Shown here one piece after another: positions 1-64,000 of a DNA stretch of 64,000 bases (its first letter is position 1; each line of letters begins with the position of its first letter). The notes under the pieces are model-generated. The model did no database searches. It saw only the letters and a list, made by a program, of their open reading frames with translations, and was not told the DNA's origin. The position numbers and the translations under genes are program-made. The stretch comes from Polynucleobacter sp. 15G-AUS-farblos (GTDB lineage: Bacteria; Pseudomonadota; Gammaproteobacteria; Burkholderiales; Burkholderiaceae). The stretch lies in NCBI RefSeq assembly GCF_018882445.1, contig NZ_JACVOM010000005.1:124001-188000 (forward strand), written 5' to 3'.

Positions 1-1
1 A

Positions 2-1513
2 GGTATGGCTGATTTTGTTAATTATTTAGTTGACGATGCTAGTACTAAAGTAATCGTGCTGTATATCGAGAGTATTAGACATCCAGAGCGATTTCGTGCA
101 GCAGCTTTAAGAGCTAGGCAGGCCGGCAAGCCGATTGTGGTTTATAAGGTTGGCAAATCCGAAGCGGGTATTAAAGCAGCGGTTTCTCATACTGGTGCCT
201 TAGCTGGCACTGACAAAATGTATGACGCCTTATTTAAGCAAACTGGAATTATTCGCGCCAATAAATTCTCTGATTTTTTGGATATACCAGCAGCGCTTTC
301 TTCTGGAAGGGTTCTCAAGGGTAAGCGGGTTGCCATTTTGACCTCTACTGGTGGAGCGGGAACCTTAGTTGCTGATAGTCTAGGTGAGTGGGGTTTTGAA
401 ACACCAGTACCCGATGAAAAAACGGCTGCAAGACTACGCGCCTTGCAGCCGGGTGATCAAGCAGTGTTAGACCGCAATCCGATTGATGTCACCCTAGCTG
501 GTTTGCAACCCGATTTGCTGCGTGGCGCTATCAGCGCATTGCTGGACAGTCCAAGCTACGATGCTTTGATCTTGATCTTAGGTTCTTCGAGTCTATCGAT
601 GCCCGACTTGATGGCGGGGGCAGTGCGTGATTGCATGCAAACTAGTGAGAAGCCTGTCATTGCTTATGTCAGCCCCCATGCGCCTATTGCCGGAGCGCTC
701 ATGACGAAGTTGGGTGTACCTGCATTCTCACAGCCTGAAAGTTGTAGTGTGGCCTTATCGAGCATGTTGCATGCTAGTAGTCTGCGTGGCGGTATTACTG
801 CTACGGGTTCGCAATCTACTATTCCTAAGGCTCTTGATGCTTCACTGTTGCATGGATCCTTGAATGAGCATCAGGCAAGGAATCTCTTTGCGGCTTTTGG
901 TATTCCGGGAGTTCGTGAAACCGTAGTCAATGCGCAGCAGCCGAATTTAGACGCCGTGAATGATTTAGGTGAAAAATGCGTTCTCAAAATTTTGTCAAAT
1001 GAGATTACGCATAAAACTGAAGTGGGTGGCGTTGCGTTAAATATACCTATTGCAGAAATTGCAGAAAAGCTTCATGCCATGGCGGCGGAAGTGAAAATAA
1101 AGTCTGGCGCGGACATAGAGCAGTTTCTCGTTCAAGAAATGGCTTCAGGTGGAATGGAGTTCATGGTGGGAATGCACCGTGATCCTCTGGGCACAGCTAT
1201 TTTGGTTGGTATGGGTGGGGTTACGGCAGAACTTTTTAAAGATACCAATATGCGTTTGATTTCTCCTGGAAAAGCATTGAGCTCAGCAGAGGTATTGGAG
1301 ATGCTACAAGAGTTAAAAACATGGCCCTTGCTAGATGGCTATCGCGGCAGACCCAGGTGTGATGTCGATGCTTTAGTCAACGCGATTGTTCAATTTTCAA
1401 CCATGGTTGCTGCTATGGGTGATCGCTTGATTGAATGTGAAATCAATCCTATCTTTGTATTTCCTGCAGGTCATGGGGTAAAGGCTGCAGATGGCATTGC
1501 TGTTTTGAACTAA
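2..1513 (+). CDS. Acyl-CoA synthetase, NDP-forming (5' end outside the window)
   Basis: This is the C-terminal part of an NDP-forming acyl-CoA (acetate-CoA ligase-like) synthetase, which makes acyl-CoA from a free acid, CoA and ATP. The frame is open to the window edge and the N-terminal CoA-binding domain is missing; family members are about 700 residues and about 500 are visible. The first part is the succinyl-CoA-ligase-like domain with the phosphohistidine motif V-S-H-T-G-A-L-A-G near residue 63. An ATP-grasp domain fills roughly residues 280-500 (EITHKTEVGGVALN and IECEINPIFV are typical). The first ATG, at position 5, is almost certainly internal. It probably activates the acid degraded by the downstream beta-oxidation-type genes. 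The family is clear; the substrate is not. Confidence 0.85.
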   Translation, partial: GMADFVNYLVDDASTKVIVLYIESIRHPERFRAAALRARQAGKPIVVYKVGKSEAGIKAAVSHTGALAGTDKMYDALFKQTGIIRANKFSDFLDIPAALSSGRVLKGKRVAILTSTGGAGTLVADSLGEWGFETPVPDEKTAARLRALQPGDQAVLDRNPIDVTLAGLQPDLLRGAISALLDSPSYDALILILGSSSLSMPDLMAGAVRDCMQTSEKPVIAYVSPHAPIAGALMTKLGVPAFSQPESCSVALSSMLHASSLRGGITATGSQSTIPKALDASLLHGSLNEHQARNLFAAFGIPGVRETVVNAQQPNLDAVNDLGEKCVLKILSNEITHKTEVGGVALNIPIAEIAEKLHAMAAEVKIKSGADIEQFLVQEMASGGMEFMVGMHRDPLGTAILVGMGGVTAELFKDTNMRLISPGKALSSAEVLEMLQELKTWPLLDGYRGRPRCDVDALVNAIVQFSTMVAAMGDRLIECEINPIFVFPAGHGVKAADGIAVLN

Positions 1514-1532
1514 ATAAAGCCCATTCATTGAA

Positions 1533-2357
1533 ATGACTCAGGACCTAGCGATTAGAACCCAACATATCCCTTACCAAGAGGGAAGTGTAGCTTGGCATGA
1601 GTTTGGCGAACCGATACCACATCGTAAGCCATTGGTTTTATTGCATGGTGGTCATGGTAGCTGGGAGCATTGGGCCCGCAATATTGATACTTTGTCACAG
1701 CACTTTCATGTGTTTGTACCAGATATGCCGGGCTTTGGTGAGTCATCATTTATTGATAGTCAATTTCAGCCAGGAATCATCAACCCCATGATTGCCACCA
1801 TGAATACCTTGCTTGGTGAGCATCAGGAAGTGGATATTGCAGGCTTCTCGTTTGGCGGTTTTGTTGCTGCGCATATGGCCAATCAGCGTCAGGGCATTGC
1901 TAAGCTTGCACTGCTAGGTAGCGCTGGCCATGGAGGTCCTCGTCGCCCAAGAGGTGAGCTCTTAGCTTGGAAGGAGATTTATGCAAGCGGGGATACGGCT
2001 CAACTTAGTCAGGTCATGCGAGAGAATCTCTTTTTGCAAATGATTAGCAGCTATGACAGGATAGATGCGCAGGCTATCCGCATTCATCAAGACGCTTGTG
2101 TGGCGACACGTTTTAAAAGTAAGCCTATTGCAAGACCAGGTGGTTTAGCAGAGCAACTAGAGAAATATACTGGCCCCGTATTGCTGATATGGGGTGAGCA
2201 TGATATTACTTGTACACCAGAATATTTAATTGAAACACTCGTCACTGGACGACCCAATAGGTCAAAAGAGCTTGTTGTTGACTCTGGTCATTGGGTTCAG
2301 TATGAAAAATCGGATCAAATTAACACTACATTGATTCAATGGTTTGAGTCGGCATAA
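1533..2357 (+). CDS. Alpha/beta hydrolase
   Basis: This 274-residue alpha/beta-hydrolase-fold enzyme has the oxyanion-hole segment LLHGGHGSWEHW near residue 36 and the nucleophile elbow G-F-S-F-G-G near residue 105. The acid residue lies in WGEHD and the catalytic His in DSGHWVQ near the C-terminus. It resembles the meta-cleavage-product hydrolase/esterase group, but the substrate cannot be read from sequence. It lies 19 bp after the acyl-CoA synthetase gene and 4 bp before the next start, so it is probably cotranscribed. It could act on a ring-cleavage product, an ester or a thioester. No convincing Shine-Dalgarno precedes the ATG. Confidence 0.8.
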   Translation: MTQDLAIRTQHIPYQEGSVAWHEFGEPIPHRKPLVLLHGGHGSWEHWARNIDTLSQHFHVFVPDMPGFGESSFIDSQFQPGIINPMIATMNTLLGEHQEVDIAGFSFGGFVAAHMANQRQGIAKLALLGSAGHGGPRRPRGELLAWKEIYASGDTAQLSQVMRENLFLQMISSYDRIDAQAIRIHQDACVATRFKSKPIARPGGLAEQLEKYTGPVLLIWGEHDITCTPEYLIETLVTGRPNRSKELVVDSGHWVQYEKSDQINTTLIQWFESA

Positions 2358-2361
2358 GAAT

Positions 2362-4422
2362 ATGACAAGCAAAATCCAAATTCATCACGATGCAGATGTC
2401 ATGGTGATTACCGTGAATAATCCGCCAATCAATGCGGGGTCAACTGAGGTTCGTAAAGGCTTGCTAGATGCAATTCATCTTTTCCAAAGCGATCCTAATC
2501 TAGCTGCTGCCGTCATTATTGGAGGTGGCAGCACTTTTATTGCTGGCTCAGACATTAAGGAATTTTCTCAACCTCTAGCAGAGCCTCATTTACCAAGCGT
2601 GATTGCTGCCATTGAAGATTGTCCTAAAGTGGTGGTGTGCGCTTTGCATGGCGCCGCTTTGGGTGGTGGCTTTGAGTTGGCTTTGGGTTGTGATGCTCGC
2701 ATTGCTTTAGAGGGAGCGGTAGTTGGTTTGCCAGAAGTCACCCTAGGGATTATTCCTGGAGCTGGCGGCTCGCAGCGACTGCCAAGATTGATCGGGATTG
2801 AGAAGTCAATTGAACTGATTTGCGGTGGTATTCGTATTAAGGCGGCAGAGGCACTCAAGCTGGGCATCATCGATAAATTGGTTGCAGAGGATTTATTAGG
2901 CAATGCCATTGCTTATGCGAGATCACTGATTGGTAAAAAATCCCGTATACGTGATTTAGTAGCACCGCAGGCAGAAGCTGAGAGCGTCCTTGTAGCCTCA
3001 CAAAAGGCTCTGAAGTTAGCCAAGAATCGTCCTAATGTTCATCAGGCAATACAGATGATCACTAATACGATGAGTATGCCAATCGATTTGGGTCTTGCTA
3101 CTGAGCGTGAAGTATTTCAGAAGCTAAGGGTGGGCACAGAGGCGAAAGCCCTGAGATATCAATTTTTTGCAGAACGTAAGTTATTCAAAGCGCTTGGCGG
3201 AAAAGAATCTAAGCCCAAGGATTTTCAGAGCATTGCAGTCATTGGTGCAGGCACTATGGGCTCCGGAATTGCGATGGCCTGTTTATCGGCTGGTTACTCC
3301 GTGCTGATGTTAGATCAAAATGAAGCTGCTCTTCAAAATGGCATCAAGAAAATAAGAGATTTTTATGATGCTCGTGTAGCTGGTGGTAAGTTGGCTGCTG
3401 ATAAGGCAGCAGCATTACTTAAGCGCTTTACATTTTCTACACAATGGGCTGATATTGCTGTCGCAGATTTAGTGATTGAGGCAGTATTTGAGGATATGCA
3501 AGTAAAGCATGCGGTATTTGAACAAATAGATGCAAACGCGAATCCACAAGCATTGTTAGCCTCCAATACATCCTATTTAGATATTGATGCCATTGCAGCG
3601 AAAACTCAAAATCCATCCCGTGTATTTGGATTACATTTCTTTAGTCCAGCCCAAGTGATGAAGTTAATTGAAATCGTGCGTTGTCAAGCAACTGATCCCA
3701 GTGCGATCGCCGCTGGTTTGCAGTTTGCAAAACGCTTAGGTAAAACTCCAGTAATTAGTGCGAATGCTTTTGGATTTATTGGCAACCGGATTTATGCTGC
3801 ATATCGGCGTCAATGTGAATTTATGCTCGAAGAAGGGGCGTATCCAGAACAAATTGATCAAGCGCTAGAAGAGTATGGTTTTGCTATGGGCCCTTTTGCA
3901 GTGGCAGATATGTCTGGTTTGGATATTGCCTGGGCAATGCGCAAAAGTTTAGCGGCCACTCGGAATCCAGATCACCGCTACGTGAGTATTCCAGATACTT
4001 TGTGCTTGGCAGGACGCTTTGGACGTAAAACGGGCTCAGGTTATTACCAATACCTACCAGGGACAAAATCCGGCGTGGTCGATCCTGTAGTTAAGAGTGT
4101 GATTGATGAGGCTAGCGCAGCTAAAGGAATCACGCGTCGCGCCTTTACATCACAAGAAATTGTTCAGCGGGTTTTATTGGCGATGATGAATGAAATCGCC
4201 CATTTGGCATCTGAAAAAGTGGTGGGCGATGTGACGGACTGCGACATAGCGCTTGTAAATGGCTATGGATTTCCACGCTGGTGTGGTGGTCCTGTATTTA
4301 TTGCGCATGAGATGGGTAAAGAAAAGCTGAGTGCTGAGCTAGAAACCTTGGCCAAGGTGAGTGGTCCTGGCTTTGTTAAGGCTGAGCTTAGTGGTTTATT
4401 TGAGTCAGACGGTTCGGAATAA
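2362..4422 (+). CDS. Bifunctional enoyl-CoA hydratase / 3-hydroxyacyl-CoA dehydrogenase
   Basis: This is a FadB/FadJ-type fusion of about 686 residues. The N-terminal crotonase domain (about 1-200) has both catalytic glutamates, E105 in GGGFELALGCD and E125 in GLPEVTLGIIPGAGG. The NAD-binding 3-hydroxyacyl-CoA dehydrogenase domain starts near residue 290 with IGAGTMGSGIAMA, and the catalytic His is H425 in FGLHFFSPA. Two C-terminal 3HCDH repeats follow. It hydrates an enoyl-CoA and oxidises the 3-hydroxyacyl-CoA. The frame extends upstream to a TTG at 2344, but that would overlap the preceding gene; the ATG at 2362, 4 bp after the previous stop, is preferred. It acts with the acyl-CoA dehydrogenase at 5427. 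Confidence 0.88.
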   Translation: MTSKIQIHHDADVMVITVNNPPINAGSTEVRKGLLDAIHLFQSDPNLAAAVIIGGGSTFIAGSDIKEFSQPLAEPHLPSVIAAIEDCPKVVVCALHGAALGGGFELALGCDARIALEGAVVGLPEVTLGIIPGAGGSQRLPRLIGIEKSIELICGGIRIKAAEALKLGIIDKLVAEDLLGNAIAYARSLIGKKSRIRDLVAPQAEAESVLVASQKALKLAKNRPNVHQAIQMITNTMSMPIDLGLATEREVFQKLRVGTEAKALRYQFFAERKLFKALGGKESKPKDFQSIAVIGAGTMGSGIAMACLSAGYSVLMLDQNEAALQNGIKKIRDFYDARVAGGKLAADKAAALLKRFTFSTQWADIAVADLVIEAVFEDMQVKHAVFEQIDANANPQALLASNTSYLDIDAIAAKTQNPSRVFGLHFFSPAQVMKLIEIVRCQATDPSAIAAGLQFAKRLGKTPVISANAFGFIGNRIYAAYRRQCEFMLEEGAYPEQIDQALEEYGFAMGPFAVADMSGLDIAWAMRKSLAATRNPDHRYVSIPDTLCLAGRFGRKTGSGYYQYLPGTKSGVVDPVVKSVIDEASAAKGITRRAFTSQEIVQRVLLAMMNEIAHLASEKVVGDVTDCDIALVNGYGFPRWCGGPVFIAHEMGKEKLSAELETLAKVSGPGFVKAELSGLFESDGSE

Positions 4423-4434
4423 GGAAAGCATCAA

Positions 4435-5385
4435 ATGCATATTGTGATTTCTGATGACCATCAAGACTGTATTCGCGATCTTGCTTGTTTTGATAAGCTC
4501 AAAGATCACACTGTTCGCATTCATAACAATAGCGTGACTGAGTTAGAGGCTCTTGTCGAGCGCTTTCAAGATGCTGAAGCTATTGTTCTGATTCGTGAGC
4601 GTACAGTCATTACAAAAGAATTACTGGATCGTTTGCCAAAATTAAAAGTCATATCTCAAACAGGAAAAATGGCATCCCATGTTGATCTAGAAGCTTGTAA
4701 AGCTAAGGGTATTGTTGTGATGGATGGACGAGGTTCAGGCGCTGCAACGGCTGAACTCAATATGCTGCTGATCTTGGCTGCACTCCGTAGACTCGTAGAA
4801 GAGGTTACTAGATTACAAGGTGGGCAGTGGCAGGGCTACTTGGGTGATCAGTTATCGGGCAAAGTTTTGGGTGTCTATGGCTTTGGTCGAATTGGTAAGC
4901 AAGTTTGCCATTTGGGGAAAGCCTTTGGTGCACGCCCACTGGTATGGGGTCGTGAGAGCAGCTTACAAAAAGCCCAGCAAGAAGGATTCGCTGTGGCAAG
5001 CAGTAAAGCGCAGTTCTTCTCTGAGAGCGATATTGTCTGTTTACAGCTGAGACTGAATGAGGATACGCGCTACATTGTTACGGCTCAAGATTTGGCTCTC
5101 ATGAAACCAAGCTCGCTACTAGTTAATGCAAGTCGCGCTGAATTGATAGCGCCTGGAGCATTGGTAGCTGCGCTTAAGAAGGGGCGTCCTGCTTATGCAG
5201 CGGTTGATACCTATGAGTCAGAGCCTGTGCTGGGCGCTAACGATCCACTCTTGCACCTACCAAATTGTTTGTGTACTCCTCATATTGGTTTTGTTGAAAG
5301 AGATAACTATGAGGCGTACTTTGGGATTGCCTTTGACAATATTAATTCCTACGTAGCGGGTTCACCGCAAAACTGTGTGAACTAA
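4435..5385 (+). CDS. D-2-hydroxyacid dehydrogenase family protein
   Basis: This 316-residue member of the D-isomer-specific 2-hydroxyacid dehydrogenase family (phosphoglycerate dehydrogenase-like) interconverts a 2-hydroxy acid and a 2-oxo acid with NAD(P). The Rossmann motif is GVYGFGRIG (about residues 143-151). The catalytic triad is visible: Arg in NASRAEL (R234), Glu in YESEP (E263) and His in TPHIGF (H283). The start is supported by an AGGAAAG Shine-Dalgarno 12 bp after the preceding stop. It is unlikely to be the serine-pathway enzyme because it sits inside a catabolic operon and lacks an ACT domain. A second, divergent family member lies at 11805. Confidence 0.85.
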   Translation: MHIVISDDHQDCIRDLACFDKLKDHTVRIHNNSVTELEALVERFQDAEAIVLIRERTVITKELLDRLPKLKVISQTGKMASHVDLEACKAKGIVVMDGRGSGAATAELNMLLILAALRRLVEEVTRLQGGQWQGYLGDQLSGKVLGVYGFGRIGKQVCHLGKAFGARPLVWGRESSLQKAQQEGFAVASSKAQFFSESDIVCLQLRLNEDTRYIVTAQDLALMKPSSLLVNASRAELIAPGALVAALKKGRPAYAAVDTYESEPVLGANDPLLHLPNCLCTPHIGFVERDNYEAYFGIAFDNINSYVAGSPQNCVN

Positions 5386-5426
5386 TGCAACTCAGTAATC
5401 ACCCTATTTATTAGAGAAAGTTAAAA

Positions 5427-6575
5427 ATGGATTTTCATTTAACCAGTGAGCAAAGAGCGTTTGCAGATGCAGTATCTAAGTTTGCTGAAAAGGAATTGGC
5501 TCCTGGTGCTCTAGAGCGTGCTCATAGCCCTGAATACCCTTGGGCAATTGCCCAGAAGATCAGTGGCCAAGGCTTGCTTGGAATTGCTTTTGCTGAAAAA
5601 GATGGTGGTATGGGCGGCACGCTAATGGATGCTGTGATTGCCATTCAGGAGGTTGCATTGCATTGCCCAAAATCAGCTGACGTTGTTCAAGCAGGTAATT
5701 TTGGCGCGATTCGCACCTTTGTTGAGTACGCCAGTGAGTCACAAAAAGAAAAATACCTCCCCGATTTATTGGCAGGTAAAAAAATTCTAGGCTTGGGTAT
5801 GAGTGAGCCGGGTGCCGGATCGGCGGTTACTGAATTGGCTACATCTGCAAAGAAAGTAGATGGGGGCTATTTAATTAATGGCTCAAAAGTATTTTCTACG
5901 CATAGTCCTGAGGCTGGCGTGTTCTTGGTATACGTTCGTTTTGGTCCTGGCTTAGATGGTATCGGTTCTGTCTTAGTTGATCGCGATGCACCTGGTTTAA
6001 CAGTCGGCCAACCGAATAGCTTTATGAGTGGTGAAGAGTGGTCGCAGTTGTATTTTGAAGACTGTTTTATTTCTGATGATGGCCTTTTGCTCGGACCTGG
6101 TGGATTTAAAAAGCAAATTAGCGGATTTAATGTGGAGCGAATTGGTAATGCATCTAGAGCACTTGCCTTGGGGCGCTACGCATTTAATAAGGCGAAAGAA
6201 TATGCTTCTGTCCGCGAGCAATTTGGTAAGCAAATTTGTGAATTTCAGGGAATTCAGTGGAAGTTTGCAGATATGGCCGTTAAATTGGATGCGGCCCAGC
6301 TCATGCTCTATAGGGCGGCTGTGAATGCCGAAGAAGGTCTCCCTTCAGCCTATGAAACTACAGCAGCTAAGCTCATTTGTAACAATACCGGCTTTGAAGT
6401 GGCCAATGAAGCCCTACAAATTATGGGGGCAACTGGTTATAGTCAGGAGACCCTAGTAGAGTATTGCGTAAGACGTACCCGCGGCTGGATGATTGCTGGC
6501 GGATCGATCGAGATTTTGAAGAATAGAATTGCAGAAGAAGTATTTGATAGACGTTTTAATCAACGAGCAAAGTAG
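5427..6575 (+). CDS. Acyl-CoA dehydrogenase
   Basis: This 382-residue FAD-dependent acyl-CoA dehydrogenase catalyses alpha,beta-desaturation of an acyl-CoA and passes electrons to ETF. The family segments are present: MSEPGAGSAVTELATSA in the middle beta domain, and VREQFGKQICEFQGIQWKFADMA plus MGATGYSQE in the C-terminal helical domain. The usual C-terminal catalytic Glu (Y-E-G-T in MCAD) is replaced by Gly (IAGGSIEI, about 358). A Glu is present in FNVERIG (E237), where isovaleryl-CoA dehydrogenase carries its base. Start and SD (AGAGAAAG) are good. Together with the hydratase/dehydrogenase at 2362 it provides the first three beta-oxidation steps; no thiolase gene is visible. Confidence 0.88.
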   Translation: MDFHLTSEQRAFADAVSKFAEKELAPGALERAHSPEYPWAIAQKISGQGLLGIAFAEKDGGMGGTLMDAVIAIQEVALHCPKSADVVQAGNFGAIRTFVEYASESQKEKYLPDLLAGKKILGLGMSEPGAGSAVTELATSAKKVDGGYLINGSKVFSTHSPEAGVFLVYVRFGPGLDGIGSVLVDRDAPGLTVGQPNSFMSGEEWSQLYFEDCFISDDGLLLGPGGFKKQISGFNVERIGNASRALALGRYAFNKAKEYASVREQFGKQICEFQGIQWKFADMAVKLDAAQLMLYRAAVNAEEGLPSAYETTAAKLICNNTGFEVANEALQIMGATGYSQETLVEYCVRRTRGWMIAGGSIEILKNRIAEEVFDRRFNQRAK

Positions 6576-6622
6576 TCGCAGTAATTTATTAAAAAAATTT
6601 AAAAAATTAAAGAGACATTCAT

Positions 6623-7597
6623 ATGAAATTGATCAAGCAAATAGCAATATCTTTCGGTTGCGCTTTGGTTTTAGTATCCAACGCGTTCTCTCAGGGAGCG
6701 GGTACCTATCCTGATAAGCCAATCAAAATTATTGTTTCCTTCACTGCTGGGGGAACAACGGATATTTTGGCTCGTGAGGTTGGTAATCAAATGAGCATTC
6801 GTTGGAAAGTTCCTGTAGTTGTGGAAAATAAACCTGGCGCTGCTGGTAACTTGGGCACAGAGATTGTTGGCCGCGCTGCTCCAGACGGTTACACCTTGCT
6901 CGCTAGTTCAATTGGGCCAATCTCAATCAACCCAACTCTGTTCGGAAATTTGCCCGTTAATCCTCAGAAAGCCTTACAACCAGTAGCACTCTTGGGTGAC
7001 GTTCCGAATATTTTGGTCGTACCTGCTACTAGCGGTATTAAAAACTGGAAAGAATTTACGGCTTATTTAAAGGCAAATCCAGGTGCAATTAATTATGGCT
7101 CTACCGGAATTGGTACTACTGCTCATTTAATTAGTTATTTGTTTGCTCAAAAATTAAGTGTGGAGGCCTTACATATTCCTTACAAGGGCGCTGAGGCAAC
7201 ACGTGATTTAGTAGCAGGTCGTTTGCAGTTTATGTTTGCAACAGCACCATCTGTAGTTCCCTTGATTAAAGCAGGACAGCTCAATGCTATTGCCGTGTCC
7301 ACCAAGAAGAGAATTAGTGCGCTTCCTGATTTGCCTACCTTAAATGAGTTGGGGGTGGATATTGCTACTGGTGCTTGGTTTGGTTTCTTTGCGCCAGCAG
7401 GCACTAATCCAGCCATCATTAAGAAGTTGAATGAAACCACCTTGAGCATTTTGGAAGAGCCTGCCATTAAGCAGAAGTTGCTTGGATTGGGTGCTGATCC
7501 GGTGCCCATGAATGTTCAGGAATTTACCAAGTTTGTCCAAAATGACTTTGCTTTATGGGCGCCAATCGTGAAGGCATCTGGGGCTAAACCTGAATAG
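6623..7597 (+). CDS. Bug-family tripartite tricarboxylate transporter receptor
   Basis: Periplasmic solute receptor of the Bug/TctC family, 324 residues. An N-terminal signal peptide with a cleavage site near AFSQG is followed by YPDKPIKIIVSFTAGGTTD, a typical Bug N-terminus, then VVVENKPGAAGNLGTE and APDGYTLL. These proteins bind carboxylates for TctAB-type permeases, but no TctA or TctB gene is in this window. The gene lies between the acyl-CoA dehydrogenase and MmgE/PrpD genes and presumably delivers the pathway substrate or signals its presence. Confidence 0.9.
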   Translation: MKLIKQIAISFGCALVLVSNAFSQGAGTYPDKPIKIIVSFTAGGTTDILAREVGNQMSIRWKVPVVVENKPGAAGNLGTEIVGRAAPDGYTLLASSIGPISINPTLFGNLPVNPQKALQPVALLGDVPNILVVPATSGIKNWKEFTAYLKANPGAINYGSTGIGTTAHLISYLFAQKLSVEALHIPYKGAEATRDLVAGRLQFMFATAPSVVPLIKAGQLNAIAVSTKKRISALPDLPTLNELGVDIATGAWFGFFAPAGTNPAIIKKLNETTLSILEEPAIKQKLLGLGADPVPMNVQEFTKFVQNDFALWAPIVKASGAKPE

Positions 7598-7600
7598 ACC

Positions 7601-8959
7601 ATGACCCTTTTACAAGAATTTGGGCGTTTTATAGAAGCTAGTTACCAAACTAGCTTCTCTGCTGCAACGCTCCATAGTGCTCGCCGTGCTTTGTTGGACT
7701 GGCACGGCGCCCTCATTGCAGGTGCCGATACCGAAGCCGCTTCTCGATTAAGAGAGGCGTATGGGGATGAGTTTGGTGTGGGGCATTGTTCAGTTGCGGG
7801 CAGTCAAAAAAAGGTATTTGCGAGAGCAGCTGCATTTATGAACGGCACCATCTCGCATATTGCAGAATTTGATGACATCTTTAGAGATGGTGCTTACCAT
7901 CCTGCATGCCCAACTATTTCTGCAGTGTTTGCTTTAGCAGAGTCACGTAATGATTCGGTTGAGGATCTTTTAGCTGCCATCATTATTGGCTATGAAGTCT
8001 CTACACGGATTAGTAAGGTCATTCAACCAAGTCACTATCAATATTTTCATACGACTGGGACTGTAGGCGTATTTGGTGCCGCTGCAGCTTGTGCTCATCT
8101 ACTGAGATTAAATGCTTCTCAGGCGTGTGATGCTCTGGCTACAGCTGGAACCTTTGCCAGCGGCCTGCAGCAGGCGTTTCGTTCTGACTCCATGACTAAG
8201 CCTATGCACCCAGGCCATGCAGCTGAGGTGGGCTTGAACGCAGCTTTACTGGCTCAAGCTGGCATGACGGGCACTCCCGATTTACTTGAAGGTGATGCTG
8301 GTTTTGGTGCTGCTCTTTGTGAAAATCCGAGATGGAATGAGTTGTTTATCGATCTCGGTTCAAGCTGGAACATCGAGCAAATGACCTTTAAGAATCATGG
8401 ATGTTGTGGACATAATTTTCCTGCGATTGATGCTGTATCGCACTTGCTTAATGAACACCAAATTGATCCAGAGCAAATTCAGAAAATTCGGGTGGGTGGC
8501 TATAAGGCCACTACAGAAGTATGTCGCTATGTTCATCCTCAAACACCATTCGAGGCTAAGTTTAGTTTGACCTATACCGTATCCGCTCGGATTATTCTCG
8601 GGCGAGTACGAGAGCGCGCATTCTTAGAAACAGCGCTAGCTAATCCGAAGATTCGGTCCATGGAAGAGAAGATTGAGTTGAGTATTGATCCTGAATGCGC
8701 TGCAAAATTTCCGCTTCACCGATCAGCGAAGGTGGAGATTGAAATGAATGATGGTTCGATCTATGCGCACCATCAACATACTCGCCATGGAGATCCAGAC
8801 GAGCCTTTAACGGATCAGGAGTTAGTGGATAAATTTCACGAATTGGCAGAGCCAAGGGTTGGCCTACAAGTAGCTCAAACCCTCTCGGGTGAGCTGCTCG
8901 GGGGATCTGGTTTGTCAGTGCGAGATTTAACTAAATTATGGTCAAAAATGAGTTATTGA
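7601..8959 (+). CDS. MmgE/PrpD family protein
   Basis: Member of the MmgE/PrpD family (2-methylcitrate dehydratase, cis-aconitate decarboxylase and relatives), 452 residues, the family's usual length. Recognisable stretches are FMNGTISHIAEFDDIF near residue 78, EVSTRISK, HTTGTVGVFGAAAACA, PMHPGHAAEVGLNAALLAQ and FKNHGCCGHNFPAIDAV. The family dehydrates or decarboxylates tricarboxylates, but many members, including this group found in Bug-rich operons, have no assigned substrate. It starts 3 bp after the Bug gene, so it is translated from the same message. Confidence 0.85.
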   Translation: MTLLQEFGRFIEASYQTSFSAATLHSARRALLDWHGALIAGADTEAASRLREAYGDEFGVGHCSVAGSQKKVFARAAAFMNGTISHIAEFDDIFRDGAYHPACPTISAVFALAESRNDSVEDLLAAIIIGYEVSTRISKVIQPSHYQYFHTTGTVGVFGAAAACAHLLRLNASQACDALATAGTFASGLQQAFRSDSMTKPMHPGHAAEVGLNAALLAQAGMTGTPDLLEGDAGFGAALCENPRWNELFIDLGSSWNIEQMTFKNHGCCGHNFPAIDAVSHLLNEHQIDPEQIQKIRVGGYKATTEVCRYVHPQTPFEAKFSLTYTVSARIILGRVRERAFLETALANPKIRSMEEKIELSIDPECAAKFPLHRSAKVEIEMNDGSIYAHHQHTRHGDPDEPLTDQELVDKFHELAEPRVGLQVAQTLSGELLGGSGLSVRDLTKLWSKMSY

Positions 8960-9006
8960 CCATTTAAATAACTAAAATAATCTTAGTAAATCATCAGGTA
9001 AATATC

Positions 9007-9792
9007 ATGACTTTAGGACGCTTAAAACTACCTTCACTGAAAGATCAAGTGACGCCAGAAGAGTGGAAAGCTCGGGTCGATTTGGCCGCTTGTTATCGCT
9101 TGATAGCGCATTACGGTATGTCGGACATGATGGCCAATCACATCACGATTCGTGTGCCTGGTGAAGAGGGTGCTTTTTTAACGAATCCCTACGGCATGAT
9201 GTATGAAGAAATGACGGCATCTTGTTTTCTGAAAATCAATCATGAGGGAGAGGTTTTATTTAAACCTGACTTTGGTGACTTGAACTATGGCTTTAATAAG
9301 CCAGGGTATATTTTGCATAGCGCCGTTCATAAAGCACGCCCTGAAGTAGATTGCGTCATTCATACGCACACACCTGCAGGTATGGCGATCTCTTCTCTCA
9401 AGTGTGGCTTGCTCCCCATCAATCAAACAGCGATGCGCTTCCTAAAAATTAGCTACCACGACTATATGGGCGTGGTGTTAGATATGGCCGAACAAGAAGT
9501 ATTGGTTCGTGATTTAGGTAATGCTGAGGCGATGATTTTGCGTAACCACGGTTTATTAACTGTGGGTAGAACAGTCGGCGAAGCTTTTAACTGGATGCAT
9601 CGCCTTGAAAGCTCCTGCCGTGCTCAGTTAGCGGCAATGGCCTGTAATACACCTCTCCAAGAAGTTTCCCCTGCGATATTGGAGGAGACTTATATGAACT
9701 ACCAACCGCAAACTCGCAGGCCTTATGGTTTGATGGAGTGGCCTGGTTTGTTGCGTATGGTTGAGCGCATGGATCCCAGTTTTAAGGACTAA
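9007..9792 (+). CDS. Class II aldolase/adducin family protein
   Basis: A 261-residue class II aldolase/adducin-domain protein. Metal-binding histidines are seen in VIHTHTPAGMAIS (about residues 118-122) and in ILRNHGLLTVG near residue 181. The N-terminal MSDMMANHITIRVPG and LTNPYGMMYEEMTAS are typical of the non-sugar-phosphate branch. Family members are zinc aldolases, epimerases or decarboxylases of small hydroxy acids. It probably cleaves or rearranges a hydroxylated intermediate of this operon; the exact reaction is unknown. Confidence 0.85.
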   Translation: MTLGRLKLPSLKDQVTPEEWKARVDLAACYRLIAHYGMSDMMANHITIRVPGEEGAFLTNPYGMMYEEMTASCFLKINHEGEVLFKPDFGDLNYGFNKPGYILHSAVHKARPEVDCVIHTHTPAGMAISSLKCGLLPINQTAMRFLKISYHDYMGVVLDMAEQEVLVRDLGNAEAMILRNHGLLTVGRTVGEAFNWMHRLESSCRAQLAAMACNTPLQEVSPAILEETYMNYQPQTRRPYGLMEWPGLLRMVERMDPSFKD

Positions 9793-9920
9793 GTCAAGAG
9801 TAGCCAATTTGATGTAGCATCACTACTGGAGTTTCTTAATCCGATCTCTAGTAAGTGGCAGCAAGCCAAGTAGTAACAATAAAAATATAAAAGCATCATC
9901 GCTAATAGCTGGAGACAAAT
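9793..9920 (+). other. Intergenic gap inside the first catabolic cluster
   Basis: A gap of 128 bp, the largest inside the 1-18.5 kb cluster. No ORF, strong hairpin or clear promoter is seen. Only a Shine-Dalgarno (GGAG at about 9912) near the next start is evident. It could hold an internal promoter for the second half of the cluster. Confidence 0.4.
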
Positions 9921-10895
9921 ATGCAGAAAACTTTTTTCCAAAGATGGACCTTTGGGGCTCTCGTGCTCTGCTGCTCTTTTTGGGCTAGTGCACAGACTTA
10001 TCCGAATAAGACGATTACTTTAATAGTTCCTTTTGCGCCAGGCGGCAATATCGACGTAGTTGCTCGATCAATTGCACCCTCATTGGCTAAAGCAACTGGT
10101 CAAACTGTGGTGGTTGAAAACAAAGCTGGGGCCGGTGGTGCCATTGGTTCAACTTATGTTGCTAGAGCGGAGCCGGATGGGCACACTTTGTTGGTGGCAA
10201 CGACGAATACGATTTCAGTATTGCCTTATATGCTCAAGACTCCACCATATAAGCCAGATGGTTTTGAGCCAGTTAGTCTCGCAGCAGTCACCCCCTTGGT
10301 ATTAGTGGTCCGCAAAGATGACAAGCGCTTTCCAAATGCAAAAGCACTATTGCAGGCAGCAAAAGGCACGCCTGGTTCAGTGTCGGTTGGACACGCTGGT
10401 CAGGGTACATCGAATCATATTGCTATCTTGCGTATGGAAGATGCGACTAAGGCTAGCTTTAATGTCATTCCTTACAAGGGATCTGCACCAGCTCTTACGG
10501 ATTTAATGGGTGGTCAAATTGATTTTGTTGTAGATCAAATAACGAGCTCAAAACCCTTTGTAGATTCTGGAAGCCTGCGTATCTTGGCGGTACTTTCTAA
10601 AGACCGTGATCCAGCCCTGCCAGATTCGCCTACCTTACGTGAAGCAATGGGGGTTGATTTAGATGCCAGTACCACTGCCGGTATCTTGGCGCCTTTAGGT
10701 ACTCCGCCAAGCGTGGTGAAGTCCTTGAATGCTTCACTCAGAAAAGCGATTGACGATAGCGGCGTGCGTGGGCGCTTAAGGGTTTTGGGTAGTACTGCAC
10801 AATCTTCTACTCCTCAAGAGTGGGCAGCCATGCTAAATCAAGAGTCATTAAATTCTCAAGCTTTAGTACAAGCTGGAAAAATTAAGGCTGAATAA
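9921..10895 (+). CDS. Bug-family tripartite tricarboxylate transporter receptor
   Basis: Second Bug/TctC periplasmic receptor of the cluster, 324 residues, with a signal peptide ending near ASAQT followed by YPNKTITLIVPFAPGGNID. Further family segments are VVVENKAGAGGAIGSTYVA and EPDGHTLLV. It starts after a GGAG Shine-Dalgarno and ends 5 bp before the amidohydrolase gene, suggesting that these two are cotranscribed. It is clearly diverged from the other receptors here, so it is probably tuned to a different ligand. Confidence 0.9.
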   Translation: MQKTFFQRWTFGALVLCCSFWASAQTYPNKTITLIVPFAPGGNIDVVARSIAPSLAKATGQTVVVENKAGAGGAIGSTYVARAEPDGHTLLVATTNTISVLPYMLKTPPYKPDGFEPVSLAAVTPLVLVVRKDDKRFPNAKALLQAAKGTPGSVSVGHAGQGTSNHIAILRMEDATKASFNVIPYKGSAPALTDLMGGQIDFVVDQITSSKPFVDSGSLRILAVLSKDRDPALPDSPTLREAMGVDLDASTTAGILAPLGTPPSVVKSLNASLRKAIDDSGVRGRLRVLGSTAQSSTPQEWAAMLNQESLNSQALVQAGKIKAE

Positions 10896-10900
10896 ATTAG

Positions 10901-11797
10901 ATGACTAGGATTTGTTTGCCTCCCCAGGCCGAGTACACAGCGATTAACTTTTCCGTTCCTGCTGGGGCTTGCGATAGCCACGTCCATATTTTTGGACCTT
11001 TTGCACGCTTTCCTTTGGCGGAGGATCGCAGCTATACCCCTCAGGAATTTTCTCCCGATCAATTTATTGCCCATCTAGATCATATTGGTTTTACAAGAGG
11101 GGTCTTGGTGACCGCCAGTGTTTGTGGCACGAATAATGGTTCTTTATTGCAGGGCTTGGAGCAGTACCCAGACCGCCTTAGAGGAGTAGTCGTGCCGGAC
11201 ATCAACGTCAGCGATCGAGAGTTAGATCAATGGCATGCCTTGGGTGTGCGAGGTGCTCGCTTCAATCTGTTGCAGATTGACGGCAAGCCGATGTATCGCA
11301 ATGGAGTCGGTTTAGAGGTCTTGAAAAAATTGGCACCGAAGTTTGCTGAGCGTGGTTGGCATGCCCAGATCTGGGCGCATGCACCTGATTTGCCAGAGCT
11401 GGCCCCACAACTGCTTTCCTTGGGATTGCCATTAGTCATTGATCATATGGGCCGCATGAATACTAGTCATGGATTAAATAATCCAGGCTTTCAGTTTTTG
11501 TACAAATTACTTGCCGAAGGAAAAGGCTGGGTAAAAATTTCTGGGGCTGATCGAATTGGCAATGTGAAGCAGGGTTATCAAGACGTTGACCCATTTGCAA
11601 AAGCACTTTTAGAAGCTAACCCTGAGAATGTAGTCTGGGGAACTGACTGGCCACATATTAATTACTTTGACCCAGCCTTAGTTCCTGATGATGGCAATCT
11701 GGTGAATTTGTTATCACGCTGGATTGATAAGCCGCAAGACCTTGAGCGTGTTTTGGTTAGCAATCCAGCGCGCCTTTACGATTTTCCAAAGCTCTGA
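10901..11797 (+). CDS. Amidohydrolase, 2-pyrone-4,6-dicarboxylate lactonase-like
   Basis: A 298-residue TIM-barrel amidohydrolase of the COG3618 type, related to 2-pyrone-4,6-dicarboxylate lactonase LigI. The first metal-site motif is ACDSHVHIFGP near residues 22-32. A catalytic Asp follows in WGTDWPHIN near residue 247, and VIDHMGRMN is also typical. LigI-like enzymes hydrolyse lactones of dicarboxylic acids in aromatic-acid pathways. The rest of a 4,5-protocatechuate pathway is not visible here, so a related lactone or cyclic acid is more likely than 2-pyrone-4,6-dicarboxylate itself. Confidence 0.8.
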   Translation: MTRICLPPQAEYTAINFSVPAGACDSHVHIFGPFARFPLAEDRSYTPQEFSPDQFIAHLDHIGFTRGVLVTASVCGTNNGSLLQGLEQYPDRLRGVVVPDINVSDRELDQWHALGVRGARFNLLQIDGKPMYRNGVGLEVLKKLAPKFAERGWHAQIWAHAPDLPELAPQLLSLGLPLVIDHMGRMNTSHGLNNPGFQFLYKLLAEGKGWVKISGADRIGNVKQGYQDVDPFAKALLEANPENVVWGTDWPHINYFDPALVPDDGNLVNLLSRWIDKPQDLERVLVSNPARLYDFPKL

Positions 11798-11804
11798 GTA
11801 AGCG

Positions 11805-12800
11805 ATGCGTATCTTAGTTAGCCCGAAAGCATTGCCTGATTTGCAAAAGCTTGTCAAAAATTCATCTGATTTAGATGTGGAGTTTCTGAATAGTGATGAG
11901 CAAACACCAGGTGTGCAATTTGATGCTGCTCTGATATCAAGAGATGTCACGGCAACATCGACTAAACAAAAAGTTATTCCTTCTACACAGTCCTTTTATG
12001 ATTTATTGCTTAATTCACCTGACTTAAAGTGGGTTCAGATTCATTCAGCTGGTGCCGATCGCCAAATTTACTTAGATCTGATGAAGCGCGGCGTGACGAT
12101 TTCGGGATCCTCGGGAGTTAATGCGCCGATCGTGATGCAAAATGCCATAGCCGGAATACTGATGTTGGCTAGGCAATTTCCAAGAATGCTCAAGGCCCAA
12201 GCAGAGCGTCGTTGGGATCCATTAATTAACTATCCATTGCCGCCAGACTTGGCTGGACAGACTGCTGTCATTGTTGGCCGTGGCCCCATAGGGGATGGCA
12301 TTGCGAAGGTCTTGCAGGTATTAGGGGTCAATACAATTTCCGTAGGATTTAATGCTGCGTTAAAAGATCAAGCTCTCTCTGAATTGGCTTCTTCTAAGAT
12401 AGTGCATATTTCTCAATTAAAACAAGTACTGCCGCAAGCCCAATGGCTTGTACTCGCTTGCCCCTTAAGTAATGAGACTCGTAATCTGATCGATCAATCC
12501 GCAATCGATTTATTGCCAGATGGCGCTCGCATCATCAATATTGCTCGGGGTGAAATTATTTGTGAAGCTGATCTCATTTCCGCATTACAAAGTGAGAAGT
12601 TAGCTGGTGCCTATCTCGACGTATTTACCTCTGAGCCTTTAGATGTTCAGTCACCTCTATGGGGTATGGATAAGGTCATTGTGACCCCCCATTCTGCCGG
12701 CCATTCAGCAGGAAACGAGGCACGCGTTTTAGAATTATTTGTTGAAAATCTGCGTTTGTTTGCCCATGGTCAAGTATTAAAAAATCAAATAGCGGCTTAA
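11805..12800 (+). CDS. D-2-hydroxyacid dehydrogenase family protein
   Basis: Second 2-hydroxyacid dehydrogenase of the cluster, 331 residues. It has the nucleotide-binding motif VGRGPIGDGI, catalytic Arg in NIARGEII, Glu in DVFTSEPL and His in TPHSAGH. It is only distantly similar to the enzyme at 4435 and looks closer to the glyoxylate/hydroxypyruvate reductase-like branch. It begins 7 bp after the amidohydrolase. Probable role: reduction or oxidation of a 2-oxo/2-hydroxy acid intermediate of the operon. Confidence 0.82.
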   Translation: MRILVSPKALPDLQKLVKNSSDLDVEFLNSDEQTPGVQFDAALISRDVTATSTKQKVIPSTQSFYDLLLNSPDLKWVQIHSAGADRQIYLDLMKRGVTISGSSGVNAPIVMQNAIAGILMLARQFPRMLKAQAERRWDPLINYPLPPDLAGQTAVIVGRGPIGDGIAKVLQVLGVNTISVGFNAALKDQALSELASSKIVHISQLKQVLPQAQWLVLACPLSNETRNLIDQSAIDLLPDGARIINIARGEIICEADLISALQSEKLAGAYLDVFTSEPLDVQSPLWGMDKVIVTPHSAGHSAGNEARVLELFVENLRLFAHGQVLKNQIAA

Positions 12801-12842
12801 TGCCATCCTCTAATCCATCCCTTTATTAATCGAGTAATTCTG

Positions 12843-14033
12843 ATGCCTCACATGCCCGCTTCTACTGCTTTATCCCGTTTTCGCGTGATTGATTTAACTC
12901 AGGTACGCGCTGGCCCTACTGCTTGTCGTCAACTAGCGGACTGGGGTGCTGATGTCATTCAAGTGCAGATGCCTGATCACATGCGTGGTGATGACACCCT
13001 CGGGGGTCAAGATGGTTCGGATTATCAATATACCCATCGCAACAAGCGTTCCATTACCCTCAATCTGAAGGAGCCAGAGGGGATTGCAATCCTAAAGCGT
13101 CTAATTGCCAGCGCTGATGTTGTCGTGGAAAACTTTCGCCCCGATGTGAAGTTTCGCTTAGGGATTGATTACGAAACTTTGAGCAAAGATCATCCCGGTT
13201 TGATCTACGCCAGTATTTCTGGATTTGGACAAAGCGGCCCGCTATCTCAACGTCCGGGCTTTGATCAAATTGCTCAGGGGATGAGTGGCTTAATGTCCGT
13301 AACTGGTAAGGCAGGAGATGGCCCTATGCGAGTGGGCATCCCCATTGCCGATTTATGCGCAGGCATTTTTGCTGCCCAAGGAATCTTAGTGGCCTTATTG
13401 GAGCGTGATGCTTCAGGTAAAGGACAGTGGTTGCACACCTCTTTATTGGAATCCATGATTTACATGATGGATTTCCAGAACTCTCGTTGGCTGATCGATG
13501 GAGATATCCCCACTCAAGCTGGCAACTATCACCCAACCAGTATTCCGACTGGGGTTTATAAAGCCAAAGATGGTTATATGAATATCGCTGTATTTGGATC
13601 AAAGATTTGGGAGCGTTTCTGCGATATTCTCGGTGCACCTGAATGGGTTGCTGATGAGCGCTATAAAGATAAGCAAGGTAGATCGATAAATCGAGATTCA
13701 ATTAATGCAGAAATTAATCGTCGCCTAGCTGCCCAAGACTGCGCATATTGGGTTGAGCGTTTTAATGAGGGTGGTGTTGCCTGCGGTTTGATTAACGATG
13801 TCAAAGGGGTTTTCGAAGAGGCTCAAGTGCAGCATCTCGGAATCGTGAAAGATGTTGTATCGATTCATCATGGTCCTCAAAAAATGGTTGGCCAGCCAAT
13901 GCAGCTCACGCGCACACCTAGTACTGTCGCGCGTTCTGCTCCAAAACGTGGTGAGCATAGTGAAGAAATTTTGAAAGAGATCGGTCTAGAAGCGGCTGAA
14001 CTCTCGAATCTGAAAGCAAAGGGAGTTTATTAA
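12843..14033 (+). CDS. CaiB/BaiF family CoA-transferase
   Basis: Class III CoA-transferase, 396 residues, the usual length. Conserved parts are IDLTQVRAGPTACRQLADWGADVIQV at the N-terminus, VVENFRPDVKFRLGIDYETL, SISGFGQSGP, and the segment GIPIADLCAGIFAAQGI holding the catalytic Asp that forms the acyl-aspartyl intermediate. It moves CoA from an acyl-CoA donor to a carboxylic acid. The gene overlaps the next one by one base (TAATG), implying translational coupling with the crotonase. A paralogue lies at 36560. Confidence 0.9.
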   Translation: MPHMPASTALSRFRVIDLTQVRAGPTACRQLADWGADVIQVQMPDHMRGDDTLGGQDGSDYQYTHRNKRSITLNLKEPEGIAILKRLIASADVVVENFRPDVKFRLGIDYETLSKDHPGLIYASISGFGQSGPLSQRPGFDQIAQGMSGLMSVTGKAGDGPMRVGIPIADLCAGIFAAQGILVALLERDASGKGQWLHTSLLESMIYMMDFQNSRWLIDGDIPTQAGNYHPTSIPTGVYKAKDGYMNIAVFGSKIWERFCDILGAPEWVADERYKDKQGRSINRDSINAEINRRLAAQDCAYWVERFNEGGVACGLINDVKGVFEEAQVQHLGIVKDVVSIHHGPQKMVGQPMQLTRTPSTVARSAPKRGEHSEEILKEIGLEAAELSNLKAKGVY

Positions 14034-14848
14034 TGAGCGCAGTTACTTACCAATCTATTACTGAGCGAGTCAAAGTTTGGTTAGATGAAGATGGCAGTAC
14101 TTTACAAATTCAATTTAATAATCCTGATCGCCATAATGCGCTTTCAGTAGATATGTGGGAAGCAGTCGTGCCTCTTCTTAGCACCGCTGAGAGCGATGAC
14201 CGAATTCGTTTGGTGGTATTTAGTGGAGCGGGTGAGAAAGCATTCGTATCGGGTGCTGACATTACTCAGTTTGAAGATCTGCGTGCAGCTCAAGAAGCAG
14301 TAGCTCGCTATGAGTTAATGGCAGAACAAGCTCTAATGGGTATTTATAACTTTAGTAAACCCACACTCGCTTGCATTAAGGGTTACTGTATTGGTGGCGG
14401 CGTTAATGTGGCAATGAGTTGCGATATTCGGATTGCCAGTAGCGATGGGGTATTTGCTATTCCAGCAGCTCGCCTGGGTTTGGGTTATCGCTATTCAGCT
14501 TTGAAAAACTTAGTGGATCTAGTTGGTCCTGCCATGGCAAAGGATCTGTTTTTCACTGCTAGGCGGATTGATGCCAATGAGGCACGCAATATTGGCCTGA
14601 TTACACGCGTATGTGAGACTAGTGAGCTGCCGGCTGTGCAGGCGGAATACAAAAAAGCCTTGGCAGAGAATGCCCCAATTACAGTGCGTGCAGGTAAGGC
14701 CATCATTGCTGAGATCCTAAAAGCCTCACCTGAGATTGATCACGATAAGTGCCGTCAGTTAATTAAGGATTGTTTCGAGAGCGAAGATTACTCAGAAGGT
14801 CGTCGCGCATTTATGGAAAAGCGCAAACCGGTATTCCGCGGCAAATAA
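14033..14848 (+). CDS. Enoyl-CoA hydratase/isomerase family protein
   Basis: Crotonase-superfamily protein, 271 residues. The oxyanion-hole segment GAGEKAFVSGADITQFED (about residues 63-80) and the active-site region IKGYCIGGGVNVAMSCDIRIAS (about 114-135) are present. The first catalytic Glu position of typical hydratases reads Asn (GGGVNVAM). The second region reads AIPAARLGLGY, with Ala in place of Glu. It may therefore be an isomerase, hydrolase or decarboxylase rather than a standard hydratase. Translation is coupled to the CoA-transferase. Confidence 0.85.
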   Translation: MSAVTYQSITERVKVWLDEDGSTLQIQFNNPDRHNALSVDMWEAVVPLLSTAESDDRIRLVVFSGAGEKAFVSGADITQFEDLRAAQEAVARYELMAEQALMGIYNFSKPTLACIKGYCIGGGVNVAMSCDIRIASSDGVFAIPAARLGLGYRYSALKNLVDLVGPAMAKDLFFTARRIDANEARNIGLITRVCETSELPAVQAEYKKALAENAPITVRAGKAIIAEILKASPEIDHDKCRQLIKDCFESEDYSEGRRAFMEKRKPVFRGK

Positions 14849-14868
14849 AAAATATTAGAAAGTAAAAG

Positions 14869-15858
14869 ATGAAGTCATATTGGATGCAAAGCGATGGCGT
14901 CAATGCGGATATCGAGTTACGTAATGTAGATATACCCACCCCTGGTCCTGGTCAGTTATTGGTGAGGGTACGGGCTGCGGGTTTAAATCGAGGAGAATTT
15001 ATTCTGAGCCATGGCTTACATAAGGCGGGTACTGCAAAGCAGATTGGTATGGAGGCGGCTGGTGAAGTAATCAGCTGCGGTCCTGGAGTGACTGGTTTTA
15101 AGCCAGGAGATCGAGTGATGGGCCGCTGCCCCGGAGCCTTTGCAGAATATGCTTTGATGTCAGAGCCAGAAACTATGGCGATGCCAGCATCACTCAATTG
15201 GGAGCAAGCAGCGGCATTGCCACTGACATCATTGGTAGTATTTGATATGTTGGTGGTGCAGGGTAATTTAAAGCCGGGCGAATGGGTATTTGTCACCGGG
15301 GTTACCTCAGGAGTGGGTGTTTCTGCGCTCACGATGGCAAAAGCATTGGGTGCAAAAGTCATTGGTACTTCAGGCTCTCAAGAAAAATTAGATCAACTTA
15401 AAGTGCTGGGCTTGGATCTGGGTATTTGCACGAGAGAGCCAAACTTTTATGATGCCTTAATGAAGGCGACAGACGGCAAGGGAGTGGATTTAGTTGTAAA
15501 TACCGTTGGTGGATCAGTATTTGCTGAGTGTATTCGTGCGATGGCATTTCAGGGACGCCTGGCAACCGTAGGTTATGTAGATGGCGTGTTAAAAGCAGAA
15601 ATGGATATTGAAGCTTTACATGCGAAACGTTTGAAGTTGTTTGGAGTGTCAAATAAGTTACGTACTGCAGAACAACGCGCTGCGGCAATGCCGGATTTCA
15701 AGAAACTCATTCTGCCGCTCGTAGATTCTGGAAAAATCGTGCCCGTGATTTATAAAACCCTGGCTTTTGAGCAACTACTTGAAGCAAAGGTCATCATGGA
15801 TACAAATCAACATCTTGGAAAAATTATCTTAGCTGGAACACAGGAGAAATCATCATGA
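14869..15858 (+). CDS. Zinc-independent MDR oxidoreductase (quinone reductase-like)
   Basis: Medium-chain dehydrogenase/reductase of the NADPH:quinone reductase type, 329 residues. The GroES-like domain has VRVRAAGLNRGEFILSHG and IGMEAAGEVISCGPGVTGFKPGDRVMG. The cofactor domain has VFVTGVTSGVGVSALTMAKALGAKVIGT. The catalytic zinc ligands of alcohol dehydrogenases are absent. It may reduce an enoyl-type or quinone intermediate. The stop codon overlaps the start of the following Bug gene (ATGA). Confidence 0.85.
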   Translation: MKSYWMQSDGVNADIELRNVDIPTPGPGQLLVRVRAAGLNRGEFILSHGLHKAGTAKQIGMEAAGEVISCGPGVTGFKPGDRVMGRCPGAFAEYALMSEPETMAMPASLNWEQAAALPLTSLVVFDMLVVQGNLKPGEWVFVTGVTSGVGVSALTMAKALGAKVIGTSGSQEKLDQLKVLGLDLGICTREPNFYDALMKATDGKGVDLVVNTVGGSVFAECIRAMAFQGRLATVGYVDGVLKAEMDIEALHAKRLKLFGVSNKLRTAEQRAAAMPDFKKLILPLVDSGKIVPVIYKTLAFEQLLEAKVIMDTNQHLGKIILAGTQEKSS

Positions 15859-16820
15859 ATCGAACTACATTACTTTTCGCAGTTGTATTGGGAATATGTT
15901 CATCAACTGTATATGCGCAAGCCTATCCCAATAAACCCATTAAGTTGGTTGTCGGGTTTGCACCTGGCGGCGCTGCAGATTATGTCGCTCGCAATATCAG
16001 CATTCCTTTAGGTCAAGCCTTGGGTCAGTCGATTGTGATTGAAAATAAACCAGGCGCGGGCTCTAGCATTGCTGCTGAGCAGGTTGCTAAGTCAGCACCA
16101 GATGGCTACACCATCTTAATAGCGAGCCCCAGCAGTATTTCAGTTAATCCAGCCTTAAGTCCTAAGCTGGGATATAAGCCAAGCGACTTCCAGCCTATTA
16201 CTAAGATCACCAGCTCCCCTGTAGTCATCGCGGTCAACCCTAATACAGGTATTAATTCTATAAAGGAATTGATTACTAAAGCGAAGCAGAATCCTGGTGC
16301 ACTGAACTACGCTACTTCAGGTAATGGCTCTGCTCCCCATTTAGCAGCGGCATTATTTAGCCAAGAAGCGGATGTGAAGATGACGCATATTCCATTTCGT
16401 GGTGGATCCTTGGCAATTCAGTCGGTGATAGCTGGAGATACTCAACTCACCTTTGGAACGCCACCTTCTGTGCTCCCAATGATTCAGGCGGGTCGTCTAA
16501 AGGGCCTTGCGATTTCAGCAAAAGAGCGTTCGCCTCTTGCGCCAAGCTTACCTGGTATGAGAGAAGCAGGACTTCCAGACTATGCTATTGAATTTTGGTA
16601 TGGTTTATTTGTTCCAGTGGGCACGCCACCAGCAATCGTGCAAAAGATATTTGATGCTGCACAAACTGCTTTAAAGCAGCCTAATGTCAAAGCCGCATTG
16701 GAACGAGAGGGTACAGATGTTTCTTTATCTACTTCACCCGCTCAATTCGTAAGATTTTTGGCTGAAGATGAGAAATTTTGGATCAAGCTAGTGAAGAGCG
16801 CTGAAGTCACTGTAGATTAA
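15855..16820 (+). CDS. Bug-family tripartite tricarboxylate transporter receptor
   Basis: Third Bug receptor of the cluster, 321 residues, first of a tandem pair with the gene at 16861. The signal peptide ends at VYAQA, followed by YPNKPIKLVVGFAPGGAAD, VIENKPGAGSSIAAEQVA and APDGYTILIA. The start overlaps the MDR gene stop as ATGA, preceded by AGGAG (15842-15846), so expression is coupled to the catabolic enzymes. Confidence 0.9.
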   Translation: MNRTTLLFAVVLGICSSTVYAQAYPNKPIKLVVGFAPGGAADYVARNISIPLGQALGQSIVIENKPGAGSSIAAEQVAKSAPDGYTILIASPSSISVNPALSPKLGYKPSDFQPITKITSSPVVIAVNPNTGINSIKELITKAKQNPGALNYATSGNGSAPHLAAALFSQEADVKMTHIPFRGGSLAIQSVIAGDTQLTFGTPPSVLPMIQAGRLKGLAISAKERSPLAPSLPGMREAGLPDYAIEFWYGLFVPVGTPPAIVQKIFDAAQTALKQPNVKAALEREGTDVSLSTSPAQFVRFLAEDEKFWIKLVKSAEVTVD

Positions 16821-16860
16821 CAGTAATTAAATCGAGCTAAAAACTAAAACGAGATAAAAA

Positions 16861-17820
16861 ATGAAGATGAAAAAACTATTACTCCTAGTGCTAAGCGCTT
16901 TTTCCATTAGTGCTTCGGCAGCTTATCCTGATAAACCCATCACACTAGTTGTACCCGTTCCTCCGGGTGGAATCTTGGATGCGGTAGCGCGCATGATTAC
17001 ACCAGAGATGTCCAAAATATTGGGCCAGCCAATTGTGGTTGAGAATAAAACAGGTGCCGGTGGAAATATTGCAGCTACGGCAGTTGCTAAATCTGCTCCC
17101 GATGGATATACCCTGCTCTTGGGTTATTCGATGTTCCATGTAGGCAATCCCTCAATGTATGCAAACTTGGCTTGGGATCCGATCAGAGACTTTGCTCCAG
17201 TGAGCATGTTGGTTGTATCACCACATGTATTGGCTGTTAATCCATCTGTACCGGTGAATTCTTTACAAGAATTGGTAAGTTATGCCAAAGCCAATCCTGG
17301 AAAACTCAACTATGCCACTTCAGGTAATGGTTCCGTACCCCACATAGGGGTGGAGCTCTTCAAACAACAAAATCAACTCAATATTACGCACGTACCATAT
17401 CGTGGTGCTGGTCCTGCAATGCTGGATGTGATTGCGGGTAATGTGCAAATGACAGTAGCAACACCACCTTCTTTAATGCAGTTTGTACAGCAGGGAAAAA
17501 TGAAGGCATTAGCTGTTGCCGCTAAGAAGCGCATTCCACAAATGCCGGATGTGCCAACTTCTGCTGAGGCAGGATTTCCTGGTTTTGAGTTAGAGGCATG
17601 GATTGGAATCCTGGCTCCAGCAGGTACACCGCCCGCTATTGTTGCCACTCTCAATGATGCCGCTAGAACAACACTAAATAACCCACAAGTGAAAGCAGCT
17701 CTAGAAAAATCTGGTGTGGAGTTGCGTTATATGAATCCAACTCAGTTTGACGCCACCATTCGTAAAGATATTCAGTACTGGTCTAAGGTGATCAAGACTG
17801 CCAATATCACTGTAGATTAA
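16861..17820 (+). CDS. Bug-family tripartite tricarboxylate transporter receptor
   Basis: Fourth Bug receptor of the cluster, 319 residues, placed 40 bp after its tandem neighbour. A short signal peptide (cleavage near ASAA) precedes YPDKPITLVVPVPPGGILDAVA, then VVENKTGAGGNIAATAVAKSAPDGYTLL. The tandem partners share the family architecture but differ along the whole length, so this is an old duplication or independent recruitment rather than a recent copy. No TctAB permease genes are near. Confidence 0.9.
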   Translation: MKMKKLLLLVLSAFSISASAAYPDKPITLVVPVPPGGILDAVARMITPEMSKILGQPIVVENKTGAGGNIAATAVAKSAPDGYTLLLGYSMFHVGNPSMYANLAWDPIRDFAPVSMLVVSPHVLAVNPSVPVNSLQELVSYAKANPGKLNYATSGNGSVPHIGVELFKQQNQLNITHVPYRGAGPAMLDVIAGNVQMTVATPPSLMQFVQQGKMKALAVAAKKRIPQMPDVPTSAEAGFPGFELEAWIGILAPAGTPPAIVATLNDAARTTLNNPQVKAALEKSGVELRYMNPTQFDATIRKDIQYWSKVIKTANITVD

Positions 17821-17840
17821 ATTAAGTCGGATTAAAATAA

Positions 17841-18521
17841 ATGAATGATATGAATACCTCTACTCAATGGATTGAGCGAGCCAAGAAACTGGATTGTGCT
17901 GCTATTAGTGATGCGCTTGATCGTTCTGGAATTGTTGGTCAATGCTACAAAATTGCTGCTTGTGACCCGAAGTTTCGGATGGTAGGGCATGCTTATACTG
18001 TGCTATATCGCTTGGCCGTTCCAGGCGAGGAGGGGAATGTCGGTGAATATATCGATGATGTCCCTCCTGGTAATGTCATCGTGATCGACAATCAAGGTCG
18101 TGATGAGATGACCACTTGGGGCAATATCTTGACTGAAATGGCACACCAAAGAAAAATTGCTGGGACAGTTATTGATGGCATTAATCGCGACGTTTCTTTA
18201 TGCCGTGATCTTAATTACCCAATTTATAGCAGCGGCTACTGGATGCGAACTGGTAAGGGAAGAATTCAGTTGGTTGGCTTGCAAGTCCCTGTAACAATAG
18301 GGGGCGTGAGCGTCAACCCTGGCGATCTAGTCTGCGGAGATCCAGATGGAGTGGTTGTGGTTCCAAGCACTATGCAAGAACAAGTATTCACTTATGCTGA
18401 AGAAATTGTTACAAGAGAAAATAAAGTGAGAAAGAGTATCCGAGAGGGTATGCGCATGGATGAAGCTAGAAAACTGCAAAAGTATCACTTCTTGCAAAGC
18501 CAGGATTACGATCAGAAGTAA
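17841..18521 (+). CDS. RraA-like aldolase/decarboxylase family protein
   Basis: RraA-fold protein, 226 residues, of the 4-hydroxy-4-methyl-2-oxoglutarate aldolase/oxaloacetate decarboxylase group. The active-site signature is TVIDGINRDV (catalytic Arg and metal-binding Asp), with GDPDGVVVVPS as the second metal-region motif. In aromatic-acid catabolism such enzymes make the last C-C cleavage to pyruvate, which would fit the end of this operon. True RraA (RNase E inhibitor) is shorter and would not be expected here. It is the last gene of the plus-strand cluster and ends 2 bp from a convergent gene. Confidence 0.83.
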   Translation: MNDMNTSTQWIERAKKLDCAAISDALDRSGIVGQCYKIAACDPKFRMVGHAYTVLYRLAVPGEEGNVGEYIDDVPPGNVIVIDNQGRDEMTTWGNILTEMAHQRKIAGTVIDGINRDVSLCRDLNYPIYSSGYWMRTGKGRIQLVGLQVPVTIGGVSVNPGDLVCGDPDGVVVVPSTMQEQVFTYAEEIVTRENKVRKSIREGMRMDEARKLQKYHFLQSQDYDQK

Positions 18522-18523
18522 TC

Positions 18524-18871
18524 TCAGCTGCTTTTGATCCGAGCACTCTTGCGAGTTTTTTCATAAAAGCTATCAGGCTTGCCTTTAACCCACTGAATAA
18601 ACTTTTGCATATCGGGGTGCTCTCTCAATATGGCTGCGTGATTGAGTTGATTTGCTAATTCTGTTTCGGTAAAGAGGGCGTGTATTTGTTTATGGCAGAT
18701 ACGGTGCAGGAATTCTGTAGCTTTACCGCCTTTGGATTTAGGAATGAGATGGTGCGCATCTTTTTGCGAGTCTGGAATGGCTCGATCGCATATTGGGCAG
18801 AGCAAAATGGCATCGCTCTTGACCAAAGTCGGCTCAAGCGAGATTAATTTCTGTCGAATTTTTCCAATCAT
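18524..18871 (-). CDS. HNH endonuclease family protein
   Basis: A 115-residue HNH nuclease-type protein. A zinc-knuckle CPICDRAI (about residues 25-32) is followed by the HNH core DAHHLIPKSKGG (about 39-50) and ICHKQIHALF. No phage or restriction genes are nearby. Many small stand-alone HNH proteins of this type occur in Burkholderiales without known function. It runs convergent to the RraA gene with 2 bp between stops and divergent from the photolyase island. Confidence 0.75.
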   Translation of the reverse strand: MIGKIRQKLISLEPTLVKSDAILLCPICDRAIPDSQKDAHHLIPKSKGGKATEFLHRICHKQIHALFTETELANQLNHAAILREHPDMQKFIQWVKGKPDSFYEKTRKSARIKSS

Positions 18872-18933
18872 GCAAAAGGGTTCCGTAGCAAGCGCCAGGT
18901 TTTGATCTGGTCGCCAATGAGAATCAGGGCTCT

Positions 18934-18961
18934 GCTAGTTTAGTAAATAAGCCTTAAACTT
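18934..18961 (+). promoter_or_regulatory. Promoter/operator-like element, copy 1 (photolyase island)
   Basis: A 28-bp element that differs at only 3 positions from 21685-21712. It contains the inverted repeat AGTTTA-N12-TAAACT (18937-18960). It ends 5 bp before the GTG start of the TIGR03643 gene, exactly as copy 2 does before the DCC gene. If TAAACT serves as the -10 hexamer, transcription would begin at or next to the start codon, giving a leaderless mRNA. The regulator is unknown. Confidence 0.55.
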
Positions 18962-18966
18962 GCTGG

Positions 18967-19236
18967 GTGCCAAAATCACTTGCTAAATCCCTTTCGGAGT
19001 CCGATACCTCCCGTCTTATTGAGATGGCCTGGGAAGATCGCACCCCTTTTGATGCTATTGAGAAATCCTTTGGTCTATCTGAATCCCAGGTGATTGAACT
19101 CATGCGCAGTCAATTAAAACGTAGCTCCTTTGAGTTATGGCGTAAGCGGGTCACGGGCAGAGCAACCAAACATAGCGCGCTTCGCAGTAAAGAAGTTCAG
19201 CGGGCCTATTGCCCCACGCAATACAAAAGCAAATGA
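18967..19236 (+). CDS. TIGR03643 family protein (DUF2805)
   Basis: Small protein of 89 residues with the highly conserved segments SRLIEMAWEDRTPFDAIEKSF and SFELWRKRVTGRATKHSALR. It resembles a helix-turn-helix (FGLSESQVIELMR), so nucleic-acid binding is possible, but the function is unknown. The start is GTG. There is no Shine-Dalgarno; instead a 28-bp promoter-like element ends 5 bp upstream. The stop overlaps the photolyase start as ATGA, so the two are translationally coupled. The family commonly lies beside FeS-BCP photolyases. Confidence 0.8.
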   Translation: MPKSLAKSLSESDTSRLIEMAWEDRTPFDAIEKSFGLSESQVIELMRSQLKRSSFELWRKRVTGRATKHSALRSKEVQRAYCPTQYKSK

Positions 19237-20777
19237 AAGTGGCAAAGAAGCAGGCGCGTTTCATTTTGATTTTGGGTGATCAACTCGATATTCAGAGTGC
19301 TGCTCTGCGAGACTTTGATCCACAAACAGATGAAATCATTATGGTGGAGTCTTCTAATGAGGCTCAGTATGTGTGGTCTCATAAAGTCAAGATCGCCTTA
19401 TTTCTGTCGGCAATGCGTCACTTTGCTCAGGTATTAAGAGAGCACAGCTATCCACTGACCTATATTCAAGAATCACCCCTGACGATTGTCGAGGTTTTAA
19501 AGCAAGAGATTCTTCGTAAGAAGGTAACGCATTTGGTTTGTATTGAGCCAGGAGAATGGCGAATCAGAAAAGCTTTGGAAGCATTGACTTTGGAACTCAA
19601 TATTCAGCTAGAGATTCGGGATGACACTCATTTCTACTGCACACCTCAAGAATTTAAGGCATGGGTAGCTGATAAAAAAGAGCTCAGACTAGAATACTTT
19701 TATCGCTTGATGCGCAAGACAAATCAAGTCTTAGTGGATGGTGATGGTAATCCTGAAGGTGGTCAATGGAATTTTGACCAAGATAATCGCAAGCCCTATC
19801 CCAAGAAAGGTCCAGGACTAATTGATGCGCCTGCTGCATTCGCAGTAGACGCCATTACCCAAGACGTTTTAGCTTATGTTGAACAAACTTACCCTGACCA
19901 TCCTGGCTCCCTGGCTCACTTTAACTGGCCCGTTACGAGAGAGCAGGCTTTAGAAGGACTTGAGTACTTTGTAGAATATCGCTTGCGAAACTTTGGGGTT
20001 TATCAAGATGCCATGTGGACGGAGACGCCGTTTGGCTGGCATTCGATTTTGTCGAGCTCCCTCAATCTGAAGTTGCTAAATCCACGAGAGGTAATCGCAT
20101 CAGTTCTCCAGGCTTGGAAAAAATATTCTTTAGAGCTATCTAGTATCGAGGGCTTTATTCGTCAAATTCTGGGCTGGAGGGAGTTTGTGCGGGGCATGTA
20201 TTACCTCGATATGCCTCAAATGGCGCAAGATAATTTTTATGATCATCAGCGTGCTTTACCTAAATGGTATTGGACTGGGCAAACGGGAATGGCTTGTATG
20301 AAAGATACCATCGGCCAAACCATGGAATATGGGTATGCGCACCATATTCAACGGTTGATGGTGACGGGTAACTTTGCCTTATTAGCAGAAATCCTTCCAA
20401 GCGCAGTATGTGATTGGTATTTAGCGGTCTATGTTGATGCAATTGAATGGGTAGAGCTGCCCAATACCGCAGGTATGGCTTTATTTGCCAACGGCGGACG
20501 CTTCACGAGTAAGCCCTATATTGCTAGCGGGGCTTATATCAAGCGCATGAGTAATTACTGTAGTGACTGCAAATATCAGCCTGAGGTGCGTTATGGGGAA
20601 TCTGCCTGCCCCGTAACTAATCTGTATTGGAATTTCTTGATCAATCATCGCGATCAGTTTGATGCCAGTCCCCGTACACGCTTAATGACGGCAAACCTAA
20701 AGAAAATTAGTGATAGTGATCAGGCTGCCATTCAGGCGCATGCCAAGAATATCCTCAATCACTTGGATGATCTTTAA
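19233..20777 (+). CDS. FeS-BCP family photolyase (prokaryotic 6-4 photolyase/cryptochrome)
   Basis: Deoxyribodipyrimidine photolyase-related protein of about 514 residues. This family repairs (6-4) photoproducts using FAD, a ribolumazine antenna and a [4Fe-4S] cluster. The N-terminal segment is FILILGDQLD. Cysteines C355, C443, C446 and C459 have exactly the spacing I recall for PhrB of Agrobacterium (350/438/441/454). Typical segments are IRQILGWREFVRGMYY and EYGYAHHIQRLMVTGNFALL. A TTG at 19209 is in frame, but the ATG at 19233, overlapping the preceding stop as ATGA, is preferred. It lies in an operon with DUF2805 and DUF2256 genes. Confidence 0.93.
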   Translation: MKVAKKQARFILILGDQLDIQSAALRDFDPQTDEIIMVESSNEAQYVWSHKVKIALFLSAMRHFAQVLREHSYPLTYIQESPLTIVEVLKQEILRKKVTHLVCIEPGEWRIRKALEALTLELNIQLEIRDDTHFYCTPQEFKAWVADKKELRLEYFYRLMRKTNQVLVDGDGNPEGGQWNFDQDNRKPYPKKGPGLIDAPAAFAVDAITQDVLAYVEQTYPDHPGSLAHFNWPVTREQALEGLEYFVEYRLRNFGVYQDAMWTETPFGWHSILSSSLNLKLLNPREVIASVLQAWKKYSLELSSIEGFIRQILGWREFVRGMYYLDMPQMAQDNFYDHQRALPKWYWTGQTGMACMKDTIGQTMEYGYAHHIQRLMVTGNFALLAEILPSAVCDWYLAVYVDAIEWVELPNTAGMALFANGGRFTSKPYIASGAYIKRMSNYCSDCKYQPEVRYGESACPVTNLYWNFLINHRDQFDASPRTRLMTANLKKISDSDQAAIQAHAKNILNHLDDL

Positions 20778-20947
20778 TGGGTAGTTCGCAATCTACTTTT
20801 AAGGGTAATAAAAGTTATTTGCCTAGCAAACTCTGTGTGATTTGCAAAAAAGAAATGACTTGGAGAAAGTCTTGGGAAAAAAATTGGGAGTCTGTTAAAT
20901 ACTGTTCTGATGCCTGCAGAAAGAATGCTCCGAAGATTAAATCTTAG
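20777..20947 (+). CDS. DUF2256 domain protein
   Basis: A 56-residue protein. Two CxxC-type pairs, CVICKKEMTWRKSWEKNW and YCSDACRKN, form a probable small zinc site; the WRKxWExxW core is typical of DUF2256. The ATG shares its first base with the photolyase stop codon (TAATG), so translation is coupled. DUF2256 genes are regular neighbours of FeS-BCP photolyases, but their role is unknown. Confidence 0.85.
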   Translation: MGSSQSTFKGNKSYLPSKLCVICKKEMTWRKSWEKNWESVKYCSDACRKNAPKIKS

Positions 20948-20959
20948 GAAGATGTGAAT

Positions 20960-21655
20960 TCACCAAGGTAGGCGCTCACCTGAGTAGCTAATAAAACTAC
21001 CTGAGTCTTCCTTATTAAGACTCTCTATGACCTGAAGCATATCGCTCGCTGCATCTAGTGGCGGTCTACCAATTTGCTCGCCACGAAATGGTTTCGAGAG
21101 TCTAGAATTGACGGTGCCAGGATGAAGTGCAATCAGGGCAGTATTGGGTTTGCTTCTAGCGAGTTCAATAGAAGCAGTTTTGATGAGCATATTGAGTGCC
21201 GCCTTGGATGCTCGATAGCTATACCAACCTCCAAGACGGTTATCTTCAATGCTGCCTACCTTTGCAGAGAGGGTGACCATGACGCTATTGCTTGGATCTA
21301 AGAGCTTAGAGAAATGCCGAATAGTTAATGCAGGACCGATGGCATTGATTTTCATGAGCTCCATCAGTTGATCAGAATTGAGCTCATCCAAGCGTTTTTC
21401 TGGCATCCAGTGATCCGTATGGAGCACCCCTATGGTATTGATAATGAGCTGAAAGGGCCCTGTATCGACCAGAGATTTGGCTGCCAATTCGATAGAGTCT
21501 GGATTTTGATAATCAATGGGGTGAGGCGATTGACGACTCAATCCTAAGACCGCTGAGCAGGTTGGTTTATCTTGAAGTAGCTCCATAAAAGCAGAGCCAA
21601 TGGTGCCGGTAGAGCCAATAATGAGTGCGCGATAGGGTTGAGAAAGCAATGCCAT
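20960..21655 (-). CDS. SDR family oxidoreductase
   Basis: Short-chain dehydrogenase of 231 residues, of the C-factor-like group often found with photolyases. The cofactor motif is IGSTGTIGSAFMELL (about residues 12-26), the NNAG position reads NTIGVLH, and the catalytic YxxxK is YSYRASKAAL. It faces the photolyase operon (convergent, 12 bp between stops). It is divergent from the DCC gene, with which it shares a 62-bp promoter region holding copy 2 of the 28-bp element. Its substrate is unknown. Confidence 0.87.
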   Translation of the reverse strand: MALLSQPYRALIIGSTGTIGSAFMELLQDKPTCSAVLGLSRQSPHPIDYQNPDSIELAAKSLVDTGPFQLIINTIGVLHTDHWMPEKRLDELNSDQLMELMKINAIGPALTIRHFSKLLDPSNSVMVTLSAKVGSIEDNRLGGWYSYRASKAALNMLIKTASIELARSKPNTALIALHPGTVNSRLSKPFRGEQIGRPPLDAASDMLQVIESLNKEDSGSFISYSGERLPW

Positions 21656-21684
21656 AAGCTCTTTTGGGTAGTGAAGGGTCTTCA

Positions 21685-21712
21685 GCTAGTTTATTGAATA
21701 AGTCTTAAACTT
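21685..21712 (+). promoter_or_regulatory. Promoter/operator-like element, copy 2 (SDR/DCC divergent region)
   Basis: This is the second copy of the element at 18934, with 25 of 28 positions identical. The outer inverted repeat AGTTTA-N12-TAAACT lies at 21688-21711. It ends 5 bp before the ATG of the DCC gene, the same offset as copy 1. Because the SDR gene starts 30 bp away on the other strand, the palindromic element could control both directions. Confidence 0.55.
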
Positions 21713-21717
21713 ACCTA

Positions 21718-22131
21718 ATGCCCGCTAATCTGCCTAAATTAACCCTCTTTTTTGATGGTGCTTGCCCTTTGTGTCAGGCAGAGATCCTCTTTTTATCTGG
21801 TCGTAATCAAGCCAATTTATTGGAATTTATCGATATCAATTCTGATGGATATGATCCTCTGAAGGTGGGTGTTTCATGTGAGGAGGCTTTGGATTCTATG
21901 TATGGTCAATACGCAGATGGCTCTCTCATTAATGGACCTGCAGTTTTTCAGGAAGCCTATAGAAGAGCTAATTTACCAAGCTTAGCTTGGTTATTTTCTA
22001 GAAAGACAGTGCAACCTGTTTTACAAATAGGATATCGATTCTTTGCAAAAAATCGGCATGCGATTTCCAGAGTGCTTGGACCGGGCGCCCTTTGGTTGGT
22101 GAAATCCAGATTATCAAAAGCGCAAAGCTAA
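21718..22131 (+). CDS. DCC family thiol-disulfide oxidoreductase-like protein (DUF393)
   Basis: A 137-residue DUF393/DCC protein. The signature LFFDGACPLCQAEI, with the CxxC-type pair D-G-x-C-P-L-C, is at residues about 10-23, and GAVWL-type conservation is seen as GPGALWL near the C-terminus. Members are predicted thiol-disulfide oxidoreductases, but their biochemistry is poorly known. No Shine-Dalgarno is seen; the promoter-like element ends 5 bp from the ATG. Confidence 0.83.
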   Translation: MPANLPKLTLFFDGACPLCQAEILFLSGRNQANLLEFIDINSDGYDPLKVGVSCEEALDSMYGQYADGSLINGPAVFQEAYRRANLPSLAWLFSRKTVQPVLQIGYRFFAKNRHAISRVLGPGALWLVKSRLSKAQS

Positions 22132-22167
22132 AAGATAGCGTGCTTAATTAAGAAATAAGGAGTCAAT

Positions 22168-22602
22168 GTGAGAATAGAAGATACCGATCCAGCAAGACAT
22201 GCTGGCATTGAATACCCGATGGAGGTAAGCGCTCCTGTCTTTGCACCGATTAAGGTAGTAGAGGAGAAAGATAAGGCAGTGAATGTCGCGCGCCAGAATG
22301 CCAAGTTAGAGTACGACCGCATTATGGAGCAGGCAGAAGTACTGATGAAGCAAGCGAAAGCCTTGCAAGCCCGACTAGATGCAACCGAAATGGTTCACTG
22401 CGCCAAATTTAGCTTTAACCCAATCCATGGCAAGATTTATTTCCTCTATTACGATGAGCGCAACCAAACGAATATCTTGATTCAAAACGGCCCTCAGAAT
22501 TGGAGCTGCGGAATTCCGGATGGGTGGGTCTACTCGATGGCCGTTAAAAAGCTGGGCGATAGTACTTGGGCAGTCGTAGAGGAAGATGAGTTGCCGCAGT
22601 AA
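22168..22602 (+). CDS. DUF2452 domain protein
   Basis: A 144-residue protein resembling DUF2452. An acidic N-terminus is followed by a helical, probably coiled-coil segment (about 30-72) and then a compact beta-rich C-terminal part (CAKFSFNPIHGKIYFLYYDE, NWSCGIPDGWVYSMAVKKLGDSTW). The start is GTG with a good AAGGAG 5 bp upstream; the overlapping ATG (22166) is followed at once by TGA and is not used. Function is unknown. It ends 3 bp before the HPP gene, so the two probably form an operon. Confidence 0.75.
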   Translation: MRIEDTDPARHAGIEYPMEVSAPVFAPIKVVEEKDKAVNVARQNAKLEYDRIMEQAEVLMKQAKALQARLDATEMVHCAKFSFNPIHGKIYFLYYDERNQTNILIQNGPQNWSCGIPDGWVYSMAVKKLGDSTWAVVEEDELPQ

Positions 22603-22605
22603 AGA

Positions 22606-23112
22606 ATGAAGCTACTCATCCTACGTTTGCTTTGGGTATTGCTTGGGTCAACGGTTGCAATCAGCTTGGCTTTGTGGGCTACTAAAGCAAACTCTCCGCT
22701 CTTATTAGCTTCTCTGGGTGGAACTACTTTGTTTTTATTTGTATTAACTACCGCTCCTGCTGCCCAACCAAGGGCAGTGTTTGGTGCCCACTTGATTGGA
22801 GCCTTGATTGGCATCATTGCTTATCAATTATTTGGTGATGGGTTTTGGGTGTATGTCGCCGCGTTAGTAGTAACCATTGGCGTCTTGTTAATCACTAGAT
22901 GTGTTCATCCTCCGGCAGGTGCCAACCCACTGATTATGATTCAAGCGCATGCGAGTTTTATACACCTCGGTATTACCGTACTAACAGGCGTATTGATTAT
23001 TTTCGTAGTGGCCTATATTTGGAGTCGACTGGGAGTGGGCTCAAGAAAATATCCGGTATCTTGGACTCAAGCATCACCCCCATCTTTAAATTGGAGTCTT
23101 TGGGATCAATAG
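22606..23112 (+). CDS. HPP family membrane protein
   Basis: A 168-residue integral membrane protein with four or five predicted hydrophobic helices. It carries the HPP signature CVHPPAGANPLIMIQ (about residues 99-113). HPP proteins have been linked to nitrite transport in cyanobacteria and chloroplasts. Whether this one handles nitrite is unknown, although the cyanate gene cluster lies close by. It is 3 bp downstream of the DUF2452 gene. Confidence 0.82.
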   Translation: MKLLILRLLWVLLGSTVAISLALWATKANSPLLLASLGGTTLFLFVLTTAPAAQPRAVFGAHLIGALIGIIAYQLFGDGFWVYVAALVVTIGVLLITRCVHPPAGANPLIMIQAHASFIHLGITVLTGVLIIFVVAYIWSRLGVGSRKYPVSWTQASPPSLNWSLWDQ

Positions 23113-23137
23113 TGAATACGTAGTTCCATTAAGTTGA

Positions 23138-23605
23138 TTAAAAACCAAAGTCGCTGAGTGATGGGTGATCATCAGGTCTTCTGCCAAGAGGCCAAAAGAA
23201 TTTACGATCAGATTCTTTAATGGGTAAATCATTGATGCTAGCAAAGCGACGCATCATGAAACCATTTTCATTAAATTCCCAATTTTCATTTCCAAAGCTA
23301 CGAGTCCAGTTTCCAGAGTCGTCATGACATTCATAAGCAAACCGCACGGCGATGCGATTGTCTGTAAATGCCCAAAGCTCTTTAATTAGTCTGTAGTCCA
23401 ATTCTTTTGCCCATTTACGGCGTAGAAATTCTTTCACTTGCTCTCTACCTCTTGGAAATTCAGAGCGATTACGCCAAATGGTGTCCTCGGTATAAACCAG
23501 CGAGACTTTCTCTGGGTCGCGCGTATTCCATGCATCTTCAGCCATTCGAATTTTTTGTATTGCTGTCTCTTTGGTAAATGGGGGTAGTGGCAATTTTTGT
23601 TCCAT
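23138..23605 (-). CDS. DUF1348 family (NTF2-like) protein
   Basis: A 155-residue protein of the DUF1348/SnoaL-like NTF2 fold. Very conserved stretches are [47 protein letters not shown] and FGNENWEF. No enzymatic role is established for the family. It is convergent with the HPP gene (25 bp between them) and divergent from the cyanate operon. Confidence 0.85.
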
Positions 23606-23804
23606 TATTGGACCCGCTCTTTCTTATCTATAAGTAATGAAGTCATTAGCTTAGTGATTTATGAAATCTTATTTGGTACCCCCATTCCAGATAAAGCACT
23701 GATTTGGGGCGTAATTTGGCGCCTATAAATAGCCCTGATGCCTCAATTTGAAGGGCTAAGTCGAGTAACCCCGTTTTTTTGACTCTCAAATAGCTACTCA
23801 CTTT

Positions 23805-23846
23805 TTTGGTGCATGTATTGGTGATCCGAAATTGTTTGGTGCATAT
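23805..23846 (+). repeat. Direct repeat TTTGGTGCATRT
   Basis: Two copies of a 12-mer (23805-23816 and 23835-23846) differ at one base and start 30 bp apart, about three helical turns. Each contains TGGTGCA, which is the right half of the enteric NtrC consensus as I remember it; the left halves are not present. Confidence 0.5.
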
Positions 23847-23867
23847 GGGCATCTTCATGCGATGACC

Positions 23868-23881
23868 CATTGTTAACAATG
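23868..23881. promoter_or_regulatory. Perfect 14-bp palindrome (candidate operator)
   Basis: CATTGTTAACAATG is perfectly self-complementary and lies 53 bp before the chosen start of the cyanate-binding protein gene, near where the transcription start would be. A dimeric regulator is a reasonable guess, but none is identified. Confidence 0.45.
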
Positions 23882-23934
23882 ATGCATAGATTTTGATATT
23901 TAAATCGTCTTAATAAAACTACTTGGAGATGCAA

Positions 23935-25308
23935 ATGAATTCATATCGCCCCTTTGATCCTGATAGGCCTTTGTTTAGTAGCCGCTGTAGTTGCGGCCGT
24001 CACGCATCTGATGCTGATCATGCGCTGGATTTATCAGCGAAGATTGATGAAGAAAAGGTCAGCGCTGATTTTGTGGAGGCTAGCCTAGTCAAAGCCTTGT
24101 TTCCACAAGAAGATCGTAGACGTGCCTTTTTGAAGGCGGTCGGCGCGGGAGGTGCGATGAGCGCCTTATCTGGATTCTTGCCAGTAGGTTCTTTGCAAGC
24201 GATGGCACAAGAAAAGGCGCCACTCGAGAAACCTGATTTAAAGATTGGCTTTATTGCGATTACCTGTGCTACACCTTTAATTATGTCTGACCCATTGGGT
24301 TTCTATAAGAAGCAAGGCTTGAACGTCACCTTGAATAAGACTGCAGGCTGGGCTTTGATTCGCGACAAGATGCTCAATAAGGAGCATGACGCTTCACACT
24401 TCCTTTCACCAATGCCGCTATCAATGTCTATGGGCTTGGGATCAGATCCAAGTCAAATGCGTGTAGCAACTATTCAAAACGTGAATGGTCAGGCTATTAC
24501 CTTAGCCAATAAACATAAAGATAATCGCGATCCCAAGAACTGGAAGGGTATGAAGTTTGCTGTGCCATTTGAATACTCAATGCACAACTTCTTATTGCGC
24601 TATTACGTAGCTCAAGCAGGTTTGGATCCTGATAAGGATATCCAAATCCGTGTAACACCTCCACCAGAAATGGTTGCGAACTTGCGCGCCGGCAATATTG
24701 ATGGTTTCCTTGGGCCTGATCCATTTAATCAGCGTGCTGTTTATGATGAAGTTGGCTTTATTCATATCCTGACAAAACAAATTTGGGATGGACATCCTTG
24801 CTGCGCCTTTGGAACTTCTGAGGAATTTATTAAGAAGAACCCAAATACCTTTGCAGCCTTATATCGCGCAGTATTAAATGCCTCAACCATGGCGCGCGAT
24901 CCAGCCAACAGACCATTAATTGCAAAAGTGATTTCTGCTCCGAATTACCTCAATCAGCCTGAGACTGTAGTAATGCAAGTACTCACTGGTAAGTATGCAG
25001 ATGGCTTGGGTAATGTTCAGAATGTGCCAGATCGTATTGATTTCAATCCAATCCCTTGGTATTCAATGGCTACTTGGATGTTGACCCAAATGCAACGTTG
25101 GGGTTATGTCAAAGGCGATGTTAACTATAAGGATATTTCTGAGAAAGTATTTCTATTGACCGATGCTAAGAAGTATATGGGTGAGACAGGTATTGCTGTT
25201 CCACCTTTGGCTAAAGCGGGCTACAAGAAAGATAAGATCATGGGCAAGGAGTTTGACCCAGCTCAGCCAGTGGCTTACCTCAAGTCATTTCCTGGAAGCA
25301 AGGGATAA
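23935..25308 (+). CDS. cynA: CmpA/NrtA-family ABC transporter binding protein (probably cyanate)
   Basis: Periplasmic binding protein of the nitrate/bicarbonate/cyanate (CmpA/NrtA) family, about 457 residues. A Tat signal motif D-R-R-R-A-F-L-K (Arg 62-63) with hydrophobic core and AMAQ cleavage region is preceded by an unusual 60-residue leader containing C-x-C-G-R-H (residues 18-23). The mature part has the typical KIGFIAITCATPLIM, YSMHNFLLRYYVAQAGLDP, NIDGFLGPDPFNQRAV and WDGHPCCAFGTSEEFI. The frame opens at a TTG (23923), but GGAG at 23925 places ribosomes at the ATG 23935. Cyanate specificity is inferred from the cyanase gene in the same operon. Confidence 0.87.
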   Translation: MNSYRPFDPDRPLFSSRCSCGRHASDADHALDLSAKIDEEKVSADFVEASLVKALFPQEDRRRAFLKAVGAGGAMSALSGFLPVGSLQAMAQEKAPLEKPDLKIGFIAITCATPLIMSDPLGFYKKQGLNVTLNKTAGWALIRDKMLNKEHDASHFLSPMPLSMSMGLGSDPSQMRVATIQNVNGQAITLANKHKDNRDPKNWKGMKFAVPFEYSMHNFLLRYYVAQAGLDPDKDIQIRVTPPPEMVANLRAGNIDGFLGPDPFNQRAVYDEVGFIHILTKQIWDGHPCCAFGTSEEFIKKNPNTFAALYRAVLNASTMARDPANRPLIAKVISAPNYLNQPETVVMQVLTGKYADGLGNVQNVPDRIDFNPIPWYSMATWMLTQMQRWGYVKGDVNYKDISEKVFLLTDAKKYMGETGIAVPPLAKAGYKKDKIMGKEFDPAQPVAYLKSFPGSKG

Positions 25309-25320
25309 GCAAGGTTATTC

Positions 25321-26184
25321 ATGAAAAAGTTATCCATAAAAGCGAAAGGCGCAATCCTTTCGCTGCTGATCTTGATCGTCGCTTTACTCATCTGGCATAT
25401 GGCTACTGTTCCAAAAGTAGTTGTTAATCCGGTTACTGCTTCTGGGTCCAGCGAGTACCAGGCGCTAATGGGTCAAGGAAGCGGGGGAGCAACTGTAGAA
25501 AAGTCTGGCTTTCCAAGCTTGACCCAAATGGGAGAAACATTTTACAAGCAACTCTCGCATCCCTTTTATGACAATGGTCCTAATGACAAGGGGATTGGTA
25601 TTCAACTGGCCTATTCACTAGGGCGTGTTGCGCTAGGATTTTTATTGGCCATGTTGGTAGCCATTCCATTTGGATTTTTAATTGGGATGTCGCCCTTAGC
25701 GTACGAGGCTTTTAATCCGTTTATTCAAATTCTCAAACCAATCTCACCCTTGGCTTGGATGCCAATCGCTCTTTACACCATCAAGGACTCTTCAATCTCT
25801 GGAATATTTGTGATCTTCATCTGTTCTGTTTGGCCAATGCTACTCAATACTGCATTTGGTGTTGCCAATGTTCGTAAGGAGTTATTGAATGTCACTAAAA
25901 CTTTAGAAGTTTCTCCATTACGCAAGGCTTTCTTGGTGATCTTGCCTGCTGCAGCGCCAACAATTCTTACCGGGATGCGCATCTCCATGGGCATTGCTTG
26001 GTTGGTTATCGTGGCAGCAGAGATGCTCGTTGGCGGTACAGGAATTGGTTACTTCTTGTGGAATGAGTGGAATAACTTATCGTTATCAAGCGTGATCTTT
26101 GCGATTGTCATGATTGGTGTAGTGGGGATGCTATTAGATTTAGCCTTTGCAAGATTACAAAAAATGGTGTCCTATGCAGACTGA
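25321..26184 (+). CDS. cynB: ABC transporter permease (probably cyanate)
   Basis: Inner-membrane permease of the NrtB/SsuC/TauC type, 287 residues, with about six hydrophobic segments. The first is at residues 10-30, followed by a periplasmic stretch of about 75 residues. The EAA loop reads EVSPLRKAFLVILPAAAPTILTGMRISMGIAWLVIVAAEML (about 195-235). It is 12 bp after the binding-protein gene with an AAGG Shine-Dalgarno and overlaps the ATPase gene by 11 bp. Confidence 0.88.
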   Translation: MKKLSIKAKGAILSLLILIVALLIWHMATVPKVVVNPVTASGSSEYQALMGQGSGGATVEKSGFPSLTQMGETFYKQLSHPFYDNGPNDKGIGIQLAYSLGRVALGFLLAMLVAIPFGFLIGMSPLAYEAFNPFIQILKPISPLAWMPIALYTIKDSSISGIFVIFICSVWPMLLNTAFGVANVRKELLNVTKTLEVSPLRKAFLVILPAAAPTILTGMRISMGIAWLVIVAAEMLVGGTGIGYFLWNEWNNLSLSSVIFAIVMIGVVGMLLDLAFARLQKMVSYAD

Positions 26185-27040
26185 AAATACTTTCTTAAAA
26201 GTTGAGAATCTCAGCAAGTCTTACAAGCTTGATGCACCCCCAGTATTTGAGGGAATCAATTTTGAAATTGAGCGCGGTGAGTTCATTTGCATCATTGGCC
26301 ATTCTGGATGTGGCAAAACTACCATTCTGAATGTCCTGGCAGGTTTGGAGGATGCGACTGGCGGATACGCCTATATGACGGGGCGCGAAATTAAGGGGCC
26401 TAGTCTTGATCGGGGAGTGGTATTCCAAGGACACGCCTTAATGCCATGGATGACTACCTTGCAGAACGTTGCCTTTGCTGTGAAGTCTAAATTTCCTGAT
26501 TGGTCAAAGCAAAAGATTGCAGAGCACTCTAAAAAATACCTCGCAATGGTTGGCTTAGTGAATGCGGAAAATAAAAAGCCGTCAGAGCTCTCGGGTGGTA
26601 TGAAACAAAGGGTAGGTATTGCGAGAGCATTTGCAATTGAGCCAAAGATGTTATTGCTTGATGAACCATTTGGAGCTCTTGATGCCTTAACTCGTGGCGT
26701 CATTCAAGATGAGTTGTTGAAGATCTGTGGCGAAACTCAGCAAACTGTTTTCATGATTACGCATGACGTAGATGAAGCTGTCTTATTGGCAGACAAAATT
26801 ATGTTGATGAGTAATGGCCCAAATGCAAGGATTGCTGAAATTGTTGTCAATACTCTGCCAAAAGATCGCAAACGTGCAAGCTTGCATCATGATCCAATGT
26901 ATTACCCCATGCGCAACCATCTAGTAGATTTTTTAGTGAATCGCTCAAAAGATTTGCAAGTCAAAGGATCGGCTGGAGAGCTAGATGGATATCAGCCAAC
27001 AGTTGTTCGACCCGGTGTTGATACACCAATTACCCAATAA
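26174..27040 (+). CDS. cynD: ABC transporter ATP-binding protein (probably cyanate)
   Basis: ATPase subunit of about 288 residues, NrtD/SsuB/TauB type. It has Walker A GHSGCGKTT, Q-loop VFQGHALMPWMT, signature LSGGMKQRVGIARAFA, Walker B MLLLDEPFGALDA and switch His MITHDVDEA. The C-terminal 60 residues (HHDPMYYPMRNHLVDFL) are typical of the nitrate/cyanate class. The frame continues upstream to a TTG at 26147, but the ATG at 26174 overlaps the permease end in the common way and is chosen. Confidence 0.9.
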   Translation: MQTENTFLKVENLSKSYKLDAPPVFEGINFEIERGEFICIIGHSGCGKTTILNVLAGLEDATGGYAYMTGREIKGPSLDRGVVFQGHALMPWMTTLQNVAFAVKSKFPDWSKQKIAEHSKKYLAMVGLVNAENKKPSELSGGMKQRVGIARAFAIEPKMLLLDEPFGALDALTRGVIQDELLKICGETQQTVFMITHDVDEAVLLADKIMLMSNGPNARIAEIVVNTLPKDRKRASLHHDPMYYPMRNHLVDFLVNRSKDLQVKGSAGELDGYQPTVVRPGVDTPITQ

Positions 27041-27067
27041 GTTAAAACTTCAAATAAGGAGAAAAAA

Positions 27068-27514
27068 ATGATGGACCGTTCAGTAGTTACACAAAAAATT
27101 ATCGAAGCTAAAGTGCGTAAAGGCATGAAGTGGAGTGATATCGCTAAGGCCATTGGCGAATCAAAGGAGTGGGTAACCGCTGGTTGCCTCGGTCAAATGA
27201 CCTTCACCAAGGCTCAAGCCGAGGCTGCAGGTAAGTTATTTGAATTAACCGATGAGGAGATGGCTTGGTTGCAAATCGTTCCTTATAAAGGTTCCCTGCC
27301 TACTGCTGTACCTACAGATCCATTGATCTATCGCTGGTATGAAATTGTGAGTGTTTATGGAACAACCATTAAAGAGTTGATTCATGAAGAGTTTGGCGAT
27401 GGCATTATGAGTGCAATCGATTTCTCAATGGATATACAGCGTGAACCAGATCCTAAAGGAGATCGTGTTCAGGTGGTGTTGTCTGGAAAGTATTTGTCCT
27501 ATAAAACGTACTAA
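27068..27514 (+). CDS. cynS: Cyanase (cyanate hydratase)
   Basis: Cyanase, 148 residues, full length. It converts cyanate and bicarbonate to ammonia and CO2 via carbamate, detoxifying cyanate and supplying nitrogen. The active-site residues of the E. coli enzyme (Arg96, Glu99, Ser122) correspond to R89, E92 and S115 in YRWYEIVSVYG and GDGIMSAIDFSMD. The N-terminal helical domain contains EWVTAGCLGQM. A clean AAGGAG precedes two adjacent ATGs. It is the last gene of the transporter operon and is followed by a strong terminator. Confidence 0.96.
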   Translation: MMDRSVVTQKIIEAKVRKGMKWSDIAKAIGESKEWVTAGCLGQMTFTKAQAEAAGKLFELTDEEMAWLQIVPYKGSLPTAVPTDPLIYRWYEIVSVYGTTIKELIHEEFGDGIMSAIDFSMDIQREPDPKGDRVQVVLSGKYLSYKTY

Positions 27515-27528
27515 TAAAGTAGGTTAAA

Positions 27529-27556
27529 AATAAGGCCACCCAAGGGTGGCCTTATT
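27529..27556. terminator. Bidirectional intrinsic terminator after cynS
   Basis: A perfect 12-bp stem (AATAAGGCCACC / GGTGGCCTTATT) closes a CAAG tetraloop. It is preceded by an A-run and followed by a short T-rich stretch. It lies between the convergent cynS and cytochrome c genes, 14 and 17 bp from their ends, and can serve both. Confidence 0.85.
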
Positions 27557-27573
27557 GCTTTATGAATTCAGAC

Positions 27574-28152
27574 TTACTTTGCTTGGGATAAGTAATGCGC
27601 TATAGCTTTGAGATCATCATCGTTCATACCGTATAGGGATGCCGCCATGATGGTGTCGCGACCCTTCGCATTATTACTAGTAAATTGACGCATCGAGTGC
27701 AATAGATAGTCTTCACGTTGCCCAGCTAACCTCGGCATTTGCTCTCTACCCACATAGTTTGGTAAATGGCATGTGCCGCATAAGGCTTGCTTTGAGAGCA
27801 GTTGCCCGCGCTCATACAGCCCATCATCCCGTTTACCTGGTTCTGGCTTTAGGGTCTGGCTAGAGTAAAACTTGGCTAAGGCAATGATTTGAGGATCACT
27901 CAGACCATCTAATTGGCCTTTCATCACAGGAATTTCTCGAATTCCTTCGCGAATCATGATGAGATTATTTTCTAAAAAAATCTTAGGTTGGCCTGCCAGC
28001 GATGGGGAGCCAGTCATTGTGGAATTACCGTCAGCACCATGGCAAGCGCCGCACACCATAAGCTTAGCGCTGACATCTTGCGCAAAAGAAAGCGGCGCAA
28101 CTATCGAGAGATAAACCCCCGACAGTAACGCCGCTACTTTTAATGCTGTCAA
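27574..28152 (-). CDS. Dihaem cytochrome c (c4-like)
   Basis: Periplasmic cytochrome c of 192 residues with a signal peptide (cleavage near LSFAQ). Two haem-binding motifs are present, CGACH near residue 33 and CGTCH near residue 126. The two halves repeat the same pattern (SPSLAGQPKIFLENNLIMIREG and MPRLAGQREDYLLHSMRQFTSN), as in the c4/FixP-like family. It is 9 bp downstream of the sorbosone-dehydrogenase-like gene and is probably its electron acceptor. Confidence 0.88.
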   Translation of the reverse strand: MTALKVAALLSGVYLSIVAPLSFAQDVSAKLMVCGACHGADGNSTMTGSPSLAGQPKIFLENNLIMIREGIREIPVMKGQLDGLSDPQIIALAKFYSSQTLKPEPGKRDDGLYERGQLLSKQALCGTCHLPNYVGREQMPRLAGQREDYLLHSMRQFTSNNAKGRDTIMAASLYGMNDDDLKAIAHYLSQAK

Positions 28153-28161
28153 AACGACTTC

Positions 28162-29445
28162 TTACTTCTTGCTGTAAGTAATTCTGTAGATAGCACCTAA
28201 CTGCTCATCAGTGAGCAACATAGAGCCATCAGGCATTTGCATAAAGAATGTTGGACGACCCCAGAAGGACTGATCACCAGAGTTCATGAAGCCAGTAAGG
28301 AAAGGAGTGACCTTGGCATTCTTGCCATTAGCATCGGACTTAACCGTTACAACGTCATAACCAATCTTGGTATTGCGATTCCATGAACCCTTACGTGCAA
28401 CAAATGCCACATTCTTGTATTCCGCTGGGAACATATTGCCGGTGTAAAACTTGATACCCATTACAGCTGAATGAGGACCCATGAGTGCGATTGGGGGTGT
28501 TACACCTTCGCATGGATTTGCCTTTTTGATCTGATCATCCGGCATGTTGCCTTCATGACAGTATGGGAAGCCATAGTTCGCACCTTTTTTGCTCAAAATA
28601 TTCAGTGTGTCATTCGGCTTATCATCACCCATCCAGTCGCGACCGTGGTTTGTGAACCAAAGTTGTTTGGTAACGGGATGCCAGTCAAAACCTTGTGTAT
28701 TACGAACGCCAGTAGCTAGCACTTCCATGCCAGAGCCATCTGGGTTGTAGCGACGGATCTGCGCATACTCTGGAGAAGGTAGTTCGCAAATATTGCATGG
28801 CGCACCAAATGGTACATACAACTTGCCATCCGGTCCAAAGGCAAGGTACTTCCAGTTATGGTGTTGCTCTGGAGGTAAATTAAATTTCGCTGTGAGATCC
28901 ACTGGTGCAACGTTTGGATTTTTAGCGATTCCGTCATAGCGTAAAACTTTATTAATTGCCATGACATAGAGTGAGCCGTTTTTATATGCCACGCCAGAAG
29001 GTTGAACCAATTTATCAACTACTACTCGGCTAGTTTTGCCATTGTCAGAAACTTCATAAACACGACCGATGCCACGTGTGCCGATATAAATCTTGCCATC
29101 GTCACCCATGGCCATTTCGCGAGCACCTGGCATGCCAGTTGCATAGATTTCAATTTTGAAGCCTGGTGGAAGTTTTAAATTATTTAATGGAATTTCGTTA
29201 GCTGGAGTTGCAGTCATCTTGCCTGCTAAAGGAGCTAACTTGGAGGTAGACATATCTGCACCCATGCCTTGCTTCCATGCCGGAGCTGGGGCAGCGGCTG
29301 CGGGTTTAGCTGCAGGCGTTGCAGGCGCTGCTTTAGGGGTTTCATTGGTGCTTGAGCAACCCTGTAGGCCAATAGCGGAAGACACTAATAATATGGCTGC
29401 AACCGGGAAAAATCTCTTCATCATTGGCTCATTAATCTGCTTCAT
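28162..29445 (-). CDS. Sorbosone/glucose dehydrogenase-family lipoprotein (PQQ-type beta-propeller)
   Basis: A 427-residue secreted beta-propeller protein of the GSDH/sorbosone dehydrogenase family. A lipoprotein signal ends in the lipobox LQGC (residues about 27-30), followed by a low-complexity Ala/Pro-rich linker. The propeller starts at NLKLPPGFKIEIYATGMPGAREMA, with GSLYVMAINKVLRYD, DGKLYVPFGAPCNIC and FDWHPVTKQLWFTNHGRDWMGDD. Relatives use PQQ to oxidise sugars or aldehydes. No PQQ biosynthesis genes are in the window, so cofactor supply is unproven. AGGAGG lies 7 bp before the start. Confidence 0.82.
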   Translation of the reverse strand: MKQINEPMMKRFFPVAAILLVSSAIGLQGCSSTNETPKAAPATPAAKPAAAAPAPAWKQGMGADMSTSKLAPLAGKMTATPANEIPLNNLKLPPGFKIEIYATGMPGAREMAMGDDGKIYIGTRGIGRVYEVSDNGKTSRVVVDKLVQPSGVAYKNGSLYVMAINKVLRYDGIAKNPNVAPVDLTAKFNLPPEQHHNWKYLAFGPDGKLYVPFGAPCNICELPSPEYAQIRRYNPDGSGMEVLATGVRNTQGFDWHPVTKQLWFTNHGRDWMGDDKPNDTLNILSKKGANYGFPYCHEGNMPDDQIKKANPCEGVTPPIALMGPHSAVMGIKFYTGNMFPAEYKNVAFVARKGSWNRNTKIGYDVVTVKSDANGKNAKVTPFLTGFMNSGDQSFWGRPTFFMQMPDGSMLLTDEQLGAIYRITYSKK

Positions 29446-29797
29446 GTAAACGCCTCCTATCTCTCTATGAGTAACTGCTTAATATTTTTTTAATTCAAGC
29501 AACTATTTAAGCATTCTTTGGCCGTAATAACCACACTAGTGTGTAAGGGTATTGCCTGATGAGCAAGCGATATTCTCTCAGCGTATATCTTCACTCATCG
29601 GCTAATGGATCAACATCATTTTTAGTCCAAGTTAATTTTGGCGTCCTTTGTAGCATTGCTATAGCGTGAGCCAAACTAGTGCGGATAACTTTCGAAGTTG
29701 CATGTGGCAGCGCAGCAGAATATGGCAAGATCGAGCCAGGATATCTCCTAAAGCTAAAGTAGAGTTTTTATCCAGCAGATCAATATAGGATTTGAAG
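29446..29797. other. Intergenic region between divergent genes
   Basis: A 352-bp region between the divergent lipoprotein and nitroreductase genes. Apart from the Shine-Dalgarno sequences I see one perfect 12-bp palindrome, CACACTAGTGTG (29532-29543), and no ORF or stable hairpin. Promoters for both directions must lie here, but I cannot assign -35/-10 boxes. Confidence 0.35.
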
Positions 29798-30493
29798 ATG
29801 AGCAATTCCACAGTAGATGATGTGATTCAAGCGCGTATGTCTGCGCGAGCATTTACATCCGAGGCGCCCTCTCGCGAATTGATTCAACATATATTGCAAG
29901 TGGCCAGTAGGGCACCATCCGGCACGAATACTCAACCTTGGAAGGTTTATGTATTAGAGGGAAATATTCTTGCTGAGCTTTGTGACAAAGTCTGTGATGC
30001 CTATGAGGCAATATCCAATAATCCCGAATTGGCAGATCAATATAAAGAAGCTTATAGCTACTATCCAGAGAAATGGTTTAGCCCCTACATTGATCGTCGA
30101 CGTGAAAATGGCTGGAGTCTGTATGGCTTGCTAGGTATTGAAAAAGGCGAGAAAGAGAAAATGTTTTTGCAGCACCAGCGTAATTTTCGATTCTTTGATG
30201 CACCAGTGGGACTCTTTTTTACGATTCATCGGGATTTGGGTACAGGCTCAATTTTGGATTACGGCATGTTCCTGCAAAACATCATGGTCTCAGCTCAAAG
30301 CCATGGTTTAGCCAGTTGTCCTCAGGCGGCATGGAATAAATTTAGCAAAATCATCCTCCCCGCTATTGGCGCCACTTCAGAGGAGATGTTGGTCTGCGGT
30401 ATGGCGCTGGGTTATGCCGACCAAGCGGATAAGGTCAATACTTTTCAGACGCCTCGCGCCAAAGTGGATGAGTTCACAAGCTGGCTTAAGTAA
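29798..30493 (+). CDS. Nitroreductase family protein
   Basis: FMN-dependent nitroreductase-family enzyme of about 231 residues. FMN-contact segments are ARMSARAFTSE, ASRAPSGTNTQPWKVYVLEG and DYGMFLQNIMVSAQSHGLASCPQAAW. It probably reduces quinones, nitro compounds or other electrophiles with NAD(P)H. A TTG two codons upstream (29792) is possible, but the ATG at 29798 is better placed for the AGGA at 29787. Confidence 0.85.
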   Translation: MSNSTVDDVIQARMSARAFTSEAPSRELIQHILQVASRAPSGTNTQPWKVYVLEGNILAELCDKVCDAYEAISNNPELADQYKEAYSYYPEKWFSPYIDRRRENGWSLYGLLGIEKGEKEKMFLQHQRNFRFFDAPVGLFFTIHRDLGTGSILDYGMFLQNIMVSAQSHGLASCPQAAWNKFSKIILPAIGATSEEMLVCGMALGYADQADKVNTFQTPRAKVDEFTSWLK

Positions 30494-30551
30494 GAAGGCT
30501 TACTTACCATTACTATAGATGGTCAATATGACTAGTAAATAGGGGATTAGC

Positions 30552-31430
30552 TTGGACTCAAATCAGAAACCAACCATTGGATTTATTGGACTCGGAATTA
30601 TGGGTTCCAGCATGGCAGGGCATTTGCTCGCTGCTGGCTATCCGGTCAATGTATATAACCGCTCAAAAGACAAAACCAATGCTTTAGTAGAAAAAGGCGC
30701 TAAGTGGTATGACACCGTAGGCGACCTCGCTGCAAATTCTAATGTGATCATCACGATGGTGGGTTATCCAACCGATGTGGAAGAGATCTACTTTGGTACT
30801 GGCAAGATTTTAGACAGAGCAAGCAATGCTTACTTTATTGATATGACTACGTCTAGTCCCTCATTGGCAGCGCGTATTGCACAAGAGGCCGAGAAAAGGG
30901 GTTGTCATTCTCTAGACGCGCCAGTATCAGGTGGCGACATTGGCGCACGTAATGCCAAACTCTCAATCATGGTTGGTGGTAAGCAAGCAGACTTTGATGC
31001 TGTACTACCGATTTTGAAAATCATGGGCAGCAATATCGTCTTGCAAGGTGGTCCAGGCGCTGGGCAACATACCAAGATGTGTAATCAGATTGTCATCGCT
31101 GGAACCATCATGGGTGTGAGTGAAGGACTGGCTTATGCCAAGCAGGCAGGCCTTGATGCTAACAAGGTGATGGAGTCTATTGGTGGTGGCGCGGCATCTG
31201 GCTTCCAGCTACTCAATTTAGGAACGAAGATGATCGCTGGAGATTTTGCTCCAGGCTTTTATGTTGAACACTTTTTGAAAGACTTGGGTATTGCGCTTGA
31301 TGAAGCAGGCAAGATTCAGTTGGATATGCCTGCGGTATCACTGGCAAAACGTTTATATGATGATTTGGTTGCTAAAGGGTGCGCGCGTGATGGTACTCAA
31401 GTGCTCTATACCAAATATATTCCGAAATAA
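30552..31430 (+). CDS. NAD(P)-dependent beta-hydroxyacid dehydrogenase (tartronate-semialdehyde reductase-like)
   Basis: A 292-residue member of the 3-hydroxyisobutyrate dehydrogenase/2-hydroxy-3-oxopropionate reductase family. The N-terminal dinucleotide motif is IGFIGLGIMGSSMAGHLL, substrate loop SLDAPVSGGDIGARNAKLSIMVGG, and catalytic Lys in GQHTKMCNQ. The start is TTG: AGGGG lies 6 bp upstream, and the next in-frame ATG would remove the Rossmann motif. It begins the second catabolic region and is followed by an RraA-like aldolase. Confidence 0.87.
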   Translation: MDSNQKPTIGFIGLGIMGSSMAGHLLAAGYPVNVYNRSKDKTNALVEKGAKWYDTVGDLAANSNVIITMVGYPTDVEEIYFGTGKILDRASNAYFIDMTTSSPSLAARIAQEAEKRGCHSLDAPVSGGDIGARNAKLSIMVGGKQADFDAVLPILKIMGSNIVLQGGPGAGQHTKMCNQIVIAGTIMGVSEGLAYAKQAGLDANKVMESIGGGAASGFQLLNLGTKMIAGDFAPGFYVEHFLKDLGIALDEAGKIQLDMPAVSLAKRLYDDLVAKGCARDGTQVLYTKYIPK

Positions 31431-31489
31431 AGTGTTGGGCCATGGTGCCCAAGTGTAGAAATAAAAAACTTCAGTATTAAGGAATGTAT

Positions 31490-32152
31490 ATGTTGAATGG
31501 ATTTGAAATTAAAGATCGCGTAGCGCCATCAGTTGAAGGTATTAAGGCTCTCACTGGGCTCCCAACATCCATCGTATGTGATGTGACGGGGCGCATGGTT
31601 GGTGCGGAAGGATTGCATCCTGTGAACCGGAGTCCAGTTACAGCCTGTGGCAATGCAGTGACGGTCAAAGTACGCTCTGGCGATAATCTCATGATTCATC
31701 TTGCACTGAGAGTGCTTCAGCCTGGGGATGTCTTGGTCGTAGATGCAGAGGGTGATCTCTCTCGTGCGCTCTTTGGAGAAATTATGATGAGCGTTGCTAA
31801 ATCAAAAGGTGCACTAGCCGCCGTCATTAATGGCGCCATTCGGGATGTGGATGCTTTTGAGGAAGCTAAATTTCCGTGTTGGGCCAAAGGGGTTAACTTA
31901 AGAGGGCCATACAAAGAGGGTCCTGGCTCATTGAATGTACCTGTTACTGTCGGCGGCATGTTGATTAACCCAGGCGATATTGTCTTAGGTGACTCGGATG
32001 GCGTGGTCGCTTTTTCACCAAAGCAAGCCTTGGAAATTGCCAAATTAGGCAAAGAAAAAGTGGCCCAAGAACAGGCTACCTTGAAATCGATTCAAGATGG
32101 AAGCTATAACGACAAATGGATTGATGCTGTTCTGAAGCAAAAGGGTTGTTAG
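31490..32152 (+). CDS. RraA-like aldolase/decarboxylase family protein
   Basis: Second RraA-fold protein of the window, about 220 residues, with active-site signature AVINGAIRDVDAF and second motif LGDSDGVVAFSP. Segment GDVLVVDAEGDLSRALFGEIM matches the class that includes 4-hydroxy-4-methyl-2-oxoglutarate aldolase. Two in-frame ATGs exist; the AAGG at 31479 fits the second (31490) better than the first (31484). Paired with the hydroxyacid dehydrogenase upstream, it may feed a pyruvate-like product into central metabolism. Confidence 0.83.
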   Translation: MLNGFEIKDRVAPSVEGIKALTGLPTSIVCDVTGRMVGAEGLHPVNRSPVTACGNAVTVKVRSGDNLMIHLALRVLQPGDVLVVDAEGDLSRALFGEIMMSVAKSKGALAAVINGAIRDVDAFEEAKFPCWAKGVNLRGPYKEGPGSLNVPVTVGGMLINPGDIVLGDSDGVVAFSPKQALEIAKLGKEKVAQEQATLKSIQDGSYNDKWIDAVLKQKGC

Positions 32153-32283
32153 CTGTCTCTTGGTGCAATCAGTTGATCTTTCTAGATTGCTGTATTGCAC
32201 CATAATTATCTCTAGCAGATGAAATAGTCTCACCTATACTATAAAAATAAATAAAAAAGTAGTTCCCTGAGACAAAGTCAAAA

Positions 32284-33705
32284 ATGCTTAATGAAGAGTT
32301 GTGTTTTTTATCTGCGACTGAGCAGTCAAAACTCATTCGCGCAAAATCGATTTCAGCACAAGAGCTGATTCGTGCGCATTTAGATCAAATCGAAAAATAC
32401 AATCCCGTTCTCAATGCGATCGTCACCTTAACGGCGGACTCTGCAATGGCCGAAGCACATGCCGCAGATAAAGCCCAAGAGAAGGGTGATAAGTTGGGAG
32501 TGCTACATGGACTACCCGTTGCACACAAAGACTTATTTTTAACAAAAGGCGTTCGTACTACTTTTGGCTCGCTCGCATACAAAGATTTTGTACCTGATAT
32601 GAATTCCTTGCCTGTGGAGCGTCTTAAAAAGGCAGGCGGTATTAGTTTGGGCAAAACAAATACCCCTGAATTTGGGGCCGGCAGTCAAACCTTTAATGCC
32701 GTTTTTGGTTCAACTCCTAATCCCTATGATTTGACGAAGACTTGTGGTGGTTCTTCTGGTGGTGGTGCAGTTGCCCTAGCGAGTGGCATGGTTGCTATCG
32801 CCGATGGTACTGATCTCGGCGGTTCTTTACGTAATCCCGCTAGCTTTTGTAATTTGGTTGGCATACGACCTTCAGTAGGAAGGGTACCATCTTGGCCAGA
32901 ATCCTTAGGTTGGTATCCATTTAGTGTTCCCGGCCCCATGGCTCGCACCGTACAAGATGTCGCTTTAGCAATGGCGGCGATGTCAGGGCCGGATGATCGA
33001 TCCCCAATTGCATTAGAAGCGCCTGGCGAAATCTTTTTAAATCCTTTGGCAAGATCATTTAAAGGTTGCAAGATTGCATTTAGTGCCAACCTTGGTGGCT
33101 TACCTGTTGAGCCTGAAGTGGCGAAAGTAGTCGAGTCAACTAGGGCTGTTTTTCAGGAATTAGGTTGCGAAGTGATTAATGATGAACCTGATATCTCTGA
33201 GGCTGATGAGATCTTTATGCTTTGGCGTGCCTGGAGAACGGAGTTACGCATTACTCCGCTACTCAAAGATCATCGTGCATTACTAAAAGATACGGTAATT
33301 TGGAATGCTGAACAAGGATTATCAATTACTGGGCCTCAATTGGTTCGAGCTGAAGCTAAACGCACTGAGCTCTATCACCGGATGCGCGAGTTTTTTAATA
33401 AGTATGAATTTTTAGTCCTACCTGTTTCTCAAGTTGCTCCGTTCCCGATTGATCAAGAGTATCCACAAGAAATCAACGGAGTAAAAATGAAGACTTATAT
33501 TGACTGGCAAAAGTCGGCCTATCACATTAGCGCATTAGGTAATCCTGCAATTTCAGTTCCAGCCGGATTTACCAATACCAATTTGCCTGTTGGTATTCAG
33601 ATTGTGGGTCGCCACCGAGATGATTTTGGAATTTTGCAGTTGGCTTACGCCTTTGAGCAATTGACTCACTTTGCTCAAAGGAAGCCGCCGATGTGCATCA
33701 CTTAG
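32284..33705 (+). CDS. Amidase signature family protein
   Basis: Amidase of 473 residues. The Ser-cisSer-Lys triad is complete and correctly spaced: K82 in AHKDLFLTKGV, S157 in CGGSSGGG and S181 in DLGGSLRNPA. It hydrolyses an amide to an acid and ammonia. It is probably a catabolic amidase rather than GatA, because no gatB or gatC is present and the neighbours are a Bug receptor and CoA-thioester enzymes. The released acid may be the ligand of the Bug receptor that follows. Confidence 0.88.
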   Translation: MLNEELCFLSATEQSKLIRAKSISAQELIRAHLDQIEKYNPVLNAIVTLTADSAMAEAHAADKAQEKGDKLGVLHGLPVAHKDLFLTKGVRTTFGSLAYKDFVPDMNSLPVERLKKAGGISLGKTNTPEFGAGSQTFNAVFGSTPNPYDLTKTCGGSSGGGAVALASGMVAIADGTDLGGSLRNPASFCNLVGIRPSVGRVPSWPESLGWYPFSVPGPMARTVQDVALAMAAMSGPDDRSPIALEAPGEIFLNPLARSFKGCKIAFSANLGGLPVEPEVAKVVESTRAVFQELGCEVINDEPDISEADEIFMLWRAWRTELRITPLLKDHRALLKDTVIWNAEQGLSITGPQLVRAEAKRTELYHRMREFFNKYEFLVLPVSQVAPFPIDQEYPQEINGVKMKTYIDWQKSAYHISALGNPAISVPAGFTNTNLPVGIQIVGRHRDDFGILQLAYAFEQLTHFAQRKPPMCIT

Positions 33706-33791
33706 TAAGTGGACATAGTAAGTAAATTTAGTAAATATATTTTATAAACACAACTGCATCAATTGATTGTCAAACAAAGGAGCATTAAAAA

Positions 33792-34760
33792 ATGTTGAAA
33801 TTCTCCCGTTACATGGTGATGTTATTCAGTGCTTTAGCAATGACTTCCGGTCCTGCAATGGCTGCCCCTTATCCAGAAAAGCCGGTCAAATTGATTGTGT
33901 CTTGGTCTCCAGGGGGAACAACCGATATCCTCGCGCGGATCATGGCCCAAGGTTTGACAGAAAAATTGGGTCAGACAGTGCTTGTAGAAAACAGGCCTGG
34001 TGGCGGAAATAATATTGGTACGGAATTTCTGATTCGCTCAGCGCCAGATGGCTACACCCTCAATATGACAAATCCTGCAAATGCAATTAATGCTACTTTG
34101 TATAAAAATTTGCCATTCAACTTTATTAATGACACTGTTCCGGTAGCTGGCATTATTCGGACTCCGAATGTGATGGTGGTCACCCCCTCATTGCCAGTCA
34201 AAAACGTTGAAGAATTTATCGCTTATTGCAAAGCCAATCCGACTAAAGTCAACATGGCTTCTTCCGGTAGTGGTTCCTCCATTCATTTATCTGGCGAATT
34301 ATTTAAGATCATGACTGGATGCAAGATGGCGCACATCCCATATAAAGGCGCAGGCCCTGCATTAAATGACTTAATTGCAGGACAAGTGCAAGTGATGTTT
34401 GATAACTTGCCATCTTCAGCGGGTTTTATTAAGGATGGTCGTATTCGTGCATTGGCAGTAACCACAGCTACTCGTGAAGCCTCCTTGCCAAATGTGCCAA
34501 CTGTTGGCGAGACTGTGCCTGGATATGAGGCTAGCGCTTGGTTTGGTGTTAGTGCTCCTAAGGGAACTCCACGTGATGTCGTTGAAAAACTCAATGTGGC
34601 TATTAATCAGTTGCTAGTAGACCCAAAAATTCAGAAGCGCTTGGCAGACTTGGGAGGCACTCCAATTCCAGGTACTCCAGAAGACTTTGGCAAACTCATT
34701 TCTAATGAGACCCAAAAATGGGAGAAGGTAGTGAAAACTTCTGGTGCTACGGTTGACTAA
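33792..34760 (+). CDS. Bug-family tripartite tricarboxylate transporter receptor
   Basis: Fifth Bug receptor in the window, 322 residues. Its signal peptide ends near AMAAP and is followed by YPEKPVKLIVSWSPGGTTDILA, VLVENRPGGGNNIGTE and APDGYTLN. It has an AAAGGAG Shine-Dalgarno. It stands between the amidase and a FabG-like reductase and so belongs to the second catabolic region. Confidence 0.9.
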   Translation: MLKFSRYMVMLFSALAMTSGPAMAAPYPEKPVKLIVSWSPGGTTDILARIMAQGLTEKLGQTVLVENRPGGGNNIGTEFLIRSAPDGYTLNMTNPANAINATLYKNLPFNFINDTVPVAGIIRTPNVMVVTPSLPVKNVEEFIAYCKANPTKVNMASSGSGSSIHLSGELFKIMTGCKMAHIPYKGAGPALNDLIAGQVQVMFDNLPSSAGFIKDGRIRALAVTTATREASLPNVPTVGETVPGYEASAWFGVSAPKGTPRDVVEKLNVAINQLLVDPKIQKRLADLGGTPIPGTPEDFGKLISNETQKWEKVVKTSGATVD

Positions 34761-34807
34761 GACATTAGCCGGGCCTTGAAAAATAATTCTGAAAGAAAAG
34801 CCTTGAT

Positions 34808-35530
34808 ATGAAAAAAGTACTCGTCACTGGCGCTAGTCGTGGAATAGGAAGGGCAACTGCTACGCGCTTAACCGAAGAGGGTTATCAAATTATTAATTTT
34901 GATAAGTCTGCCCCGACTAGTTTGTTGGCTGGTGAAGAATTTCACTGTATTGATATTACGGATAGCGATGCAGTGAAAAGCTTGATTCAAGAAATCACGA
35001 GTCGTACTGAGGTGATTCGTTTGGTAAATAATGCGGGCATGATTAAACCAGGGGCGCTTGAGGATGTCGTAGAAAACGATTTTGATGCGGTCTACGCCCT
35101 AAACCTCAAGGCGCCTATGGTGCTTGCTCAATGCTTGCTGCCACAGATGCGCAAGGCAAATTTTGGAAGAATTGTGAATATTGCAAGCCGTGCTGCCTTG
35201 GGTAAGGAGGAGCGCACTGCCTATTCTGCTACCAAGGCTGGCGTGCAGGGCATGACTAGAACCTGGGCTCTAGAGTTGGCCCAGTTTGGCATCACGGTGA
35301 ATGCGATTGGTCCAGGCCCCATTGCCACAGAGCTATTTACCTCGGGGAATCCACCGGGAGCGCCTAAAACGATCAAGATCATTGAAAGTATTCCTGTCAA
35401 GCGCATGGGGCAACCTGAAGATATTGCGCATGCAGCATCCTACTTAATGGATGAGCGCGCTAGTTTTGTAACAGGGCAAACGCTCTATGTTTGCGGCGGA
35501 ATGACAGTAGGCTTGAGTAACGCCAGTTAG
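34808..35530 (+). CDS. SDR family oxidoreductase (FabG-like)
   Basis: Classical short-chain dehydrogenase of 240 residues with TGASRGIGRATA, NNAGMIKPG, catalytic Ser region NIASRAALG, YSATKAGVQG and a C-terminal SFVTGQTLYVCGGM. It probably acts on a beta-hydroxyacyl or cyclic alcohol intermediate; a role in fatty-acid synthesis is unlikely given the context. Confidence 0.87.
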   Translation: MKKVLVTGASRGIGRATATRLTEEGYQIINFDKSAPTSLLAGEEFHCIDITDSDAVKSLIQEITSRTEVIRLVNNAGMIKPGALEDVVENDFDAVYALNLKAPMVLAQCLLPQMRKANFGRIVNIASRAALGKEERTAYSATKAGVQGMTRTWALELAQFGITVNAIGPGPIATELFTSGNPPGAPKTIKIIESIPVKRMGQPEDIAHAASYLMDERASFVTGQTLYVCGGMTVGLSNAS

Positions 35531-35604
35531 CCCAATTGGTAAGGCCTGAAGGCCAAACTTATCCGTATATTTGATTCATCACAAATCAGATTTTTTTGGG
35601 TATT

Positions 35605-35637
35605 ATTTACTCAACGTGTAAATATCTTTATATTTAC
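35605..35637. promoter_or_regulatory. Cluster of inverted GTAAAT half-sites (candidate operator)
   Basis: The 139-bp gap before the BadI-like gene contains a perfect inverted repeat GTAAATAT-CTTT-ATATTTAC (35618-35637) plus a further inverted half-site ATTTAC at 35605-35610. These make three half-sites at regular spacing, 33 bp upstream of the gene. This looks like a binding site for a dimeric regulator of the 35.7-39.8 kb operon. A hairpin in RNA is possible, but its stem is AU-rich. Confidence 0.45.
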
Positions 35638-35669
35638 TTCAGAAAATCCACAACAAATATATCGGAGAC

Positions 35670-36551
35670 ATGATGAGCATTAAGCCAGAAAAACCGTACA
35701 AGGATATTCTCTTTGAAGTCAAAGATCAGGTAGCGTGGATCACCATTAATCGCCCAAGAGTGTTAAATGCTTTCAGAGAGCAAACGCTTGATGAAATGAT
35801 TGATGCAGTCAAACTCACCAGAGAAGATCCATCGATTGCATGCATTGTGTTTACAGGCGCAGGTGATAAAGCCTTTTCTGCAGGCGGTGATTTTTATGCC
35901 ATGAAGCGTCTTACCTTTACTAACGGCTCTATGTGGAATGATCGAATGCTCGGCTTAGCAATGGCTATCCGTGGTGTTCCGATTCCAGCGATTGCGATGG
36001 TGAACGGTTGGTGTGTTGGCGGCGGTCATGAGCTCGCCCTGTGGTGTGATTTGGTCATTGGCTCTGAAAAATCTGTTTTTGGTCAAACAGGAGCAAAAGT
36101 AGGTGCCTGCCCAACGGTGGGTGCAACCCAATATCTGCCACGTATTGTTGGTGAACGTATTGCACGCGAGATGATTTTCTTGGCCAAACGATTTGACGCT
36201 AAGGAAGCCGAGCGAATTGGTCTGATCAATAAGTGCGTGCCTGAGGCAGATCTCCTCACGGAAACATTGGCTTGGTGTGAAAACATTAAGAGCAATAGCT
36301 CGCAAACAATTCGCATGACTAAGAAGAGTTTGAACTTTGAATCAGATCAGTTATATGCATCATGGCAGCATGGTATGGAATTGCTTGCCTATGTATGGGG
36401 ATCAGAAGAAAGTCTTGAGGGTATGAATGCCTTCCTGGAGGGACGTAAACCAGACTTCCAGCAATTTAGATTAAAAAATAAAGCTGCTCTAGAGGATTAC
36501 ATGGATGGCTTTAGAAAGAATTTGAACGCACCTCCAGATATGCGCGATTAG
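35670..36551 (+). CDS. Enoyl-CoA hydratase family protein, BadI/MenB-like
   Basis: Crotonase-fold protein of 293 residues. It resembles 2-ketocyclohexanecarboxyl-CoA hydrolase (BadI) and MenB more than fatty-acid hydratases: AWITINRPRVLNAFREQT, FTGAGDKAFSAGGDF, VNGWCVGGGHELALWCD and SEKSVFGQTGAKVGACP near residues 130-150. BadI hydrolytically opens an alicyclic ring. By analogy this enzyme may cleave or rearrange a cyclic beta-keto acyl-CoA, but this is inference. Two adjacent ATGs exist; GGAG lies just before. It is followed after 8 bp by the CoA-transferase. Confidence 0.82.
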   Translation: MMSIKPEKPYKDILFEVKDQVAWITINRPRVLNAFREQTLDEMIDAVKLTREDPSIACIVFTGAGDKAFSAGGDFYAMKRLTFTNGSMWNDRMLGLAMAIRGVPIPAIAMVNGWCVGGGHELALWCDLVIGSEKSVFGQTGAKVGACPTVGATQYLPRIVGERIAREMIFLAKRFDAKEAERIGLINKCVPEADLLTETLAWCENIKSNSSQTIRMTKKSLNFESDQLYASWQHGMELLAYVWGSEESLEGMNAFLEGRKPDFQQFRLKNKAALEDYMDGFRKNLNAPPDMRD

Positions 36552-36559
36552 TCCAGCAT

Positions 36560-37786
36560 ATGAAATCAGAAGCTCAGGCCAGTGCAATGATCCAGGAAGG
36601 CGCTTTAGCAGGATTTAAAGTGCTCGACCTGAGTCGTGTGCTAGCTGGGCCCTGGTGTGGTCAGTTGTTAGGTGACTTGGGTGCGGAAGTAGTCAAGGTT
36701 GAGTCACCTGCTGGTGGTGATGACACACGTACCTGGGGCCCTCCTTTTTTGGAGGGTGAGTCTGCCTACTTTCTGGGTTGCAATCGGAACAAGCAAGGCG
36801 TGGCGATTGATTTCTCAGGTCCAGAAGGAAAAAAATTATTAGCAGAGTTAATCCCTCAATTTGATGTTCTGATTGAAAACTTCAAAAGTGGTACTTTAGA
36901 TAAATGGGGATTTGATTCGGCTTGGTTTGAAGAAAATGCACCCAAAGTAGTGCGTTGCTCTATCACTGGCTATGGCAGTCGTGGAGCGCATTCGGCATTA
37001 CCGGGGTATGACTTTATTTTGCAGGCTGAATCTGGCTTGATGAGTATTGCTGGGGCAGTAGATGGAGAGCCAACGAAGTATGGAGTTGCGATTGTGGATC
37101 TTGCTACAGGCATGATGGCAGCGAATGCAATTCAGGCTGCTTTATTGGCTCGATATAGAACGGGCAAAGGGCAGGCGGTTGAGGTGTCCCTATTTGATAC
37201 ATCCATTGCCTTGCTTGCTAATGTAGGTAATAGTCATCTAGCTACGGCAAAAGATTCTGGACGCTATGGCAATGGTCACCCTACGATTGTTCCCTATACA
37301 ACTTTCCATTGCCTTGATGGCATGGTTGCGCTTGCGGTAGGCAATGACAAGCAATTTGTGAAGTTATCGCAACTCTTAGGTCATGCCGAGTGGGCGGAAG
37401 ACGATCGTTTCAAAACCAATGCTGCACGGGTACAAAACAGGGAGCTGATTGACGGTCTCGTTGCAGAACAGTTGAAATTATTTCCTAGCAATGAATTGAT
37501 TGATTTATTTAGAGCCAACGGCATTCCAATTGGTAGGGTAAATACCGTTAAGCAAGCGCTTTCATCAGAGCAGACTGCTGCTAAAAATATGGTGCTTGAG
37601 ATTGCGCACTCAAAAGTAGGTAAGTTCAAATCATTGGCGTCACCACTCACAATGCATGGAACAGTGAATAACAAGAATCATGCTCCCCCGCTGCTTGGGG
37701 AACATACAGATAAAGTATTACAGCATTACCTTGGATTAAGCGCAGGTGAATTAAAGGAATTAAAAAATAAAAAAGTAATTCAATAA
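36560..37786 (+). CDS. CaiB/BaiF family CoA-transferase
   Basis: Second class III CoA-transferase, 408 residues. It has VLDLSRVLAGPWCGQLLGDLGAEVVKVE, GDDTRTWGPPF, CNRNKQGVAIDF, VLIENFKSGTLDKWG, SITGYGSRG and the catalytic Asp region GVAIVDLATGMMAANAI. The GDDTRTWGPP motif places it in the common branch, whereas the paralogue at 12843 lacks this exact motif. It probably activates the acid that the preceding hydrolase-like enzyme later processes. Confidence 0.9.
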   Translation: MKSEAQASAMIQEGALAGFKVLDLSRVLAGPWCGQLLGDLGAEVVKVESPAGGDDTRTWGPPFLEGESAYFLGCNRNKQGVAIDFSGPEGKKLLAELIPQFDVLIENFKSGTLDKWGFDSAWFEENAPKVVRCSITGYGSRGAHSALPGYDFILQAESGLMSIAGAVDGEPTKYGVAIVDLATGMMAANAIQAALLARYRTGKGQAVEVSLFDTSIALLANVGNSHLATAKDSGRYGNGHPTIVPYTTFHCLDGMVALAVGNDKQFVKLSQLLGHAEWAEDDRFKTNAARVQNRELIDGLVAEQLKLFPSNELIDLFRANGIPIGRVNTVKQALSSEQTAAKNMVLEIAHSKVGKFKSLASPLTMHGTVNNKNHAPPLLGEHTDKVLQHYLGLSAGELKELKNKKVIQ

Positions 37787-37816
37787 GTCCCAAATACAGG
37801 GATCGGAGGAGACAAA

Positions 37817-38815
37817 ATGAAATCTGTCCTAAGTAAAAAAGTAACAAGCTTACTGATTGGCCTTGCTTCAATCGGCGTATTTCAGACGGCAGTGCATGCG
37901 CAAGCAGATAGTTACCCCAATCGACCGATTAAGTTGGTCATTACCTGGCCAGTGGGTGGTTTTGCAGATACGCTCGGACGTGCTGTCGCCAATCAACTCG
38001 GGCCTATTCTGGGTCAACAAATCGTAGTAGAAAACCGGGGTGGCGCTAACGGCATGATAGGTGCTGATGCAGTTGCCAAAGCAGCGCCAGATGGATATAC
38101 CTTAATGTTTCAATCGGTCACATCGCATGCGATTAATCCAACCATGTATGGCAAGACTCCTTACTCAACAGAGAAGGATATTGTTCCATTGGCAGTAGTG
38201 GCCTCAGTGCCGATGTTATTGGTGGCTAATCCCAATTTGCCAGCTAAAAATATCGCAGAGCTCATTGCATTGGCAAAAAAGAAACCGGATGAACTTTCCT
38301 ATGCGAGCTTTGGTAATGGCAGTGCAAGTCACTTAGCTGGCGAGCTATTTACAAACCAAGCGGGTATCAAAATGACTCATATCCCCTATAAAGGCGGGGC
38401 TCCTGCAATTACGGATACCTTAAGTGGTCAAGTCCCAATGAGTTTTTCTGCATTTGGTGTGGCTTTGCCACATGTCAAAAGTGGCAAGCTCATTGCTTTA
38501 GGGACTACAGGACCTACTAGAGCAAAGCTTTTACCGGATGTACCGACGATTGAGGAGGCTGGCAACTTAAAAGCTTATGAGATGTCAATTGTCTATGCTG
38601 TTTGGGCGCCAGCCGGTGTGCCAGCACCAATCGTGAGTAAGTTAAGTAAAGCTCTTGAGCAAGTAGTTGCTTCTGCTGCATTTAAAGAGAAGTTGGTAAA
38701 TGATGGTGGTGAGGTGATGAATATCTCCACACCAGCAGAGAGCAACGCATATTTTCAAAAAGAAATGCAGCGATTAAGCAAGATTGTTAAAAATGGCAAT
38801 ATAAAGGCGGACTAA
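37817..38815 (+). CDS. Bug-family tripartite tricarboxylate transporter receptor
   Basis: Sixth Bug receptor, 332 residues, preceded by a strong GGAGGAGA Shine-Dalgarno. The signal peptide ends near VHAQA, then YPNRPIKLVITWPVGGFADTLG and VVENRGGANGMIGADAVAKAAPDGYTLM. First of a tandem pair; the next gene begins 1 bp after its stop. Confidence 0.9.
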   Translation: MKSVLSKKVTSLLIGLASIGVFQTAVHAQADSYPNRPIKLVITWPVGGFADTLGRAVANQLGPILGQQIVVENRGGANGMIGADAVAKAAPDGYTLMFQSVTSHAINPTMYGKTPYSTEKDIVPLAVVASVPMLLVANPNLPAKNIAELIALAKKKPDELSYASFGNGSASHLAGELFTNQAGIKMTHIPYKGGAPAITDTLSGQVPMSFSAFGVALPHVKSGKLIALGTTGPTRAKLLPDVPTIEEAGNLKAYEMSIVYAVWAPAGVPAPIVSKLSKALEQVVASAAFKEKLVNDGGEVMNISTPAESNAYFQKEMQRLSKIVKNGNIKAD

Positions 38816-38816
38816 T

Positions 38817-39803
38817 ATGAAAAACACACTTCAAAAAGTAGTAGTAGCAGGCTTAATTCAATTTTGTGCCATTGGCTTAGTGAATGCGCAAAACAGGGAT
38901 GTAGCTTCTTACCCTAATAAGCCGATTCGAATTATTAATCCATTAGCAGCTGGTGGTGCAGTTGACACGATGGCACGTATGTTGGCGCCTACCTTACAAG
39001 AAATCTTGGGTCAGCCAATTGTGATTGAAAGCAAGCCCGGCGCTGGTGGCACGATTGGCGCAAACTTTGTTGCTAAGTCTCCAGCTGATGGCTACACCAT
39101 TTTGATGGTGTATGACACCTTCGCTGTGAATCCCCACGTTTATAAGAATCTCCCCTTTGATTCATTTAAAGATTTGGCTCCAGTCACTGAGTTAGTGAAA
39201 ATTCCATTAGTAGTGGTAGCGGGAAATAAGTTGCCAGCCAATAATTTACGTGAGCTTGCTGACTTAGCGAAATCCAGAAGCAATGGGATTACCTTTTCTA
39301 GTGGTGGTGCGGGTAGCTCGGGACACCTCGCAGCTGAATTACTCAAAACCAATTTAGGTATTGAGATGACCCACATTCCATACAAGGGAGGTGGCCCTGC
39401 AATGACTGCGACAATTGGTGGTGAGACTGATATAACGATTTTGGGTGCCGTGATTACAGTGCCTCAAATTAAGGGCGGTAACTTAAAAGCCTTGGCAGTG
39501 CTAGGCAAGAAGCGGACACCTGCTTTGCCTCAAGTGCCTACAGCAAGTGAGCAAGGTCTAAGTAACTTTGATGTGAGCTCTTGGGTTGGTGTATTGGTTC
39601 CTGCAGGAACACCGGCACCTATTATTGACAAGATCAATAATGCCTTTGCACAAGCTTTGAAAAATCCTTCCGTTCAAGCTCGTATGGCTGAGCAGGGGAA
39701 TGAGGTTGTTGCTAGTTCACCAGCCCAGTTTGGCGTATTTCTAAATCAAGAATCCGCTAAATGGGCAAAGGTTATTAAGGACAATAATATTCAGCTTGAT
39801 TAA
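38817..39803 (+). CDS. Bug-family tripartite tricarboxylate transporter receptor
   Basis: Seventh Bug receptor, 328 residues, with a signal peptide (VNAQN) followed by YPNKPIRIINPLAAGGAVDTMA, VIESKPGAGGTIGANFVA and PADGYTIL. The start is one base after the previous stop, so the pair is tightly coupled. As at 15855-17820, a tandem receptor pair closes a CoA-transferase/crotonase module. A terminator follows. Confidence 0.9.
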   Translation: MKNTLQKVVVAGLIQFCAIGLVNAQNRDVASYPNKPIRIINPLAAGGAVDTMARMLAPTLQEILGQPIVIESKPGAGGTIGANFVAKSPADGYTILMVYDTFAVNPHVYKNLPFDSFKDLAPVTELVKIPLVVVAGNKLPANNLRELADLAKSRSNGITFSSGGAGSSGHLAAELLKTNLGIEMTHIPYKGGGPAMTATIGGETDITILGAVITVPQIKGGNLKALAVLGKKRTPALPQVPTASEQGLSNFDVSSWVGVLVPAGTPAPIIDKINNAFAQALKNPSVQARMAEQGNEVVASSPAQFGVFLNQESAKWAKVIKDNNIQLD

Positions 39804-39821
39804 GTAGTAAGCAAATAAGCT

Positions 39822-39859
39822 AGAGCGGGCAGTGCTGATGCATTGCCCGCTCTCATTTT
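39822..39859. terminator. Intrinsic terminator between convergent genes
   Basis: A 10-bp perfect stem, AGAGCGGGCA / TGCCCGCTCT, has a 12-base loop and is followed by CATTTTTT. It closes the receptor operon and lies just before the stop codon of the convergent nitroreductase gene at 39860. Confidence 0.85.
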
Positions 39860-40495
39860 TTATTCAATCTTGCTAATCAGTTGATCCATAGGACGTCTTA
39901 CTTTTTTCAGATTTACTAACCAGTCCTCATCTGCCTTTCGATAGCCTAAAGGGAGTAGGGCTACGCTGCGCAGTCCTTTTTCCTTCAGATTGAGGATCTC
40001 ATCCAGTGCAGCCGGATTGAATCCTTCCATCGGTGTGGAATCGACTTCTTCGAACGCTGCCGCAATCAAGGCCGTGCCTAATGCAATATAGGCCTGCTTG
40101 GCAGCATGGTTGAAGTTCACTTCAGCGTCTTTTGCGGTGTAATTTTTCAGGAGGTTTTGGCGATATGCTGTCCCGGCTTCACTCTTAAGCTTACGCATTT
40201 CCTCCGTCATATCAAATGCGTCATTGATGCGCTGAGCCGTGTAGTTATCCCAGGCGGCAAAGACAAGTAAATAACTGCAATCCGTTATTTGAGATTGATC
40301 CGAGGCTATAGCGCGGATTTTTTCACGGATGGCTTTATTACTAATAACAAGGATCTCATAAGGTTGAAGCCCACTTGAGCTGGCACTCAATCGAATGGCT
40401 TCCAGAATATTTTTTAGCTTTGCTTCGGGGACTACTTTGCTTGAATCCATCTTTTTAGTAGCGTAGCGCCACTGTAATTTATCTACGAGACTCAT
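39860..40495 (-). CDS. NAD(P)H-dependent nitroreductase (NfsB-like)
   Basis: FMN nitroreductase of 211 residues. N-terminal WRYATKKMDSSKVVPEAKLKNILEAIRLSASSSGLQPYEIL is the classic NfsB/FRase pattern. Near the C-terminus EEVDSTPMEGFNPAALDEIL and VALLPLGYRKADEDW are typical. It is monocistronic, with its own upstream region in the gap before wecB. Confidence 0.87.
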   Translation of the reverse strand: MSLVDKLQWRYATKKMDSSKVVPEAKLKNILEAIRLSASSSGLQPYEILVISNKAIREKIRAIASDQSQITDCSYLLVFAAWDNYTAQRINDAFDMTEEMRKLKSEAGTAYRQNLLKNYTAKDAEVNFNHAAKQAYIALGTALIAAAFEEVDSTPMEGFNPAALDEILNLKEKGLRSVALLPLGYRKADEDWLVNLKKVRRPMDQLISKIE

Positions 40496-41035
40496 TCATA
40501 TTCCTTTGGAGGTTGATTAATACAGCAATGCACCCATTTTAAATTAAATAGGCAATTGATATTCCCATGATTTATCAAGCGCTAGTAAGTCTCTATACGT
40601 GTGAATTTACTGCTATATATATTGATTACTGAAGCATACTGGTGAGAAAACCGCTTGCAATGAGTATCGAATAGAGAAGAGTAATTGATTCAACCACTCC
40701 TGAAGATCAGTAATTGGTAACCCAGTCCTTTTTTGGATTGAACTTGAGAAGTTTGCTTTCATGCATCAGACCTTAGGCCCTACATTGGTAGGGTATGAAT
40801 TTGCTAGGGCCATCTAGCGCAAGTTGAAGCTCAGAGCCGCCTTCACTTCTTGCACCAAAAAGAGGCTTTTAAGAGAAACCACAAGAGTTGTAGGTCCTTA
40901 CTGAATAGGCTGCTTTATTAGCCATAAAGTCAATAATCATTACAATAAGGATGACAATTCAAAGCTTTGGGCCTAACTATTTAGGTGTTTTGTTTGAGAT
41001 TTGTTATTAGTAACAATTTTCTTTACAAGGCAAGT
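40496..41035. other. Long upstream region of the polysaccharide operon
   Basis: A 540-bp region without a credible gene, divergent between the nitroreductase and wecB. The segment 40776-40857 can form a set of hairpins with a mutually exclusive alternative pairing. No ops/JUMPstart element, c-di-GMP riboswitch core or clear promoter could be recognised. A possible -10 (TACAAT) lies near 40940. Confidence 0.4.
40776..40857 (+). promoter_or_regulatory. Possible structured 5' leader element upstream of wecB
   Basis: Hairpin 1 is CCCTAC-ATTG-GTAGGG (40778-40793). Hairpin 2 is GCTAG-GGCCAT-CTAGC (40803-40818). Hairpin 3 is GCAAG..GAAG / CTTC..CTTGC (40818-40857). The 5' arm GGCCCTA (40776-40782) is also complementary to TAGGGCC (40805-40811), which would break hairpins 1 and 2. 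Such a choice is typical of attenuators, but transcription of the region is unproven. Confidence 0.3.
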
Positions 41036-42133
41036 ATGTCGTTGATCCCAATGAAGATATTAATTGTCTGTGGGACTCGCCCCGAGATCATTAAATTAGC
41101 TCCGGTTTACCATTTTCTACGCACCCAAAATTGGTGCGAGGTGACATGGTTGCATACCGGCCAGCATCAAGAAATGGCTGAGCAAATTTTAGAGTGCTTT
41201 GATATTGTCCCCGACATTGTTTTGACGAGGGCTGGAAGCTCGCTTTCAGAATTTAGTATTGGATGTCGTCAGCAATTGGATGCGGTGATGGAATCCTCAA
41301 AATGGAGCACTGTCATTGTTCAGGGGGATACTGAAAGCGCTTTTCTGGGTGGTTTATCGGCTTTCTATCAGCGTATTCCTGTAGCGCATGTTGAGGCAGG
41401 GTTGAGAACGTATGACTTAACGAGACCTTTCCCTGAGGAAGGTCTACGTCAAATGCTATCGCGTATTACCCAATTCCATTTTCCACCCACCGAGGGTGGA
41501 CGACTTGCTTTAATCCGTGAAGCTATTCCGGAGAAAAATATTGTCATTACAGGGAATACTGTAGTTGATGCGCAAAAATGGGTGATAGAGAAATATCAAA
41601 TCCATAAGGAAGAGTCCCAGTACAAAAATATCCTTGTCACCATGCATCGGCGTGAGAACTGGGGTAGTGATATTGAGGAGGCTTGCACAGCGATTGCAAG
41701 CCTTGCCAAGAGACATCCTAATCTCCATGTACTTTTTCCAGTGCACCTGAATCCAGTAGTGAAGAAATCAGTCGACCCCATCCTAGGTGGTCTACCTAAT
41801 GTGTCTCTAGTAAATCCCTTGGGTTACCTAGAGATGCAGCAAGCCATCGCAAATGCATGGCTCATCCTGACGGATTCTGGCGGCATACAGGAAGAGGCGC
41901 CAACCTTCCAAGTGCCGGTATTAGTGTTGAGAAAGGAAACTGAAAGGCCTGAAGCAGTTGAGGCCGGCTGCGCTAAGATTATTGGAACGAGCGGCGAGGC
42001 GATTATTCATGAAGTTGAGTCTCTCTTGAGTAATACATCTCTGTATGAGGCTATGAAACCACTCAGTAATCCCTTTGGGGATGGTCGTGCAAGCGAGCGT
42101 ATTGCACAAACTCTTGAGGCACACCTAAGTTAA
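41036..42133 (+). CDS. wecB: UDP-N-acetylglucosamine 2-epimerase (non-hydrolysing)
   Basis: WecB-type epimerase of 365 residues that interconverts UDP-GlcNAc and UDP-ManNAc in the cytoplasm. It has CGTRPEIIKLAPVY, QGDTESAFLGGLSAFY, HVEAGLRTYDLTRPFPEE, VITGNTVVDA, TMHRRENWG, LTDSGGIQEEAPTF and KETERPEAVEAG, covering both lobes. The frame extends to 40985, but the ATG at 41036 with AAGG 5 bp upstream gives the family N-terminus. It is 4 bp before nfrB. In E. coli WecB is required for the Nfr polysaccharide, which explains its place here. Confidence 0.93.
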   Translation: MSLIPMKILIVCGTRPEIIKLAPVYHFLRTQNWCEVTWLHTGQHQEMAEQILECFDIVPDIVLTRAGSSLSEFSIGCRQQLDAVMESSKWSTVIVQGDTESAFLGGLSAFYQRIPVAHVEAGLRTYDLTRPFPEEGLRQMLSRITQFHFPPTEGGRLALIREAIPEKNIVITGNTVVDAQKWVIEKYQIHKEESQYKNILVTMHRRENWGSDIEEACTAIASLAKRHPNLHVLFPVHLNPVVKKSVDPILGGLPNVSLVNPLGYLEMQQAIANAWLILTDSGGIQEEAPTFQVPVLVLRKETERPEAVEAGCAKIIGTSGEAIIHEVESLLSNTSLYEAMKPLSNPFGDGRASERIAQTLEAHLS

Positions 42134-42137
42134 TTTT

Positions 42138-44351
42138 ATGTATTGGGTTGATATAGTAGCGAGCTATCTTTTTATACTGAAATACGTTGCTATTGCAGTT
42201 GCTATCATCATTTCCATTAGTAGTATCGACGACTTAATAATTGACTGTGTATATTGGGGTCGTCGCCTGATTCGTGCGCTAACAATCTACCGTCAGCATC
42301 CTCGTATGCTGTACTCCGCTTTATTCGATGTTCCAGAAAAACCTCTCGCAATTATGGTGCCGGCGTGGCATGAGACTGGCGTCATTGGCAAGATGGCTGA
42401 GTTAGCAGCCATCACCTTAGATTATGAGAATTACCATATCTTTGTGGGTACCTACCCAAACGATCCAGATACGCAATTGGATGTGGATAAAGTCTGTGCG
42501 GTATTTCCTAATGTGCATAAGGTGGTGTGCGCGCGACCAGGGCCTACCAGCAAGGCGGATTGCTTAAATAATGTATTAGATGCCATTCTGCAGTTTGAAT
42601 TGCAAGCGAGCTTAGAGTTCTCTGGCTTTATTTTGCATGACTCCGAAGATGTGCTTTCCCCATTGGAGCTTCGCCTATTTAACTATCTCCTGCCGAAGAA
42701 GGATTTGATTCAAATTCCGGTCTACCCATTTGAAAGAAGCTGGAAAAACTTTACTTGTATGCACTACCTAGATGAATTTGCAGAGTTGCATGGCAAAGAC
42801 GTAGTGGTAAGAGAGGCCTTAGCAGGGCAGGTACCAAGCGCAGGAGTAGGCACTTGTTTTAGCCGTAAGGCAGTACTGGCGTTACTAGAGGATGGTGATG
42901 GTATTGCATTTGATGCACAAAGCTTGACGGAAGACTATGACATTGGCTTTCGCTTGAAAGCCAAAGGTCTAAATGAAATCTTTGTTCGCTTTCCGGTCAT
43001 CCTGGATGATTCAGCGGCGGCTAGAAAAAAGCTCCTGGTCGGACAAAGTATTCGAGAGTCGAACGTGATCTGTGTTCGAGAATATTTTCCAGATACCATC
43101 ACTACTGCCATTCGACAAAAATCACGATGGATTACAGGCATTGTTTTTCAGGGATATAAAACCCATCACTGGACAAGTAATCCAATCTTGAATTACTTTT
43201 TATGGCGAGATCGAAAAGGGGCGATCACCAATTTCATTAGCTTTATTGCCACCATCATTTTGATGCAATTGATTTTGCTTTGGCTATATCAAAATCTATG
43301 GCCTGGTGCGTATCATTTCCTATCCATTTTTGAATCAAGTGAATGGTTGATGGGCTTTCTGTGGTTGAACTTCTTTTTGATGATGAATCGTATTGCCCAG
43401 CGAATATTTTTTGTGACGTCTTATTACGGATTATTTGAGGGTTTACTTTCAGTTCCTCGATTGTTTTGGGGTAACTACATCAATTTCATGGCTAATTGGA
43501 AAGCTGTGAAGCAGGTTATTGCACATGGGGATGTCCGCCGTATTGCCTGGGATAAGACCACGCATGACTTTCCAACTATTGGCCTAGAGAATGCTGAGCG
43601 TAAGAAATTAGGACAGATTTTGATGGATCGCGGTGTGATTACTGGTGATCAACTGAATACCGTATTGATGCACAAGCAGACTGGTATGAAGATTGGCAGT
43701 GCATTAGTACATGAAGGTATTTTGACTTCAAGTGAATTAGCGGATGCTCTTGCAATCCAGGCGGGTGTCTCTGCTGAATCGATTGATCCTTATGCCATTT
43801 CCAAAGATCTGATAGAGATGATTCCCCCTGCAATTGCCTTGCATTACGCGATATTGCCTTTTCGATTAGAAGACTCTGGATTGGTTGTTGCTAGTGAGTC
43901 TGCCTTAGACCCTATATCGCTTGCAGCCATTAGTCGAAAATTACACCGTCAAATCTTGTACGTCATTGTGCCTAAGGGGCAGGTCACTATTGGCCTGAGA
44001 AAATGGTACGCCCGCAATAAGTCGGCTGACCCTCGTCAAGCGCTAGACGATGCCTTAAGTTCAGGAAAAATAAAGCCCAATCAAGCAGAAGAGATTTGGC
44101 GATTTTATGTATCAAGGCAGCTCTTGTTAGCGGAGATCTTGCAATCTCTAGGCCACATTAATGAAGCTGCTTTAAGAGCCCTACTACTGCAACATTCCGT
44201 TACAAACTTATATTTGGGTGATTTTTTAGTAGATAAAAATATTATCTCGAGAGAGACTCTAGAAAAGGCGCTTGAGCTCCAACGTAAGCTTCAACCTGAT
44301 ATGTCGCAATTAATTGCATCTGGTATTCCACTGCAGGATGCAAGATCATGA
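42138..44351 (+). CDS. nfrB: NfrB-like glycosyltransferase with C-terminal MshEN (c-di-GMP) domain
   Basis: Inner-membrane GT2 glycosyltransferase of 737 residues, a homologue of phage N4 adsorption protein B. A membrane segment at about 10-35 is followed by the GT2 domain with the acidic motif H-D-S-E-D (D168/D171), the catalytic T-E-D (E265/D266) and R-Q-K-S-R-W (326-331). Further membrane helices lie at about 360-460. From about residue 486 there is an MshEN/GspE-N domain (KLGQILMDRGVITGDQL and KIGSALVHEGILTSSELADAL) that binds c-di-GMP in relatives, then another helical segment. In E. coli NfrB makes a ManNAc-based polymer when c-di-GMP is bound. Its stop overlaps nfrA as ATGA. Confidence 0.9.
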   Translation: MYWVDIVASYLFILKYVAIAVAIIISISSIDDLIIDCVYWGRRLIRALTIYRQHPRMLYSALFDVPEKPLAIMVPAWHETGVIGKMAELAAITLDYENYHIFVGTYPNDPDTQLDVDKVCAVFPNVHKVVCARPGPTSKADCLNNVLDAILQFELQASLEFSGFILHDSEDVLSPLELRLFNYLLPKKDLIQIPVYPFERSWKNFTCMHYLDEFAELHGKDVVVREALAGQVPSAGVGTCFSRKAVLALLEDGDGIAFDAQSLTEDYDIGFRLKAKGLNEIFVRFPVILDDSAAARKKLLVGQSIRESNVICVREYFPDTITTAIRQKSRWITGIVFQGYKTHHWTSNPILNYFLWRDRKGAITNFISFIATIILMQLILLWLYQNLWPGAYHFLSIFESSEWLMGFLWLNFFLMMNRIAQRIFFVTSYYGLFEGLLSVPRLFWGNYINFMANWKAVKQVIAHGDVRRIAWDKTTHDFPTIGLENAERKKLGQILMDRGVITGDQLNTVLMHKQTGMKIGSALVHEGILTSSELADALAIQAGVSAESIDPYAISKDLIEMIPPAIALHYAILPFRLEDSGLVVASESALDPISLAAISRKLHRQILYVIVPKGQVTIGLRKWYARNKSADPRQALDDALSSGKIKPNQAEEIWRFYVSRQLLLAEILQSLGHINEAALRALLLQHSVTNLYLGDFLVDKNIISRETLEKALELQRKLQPDMSQLIASGIPLQDARS

Positions 44352-46912
44352 GATGGATTTGGGTATTAAGCCTCTTCTTTTGTATTAATCAGGTCTACGC
44401 ACAGAAGCCTAATCAGATTGATTTCGGCCCGGGCGTCACTTCCTATCAAAAATTTCTGATTTATCCCCATATCGATAAAGGCTTAAGTTTTCTAGAGAGC
44501 GGGAATATGAGTAAGGCGATTGATGAGTTCTTATGGGCTCGCAAAAAAGCGCCTAAGAGTCCAGTCACGGCCCTATATCTCGCCAATGCCTATATTCAGG
44601 ATGACGATTTCCCCAAGGCTAAAGATATTCTAGAGCAGCAGTTAGCCATGACCCCAGAGAATCGGCAGATTCGTATTAGGCTATCTAACACCTTGATTTT
44701 GGAAAAAGACTATTTAGCCGCCGCACAATCGCTTCAAGAAGAGCTTCGTGTTAACGCAAATAATCTCATTGCCAAAGAAAAGCTCAAGTTTGTGAACCAA
44801 GAGCTTGCCAATGAAGAGGTGCAGCGCTTAAAGGTACTTCAAGAGGAAGATCCGGCTCAATTTTTAGAAGGGCTAAAGGAAAAGAGATATCGCTTTGAAA
44901 ACGCTTTTGATGAGAGAAATTGGATTAATCTTTTAATCACGGATTTTGTAAAGCAGCCTGAATTACTCCTGAGCTATCAGCCGGAGTTTGAATCCAACCG
45001 GATCTATCAAGCCGAAAAGGTATTGCAAAAGTTGCTCATGTCCGGACGTCAAGCAGAGGCTGATGCCTATATAGGGCGTTTACCAAGTGCTATTAAGCAC
45101 AACCCTATCTTTATAGATCATTTAAGTTATCAATTACTCAATGAGAATGGTGAACACCAGGCAGTTGAATTGCTGGTGGATAGCTTCCCATTTAGAGGCG
45201 CTAATGAATCCCTAAAGATAGAGTTAATGAATCGCTTGATAACGCTGGTAGAGCGTCACAATGATGCAATCAATGGTATCCCGGTAAAGTTTAGCGTGCC
45301 ACTTGATACGCCGGCATTGCGATCACTTCAGGTTCGCTTGTTGTCGATTTTGAAGGATTGCCCAGATATTCGTAAGGTACTGGGGGATCACTCAGCTTTT
45401 TATAAATCTGAAGATTGGTCTCGTCTTGGATATTGTTATGGCGATAAGGTTCCGGGCTTGGGGTTATATGCATTTGAGCGGGCCGAGGAACTTGCGCCAG
45501 GACCTGATAAAGAGCGAGCAGTAGCGTATCAATCGTTTACTGCTAAGAATTATCTGCGGGCAATCACTGCCTGGAATTCCATACCACTGGCTTCAATTAC
45601 TGATACCGATGCTCTTAGCGCTGCGACTACTGCGCAATCACTCGGAGATCTTGGAGAGTTAAATAAGTGGCTGCAAATTTATGTTGACAAAAAAGGTCTA
45701 AAAACTGACCGCTACTGGTGGCTATCGGCGCAAACGAAATTGAAGTCAGATCCAAAAGCAGCTCTTGAGGATTTGCACCGCGCTGCAAGTCTTCAGCCAT
45801 CAGTGACTTACTATTCCCAGATTGCCTCAGTATTAATGGAGCAGGGTAAGGTTGACGAAGCCATCAAATATTTTGACAAAGCCCTATTACTTAATCCCTA
45901 TGACAGCGTGACCCAAGCATCTCTAGGGTACGCCTATTATCGGCAGGGTAAGTATCAACGTGCGAAGCAGTTTCTGACAGCTTCTCTTAAAACACGACCC
46001 GATGATGAAGAATTGGTCAAGCAGCTAGCCTATACAAATCAAAAGCTAGGAAACAATCAACAAGCCATTCGATATGCCGAAGAGGCAATCGATAGTTTTA
46101 ATCGCTACAGTCCGACAGAGAAGACTGCAGAGATTAATAGTCAGCAATTTGGCATGAGGAGGATGCATGAGGATCTAGAGCGTCGCTGGTCTTTTACCGC
46201 TGATGCCATGAGTGGTAACCAAGTAACTGCAGCGCCCAATGTGGGGCAGCCTGGTAGCAATTATCGTAGTTACTCGCAAGCAGAGGCTGCTTATCGTCTG
46301 GGCGATCCTGCTGTAGATAATGGCAAAACACTATCTGCTTATGCCCGTATTTTTGCTGGGGGAGGGCTCAATAACTCAGCAGCCCCTATCTATGCCCCCA
46401 TGATTGCGGGTGGTTTGCGTTGGAAGCCTCTATCTGACTATGTTATTAATTTGGCGGTCGAAGAGCAAACCCCTTTAGATCGAGGTCAATATACTCAGAC
46501 ATCGATGATGCTGCGTGCTAGTGCTTCGTTTCTGAATTCTGGTAAATACAGTGATGATTGGCATCCTAATGGCCTTGGTTGGTTTGCACAAAATTTATAT
46601 CTAGATGCCGCTTACTATCTTTCTACATCAGTTTCATCTCTAGTCTCAGATTATCGTGTTAGTTATCACCACAAGATTGAAGAGGGTCAAACGATTGAGC
46701 CCTATGTGCATATGCAGTGGACTAGTCTAAATCAAGCGAATGGAGTGGACGAACGTGTTGGGGTGGGGGCTCGTTGGAATATCTGGCAGGGTCAAACCAA
46801 ATACAATGCCTATCCAAGCAAAATTTTAGTGGGATTGGAATATCAATACGCCTTCAAGACCTACTTGAATGATAAGAGCGCTGTTTTATTGAGCCTAGGG
46901 GGTCGTTGGTGA
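44348..46912 (+). CDS. nfrA: NfrA-like outer-membrane TPR protein (phage N4 receptor homologue)
   Basis: Secreted protein of 854 residues with a signal peptide ending near VYAQ. Residues about 30-600 are helical TPR-like repeats (for example SVLMEQGKVDEAIKYFDKALLLNPYDSVTQASLGYAYYRQGKYQRA). The last 220 residues match the NfrA C-terminal barrel region (RRWSFTADAMSGNQV, FAGGGLNNSAAP, VGVGARWNIWQGQTKYN). It should export the polymer made by NfrB across the outer membrane. In E. coli NfrA is the N4 receptor. It is shorter than E. coli NfrA (about 990 residues) and is coupled to nfrB by a 4-bp overlap. Confidence 0.88.
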   Translation: MRWIWVLSLFFCINQVYAQKPNQIDFGPGVTSYQKFLIYPHIDKGLSFLESGNMSKAIDEFLWARKKAPKSPVTALYLANAYIQDDDFPKAKDILEQQLAMTPENRQIRIRLSNTLILEKDYLAAAQSLQEELRVNANNLIAKEKLKFVNQELANEEVQRLKVLQEEDPAQFLEGLKEKRYRFENAFDERNWINLLITDFVKQPELLLSYQPEFESNRIYQAEKVLQKLLMSGRQAEADAYIGRLPSAIKHNPIFIDHLSYQLLNENGEHQAVELLVDSFPFRGANESLKIELMNRLITLVERHNDAINGIPVKFSVPLDTPALRSLQVRLLSILKDCPDIRKVLGDHSAFYKSEDWSRLGYCYGDKVPGLGLYAFERAEELAPGPDKERAVAYQSFTAKNYLRAITAWNSIPLASITDTDALSAATTAQSLGDLGELNKWLQIYVDKKGLKTDRYWWLSAQTKLKSDPKAALEDLHRAASLQPSVTYYSQIASVLMEQGKVDEAIKYFDKALLLNPYDSVTQASLGYAYYRQGKYQRAKQFLTASLKTRPDDEELVKQLAYTNQKLGNNQQAIRYAEEAIDSFNRYSPTEKTAEINSQQFGMRRMHEDLERRWSFTADAMSGNQVTAAPNVGQPGSNYRSYSQAEAAYRLGDPAVDNGKTLSAYARIFAGGGLNNSAAPIYAPMIAGGLRWKPLSDYVINLAVEEQTPLDRGQYTQTSMMLRASASFLNSGKYSDDWHPNGLGWFAQNLYLDAAYYLSTSVSSLVSDYRVSYHHKIEEGQTIEPYVHMQWTSLNQANGVDERVGVGARWNIWQGQTKYNAYPSKILVGLEYQYAFKTYLNDKSAVLLSLGGRW

Positions 46913-47802
46913 TGCGCATTCTGATTGCACTTCTGTTCTGTTTTTTATCTAGCCTAAACCATGCAGGTGAGATAGACGGCATTATCTTTCAGCCACGAGA
47001 AGCTGATCTTAGTATTCCTTCAGAAAACTGGCCAAAGATCTTTACGCTTGCTAAAGCGCGCGGATTTAATACGCTTGTGATTCAATGGACTCGCTTTGAC
47101 AATGTATTTGCATCTCCTCAAAATCAGAAGTGGTTGCAAGACCGTATGTTAGAAGCAGCGGGAGCAAATCTTAAGCTGGTCATCGGTCTTAGTAGTGACC
47201 CGGATACATTTGAGCGTTTAAAGCAGCCAGCACCCATTGTGGGAAGTTATTTCCGAAAGCTCAATGAGTTGAATTTGAATTTGGCTCAGCAATGGGCAAA
47301 AGTGATTCCAAAAAATTCCATCATAGGATGGTATCTACCCTTAGAGGTGGATGATCGGCAATGGAGGGATATGTCTGCACGCGCAGAGTTAACGCACTAC
47401 TTAAAGCGTCAAGTTAGTGAGTTAGGCGATATTCTTCCCATCCCTGTTTATATCTCCAGCTTCTTTTCAGGGAACATGACGCCTGAGCGTTATGCAGTCA
47501 TGCTAGAGAATATTCAGGCGCAATCTAAGGCCCGTTTTTGGGTGCAAAATGGCAGTGGTACCAATAAATTAATCCAAGCAGAGCGAGATCTATATTTGGA
47601 TGCAATTGCGAATTGCTCAGCCTATGCTGCGTCAGGCCTCATATATGAAATATTTATTCAGACTCAGGCTGATCGTGAGTTCGCAGCCAAGCCCCTTAGC
47701 GCCTCTGAAATGAACAAGGCATTGCAGCAAAAGGCGCCTTGTAATGGGGATAGACTATTTTTTGCTCTCAATTATTTGATTGATTTCAGCAATCCAAAAT
47801 AA
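46912..47802 (+). CDS. DUF4434 secreted TIM-barrel protein (possible glycosidase)
   Basis: A 296-residue periplasmic protein with a signal peptide (cleavage near NHAGE). Segments IDGIIFQPREADLSIPSENWPKIF, LVIQWTRFD and GWYLPLEVDDRQW are typical of DUF4434, a TIM-barrel family related to glycoside hydrolases. The Glu in GWYLPLE is a plausible catalytic residue. As I recall, E. coli has a gene (ybcH) in the same position after nfrB-nfrA. It may trim or release the polymer. The ATG shares a base with the nfrA stop (TGATG). Confidence 0.78.
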   Translation: MRILIALLFCFLSSLNHAGEIDGIIFQPREADLSIPSENWPKIFTLAKARGFNTLVIQWTRFDNVFASPQNQKWLQDRMLEAAGANLKLVIGLSSDPDTFERLKQPAPIVGSYFRKLNELNLNLAQQWAKVIPKNSIIGWYLPLEVDDRQWRDMSARAELTHYLKRQVSELGDILPIPVYISSFFSGNMTPERYAVMLENIQAQSKARFWVQNGSGTNKLIQAERDLYLDAIANCSAYAASGLIYEIFIQTQADREFAAKPLSASEMNKALQQKAPCNGDRLFFALNYLIDFSNPK

Positions 47803-47835
47803 TATAGAGAAAAGCCCTTTATTGGATTAATCATT

Positions 47836-50244
47836 GTGTATACCAATCTATCCCAAACCATCTTAGTTTTCTTTAGCCTTTTTTCATTTTTTAGTGCTGC
47901 TTTATTAAGTCTCTATCACATGAAAGACCAGCGTAAATACGTGATGTATTGGATAGCTGCAAGCGTATTAATGGGTATAGGCGGATTAATTACTGCATCC
48001 ATTCCATATTTGAATCAGGCTCTCGCATATCAAGCTAGTGTGATCTGTGCTTTCGTAGCATCACTCCTATTTAATCATTCGATATCCATTCTGCTTCAGT
48101 GCGAGCGTCCTTTTAAGCGCTTGATTATTTATTATGTGATTACTACAGCCATATTACTCGCCTGCTTATGGTTTGTACGTGAATATATTGGCCCAAACTA
48201 TCAACCGGCAGTGGTAGCTGTATTTTTAGCCGCTGTGAATTTTCATGGATTCTTACTGGCTCTAAGGTTTTATAGAAAGAATCAACTGGGTCTTGCCGCA
48301 GCCCTCAGTATTACATTCTTAATATCCGCTTTAGTTTGGTTCATCCGCTTTATTGTCGTGGTTCAGCTTAAAGCTGGATTTGCGTTTGAAGGTGGTGCGA
48401 TCAATAGTGTAATTTTTGTGACCCTCTTAATTGTATCGATTTTAAGGTTTATGATTTTTGGTGGTCTGGCAATTGAATTATTAGAGATTAAAAGAATCAG
48501 CATTGCTGAAGAGTTAAATCAATTGAAATTAGATTTAGCTGATCAAAAGATCGCCAAATCAGAGCAGCAGCTACGCTATGTATTGGATATTACGGGCGAT
48601 GGTATTTGGGATTGGGATATTGCCACTGGCGAAGTTAAACATAACGAACGCTGGCATGACATTGTCGGACACAGTTCTGGCGAAAGAGTAATGACCCACA
48701 ATGATTTCAAGATGCATATACATCCCGATGATTTAGGTATGGTATTAAATCACCTCGAGATTACCTTACTTAATAATGCACCCTATCAAGTGCAGTACCG
48801 TATGGTGCGTGAGGATGGCCATATTATTTGGGTACAGGATCGCGGTCGAGTGGTTGAAAGAAAAGCAAGTGGCGAGCCGCTAAGAATGATTGGGGCAATC
48901 ACGGATATTAGCAATCGTAAGAAAGATCAGGATCAAATTAATGAACTTGCATTCTTTGATCAATTGACTAAGTTGCCGAATCGAAATTACATCAAAGATC
49001 GTATCTACAGAGCAATCAGTGAATCGACCCGAACTAAGACTTACTCAGGCTTGATTTATCTTGATTTGGATGATTTTAAGAATGTAAATGATCGATATGG
49101 TCATTACACCGGGGATATACTGTTGTCTGAGTTTGGTAAACGAATCCAGCACGCTATCAGACCAAAAGATATTGTTGCCAGAATTGGAGGGGACGAGTTT
49201 TTAATCCTGTTAGAGCAGGTGAGTGCGACAAAATCAGATGCCACAACTATGCTCGAACAAATTATTGAGCGGATAGAAGCGAGTCTACTAGAGCCCATAC
49301 ATCTGGGAGGTGGTATTCATGTCAATATTAAAGTGAGTAGTGGCGTAGTCATTTTTGGTGAAGAAGTCGCTCAATTTGATGACATTCTCAAGTTTGCAGA
49401 TCTGGCAATGTACTCTGCTAAGAAGGATCATGGGGTAAGTTATCGATTCTTTGACGATCATATGCAGGCTGATTTTGATCGGTCGATTAGTTTGGTCGAT
49501 GAACTTAGTGATGCTTCGGATAAGGAGCAGTTTTTCGCGGTGTATCAACCCATTGTTGGTCGAGATGGTCAGTGCCTAGCATATGAGGCTTTGGCTAGAT
49601 GGAGTCACCCAGAGCGAGGCATAGTCATGCCGGATGACTTTATACCCTTCGCAAAGGAGGGCGGGCAAATTGTTCAGATTGGTAATGCCATCTTCAAATA
49701 CATCTTGAGTCATCGTGAAATCTGGGTCAAATCCGGCGACCATTCCATCATGGTGAATGTCAGTGCACATCAATTACTCAATCCAGGCTTTGCTGATCAG
49801 TTGATTGGTATGTGTGAAGCGCATGATGTGCCAATGCATCGTCTGAATCTTGAATTAACTGAAAATGTCTTTTTATCTGATGTGACTTTAGCCAGAGAAG
49901 TCATGCTTCATCTGCAGAAACATGGCATCCAATTTGCCTTGGATGATTTTGGAACAGGCTATGCCTCTCTTAAGTATCTTGCAGATCTTCCATTTCAATA
50001 TCTGAAGATTGATAAGCGATTTATTGCAGGATTAGGAGAGATCAAAGCCAACGAGGTGATCGTAGATGCTATCTTGGATCTTGCTAGGGGCCTTCAAATG
50101 AAAGTTATTGCAGAAGGCGTCGAAACACGAGAGCAATATGAGATTCTGTACCAAAAAGGGTGTGGCTATTTCCAGGGATGGTACTTTGGTAGGCCAAGCG
50201 AAAGTCTTCAAGAGCCCTTAAAAGATATCAATACTAAAAAATAA
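47836..50244 (+). CDS. Membrane PAS-GGDEF-EAL protein (c-di-GMP synthesis/degradation)
   Basis: An 802-residue signalling protein. About seven N-terminal membrane helices (about 5-220) are followed by a PAS domain (about 245-355, VLDITGDGIWDWDIATGEV), GGDEF (intact GGDEF 451-455, inhibitory RxxD site R442-D445) and EAL (E584-A-L, ELTEN, DDFGTGYASL, KIDKRF, AEGVET). Both catalytic sites look complete, so it may make or break c-di-GMP. It starts at GTG with a weak ribosome site, 33 bp after the DUF4434 gene. Its placement suggests that it sets the c-di-GMP level sensed by the MshEN domain of NfrB. Confidence 0.92.
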   Translation: MYTNLSQTILVFFSLFSFFSAALLSLYHMKDQRKYVMYWIAASVLMGIGGLITASIPYLNQALAYQASVICAFVASLLFNHSISILLQCERPFKRLIIYYVITTAILLACLWFVREYIGPNYQPAVVAVFLAAVNFHGFLLALRFYRKNQLGLAAALSITFLISALVWFIRFIVVVQLKAGFAFEGGAINSVIFVTLLIVSILRFMIFGGLAIELLEIKRISIAEELNQLKLDLADQKIAKSEQQLRYVLDITGDGIWDWDIATGEVKHNERWHDIVGHSSGERVMTHNDFKMHIHPDDLGMVLNHLEITLLNNAPYQVQYRMVREDGHIIWVQDRGRVVERKASGEPLRMIGAITDISNRKKDQDQINELAFFDQLTKLPNRNYIKDRIYRAISESTRTKTYSGLIYLDLDDFKNVNDRYGHYTGDILLSEFGKRIQHAIRPKDIVARIGGDEFLILLEQVSATKSDATTMLEQIIERIEASLLEPIHLGGGIHVNIKVSSGVVIFGEEVAQFDDILKFADLAMYSAKKDHGVSYRFFDDHMQADFDRSISLVDELSDASDKEQFFAVYQPIVGRDGQCLAYEALARWSHPERGIVMPDDFIPFAKEGGQIVQIGNAIFKYILSHREIWVKSGDHSIMVNVSAHQLLNPGFADQLIGMCEAHDVPMHRLNLELTENVFLSDVTLAREVMLHLQKHGIQFALDDFGTGYASLKYLADLPFQYLKIDKRFIAGLGEIKANEVIVDAILDLARGLQMKVIAEGVETREQYEILYQKGCGYFQGWYFGRPSESLQEPLKDINTKK

Positions 50245-50311
50245 AATTGCGATGCTAGCAAATAACTTAAGAGATAAATAATCCCTTGTTTAGTAATTGG
50301 CCAAATAGCAC

Positions 50312-51184
50312 CTAACGCTTAATAATCGCTTCTACTAGGGGGTGATGAATCTTCTTTTCTGATCGAATGGCATAAAAGTATTCATAGATATCATCACACG
50401 ATCCCAGTAGTTCAATTTCATAAGTATCCTTGAGGTCCTTTTGAATTAACCTTCCAGCTGGGAAGACGCCAAGTCCGCTTGCAGCAAAGGTTTTTAGGAG
50501 GGCGCTATCTTCGAACTCACCCACAACATTGGGGACAACGTTATTTTTAGTAAACCACTGATCGAGTAAAGCGCGAACAGTAGAGTGAGTTGTTGGTAAT
50601 AGGATAGGTAAATGATTTAGGCATTCTGGAAACACTTTCTTATTGTCCTTAATCAATATTTTAGGGATATACCAGGCCATAGGCGATTTGGTGAGTTGCT
50701 CACTGTACACATTTAGGTTTTTATTATTTGGTGCTGGGCGATCTGCTAAAACGATATCGAGCTTATGAAGAGCAAGCTGAGCTAAGAGATCATCGAATTC
50801 ACCTTCGTGCGCAATCAGTAGTACATCTTTATGTTTGAGTATGGGCTCTAATAATTGCTTGGTTACTAACTTGGGTAGACCATCAGATACCCCAACAGCA
50901 ATTTTACTTTTGGGGGCCTTGGCAGCATCTCTGACTAGTTCAGGCAATTTCTCACCCAGTGAGAATATTTCATCGGCTACCTTCAGGGCAGCAAAGCCAG
51001 ATTCTGTTAAAGCAATGCCTCTTCCGGCAGGTTTAAAAAGTAAATAACCTAAAGATTTTTCGAGCTCATGAACTTGAGTGCTAATAGTCTGTATAGCCAT
51101 ACCAAGCCGTTCAGCAGCCTTAGACATGCTGCCTGCCTTAGCTACAACCCAAAAATAATAAAGATGCCGGTAGTTATAGTTCAT
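50312..51184 (-). CDS. nhaR: NhaR-like LysR-family transcriptional regulator
   Basis: LysR regulator of 290 residues close to NhaR. The HTH region MNYNYRHLYYFWVVAKAGSMSKAAERLGMAIQTISTQVHELEKSLGYLLF matches that group, followed by a periplasmic-binding-like effector domain. NhaR responds to Na+ and alkaline pH in E. coli and can also control surface polysaccharide genes. No nhaA is visible here. It is convergent with the GGDEF-EAL gene and could regulate the Nfr locus or itself, but this is inference. Confidence 0.85.
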   Translation of the reverse strand: MNYNYRHLYYFWVVAKAGSMSKAAERLGMAIQTISTQVHELEKSLGYLLFKPAGRGIALTESGFAALKVADEIFSLGEKLPELVRDAAKAPKSKIAVGVSDGLPKLVTKQLLEPILKHKDVLLIAHEGEFDDLLAQLALHKLDIVLADRPAPNNKNLNVYSEQLTKSPMAWYIPKILIKDNKKVFPECLNHLPILLPTTHSTVRALLDQWFTKNNVVPNVVGEFEDSALLKTFAASGLGVFPAGRLIQKDLKDTYEIELLGSCDDIYEYFYAIRSEKKIHHPLVEAIIKR

Positions 51185-51400
51185 ATCTAAACATTCAGTT
51201 ATTTACGAAATTATAATCAATATATATCTGCTTTTATCTTAATTAAGATTACTCTAAATTACTCCCATGGAAACCCATGACATTCTGGATTGGCTGGGAT
51301 TGAGGGGTGGAAATGGAGCGATTGAGCCTAGATTTTCCGCTTCGTTAAAAGGGTTATTACCGCTAAATTGCGGATCTGTTGTCCCTATAGGAGAAATGCG

Positions 51401-51733
51401 ATGGACGTAGTTTTGGAGAATAAAGAAGTCTTAGAGCCTGAATTGAAAGTTTTCACTGAAAACCGTGTGAAATTTTCCTTAAAGCGCCTTATTTGGCTAG
51501 TAAGAAAAATCAAGGTGAAGTACTCAGCTGTCAAACTTTCAAGCACCGCATTTAATCAAAATTGCTTGATTGAATTACAAACTTTTGATCATCGTCAAAT
51601 TGAGGTAAGCGTCACTGCTAGAGACCGTCGCACGGCCCTAGAGATGGGGCTAAAGAAGGCCTACAAGCACCTTCAAAAGGCGATTAATAAAGCACAGAAG
51701 TATGGGCGCCTCTCTAAAAATGCTTATGCATAG
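51401..51733 (+). CDS. HPF/RaiA-like ribosome-associated protein
   Basis: Small basic protein of 110 residues resembling the ribosome hibernation factor fold. It has IKVKYSAVKLSSTAFNQNCLIELQTF followed by the RaiA-like EVSVTARDRRTALEMGLKKAYKHLQKAINKAQKYGR. It may bind the ribosome in stationary phase, but it is divergent from the main HPF. The ATG at 51401 is preferred over 51368 because AGGAG is 7 bp upstream. Confidence 0.65.
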   Translation: MDVVLENKEVLEPELKVFTENRVKFSLKRLIWLVRKIKVKYSAVKLSSTAFNQNCLIELQTFDHRQIEVSVTARDRRTALEMGLKKAYKHLQKAINKAQKYGRLSKNAYA

Positions 51734-51757
51734 AACAATTATCATAAAAGTGCTTTA

Positions 51758-51763
51758 TATGAT
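51758..51763 (+). promoter_or_regulatory. Putative -10 box of the riboswitch transcript
   Basis: TATGAT at 51758-51763 places transcription start near 51770, immediately before the aptamer 5' strand. A good -35 hexamer at 17 bp is lacking (weak candidates only), so this is tentative. Confidence 0.35.
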
Positions 51764-51770
51764 CTAATAG

Positions 51771-51875
51771 CTTATTAAGCGGGGAGTAGCCTGCCCAGCA
51801 ATGGGTCCCATATATCGTCAATACGACCAACCAGTCCGGTATATGGGTATTAAGTTAGGGCAAGACCATTTACTT
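51771..51875 (+). promoter_or_regulatory. yybP-ykoY-type manganese riboswitch aptamer
   Basis: The conserved 5' loop GGGGAGTAGC (51781-51790) and its 3' partner GCAAGACC (51860-51867) frame the motif. Between them are P2 (GCCC-AGCAAT-GGGT, 51793-51806) and P3 (CCCATATA / TATATGGG, 51807-51814 with 51840-51847). The P3 loop begins with the conserved TCGTCAATACG (51815-51825). P1 pairs 51776-51782 with 51866-51872 with one mismatch. P4 is very short. The aptamer ends about 45 bases before the start codon of the RND operon. Known members bind Mn2+ and turn on manganese exporters. Identification is by eye. Confidence 0.8.
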
Positions 51876-51887
51876 TTGAATAAATGG
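51866..51887 (+). terminator. Expression-platform hairpin exclusive with aptamer P1
   Basis: CCATTTA and TAAATGG form a perfect 7-bp stem (loop CTTTTGAA). The 5' arm is the same sequence that forms the 3' strand of P1 in the aptamer, so the two structures cannot coexist. It is followed by CTAAATTTT and further T-rich sequence. It may act as a weak terminator or a ribosome-hindering stem that ligand binding removes, giving an ON switch. Confidence 0.55.
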
Positions 51888-51918
51888 CTAAATTTTGAAC
51901 TCTACTTTTTTATCTCAT

Positions 51919-53190
51919 ATGTTTTCTGTAAGATACTTATTTGCTGGCACAGTTTTGTGTTTACTCGTATGGTCCTCTGGATCGGCTTTTGCTCAATCAC
52001 AAAAAGCATTTCCACTAAATGAATTAATTGGAATTGCGCTTGAGTCTAGCCCTCAGGTATTGGCAGCAAGAGATCAATCAAAAGCAATTCGGGGTCAGGT
52101 ATCGATTGCACGCGCCATTCCTAATCCGGAATTTGAGGTAAGCACGGGACAGCAGCGATCGGTTACTAGCCCGTTAACTGTCGGCAATGTCTCATCTTGG
52201 GCAGTAACACAGCCATTAGATATGCCTTACACCCGTTTCCCGAGGGTCAATGCTGCAGAGGCGAATCTGCGAGCTGCTGAAGCAACTAGAGTGGCATTTG
52301 AAATTGAAACCATTTCTCGGGTTCAGCAACGTTTTTATGAGCTCATGCGTCGTGAGGCAGAGTCTAGAGCCGCTGATGAGGACTTTAACCTAACAAAACA
52401 AATCCGCGATCGCATGCAGGTTCGGTATGACGTGGGAGATACGGCTCGCTTTGAGTTGATTCGTGCTCAAACAGAATTTCTGAATGCCCAAATTGCCCAG
52501 GAATCGAGTCGCCTTAGGGTCGATCAAGCGCGCAGCCAGTTAAGGCAGGTGGTTGGTCATGTCTTACCAGCCGATTTTAAGGTGATCGCAGAGCAGCCTC
52601 AGATCGAATTATTACCACCTCTGAATATCTTAATGGCGGAAATTCAATCACAGAGTCCTGACTTGCAAAAAGCAAAAGCTGAAGTAGAGGCAAGCGAATC
52701 TAAATTGAGTTTTGAGAAGAACTCGCGATTGCCACGTCTCTCATTTAAGGCATCACAGTACAACGATCCAAACTTTACTGATCGACTTTATGGTTTGGTA
52801 GTCAGTATTCCGATTTGGGATTTTAAGAGTGGACAAGTTGCCGAAGCAGAAGCCAATGCATCAAAAGCGAAGAATCAATTAAATGCACAAAGTCAAAATC
52901 TGGAGCAGCAGCTTGAAACTGCGTACAAGCTGTATCAGATGGCAAGTTATCAAGTGAAGGTTTTGGATCAAGAGGTCGTAGAGCTAGCCTTTAGTGCAAG
53001 ACGAATTGCAGAAGTCTCCTATCGTTATGGTGAACGTGGCATGTTGGAATATTTAGATGCGCAAAGAACCTTTCGTGCTGCGCGTAACGATTTAATTAAA
53101 GCGAGATTTGATTTGGCATCGGTCGTAACCGAGATTCAACGATTAAGAGCAAATCCAGAGTGGTTAGCCAAGATAGAGGGTGGCAAGTAA
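51919..53190 (+). CDS. Outer-membrane factor of heavy-metal RND efflux (TolC/CzcC family)
   Basis: TolC-family outer-membrane protein, about 423 residues, with signal peptide ending SAFAQS. Two OEP-type repeats are visible; the helical hairpins contain RVQQRFYELMRREAESRAADEDF and YRYGERGMLEYLDAQRTFRAARNDLIKA. The frame opens at a TTG (51895), and neither TTG nor ATG 51919 has a clear Shine-Dalgarno, consistent with a controlled leader; the ATG gives the better signal peptide. First gene of the efflux operon behind the manganese riboswitch. Confidence 0.85.
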   Translation: MFSVRYLFAGTVLCLLVWSSGSAFAQSQKAFPLNELIGIALESSPQVLAARDQSKAIRGQVSIARAIPNPEFEVSTGQQRSVTSPLTVGNVSSWAVTQPLDMPYTRFPRVNAAEANLRAAEATRVAFEIETISRVQQRFYELMRREAESRAADEDFNLTKQIRDRMQVRYDVGDTARFELIRAQTEFLNAQIAQESSRLRVDQARSQLRQVVGHVLPADFKVIAEQPQIELLPPLNILMAEIQSQSPDLQKAKAEVEASESKLSFEKNSRLPRLSFKASQYNDPNFTDRLYGLVVSIPIWDFKSGQVAEAEANASKAKNQLNAQSQNLEQQLETAYKLYQMASYQVKVLDQEVVELAFSARRIAEVSYRYGERGMLEYLDAQRTFRAARNDLIKARFDLASVVTEIQRLRANPEWLAKIEGGK

Positions 53191-54536
53191 TGAAGCAAGA
53201 AATCATCACAATGTTCTCCAAAGCCAAGCAATGGATTAGCACGGGTATTAATCAAGCGCTCTTCTATGGCAAAGACTGGCTGAATCAGGTTGCGACATAT
53301 CAAACACAGTTGTATGCAACAGCCCATCAGTGGCTTGCCAATAAGCTGCCAGCAGCTACACAGCGCTACGATCGATCCCCGCAGTGGCTAAAGCGGAGCT
53401 TTTTCTATTTGCCTTGGTTGCTCGCTTTTTTGATTGTGCTGAATTATTTCAACGTATTTGACCGTAGTCCTGCTATCAAATCAGTACAGGATCCCAACGT
53501 TGTTGTGGTGAATGAAGATTTGCGAAAAATGGTTACCGATGGCAAGGCACAGATTGCGCCTTTTGTTGAGGAGCTTAGAGCTTCAGGACGCATCGATTTC
53601 AATGAGCTTAATCTATCTCGTATTGGTGCCAACGTCACCGGAAGGGTTTCAGAGATTTTGGCTGTGCCTGGGCAGATCGTAAAGCAGGGTGATGTATTGG
53701 CAAAAATTACCTCTACTGAATTAACCCAATCGCAATTGGCATTTCTAAAAGCAAAGAGCGCAAGTCAATTGGCTGACCAAGCTGCTGATCGTGCCCGAAT
53801 TCTCTTTAAAGAAGACGTGATTGCATTGGCAGAATTACAAAAGCGTGAGGCAGAGTCTAGTAGTGCTAAAGCTGAATATCGTGCAGCCAATGATCAGTTG
53901 CGAGTCCAAGGCATGAACCAGATCAATATTGATCGTTTAGCTAAATCAGGCCTGATTGAGTCTATTAACAATGTGATCGCCACCATCCCCGGTGAGATTG
54001 TGGAGCGCAAGATTAATAAGGGGCAGGTTGTGCAGCCAGCGGATGCTTTATTTACAGTAGCCGATTTATCAACCCTCTGGGCTATTTCTGAAGTACCAGA
54101 AAGCAACTCCTACTTAATTCGCAAGGGTCAAAAGGCTTCTTTAATCATTCCAGCTTTACGCAATCAAGAGATTGAGGGTACGGTTGCGCATGTTGACTCT
54201 ATCGTTAATCCACAGACTAGAACAGTTGTGGTTCGAATGGAGCTACCAAATAAAGAAGGGCAAATTAAGCCTGGAATGCTGGCAACGATGCTGATTGAGA
54301 GCCAGCCTATTGATAAGTTGGTTGTTCCAGTTGCTGCTGTGATTCGTGAAGACAATCATGATCACGTCTACGTTCGTGTAGATGACGATTTATATCGCAT
54401 GGTGCCAGTCAAGCTTGGACCGGAAGGTAGAGGGTTTAGACCTGTGATTTCTGGTTTGAAGGAAGGCCAGGAAATCGTGATTGATGGTGCTTACCATCTC
54501 AATACTGAGCGTAAGCGTCAGCTGAGTGGCGGTTAA
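53190..54536 (+). CDS. RND efflux periplasmic adaptor (HlyD/CusB-CzcB family)
   Basis: Membrane-fusion protein, about 448 residues. A 60-70-residue N-terminal extension precedes the membrane anchor (FFYLPWLLAFLIVLNYF, about 70-87), unlike most adaptors, which begin with the anchor. Then come the barrel-sandwich segment GRVSEILAVPGQIVKQGDVLAKI, a long hairpin and the beta-barrel ALFTVADLSTLWAISEVPES. The ATG shares a base with the preceding stop (TAATG) after GAGGGTGG. A GTG at 53160 is in frame but unlikely. Confidence 0.85.
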   Translation: MKQEIITMFSKAKQWISTGINQALFYGKDWLNQVATYQTQLYATAHQWLANKLPAATQRYDRSPQWLKRSFFYLPWLLAFLIVLNYFNVFDRSPAIKSVQDPNVVVVNEDLRKMVTDGKAQIAPFVEELRASGRIDFNELNLSRIGANVTGRVSEILAVPGQIVKQGDVLAKITSTELTQSQLAFLKAKSASQLADQAADRARILFKEDVIALAELQKREAESSSAKAEYRAANDQLRVQGMNQINIDRLAKSGLIESINNVIATIPGEIVERKINKGQVVQPADALFTVADLSTLWAISEVPESNSYLIRKGQKASLIIPALRNQEIEGTVAHVDSIVNPQTRTVVVRMELPNKEGQIKPGMLATMLIESQPIDKLVVPVAAVIREDNHDHVYVRVDDDLYRMVPVKLGPEGRGFRPVISGLKEGQEIVIDGAYHLNTERKRQLSGG

Positions 54537-54539
54537 CAC

Positions 54540-57500
54540 ATGATTGAAAGACTTGTCCGGCTATCGCTTCAACAGCGTTTACTAGTTGTCATCATTGCTG
54601 TCGTATTGTTTGTTGCGGGTTTATTAGCAACTAAGCGACTATCGGTCGACGCATTTCCAGATGTAACCAATGTGCAAGTACAAGTTGCTGCTGAAGCACC
54701 TGGTAAGTCACCTGAAGAAATCGAGCGTTTTGTAACAATCCCGATTGAGTTGGGTATGACGGGTCTGCCGGGCCTCACCGAGATGCGCTCATTAAATCGC
54801 AATGGTATCTCCATCATTACCCTGGTCTTTACCGAAAAAACGGACATCTATTTTGCACGTCAATTGGTGACCGAGCGCTTGATTGAAGTTGCATCCAAGA
54901 TGCCAGAAGGCATTACTCCAGTGCTTGCGCCACCCTCTACCGGATTGGGTGAGGTGTATCAATACACCTTAGATCATCCCTCGGATAGACATCGTGAGTT
55001 GAGTGTGGATGAGTTATCAGATCGCCGAGCTGTTCAGGATTGGATTGTTCGCCCGATGCTGCGATCTATTCCAGGTGTTGCAGAGATTAATACTCAAGGT
55101 GGTTATGCGAGGGAGTATCAAGTACTCGTTAATCCTGAACGCTTACGCCATTATCAAATTAGCTTGCAAGATGTCTATCAAGCTCTCGCTCGTAACAATG
55201 CGAACTCGGGCGGTGGGCAGCTACCAAGTTATGCAGAGCGCTACTTGATCCGCGGTCTTGGTCTGATTACCAAGCCTGAGGATATTGGCAAAATTATTCT
55301 TAAAGAAGTTAAGGGAATCCCTGTTTACGTTAAGAACGTCGCTGAAGTAACAATCGGAAGCGAGATAAGACAGGGTGCTGCTATTAAGAATGGCTATACC
55401 GAAAGTGTCGCCGGTATTGTGCAAATGATTCGTGGCGGTAATGCTAGAGAAGTAGTGAATCGTATCAAGCTAAAGGTTGCCGAAATCAATGAGGGCAAAT
55501 TATTGCCGGATGGATTACAGATCGTCCCGTTCTATGACCGTACAGATCTAGTTAATGCAGCCATGTTTAACGTGGCCAAAGTGTTGATTGAGGGCGTCAT
55601 TCTCGTCATTATCTTGCTGTTCTTATTCTTGGGTGACGTTAGGTCTTCCTTGATTGTGGTTGCAACGCTAATACTGACCCCGCTACTAACCTTCTTGGTA
55701 ATGAATCGCTATGGTATTTCAGCGAACTTAATGTCATTAGGCGGCCTTGCAATTGCGATCGGTATTATGGTCGATGGCTCCGTCGTTGTCGTTGAGAATA
55801 CCTTTGCTAAATTGGGCGAACGCTTAAAAGCGGGTGAGTCTAAAAACCGTATTATTTTGGAAGCAGCTACTGAGGTTGGTAAACCAGTCTTGTTCGGTGT
55901 TGGCATCATCATTCTGGTATTTATGCCTTTACTCTCGCTAGAGGGTATGGAGGGCAAGATGTTTGCTCCGATGGCTATTACCATCGCCATCGCTTTGGCA
56001 ATCTCACTGCTCTTATCATTCACGCTATCCCCTGTCTTATGTTCATACATCCTTAAAGGTGGAAGTGAAGATGACACTAAGATCGTTAAAAAAATGCGTG
56101 CACCCTATGAGCGTTGGCTGCACTGGAGTCTTGCTAATCCTAAATTAGTTGTTAAACGATCTTTCATTGCTTTAGGCCTAAGTCTTGTTGGCTTTGTATT
56201 ACTGGGTAAGGCATTTATTCCGGTTATGCAGGAGGGATCAATTACCCCTGTTATTGTCCGCGCCCCCAATATCTCTCTAGATGAGTCCATTAAATTAGAG
56301 TTTGAGGCAATCAAACGCATCATGACCATTCCTGGTGTAGAGATGGCTGTGTCACGCTTAGGTAAGGGTGAGTCACCAGCTGATCCTGGTCAGCCAAATG
56401 AATCAGATCCGATTGTGACTCTTAAGCCTTTAGGTGATCGAGACCATAGCCAAGAAGAGATTGCACAACAGATACGAGAGAAATTGAAAACTTTGCCTGG
56501 TATTGAGTTGGCAATTTCTCAACCGATTGCTGCTCGTGTAGATGAGATGGTTTCAGGTGTGCGTTCACAGGTGGCGGTGAAGATTTTTGGTGAAGATCTC
56601 GCTGTATTACAAAAACTAGGCTCGCAGATCGGCCAAACCCTGATCAAAATGAAGGGCAGTAATGATTTGCGTATTGAGCAAGCATCTGGCCAAAACTATT
56701 TGAATATCAAAATTGATCGTGATGCGATCGCACGCTACGGTATTAATGTTTCTGATGTCAATGAAGTGATAGAAACGGCTATTGGTGGTAAACAAGCAAG
56801 TACTGTTTATGAGGGGGAGAGACGTTTCCCATTGGTATTGCGTTATCCCACATCTTATAGAAACAAGATTGATGCGATTGAAAATATTATTTTGCATTCA
56901 CCAGATGGAGCGCAAGTCTTAATGCGTGACTTAGCTGAAATTTCCTTGGTGGAGGGTCCAGCACAAATATCTCGCGAGTCTGGTAAGCGCCGCCTAGTGG
57001 TTGGTGTCAACGTCGAGGGTCGCGATTTGGGAGGCTTTGTTAAAGAGGCCCAAGAGCTCATTGCTAAAAATGTCGAGCTTCCTCAAGGCTATACATTGCA
57101 GTGGGGCGGCCAGTTCGAGAATATGCAAAGAGCGATGGCGCGTCTCATGATTATTATTCCGCTCACGATCTTGGCTATTTTCTTTTTGCTATTCATGCTG
57201 TTTAAGTCGCTTCGCCTAGCCAGTTTGATTATTTTGGTATTGCCATTTGCCTCTATTGGCGGAGTATTCGGTCTCTTTATTACTGGTGAGTATTTGTCGG
57301 TTCCTGCTGCAGTGGGCTTTATTAACTTATGGGGAATTGCCGTTCTCAATGGCGTGGTCTTAATATCGTTTATCAAGCAATTACGTGAAGATGGTTACAG
57401 TATGGAAGATGCTTTGTTGCACGGATGTGGCCATCGATTTAGGCCGGTCATGATGACTGCTTCTGTGGCGATGTTGGCTTTGGTGCCTATGTTGTTCTCC

Positions 57501-57635
57501 GGCGGTCCTGGCTCTGAGGTCACCCGCCCATTAGCAGCGGTTGTGATTGCTGGTTTGGTTACGTCTACCGCATTAACATTGTTGGTATTGCCAGTCTTGT
57601 ATAGATGGTTTGAGGATAAGGAGATAGAAGCATGA
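54540..57635 (+). CDS. Heavy-metal efflux RND pump (CzcA/CusA family)
   Basis: Inner-membrane RND pump of 1031 residues. The two halves carry RLSVDAFPDVTNVQVQVAAEAPG and the usual 12 transmembrane helices. The helix-4 proton-relay motif reads AIGIMVDGSVVVVEN (406-420). The first Asp of the CzcA-type D-F-G...D-G motif is Ala, as in copper/silver pumps, while the VDG half is CzcA-like. Metal specificity is therefore not assignable from the motif; the upstream riboswitch suggests manganese. The start is 3 bp after the adaptor stop. Confidence 0.9.
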   Translation: MIERLVRLSLQQRLLVVIIAVVLFVAGLLATKRLSVDAFPDVTNVQVQVAAEAPGKSPEEIERFVTIPIELGMTGLPGLTEMRSLNRNGISIITLVFTEKTDIYFARQLVTERLIEVASKMPEGITPVLAPPSTGLGEVYQYTLDHPSDRHRELSVDELSDRRAVQDWIVRPMLRSIPGVAEINTQGGYAREYQVLVNPERLRHYQISLQDVYQALARNNANSGGGQLPSYAERYLIRGLGLITKPEDIGKIILKEVKGIPVYVKNVAEVTIGSEIRQGAAIKNGYTESVAGIVQMIRGGNAREVVNRIKLKVAEINEGKLLPDGLQIVPFYDRTDLVNAAMFNVAKVLIEGVILVIILLFLFLGDVRSSLIVVATLILTPLLTFLVMNRYGISANLMSLGGLAIAIGIMVDGSVVVVENTFAKLGERLKAGESKNRIILEAATEVGKPVLFGVGIIILVFMPLLSLEGMEGKMFAPMAITIAIALAISLLLSFTLSPVLCSYILKGGSEDDTKIVKKMRAPYERWLHWSLANPKLVVKRSFIALGLSLVGFVLLGKAFIPVMQEGSITPVIVRAPNISLDESIKLEFEAIKRIMTIPGVEMAVSRLGKGESPADPGQPNESDPIVTLKPLGDRDHSQEEIAQQIREKLKTLPGIELAISQPIAARVDEMVSGVRSQVAVKIFGEDLAVLQKLGSQIGQTLIKMKGSNDLRIEQASGQNYLNIKIDRDAIARYGINVSDVNEVIETAIGGKQASTVYEGERRFPLVLRYPTSYRNKIDAIENIILHSPDGAQVLMRDLAEISLVEGPAQISRESGKRRLVVGVNVEGRDLGGFVKEAQELIAKNVELPQGYTLQWGGQFENMQRAMARLMIIIPLTILAIFFLLFMLFKSLRLASLIILVLPFASIGGVFGLFITGEYLSVPAAVGFINLWGIAVLNGVVLISFIKQLREDGYSMEDALLHGCGHRFRPVMMTASVAMLALVPMLFSGGPGSEVTRPLAAVVIAGLVTSTALTLLVLPVLYRWFEDKEIEA

Positions 57636-57961
57636 TGGAGGTCAAGGCGGTTATACGCCCTAATAAATTAGCTACATTAAGGACAGCCTTGCTGGAGATG
57701 CCAGAGTTTCCTGGGATGACAGTATTTAAGGTTGAGGGTTGTAGTGCGCCCTCTAAAACCAATAAATCAACTATTAAGGATGAGCTCACGGATTATTCGG
57801 CAAAGATCAGGATTGAGATTGTTTGCAGTGCCGATGTTGCTGATGTCTTAATGGATAAGATCGTTAAAGTATGTCAGACAGGGCAGGTTGGTGATGGTGT
57901 AGTTTGGTGCACTCCAGTACCCAAGGGCTATTTCATTGCAAAGTCTACTGGCTCAATCTAG
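57632..57961 (+). CDS. PII-like regulator linked to the RND pump
   Basis: A 109-residue PII-superfamily protein. It starts MEVKAVIRPNKLATLRTALLEM, has a divergent T-loop segment (VEGCSAPSKTNKSTIKDELTDYSAKIRIEIVC) and ends DGVVWCTPVPKGYFIAKSTGSI. It lacks the PII uridylylation-site context. A PII branch (PII-NG) linked to heavy-metal RND pumps is described in the literature, and this matches its position. Its start overlaps the pump stop by 4 bp. It may sense nucleotide or metal state for the pump. Confidence 0.82.
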   Translation: MMEVKAVIRPNKLATLRTALLEMPEFPGMTVFKVEGCSAPSKTNKSTIKDELTDYSAKIRIEIVCSADVADVLMDKIVKVCQTGQVGDGVVWCTPVPKGYFIAKSTGSI

Positions 57962-57966
57962 TTCGA

Positions 57967-58560
57967 TTAAAACTTTGGACTAGGGTAGTGCTGGTGCGAG
58001 ACATAACGGCCATTTTGATCTACCTTAACTAAAACCATATCTCCCACGTTTACCACTTTATCTGTGAACGCCTGAATATTGACATGATGTGTCACCATAA
58101 TGATCGGCGTTTTAACTTTTGAACTCAGTTGTGCTTTAATCAGTTTTTCTAGATTACGGGTTTGCTCTTTTTCCAGACTCATATCATCAAAAAATGAGCC
58201 TAACTCTGGTGCAATAGTGACTGGCCCTAAATTCAGTAACTTCGCAGTATCAATACAACGACACCAGGGGCTACTGAAGACCCGTGCATTATTAATGCCC
58301 TGACTTTTGAGCCATTGGCCAATGATTTGGGATTGTTTTTTTCCTACCTCTCCAAGATTGCGCTGGGTAGCGCATTGATCCAGCTGATAACCCTTGGGGT
58401 CTCCATAGCCTGGAGCATCCGCATGGCGCATCAGCAGAACATGTCGACCATCACTTAAATCTTGGGCTAAATTGGCAAAAGCCTGAGTGGAGGCAATCGT
58501 GCTTAGAAGAGTGAAAAAAAGCAGGGGAATCAGTTTGGAGGGTTTCATATAGGCAATCAT
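57967..58560 (-). CDS. Secreted histidine phosphatase family protein
   Basis: Phosphoglycerate-mutase-like phosphatase of 197 residues with a signal peptide (AFANL). The catalytic motif is LLMRHADAPG (R-H-A in place of R-H-G), and the second catalytic His is in MVTHHVNIQAF. Other conserved parts are VFSSPWCRCIDTAKLL and the acidic EKEQTRNLEKL. It is close to periplasmic SixA-like or phosphoanhydride phosphatases. An internal ATG four codons downstream is an alternative start. Confidence 0.83.
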   Translation of the reverse strand: MIAYMKPSKLIPLLFFTLLSTIASTQAFANLAQDLSDGRHVLLMRHADAPGYGDPKGYQLDQCATQRNLGEVGKKQSQIIGQWLKSQGINNARVFSSPWCRCIDTAKLLNLGPVTIAPELGSFFDDMSLEKEQTRNLEKLIKAQLSSKVKTPIIMVTHHVNIQAFTDKVVNVGDMVLVKVDQNGRYVSHQHYPSPKF

Positions 58561-58727
58561 TTGAATTTATTAAGTTTATTCAAGATTCTCATTATTTGCT
58601 GAGGCTGGTTATTTCCCTCTAAAGTCAAATGCATCAGCGCCCAATTTGTGCCACACTAAGCAAACAATATGGCTAGATTTGCCCGCTAAGGGTCTATAAA
58701 TGGATATGAGTCAAAGGTATTTTGAGA

Positions 58728-58907
58728 ATGGTTAAAACTGATAAACGTTGTTGTGGATCTGGTGTGTGCATTATTAATGCCGATGGAGAATGTTGGTGTG
58801 GTCAGGTGTGGGATGGTGAAAAAATGGCTCACCCTAGTTTGATTACTAAATCTCCTAGCCCACTCAAGCCAAAGCAGACCCCTAAGGATTTAGGCCCCGA
58901 GTCTTAG
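58728..58907 (+). CDS. Small cysteine-rich protein
   Basis: A 59-residue protein with five cysteines in the first 24 residues (C8, C9, C14, C22, C24: CCxxxxCxxxxxxxCxC), then GQVWDGEKM and a Pro/Lys-rich tail. The spacing suggests a metal or iron-sulfur site, but I do not recognise a named family. The ATG at 58728 is preceded by an in-frame TTG at 58722. It is just upstream of the DUF2244 gene. Confidence 0.55.
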   Translation: MVKTDKRCCGSGVCIINADGECWCGQVWDGEKMAHPSLITKSPSPLKPKQTPKDLGPES

Positions 58908-58933
58908 GCGTATCCACTGTTTTTGTAACGGCA

Positions 58934-59377
58934 ATGCAAAATTACCAAACCAAAACTTGGCAGATGAAACGCAACTGTGCGCTATCACCGAAGCAGTTGC
59001 TAAAGTTCTATATTGCTCTAGTCTGCCTATCGATTACTGTTGCTATTGGATTTCTCTTGGCAGGTGTTTGGGTTATCCCTATTTTTACTGGCTTAGAGTT
59101 AACGGCAGTCACTATTGGATTCCTGATTTATTGCCGGCATGCATTAGATTATGAGTCGATTGAAATCGTTAATCGACGCCTCATCGTCCGCAAATTTATT
59201 GGCTATAAAGAAACTACTTATGAGTTCAATACGCAGTGGGCCAAGATTGAGCCACCTGTGCAGGGTCAAAAAGTATTTGTCATTAGTCAATCAGATCAGC
59301 GGGTTGAACTCGGCCAGTTCTTGAGGCAAGAGCAACAGCTGCCCTTAATTTCCTCAGTTCGGGCCCACTTGGGTTGA
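58934..59377 (+). CDS. DUF2244 family membrane protein
   Basis: A 147-residue protein with two membrane segments (about 24-45 and 48-68) followed by a soluble beta-rich domain (YESIEIVNRRLIVRKFIG, VELGQFLRQEQQLPL). This is typical of DUF2244, for which no function is known. It ends immediately before the GST gene and is probably cotranscribed with it. Confidence 0.8.
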   Translation: MQNYQTKTWQMKRNCALSPKQLLKFYIALVCLSITVAIGFLLAGVWVIPIFTGLELTAVTIGFLIYCRHALDYESIEIVNRRLIVRKFIGYKETTYEFNTQWAKIEPPVQGQKVFVISQSDQRVELGQFLRQEQQLPLISSVRAHLG

Positions 59378-59414
59378 GGTGCTGAGCAATTGTCTCTCCA
59401 GCGATAATGGATCG

Positions 59415-60023
59415 ATGATGCCTATTATGTACTCCTACCGAAGATGCCCCTATGCCATGCGGGCGCGTATGGCATTGAAGTATGCAGGCATTGAGCTTGA
59501 GCAGCGAGAAATTGAGTTGCGTAATAAGCCCTCATCCATGTTGCTCGCATCACCCAAAGGAACTGTTCCTGTTTTATGTGTAAATGAGCTAGTACTCGAC
59601 CAAAGCATTGACATCATGCATTGGGCGCTAGAGCAATCAGATCCCGATGGATGGTTGAGTGTGGATCACAGTCTCGCTCAAGAGTGGATTGAAAAAAATG
59701 ATGGCCCATTTAAGCTTCTCTTAGATCAATATAAATATCCCAATCGTTTCCCAGAGCTTGAGCAAACAGAAGTTCTCAGTTCTGTATGCAAACTCATGCT
59801 GAAGCCTATAGAGACTGCTTTGCATTCAAACCCCTACCTATTGGGCAGTAAGCTTTCATGGGTTGATATCGCCATCTTTCCATTTATAAGACAGTTTTCG
59901 ATGGTGGATCTGCAAAAGTTCAATGCATTGCCCTATCCGAAAACAAAGCAGTGGCTAAATCAATTGTTGGAGTCTGAGCTCTTTAGCTCTGTGATGAATA
60001 AATACCCTGTATGGGTGGACTGA
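59415..60023 (+). CDS. Glutathione S-transferase family protein
   Basis: GST-fold protein of about 202 residues. The thioredoxin-like N-terminus is MYSYRRCPYAMRARMALKYAGIELEQREIELRNKP with C-P-Y in the active-site position, then KGTVPVLCV and LDQSIDIMHWAL. The C-terminal domain has LSWVDIAIFPFIRQF. The frame is open from a GTG at 59379, 1 bp after the DUF2244 stop; the ATG at 59415 or 59418 gives the normal family length. Confidence 0.85.
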   Translation: MMPIMYSYRRCPYAMRARMALKYAGIELEQREIELRNKPSSMLLASPKGTVPVLCVNELVLDQSIDIMHWALEQSDPDGWLSVDHSLAQEWIEKNDGPFKLLLDQYKYPNRFPELEQTEVLSSVCKLMLKPIETALHSNPYLLGSKLSWVDIAIFPFIRQFSMVDLQKFNALPYPKTKQWLNQLLESELFSSVMNKYPVWVD

Positions 60024-60517
60024 GAACTCATTTTCACAGCATGATCGATAATGGCGCCATGCCAAACGGATTAAAGCTCATCGCCGTCTTCAAAACAATA
60101 CGCGGTATTGGTGCGCTAGCTTTGGCGGCCTGTTTATTCTGGTTATCCCAGCAGGACTTATCTCTCGCCGGAGAGGGTTTATTGAATAAGCCCTATATCA
60201 ATAGAATCATCGGAATGGCTGGCATTACTCCTGCCTGGCTATCCAGCTTTTCTGAATTCAATGCCCTTGGATTATCTGTCTTAGCCTTGCTTGTTTCCAT
60301 TGTTCGTTTTAGTGAGGCAGTGGGAATTTGGTTTGATCAAAGTTGGGCTGAATGGCTTGCAGTCTTTACCGGCCTTATTGCTGTAACCTTCTTTTCTTGG
60401 AGTTTGATGAGCGGATTTAATTGGATCACATTCATTTCTTTATGTGTCAGCATCCTGGTCATCATGTATTTATTGCGAATATTACTGATCAAGAGATCGC
60501 ATAGATCACTTAGATAG
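60011..60517 (+). CDS. DUF2127 family membrane protein
   Basis: A protein of up to 168 residues with four hydrophobic helices. LKLIAVFKTIRGIGALALAACLFW and SEAVGIWFDQSWAEWLAVFTG are the characteristic DUF2127 parts. Function is unknown. The first ATG overlaps the GST gene by 13 bp; ATGs at 60041 and 60059 are equally possible starts. It overlaps the convergent TetR gene by 12 bp at the 3' end. Confidence 0.75.
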   Translation: MGGLRTHFHSMIDNGAMPNGLKLIAVFKTIRGIGALALAACLFWLSQQDLSLAGEGLLNKPYINRIIGMAGITPAWLSSFSEFNALGLSVLALLVSIVRFSEAVGIWFDQSWAEWLAVFTGLIAVTFFSWSLMSGFNWITFISLCVSILVIMYLLRILLIKRSHRSLR

Positions 60518-61132
60518 CAAGCGTCTAAAGCAATCTTTGGCAAATCGTCTATGTTGATCAGTGCCAGCAATTGCTTGTCTTTCAATAAAAGGACTAGAAA
60601 TGGCTGTTTGTGTAGTTCGTAAAATCATAGGCCATTCTTCTTCAGCAATCTCTCTAATGGTGTTAGTAGTATTGCGCGCTACAAAAGCTTGAAAGTGGGG
60701 AACTAAAGGGTCTATAAAAGAATACAGAAGCTCGGGTTCTTTTGCATTTCGATAAAAGTAGTCAATCATTATTTTTTTGATTTGTATATTTCCTTTGCCC
60801 CACACTTCAAATGCATGATCGACCAAGATATTGCAAATATCATCTAGAGTAACGTCGGGGCCCAATGAATTGACCAAGTCGATAGTGACAGAATGCGTTT
60901 TTTTAACTTTGCGAATAAATAAACTAGCAAAGAGGCTTCCAACCGAAGGAAAGTGATGATAAATCGCCCCAGATGATATCTTCGCATTCTTGGCGATAGT
61001 TCGAGTATTCAAATTCCAATTTGGATTTTCTTCTAATGCTAGCTCGATAGATTCTAAGATTTTCTCAACCCGCTCCTCGCCTCGTTTTTGCTTCGAGGGC
61101 TTATTAAAGTAAGAATCGTAATTATTCGGCAT
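60506..61132 (-). CDS. TetR family transcriptional regulator
   Basis: TetR-type repressor of about 208 residues. The HTH is NTRTIAKNAKISSGAIYHHFPSVGSLFASLF (about 40-70), and the remainder is a helical ligand-binding domain. The frame begins at a GTG (61141), but the ATG at 61132 is a better distance from AGGA. Its targets are unknown; no efflux or fatty-acid operon is directly adjacent except the sterol-desaturase-family gene. Confidence 0.82.
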   Translation of the reverse strand: MPNNYDSYFNKPSKQKRGEERVEKILESIELALEENPNWNLNTRTIAKNAKISSGAIYHHFPSVGSLFASLFIRKVKKTHSVTIDLVNSLGPDVTLDDICNILVDHAFEVWGKGNIQIKKIMIDYFYRNAKEPELLYSFIDPLVPHFQAFVARNTTNTIREIAEEEWPMILRTTQTAISSPFIERQAIAGTDQHRRFAKDCFRRLLSK

Positions 61133-61141
61133 TGAATGCAC

Positions 61142-61387
61142 TTTCCTAAAAGTATTCGGAATTTTAAGCTAAGAAAATAAGGCGCATCAAAAACCGAGCA
61201 GAATTCCAGATAACCATCTAAACCAGGCTAATTAAGGGCTATTAGGGGGTAGATAAAAGAGCAAGATCTTTAAATAGATCATGTTATTTTCTTTTTTCAC
61301 ATGAATTGCTGATGAGCTAATACATACCTTGTTCTTTAGTATTTGCCCGCTGTCCTAATGGGCTGAAAGTTCTTCAATCCAAACTTA
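61142..61387. other. Intergenic region between TetR and the secreted protein
   Basis: A 246-bp divergent region. One imperfect palindrome, GATCT-TTAAAT-AGATC (about 61265-61280), is a possible TetR operator. No other structure is seen. Confidence 0.3.
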
Positions 61388-61834
61388 ATGAAAGTACGCT
61401 CCAACATGAAACTACTCGTAACTCTCCTAGCTGGTATTGGTTTTTCAGTAAGCGCATTTGCGCAACAAACACCTAATTTAATCGGTACCTGGAATGGTGA
61501 AACTAATGACGCTACGATTGGTGAGGGTCGTATTTATCCTGGCGGTAGTCCAGGTCAAATTCGATTTTTGAAAGAAAAAATTAGCTATAAAGTCGATAAG
61601 CAAGAGGGTCGAACTTTTTCAGGTGCCGCTACCATTAAAGGCAGCAGTATTACATTTGTTGGATCTTTGTCTGGAGATCTCTCAAGCGGTGCAATTGCGA
61701 CCAAGCAAGGAACAACGTCATTTAAGATTATTGACCCTAATAAGATTGCCCTCTGCTTTACAACTACCACTATTGATCCTGCAAATAAGAATGCCGGTCC
61801 TGTAGCGGATTGTCACGAGATCAGCAGAAAATAA
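61388..61834 (+). CDS. Secreted protein of unknown function
   Basis: A 148-residue exported protein with a signal peptide (SVSAFAQQ). The mature part is beta-rich and lipocalin-like (NLIGTWNGETNDATIG, SGAATIKGSSITFVGSLSGDL, VADCHEISRK), with two cysteines that may pair. I do not recognise a named family. A second ATG (61406) is an equally plausible start, placing the signal peptide right at the N-terminus. Confidence 0.65.
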   Translation: MKVRSNMKLLVTLLAGIGFSVSAFAQQTPNLIGTWNGETNDATIGEGRIYPGGSPGQIRFLKEKISYKVDKQEGRTFSGAATIKGSSITFVGSLSGDLSSGAIATKQGTTSFKIIDPNKIALCFTTTTIDPANKNAGPVADCHEISRK

Positions 61835-61915
61835 TAGCTATAGCAAGCAGGTAAGCAAGCAAGCTAGTCTATAAGTTGTTCAAACAAACACTCACTAATT
61901 CAGAGGTAATACAGG

Positions 61916-62788
61916 ATGGAATGGTTTTTAAGCACAGAGGATTGGTATAAGTTAGTTTTCAATGAGGGGTATGCAGCCGGTAGAGTGGCTTTTGCATTAA
62001 TCATTTTCGCCATGCTCACTGAAGTTATTGCCTATAGAATTCAAAAAAAAGCTTACCCCTGGGAAGAGGCTGGTGTTAGTGTGGCACTGATGTCGGGGCA
62101 CTTGCTTGCTGGCGCCGCAGTTCATGGAATCGTCTTTGGAATTATTGCTTTTGGCGTATACCACTATCGATTATTTACATTAACAGTAGATATGAATCAT
62201 TGGTATATGGGAGTACTTCTATTTGTACTATGTGATTTTGCCTATTATGTAATGCATCGGGCTAGTCACTCTGTAAATTTTCTGTGGGGCTCTCACGCAG
62301 TTCATCATTCCGCCCAAAGAATGATTGTTTTGGCATCTATCAGATTGACATGGACTCCCTTGATATCGGGTGTTTTTCTATTCTATTTACCACTCGTATG
62401 GCTAGGCTTTACGCCCCAATGGGTCTATGGAATGGTAAGTGCATCTTTAGCCTATCAATTTTCTGTCCATACAGAATTGGTTCCACGTTTAGGGTGGCTT
62501 GAATATATTATTGACACGCCGTCAAATCACCGAGTGCATCATGGTACTAATGATATTTATATCAATAAGAATTTCGGTGGAATTTTGATGATTTGGGATC
62601 ATATCTTCGGCACATATCAAGCTGAGCTTGCCGATAACAAAGCTCAATTTGGATTAATTCCTGCGCTGCCTAGGCCCTCCAATGTGTTCGATATTGCTTT
62701 TGGGCAATATCGGAAGATAGCCAAAGGCCTCATAAATGCTCCAAGCTGGAAGGCGCGTCTCAATGTTTTTTTTGGGCCACCTCAGTAA
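61916..62788 (+). CDS. Sterol desaturase / fatty acid hydroxylase family protein
   Basis: A membrane di-iron enzyme of 290 residues with about four transmembrane segments and the three histidine clusters of the family: H-R-A-S-H (about 121), H-A-V-H-H (about 131) and H-R-V-H-H (about 203). Bacterial members hydroxylate or desaturate lipids, carotenoids or sphingolipid-like substrates. It is preceded by AGGTAATACAGG. The actual substrate is unknown; no sterol pathway is visible. Confidence 0.88.
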   Translation: MEWFLSTEDWYKLVFNEGYAAGRVAFALIIFAMLTEVIAYRIQKKAYPWEEAGVSVALMSGHLLAGAAVHGIVFGIIAFGVYHYRLFTLTVDMNHWYMGVLLFVLCDFAYYVMHRASHSVNFLWGSHAVHHSAQRMIVLASIRLTWTPLISGVFLFYLPLVWLGFTPQWVYGMVSASLAYQFSVHTELVPRLGWLEYIIDTPSNHRVHHGTNDIYINKNFGGILMIWDHIFGTYQAELADNKAQFGLIPALPRPSNVFDIAFGQYRKIAKGLINAPSWKARLNVFFGPPQ

Positions 62789-62850
62789 TTAGCGTTCAAT
62801 CATTTCAATTTCGCTTATAGTATTTTTTTCAGACATCGAAAGCATCTCAT

Positions 62851-64000
62851 ATGAATGATATTAAGCAGGTCACCGTTGGCTCTTATTTGGGTATACGTTT
62901 AGTACAGGCTGGCTTACGGGACTTCTTTACCGTTCCCGGTGACTTTACTTTAGTCTTACTAGATCAATTATTGGCAACGCCTGGTTTGCGCATGGTCAGT
63001 TGCTGTAATGAGCTCAATGCTGGATATGCGGCAGATGGCTATGCACGTACTGCAGGATTTTCAGCAGCCGTAGTTACCTACACTGTTGGCGGCTTAAGCT
63101 TAATCAATGCTGTGGCAGGTGCTTATGGTGATGATTTATCTTTATTGGCTATTTCAGGTGGGCCCAATTCAAATGACGCTCACGATCATCACAGAATTCA
63201 CCATACGATTGGTGAGTTAGATCTTTATCAAGCTGAGCGATGCTATGCCCCTGTAGTTGCAGCAGTATTTAATATTCGCCATTTGGAAGATGCAGCAAGA
63301 ATGATCGATGAAGCAATCGTCACTTGCTTGACCAAGAGAAAGCCTGTTTACCTTGAGATTGCTTGTAATTTGACAGGGCTAAACATCCCAGCGCCTACCC
63401 CCATGCAATTTCCATTGCCTGCTTTTAAGAGCGACCCAAGTACATTAGCGGCTGCAGTGGATGCTGCCAACAAACGCATTAATGCTGCTGTTAAGCCGGT
63501 AATAGTAGTAGGAGAAAAAATTAGACCCGCACAGTCAGCTGATGCGGTTGTAGGCGTAGTAAATGCAATGGCTTGCGCAATTGCTACTACGCCAGATGCA
63601 AAAGGAATTTTTCCAGAAGACCATCCTAATTTCTTGGGTACCTATTGGTCTGAAGTCAGCAGCCCCAATTGCTCAGAGATCATTGAGTCAAGTGATTGCC
63701 AGCTATTAGTGGGGGTGCAGCAAACCGATTACACAACGACTGGATGGACAGCACTATATAAGATGGGTAGTGCGATCAATATTGGGGTTGATCAAGTCAG
63801 CATGCCTGAGGGTGTTTTCACTCAGGTGTATATGTCTGATTTTTTAAATGCTTTAGCGGCTAAAGTATCTAAAAAAGAGGCTTCAATGCAAGAGTTCCTG
63901 CGTTACAAGGAGCCAATTGCTCCGGTACCGGTTGCAGCTGCAAATGATGTGTTGAATTTGAGAGAGTTAAGAAGGCAAATTCAGGGCATGATTAACTCAG
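62851..64000 (+). CDS. Pyruvate/indolepyruvate decarboxylase-like ThDP enzyme (3' end outside the window)
   Basis: The first 383 codons of a ThDP-dependent alpha-keto acid decarboxylase, open to the window edge. Recognisable parts are GSYLGIRLVQAGLRDFFTVPGDF, the catalytic-Glu segment CCNELNAGYAADGYAR, VVTYTVGGLSLINAVAGAYGDDL, the catalytic His pair in HRIHHTIGE and KRKPVYLEIACNL. The order and spacing resemble pyruvate decarboxylase of Zymomonas and Acetobacter. The C-terminal ThDP-Mg domain (GDGS motif) lies beyond the window, so completeness cannot be judged. It could decarboxylate pyruvate or an aromatic or branched keto acid. Confidence 0.88.
   Translation, partial: MNDIKQVTVGSYLGIRLVQAGLRDFFTVPGDFTLVLLDQLLATPGLRMVSCCNELNAGYAADGYARTAGFSAAVVTYTVGGLSLINAVAGAYGDDLSLLAISGGPNSNDAHDHHRIHHTIGELDLYQAERCYAPVVAAVFNIRHLEDAARMIDEAIVTCLTKRKPVYLEIACNLTGLNIPAPTPMQFPLPAFKSDPSTLAAAVDAANKRINAAVKPVIVVGEKIRPAQSADAVVGVVNAMACAIATTPDAKGIFPEDHPNFLGTYWSEVSSPNCSEIIESSDCQLLVGVQQTDYTTTGWTALYKMGSAINIGVDQVSMPEGVFTQVYMSDFLNALAAKVSKKEASMQEFLRYKEPIAPVPVAAANDVLNLRELRRQIQGMINS

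Follow-up and report, generated by a model that had tools for sequence, protein, structure and literature searches.

In a 64,000-nucleotide stretch of DNA from Polynucleobacter sp. 15G-AUS-farblos, hereafter the window, we found a leader that, judged by comparative sequence analysis, is almost certainly a real yybP-ykoY (Mn2+) riboswitch aptamer of a subtype missed by the Rfam gathering score. It stands directly before an operon for a tripartite heavy-metal efflux pump of the RND type (HME-RND), and very probably places this OMF-MFP-RND-PII operon under Mn control. The reading as a whole, in which a Mn2+ riboswitch would turn on a tripartite HME-RND that exports Mn2+, we consider likely. The original prediction of a Mn riboswitch before an HME-RND operon finds support in the structure, the covariation, the intact metal-site loops, the platform layout and the conservation within the genus. 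The aptamer structure, its conservation, the layout and the gene associations described below were obtained by comparison.

Riboswitch aptamer and its detection

The predicted aptamer forms a four-way junction at positions 51772-51876 of the forward strand, on which all features below lie, and reaches to 51887 if the switch hairpin is counted (51772-51887); the assignment comes from RF00080 and from covariation. The three motifs originally named are present in the right order, GGGGAGTAGC at 51781-51790, TCGTCAATACG at 51815-51825 and GCAAGACC at 51860-51867. The first comprises the 5' strand of P1 (GG) and L1 and is invariant in 28/28 leaders, the motif being a search term; A51785 within it is, by our own placement, the counterpart of the A-minor adenosine A10, whose role is described for the yybP-ykoY crystal structures in PMC6754395. 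Downstream follow the P2 hairpin (51793-51806; 99.3% of cells paired, two-sided changes at 2/5 pairs), the P3 arm (51807-51847; two-sided changes at 7/10 pairs) with L3 (UCGUCAAUACG, 51815-51825), and P4 (51848-51857), which is weak in this species (71.9% of cells paired) and shows a two-sided change somewhere at 5/5 pairs. The element GCAAGACC (51860-51867), which also served as a leader search pattern, provides part of the inner P1 helix and the 3' strand of P1 (CC at 51866-51867). In the crystal structures, Mn2+ is bound via N7 of A41 (L. lactis) or A48 (X. oryzae), within the L3 sequences UCA41AU43UC and ACA48U49ACU52 (PMC6754395). A51820 aligns with this residue, is invariant in 28/28 leaders and, by analogy, matches the predicted Mn-binding adenosine of L3. 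Both L1 (GGGGAGUAGC) and L3 with its adenosine, as required for membership of the yybP-ykoY class, are intact.

In a permissive local search of 51650-51960, RF00080 was the only match (19.3 bits, E=0.0016, model positions 1-177, i.e. the full model), below the gathering score of 45 bits; a search of the whole 64-kb window at the Rfam gathering threshold returned no match. The leader is the top RF00080 match of the 2.2-Mb genome (E=0.0027), followed by runners-up of 12.5 and 8.8 bits, and its own fold is mildly better than that of shuffled sequences (z=-1.91; 7/200 shuffles equal it). With a weak single-sequence fold and a low score, the one sequence is suggestive, not decisive. The gathering score, however, is a detection cut-off and no structural feature, and it went unreached at the yybP-ykoY leader of all seven Polynucleobacter loci tested, the window and six relatives: two of the relatives scored 24.4 and 28.8 bits, the latter being a leader that precedes TerC, and the other four were absent at E<=0.5. 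We built a covariance model, R1, from the 28 Polynucleobacter leaders compared below. With R1 the window leader scores 101.6 bits, its own sequence being part of the training set, and at one locus (G089 C3) R1 and RF00080 pick the same element, there above the RF00080 cut-off. A rejection of the riboswitch from the Rfam gathering-threshold null alone was overturned by the homologous leaders, and by sequence the subtype is specific to the genus Polynucleobacter.

Leader comparison and covariation

In 81 Polynucleobacter genomes there are 33 full-length permease orthologues at 81-100% identity, window included, with fragments besides. We compared 40 upstream regions, 33 at orthologues (two with a partial permease) and seven at paralogues of 38-42% identity. 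The motif pair lies before the OMF gene in 27/33 orthologue loci, which together with the window gives 28 leaders; of the remaining six, three are motif-free (L053, L054, L055), one carries a decayed copy (L065), and in two the contig ends before the leader (L062, L063). At the paralogues (L066-L072), the motif search was negative except in L066, where two overlapping hits to the pattern, almost 5 kb from the RND gene on its 5' side, were put down to chance. Because L1 and GCAAGACC served as search terms when the leaders were collected, the invariance of these two is partly by construction; L3 was no search term. In the alignment of the 28 leaders, L1, L3 (CGWCADTHCG) and GACC show little or no variation.

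We tested the four-way junction as a yybP-ykoY structure drawn by hand. In the 28 leaders, 88.9% of cells were paired; shuffles gave 82.7%, and sliding the partners gave no more than 44%. Two-sided changes occur at 19/33 pairs. The covariation score was 0.296 versus 0.177 in shuffles, with 0/500 shuffles as high, while further pair types did not rise above shuffles (41 versus 39.0; 104/500 as high); since the leader sequences are related, these shuffle counts are not probabilities. Compensatory changes fall mostly in P2, P3 and P4, and pairing is poorest in P4, in outer P1 and in the small helix at the tip of P3. At the level of sequence, covariation thus supports the four-way junction P1-P4. 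The original prediction had named as refuting outcome a low covariance score coupled with a lack of compensatory changes in homologues; the score is indeed low, yet the two-sided changes are there, and only the first half of that outcome was found.

Putative promoter, switch hairpin and translation start

Upstream of the aptamer, we note a putative -10-like box TCTAAT (51763-51768) within TGATCTAAT, which a sigma-70 consensus scan did not pick up. The TGATCTAAT element recurs 12-15 nt 5' of GGGGAG in 13 of the 18 RND leaders examined for it and is absent from L056, L057, L058, L061 and L129. This spacing to the aptamer suggests a transcription start at P1, and transcription probably begins about 7-12 nt 3' of TCTAAT, at the 5' side of P1.

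The candidate expression platform is a switch hairpin, CCATTTA...TAAATGG (51866-51887), which is mutually exclusive with P1 and is separated by 7 nt from a TTG start downstream. Of the 31 leaders folded, 30 have a hairpin of 5-8 pairs that uses the CC of GACC, L056 being the exception; in L061 and L129 both arms are changed, to CAGTTTT/AAAACTG, and there the second C alone is used. The ligand-free ensemble calculated for the window leader contains the hairpin with p=0.99 and the GG:CC pairs of P1 with p=0, and its minimum-energy fold also pairs L1 with CUCUACUUUUU just 3' of the TTG. An intrinsic terminator as the platform was considered and rejected: the consensus scan found none at the switch hairpin, which is weak (-4.6 kcal/mol). 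From this model we prefer translational control over intrinsic termination, and we infer an ON switch that would act on translation.

The OMF gene may start at TTG 51895 or at the in-frame ATG 51919, and no Shine-Dalgarno sequence is visible at the TTG. The motifs do not end about 45 bases before the operon, as originally stated: the end of GACC is 27 nt from the TTG and 51 nt from the ATG. Most relatives have an in-frame TTG at the same place and many also an ATG about 160 nt after GACC; together with a stop codon between the TTG position and the later ATG in L047, this makes the true OMF start uncertain.

The pump operon and its permease

The operon spans 51895-57961, with adjoining genes overlapping or at most 4 bases apart. 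It encodes an outer-membrane factor of the TolC/OEP family (OMF, 51895-53190; PF02321, E=6.5e-45; TIGR01844 below cut-off), a periplasmic adaptor, which is a CzcB/CusB-like membrane fusion protein (53190-54536; PF16576, 9.1e-56; TIGR01730 over cut-off), an Hmy (HME3b)-like HME-RND permease (54540-57635; PF00873; TIGR00914, 1108.4 bits at a cut-off of 701.45) and a PII-like protein (57632-57961; PF00543, E=2.4e-13) whose gene overlaps the permease stop codon. A permease above the curated TIGR00914 score is thus joined by an adaptor and an OMF in one operon, as expected of a tripartite HME-RND system. The three genes first proposed are borne out; the fourth, PII-like, had been omitted, and 53190, where the element was said to end, is the end of the OMF gene only. 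Upstream of the riboswitch lies a conserved small ORF of 121 aa (51368-51733) with no Pfam family over cut-off.

The permease is 61-69% identical to hmy-like RNDs, at most about 46% to the next RNDs in the family and at most 41-42% to the paralogues within the genus. A 64% match in C. metallidurans CH34 lies at the published place of hmyA; as the CH34 record carries no gene annotation, we identified it by where it lies and by the gap that precedes the RND gene. In CH34, hmyA is parted from hmyB by IS1088 (PMC2864759, PMC7060636). By sequence, the nearest kin of the pump is therefore HmyA and not Czc, Cus or Zne. The role of Hmy is described as unknown in 2020 in the relevant passage of PMC7060636, which lists the HME3b class under 'monovalent cations', and the table of PMC2864759, as we read it, groups the Hmy class under divalent metals.

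The Cu(I) site of CusA consists of M573-M623-M672 with E625 (PMC8092243). In our alignment the methionine positions correspond to V571/E621/E669 and E625 corresponds to D623. A CusA-type Cu(I)/Ag(I) pump (HME4) was rejected on this replacement of the methionine triad. The genus orthologues and the aligned g3 and g24 relatives all retain E621 and E669; V571 varies, and D623 is Thr in the aligned g3 and g24 relatives. The V571/E621/E669/D623 site makes a soft monovalent ion less likely and is in keeping with a hard divalent one, Mn2+ not being singled out.

Distribution within Polynucleobacter

R1 matches 36/81 Polynucleobacter genomes at 37 places, which we classed by position and downstream sequence. 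At 29/37 places the riboswitch precedes the OMF/RND operon (the G074 contig stops inside the OMF gene). The others comprise a decayed copy before the operon (G061), a copy followed by a broken OMF gene but no pump any more (G017), a fragment (G001), four places before TerC (G056 by Pfam; G027, G029 and G042 by eye) and one before a LysR gene beside TerC genes (G062). Two further TerC cases came from the family search described below (G278, G203), which makes six Polynucleobacter genomes in total.

An OMF protein scan of the contig collection yielded 50 loci that overlap the genus set. All named isolates among them are Polynucleobacter (P. hirudinilacicola, P. yangtzensis, P. sinensis, P. aenigmaticus, P. 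necessarius and others), and the remainder come from environmental assemblies, including one that bears the title Thermoflexus. R1 matches 41/50 of these loci, 38 at 79 bits or more and three more weakly (L187, 63 bits; L212, 28.7; L222, 26.7); nine have no match, and two of the nine (L231, L235) do not contain the leader region. P. brandtiae is an example of a species in which R1 found nothing.

The common gene order in relatives is a LysR gene (NhaR-like, opposite strand), a TerC gene, the 121-aa ORF, the riboswitch and the pump operon. The TerC gene lies upstream in the same direction in 21/34 genus pump loci, with the window and contig-truncated loci counted, and beside the pump in 32/50 loci of the contig collection, which overlap the genus set; in the single case tested, it encodes a TerC-Usp fusion. 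In the window, there is no TerC gene at the position usual in relatives. GDT1 occurs in 81/81 and TerC in 79/81 genus genomes, whereas MntP was over cut-off in 0/81, with one weak match below. As GDT1 is universal and TerC nearly so, the pump is not the sole candidate Mn exporter. A possible riboswitch on this genome's own GDT1 gene (L083) was dismissed as noise (best 9.9 bits, E 0.45, both strands).

In a tree of 46 permeases, the pumps of the genus form one clade. Riboswitch presence on the tree needs four changes, with the basal G346 lacking the switch; on these sequences, one gain followed by three losses (L053 with L144; L054 with L055; L065, decayed) would fit. R1 scores of the genus TerC leaders are about 78-84 bits, compared with at most 48 in other genera, so that the riboswitch may plausibly have moved between TerC and the pump within the genus. 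The decay of the one is not always matched by that of the other: in L053, L054, L055, L144 and L212 the operon looks intact although its switch has been lost or has decayed, and in L074, L131 and L133 the switch survives before broken pumps.

Outside the genus

Among 398 family genomes, R1 matched 100 at 105 places, and we examined the downstream DNA at 20/105, 15 in other genera and five in Polynucleobacter. For six of the other-genus places Pfam assigned Na_Ca_ex (L114, L122), TerC (L125, and L126 as the second gene), GDT1 (L128) and MntP (L121). By eye, L115-L120 seem to be of the same CaCA type (L117 and L120, the same places as L113 and L184, also by similarity) and L123 seems MntP-like with a disturbed frame; L124 and L127 have no assigned family. 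Of the five genus places, two precede TerC (L130, L132), one precedes an RND operon that is intact (L129), and the operons at the remaining two contain broken genes (L131, L133). In the wider order, RF00080 matches 72/200 genomes, and the loci returned, at least 30, comprise 24 GDT1, 4 CaCA (one by 30% similarity only), 2 without family (one short) and 0 RND. The view that yybP-ykoY usually serves small exporters agrees with this picture (24 GDT1 and 4 CaCA, 0 RND in 30 returned loci). Outside Polynucleobacter, no riboswitch examined in the order was followed by an RND gene; as a target, the RND pump is thus peculiar to Polynucleobacter within these samples.

The nearest permeases found outside the genus are 61-69% identical and stand mostly in the same gene order, sometimes with a PII-like gene adjoining the RND gene. 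No yybP-ykoY leader was found at the 17 nearest same-family pumps tested outside the genus. Eight of them (L134-L141) were searched with R1 with filters off (best 10.3 bits, E 1.6), L134-L140 also with RF00080 at E<=1, and nine (L147-L155) with R1 at default filters and at the Rfam gathering threshold, which also misses the Polynucleobacter leaders. This argues against a general tie between the pump family and Mn, and the substrate could be broader.

Discussion

Bacterial Mn export is mainly described as the task of single inner-membrane proteins, i.e. MntP, GDT1, TerC, CaCA, CDF and P-type ATPases. Here, we propose a mechanism by which a tripartite pump would join them. Transcription would begin at the aptamer. 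Without Mn2+, the CC of GCAAGACC would pair with the GG of TAAATGG into a hairpin directly before the OMF start, which would keep translation (or early elongation) low. With Mn2+, L1-L3 docking would stabilise P1 (GG:CC and weak extensions) and exclude the hairpin, and with the hairpin gone OMF-MFP-RND-PII would be expressed. The Hmy-type RND, with carboxylates at two of the three CusA Cu(I) methionine positions, would then export excess Mn2+ past both membranes, possibly along with related hard divalent ions. In this scheme, we infer Mn binding, the direction of switching, translational control and Mn transport.

The main weakness of the Mn-export reading is that no switch was found at same-family pumps elsewhere. 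Mn2+ might be sensed and the pump controlled by it, with the main substrate being another divalent metal (Co, Ni, Zn, Fe) or a broad range of metals. Pumps of the same family occur in Cupriavidus-like, Ralstonia-like and other Proteobacteria, mostly in the same order and with no riboswitch found; in Geobacter, another kind of CzcABC, accompanied by a PII-NG gene, is reported to respond to Co (PMC7726332), and the carboxylate site E621, D623, E669 could take several hard or borderline divalent ions. We nevertheless regard this alternative as unlikely: the assigned riboswitch targets in the other genera of the order are Mn-linked families, a TerC gene often adjoins the pump operon, and Mn control would presumably be of little use if the pump gave no Mn relief.

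Two departures from the riboswitch side are far less probable. Variants of yybP whose ion specificity is altered have been anticipated in a review (PMC7266159), and the aptamer could be such a variant, answering to a non-Mn2+ divalent metal matched to the pump; this is quite improbable, as L1 is unaltered, L3 still has its N7-donor adenosine, and the genus TerC leaders fit the same R1 model at about 78-84 bits. More improbable still is a real riboswitch with weak control of the operon, e.g. a relic of what was once a TerC leader, while a different start drives the operon. The losses and decayed copies before intact-looking operons, the intact copies before broken pumps, the upstream TerC gene in many species and the relatives with longer spacers and an alternative ATG would suit a relic, but the leader stands directly before the OMF gene, and aptamer and switch hairpin are kept where the permeases are 84-97% identical. 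We retain the Mn-controlled, Mn-exporting pump as the preferred reading.

How does this system relate to known ones? With RF00080 yybP-ykoY, the leader shares the four-way junction, L1 GGGGAGUAGC, the Mn-binding adenosine of L3, the GCAAGACC 3' strand and P1 as the switch helix (described in PMC6754395); it differs in being a Polynucleobacter subtype below the gathering score and in standing before an RND operon. Cupriavidus HmyFCBA (HME3b) agrees in the OMF-MFP-RND order, an RND of 64% identity, the TMH4 signature bar one I/L, and E621/E669, whereas no riboswitch was found near the g3 (Cupriavidus-like) pumps, which have Thr for D623. In Cupriavidus, hmyF is placed before hmyC (PMC7060636), while the Polynucleobacter window leaves no room for hmyF between leader and OMF, and no PII-like gene turned up in the roughly 600 nt that follow the g3 pumps tested. 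MntP, GDT1/UPF0016, TerC/Alx and CaCA (BP3410) are reported with the same riboswitch class upstream and predicted Mn export (PMC7011215, PMC8546581), but these are single inner-membrane proteins, unlike the tripartite Polynucleobacter pump across both membranes. The Geobacter CzcABC with PII-NG (GSU2134-2137) likewise has a PII-like gene beside an HME-RND operon, with regulation reported there as Fur- and Co-linked (PMC7726332) instead of by a Mn riboswitch. In titles and the openings of abstracts among the matches listed, we found no earlier report of yybP-ykoY before an RND gene; this survey did not cover the target lists of the founding papers (Dambach 2015, Price 2015) and does not establish absence from print.

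A more general proposal is that HmyA-type (HME3b) pumps are trans-envelope Mn2+ exporters, the Polynucleobacter copy having been placed under a Mn2+ riboswitch; we offer this tentatively, at slightly below an even chance. The Rfam gathering score overlooks this Polynucleobacter subtype at all seven loci tested. Polynucleobacter, freshwater bacteria with small genomes and named isolates, would be a useful genus in which to pursue the question, and it holds natural comparisons in the form of a switch on TerC, a switch on RND, and a switch or pump that is lost or broken. If the preferred reading is true, a tripartite pump would be under direct Mn2+ control by RNA, the Mn-controlled pump would constitute a further route of Mn export, past the outer membrane, and the Hmy/HME3b pumps would gain a testable substrate.

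Discussion

The Mn2+ riboswitches at six Polynucleobacter loci (L044, L057, L061, L217, L221 and L132) are underscored or missed by the Rfam yybP-ykoY model RF00080, the best of them reaching 28.8 bits against a cut-off of 45, and will therefore be overlooked by annotation pipelines. Using R1, the covariance model built from 28 Polynucleobacter leaders, we found that a strong match (76-111 bits) persists in each of several Polynucleobacter genomes with broken pump genes (L074, L131, L133 and G369:C1:559731-561239), where the damage consists of fragmented frames, stops or loss of the RND gene.

In the ligand-free minimum-energy fold of the window leader, riboswitch loop L1 (51781-51790) pairs with CUCUACUUUUU (51899-51910), just 3' of the TTG start codon. 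We speculate that this predicted pairing, which is not obvious in the sequences of relatives, could constitute a second switching element specific to the window species. In many relatives with long spacers (L034-L052), an alternative ATG is preceded by a CCCCAAATTGGGG-like palindrome together with a GATAAT box, about 75-135 nt after the GACC motif; neither is seen in the window.

Upstream of the riboswitch lies a conserved 121-aa ORF (51368-51733) that matches no Pfam family above cut-off. In relatives, a TerC gene sits between this ORF and an NhaR-like LysR gene; the corresponding 183 bases of the window (51185-51367) hold no TerC gene. At the other end of the operon, a PII-like gene (57632-57961) overlaps the RND stop codon. 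Such a gene adjoins Hmy-like pumps in several families, similar to the PII-NG/Czc association.

Elsewhere, a Polynucleobacter-like pump operon (RND 90%) occurs in an assembly titled Thermoflexus hugenholtzii (L224, CALPOM020000029.1), probably a mislabelled or mixed bin. In genome G673, repeated tRNA gene blocks (L154:1179-1493 and 8630-9884; 14 matches, several with identical score) flank an Hmy-like pump operon on both sides. Upstream of a pump from the Cupriavidus-like group, a long palindrome almost certainly accounts for spurious overlapping matches to animal microRNA models on both strands (L137:7083-7237).

A second Mn-riboswitch-like element was detected in genome G062 (L080:2560-3667; 29.6 bits with R1), in which L1, L3 and GCAAGACC are discernible on visual inspection. 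It lies immediately 5' of a gene for a LysR-type regulator, and TerC genes flank on both sides on the opposite strand. A Mn riboswitch controlling a transcription factor gene would, if true, be unusual.
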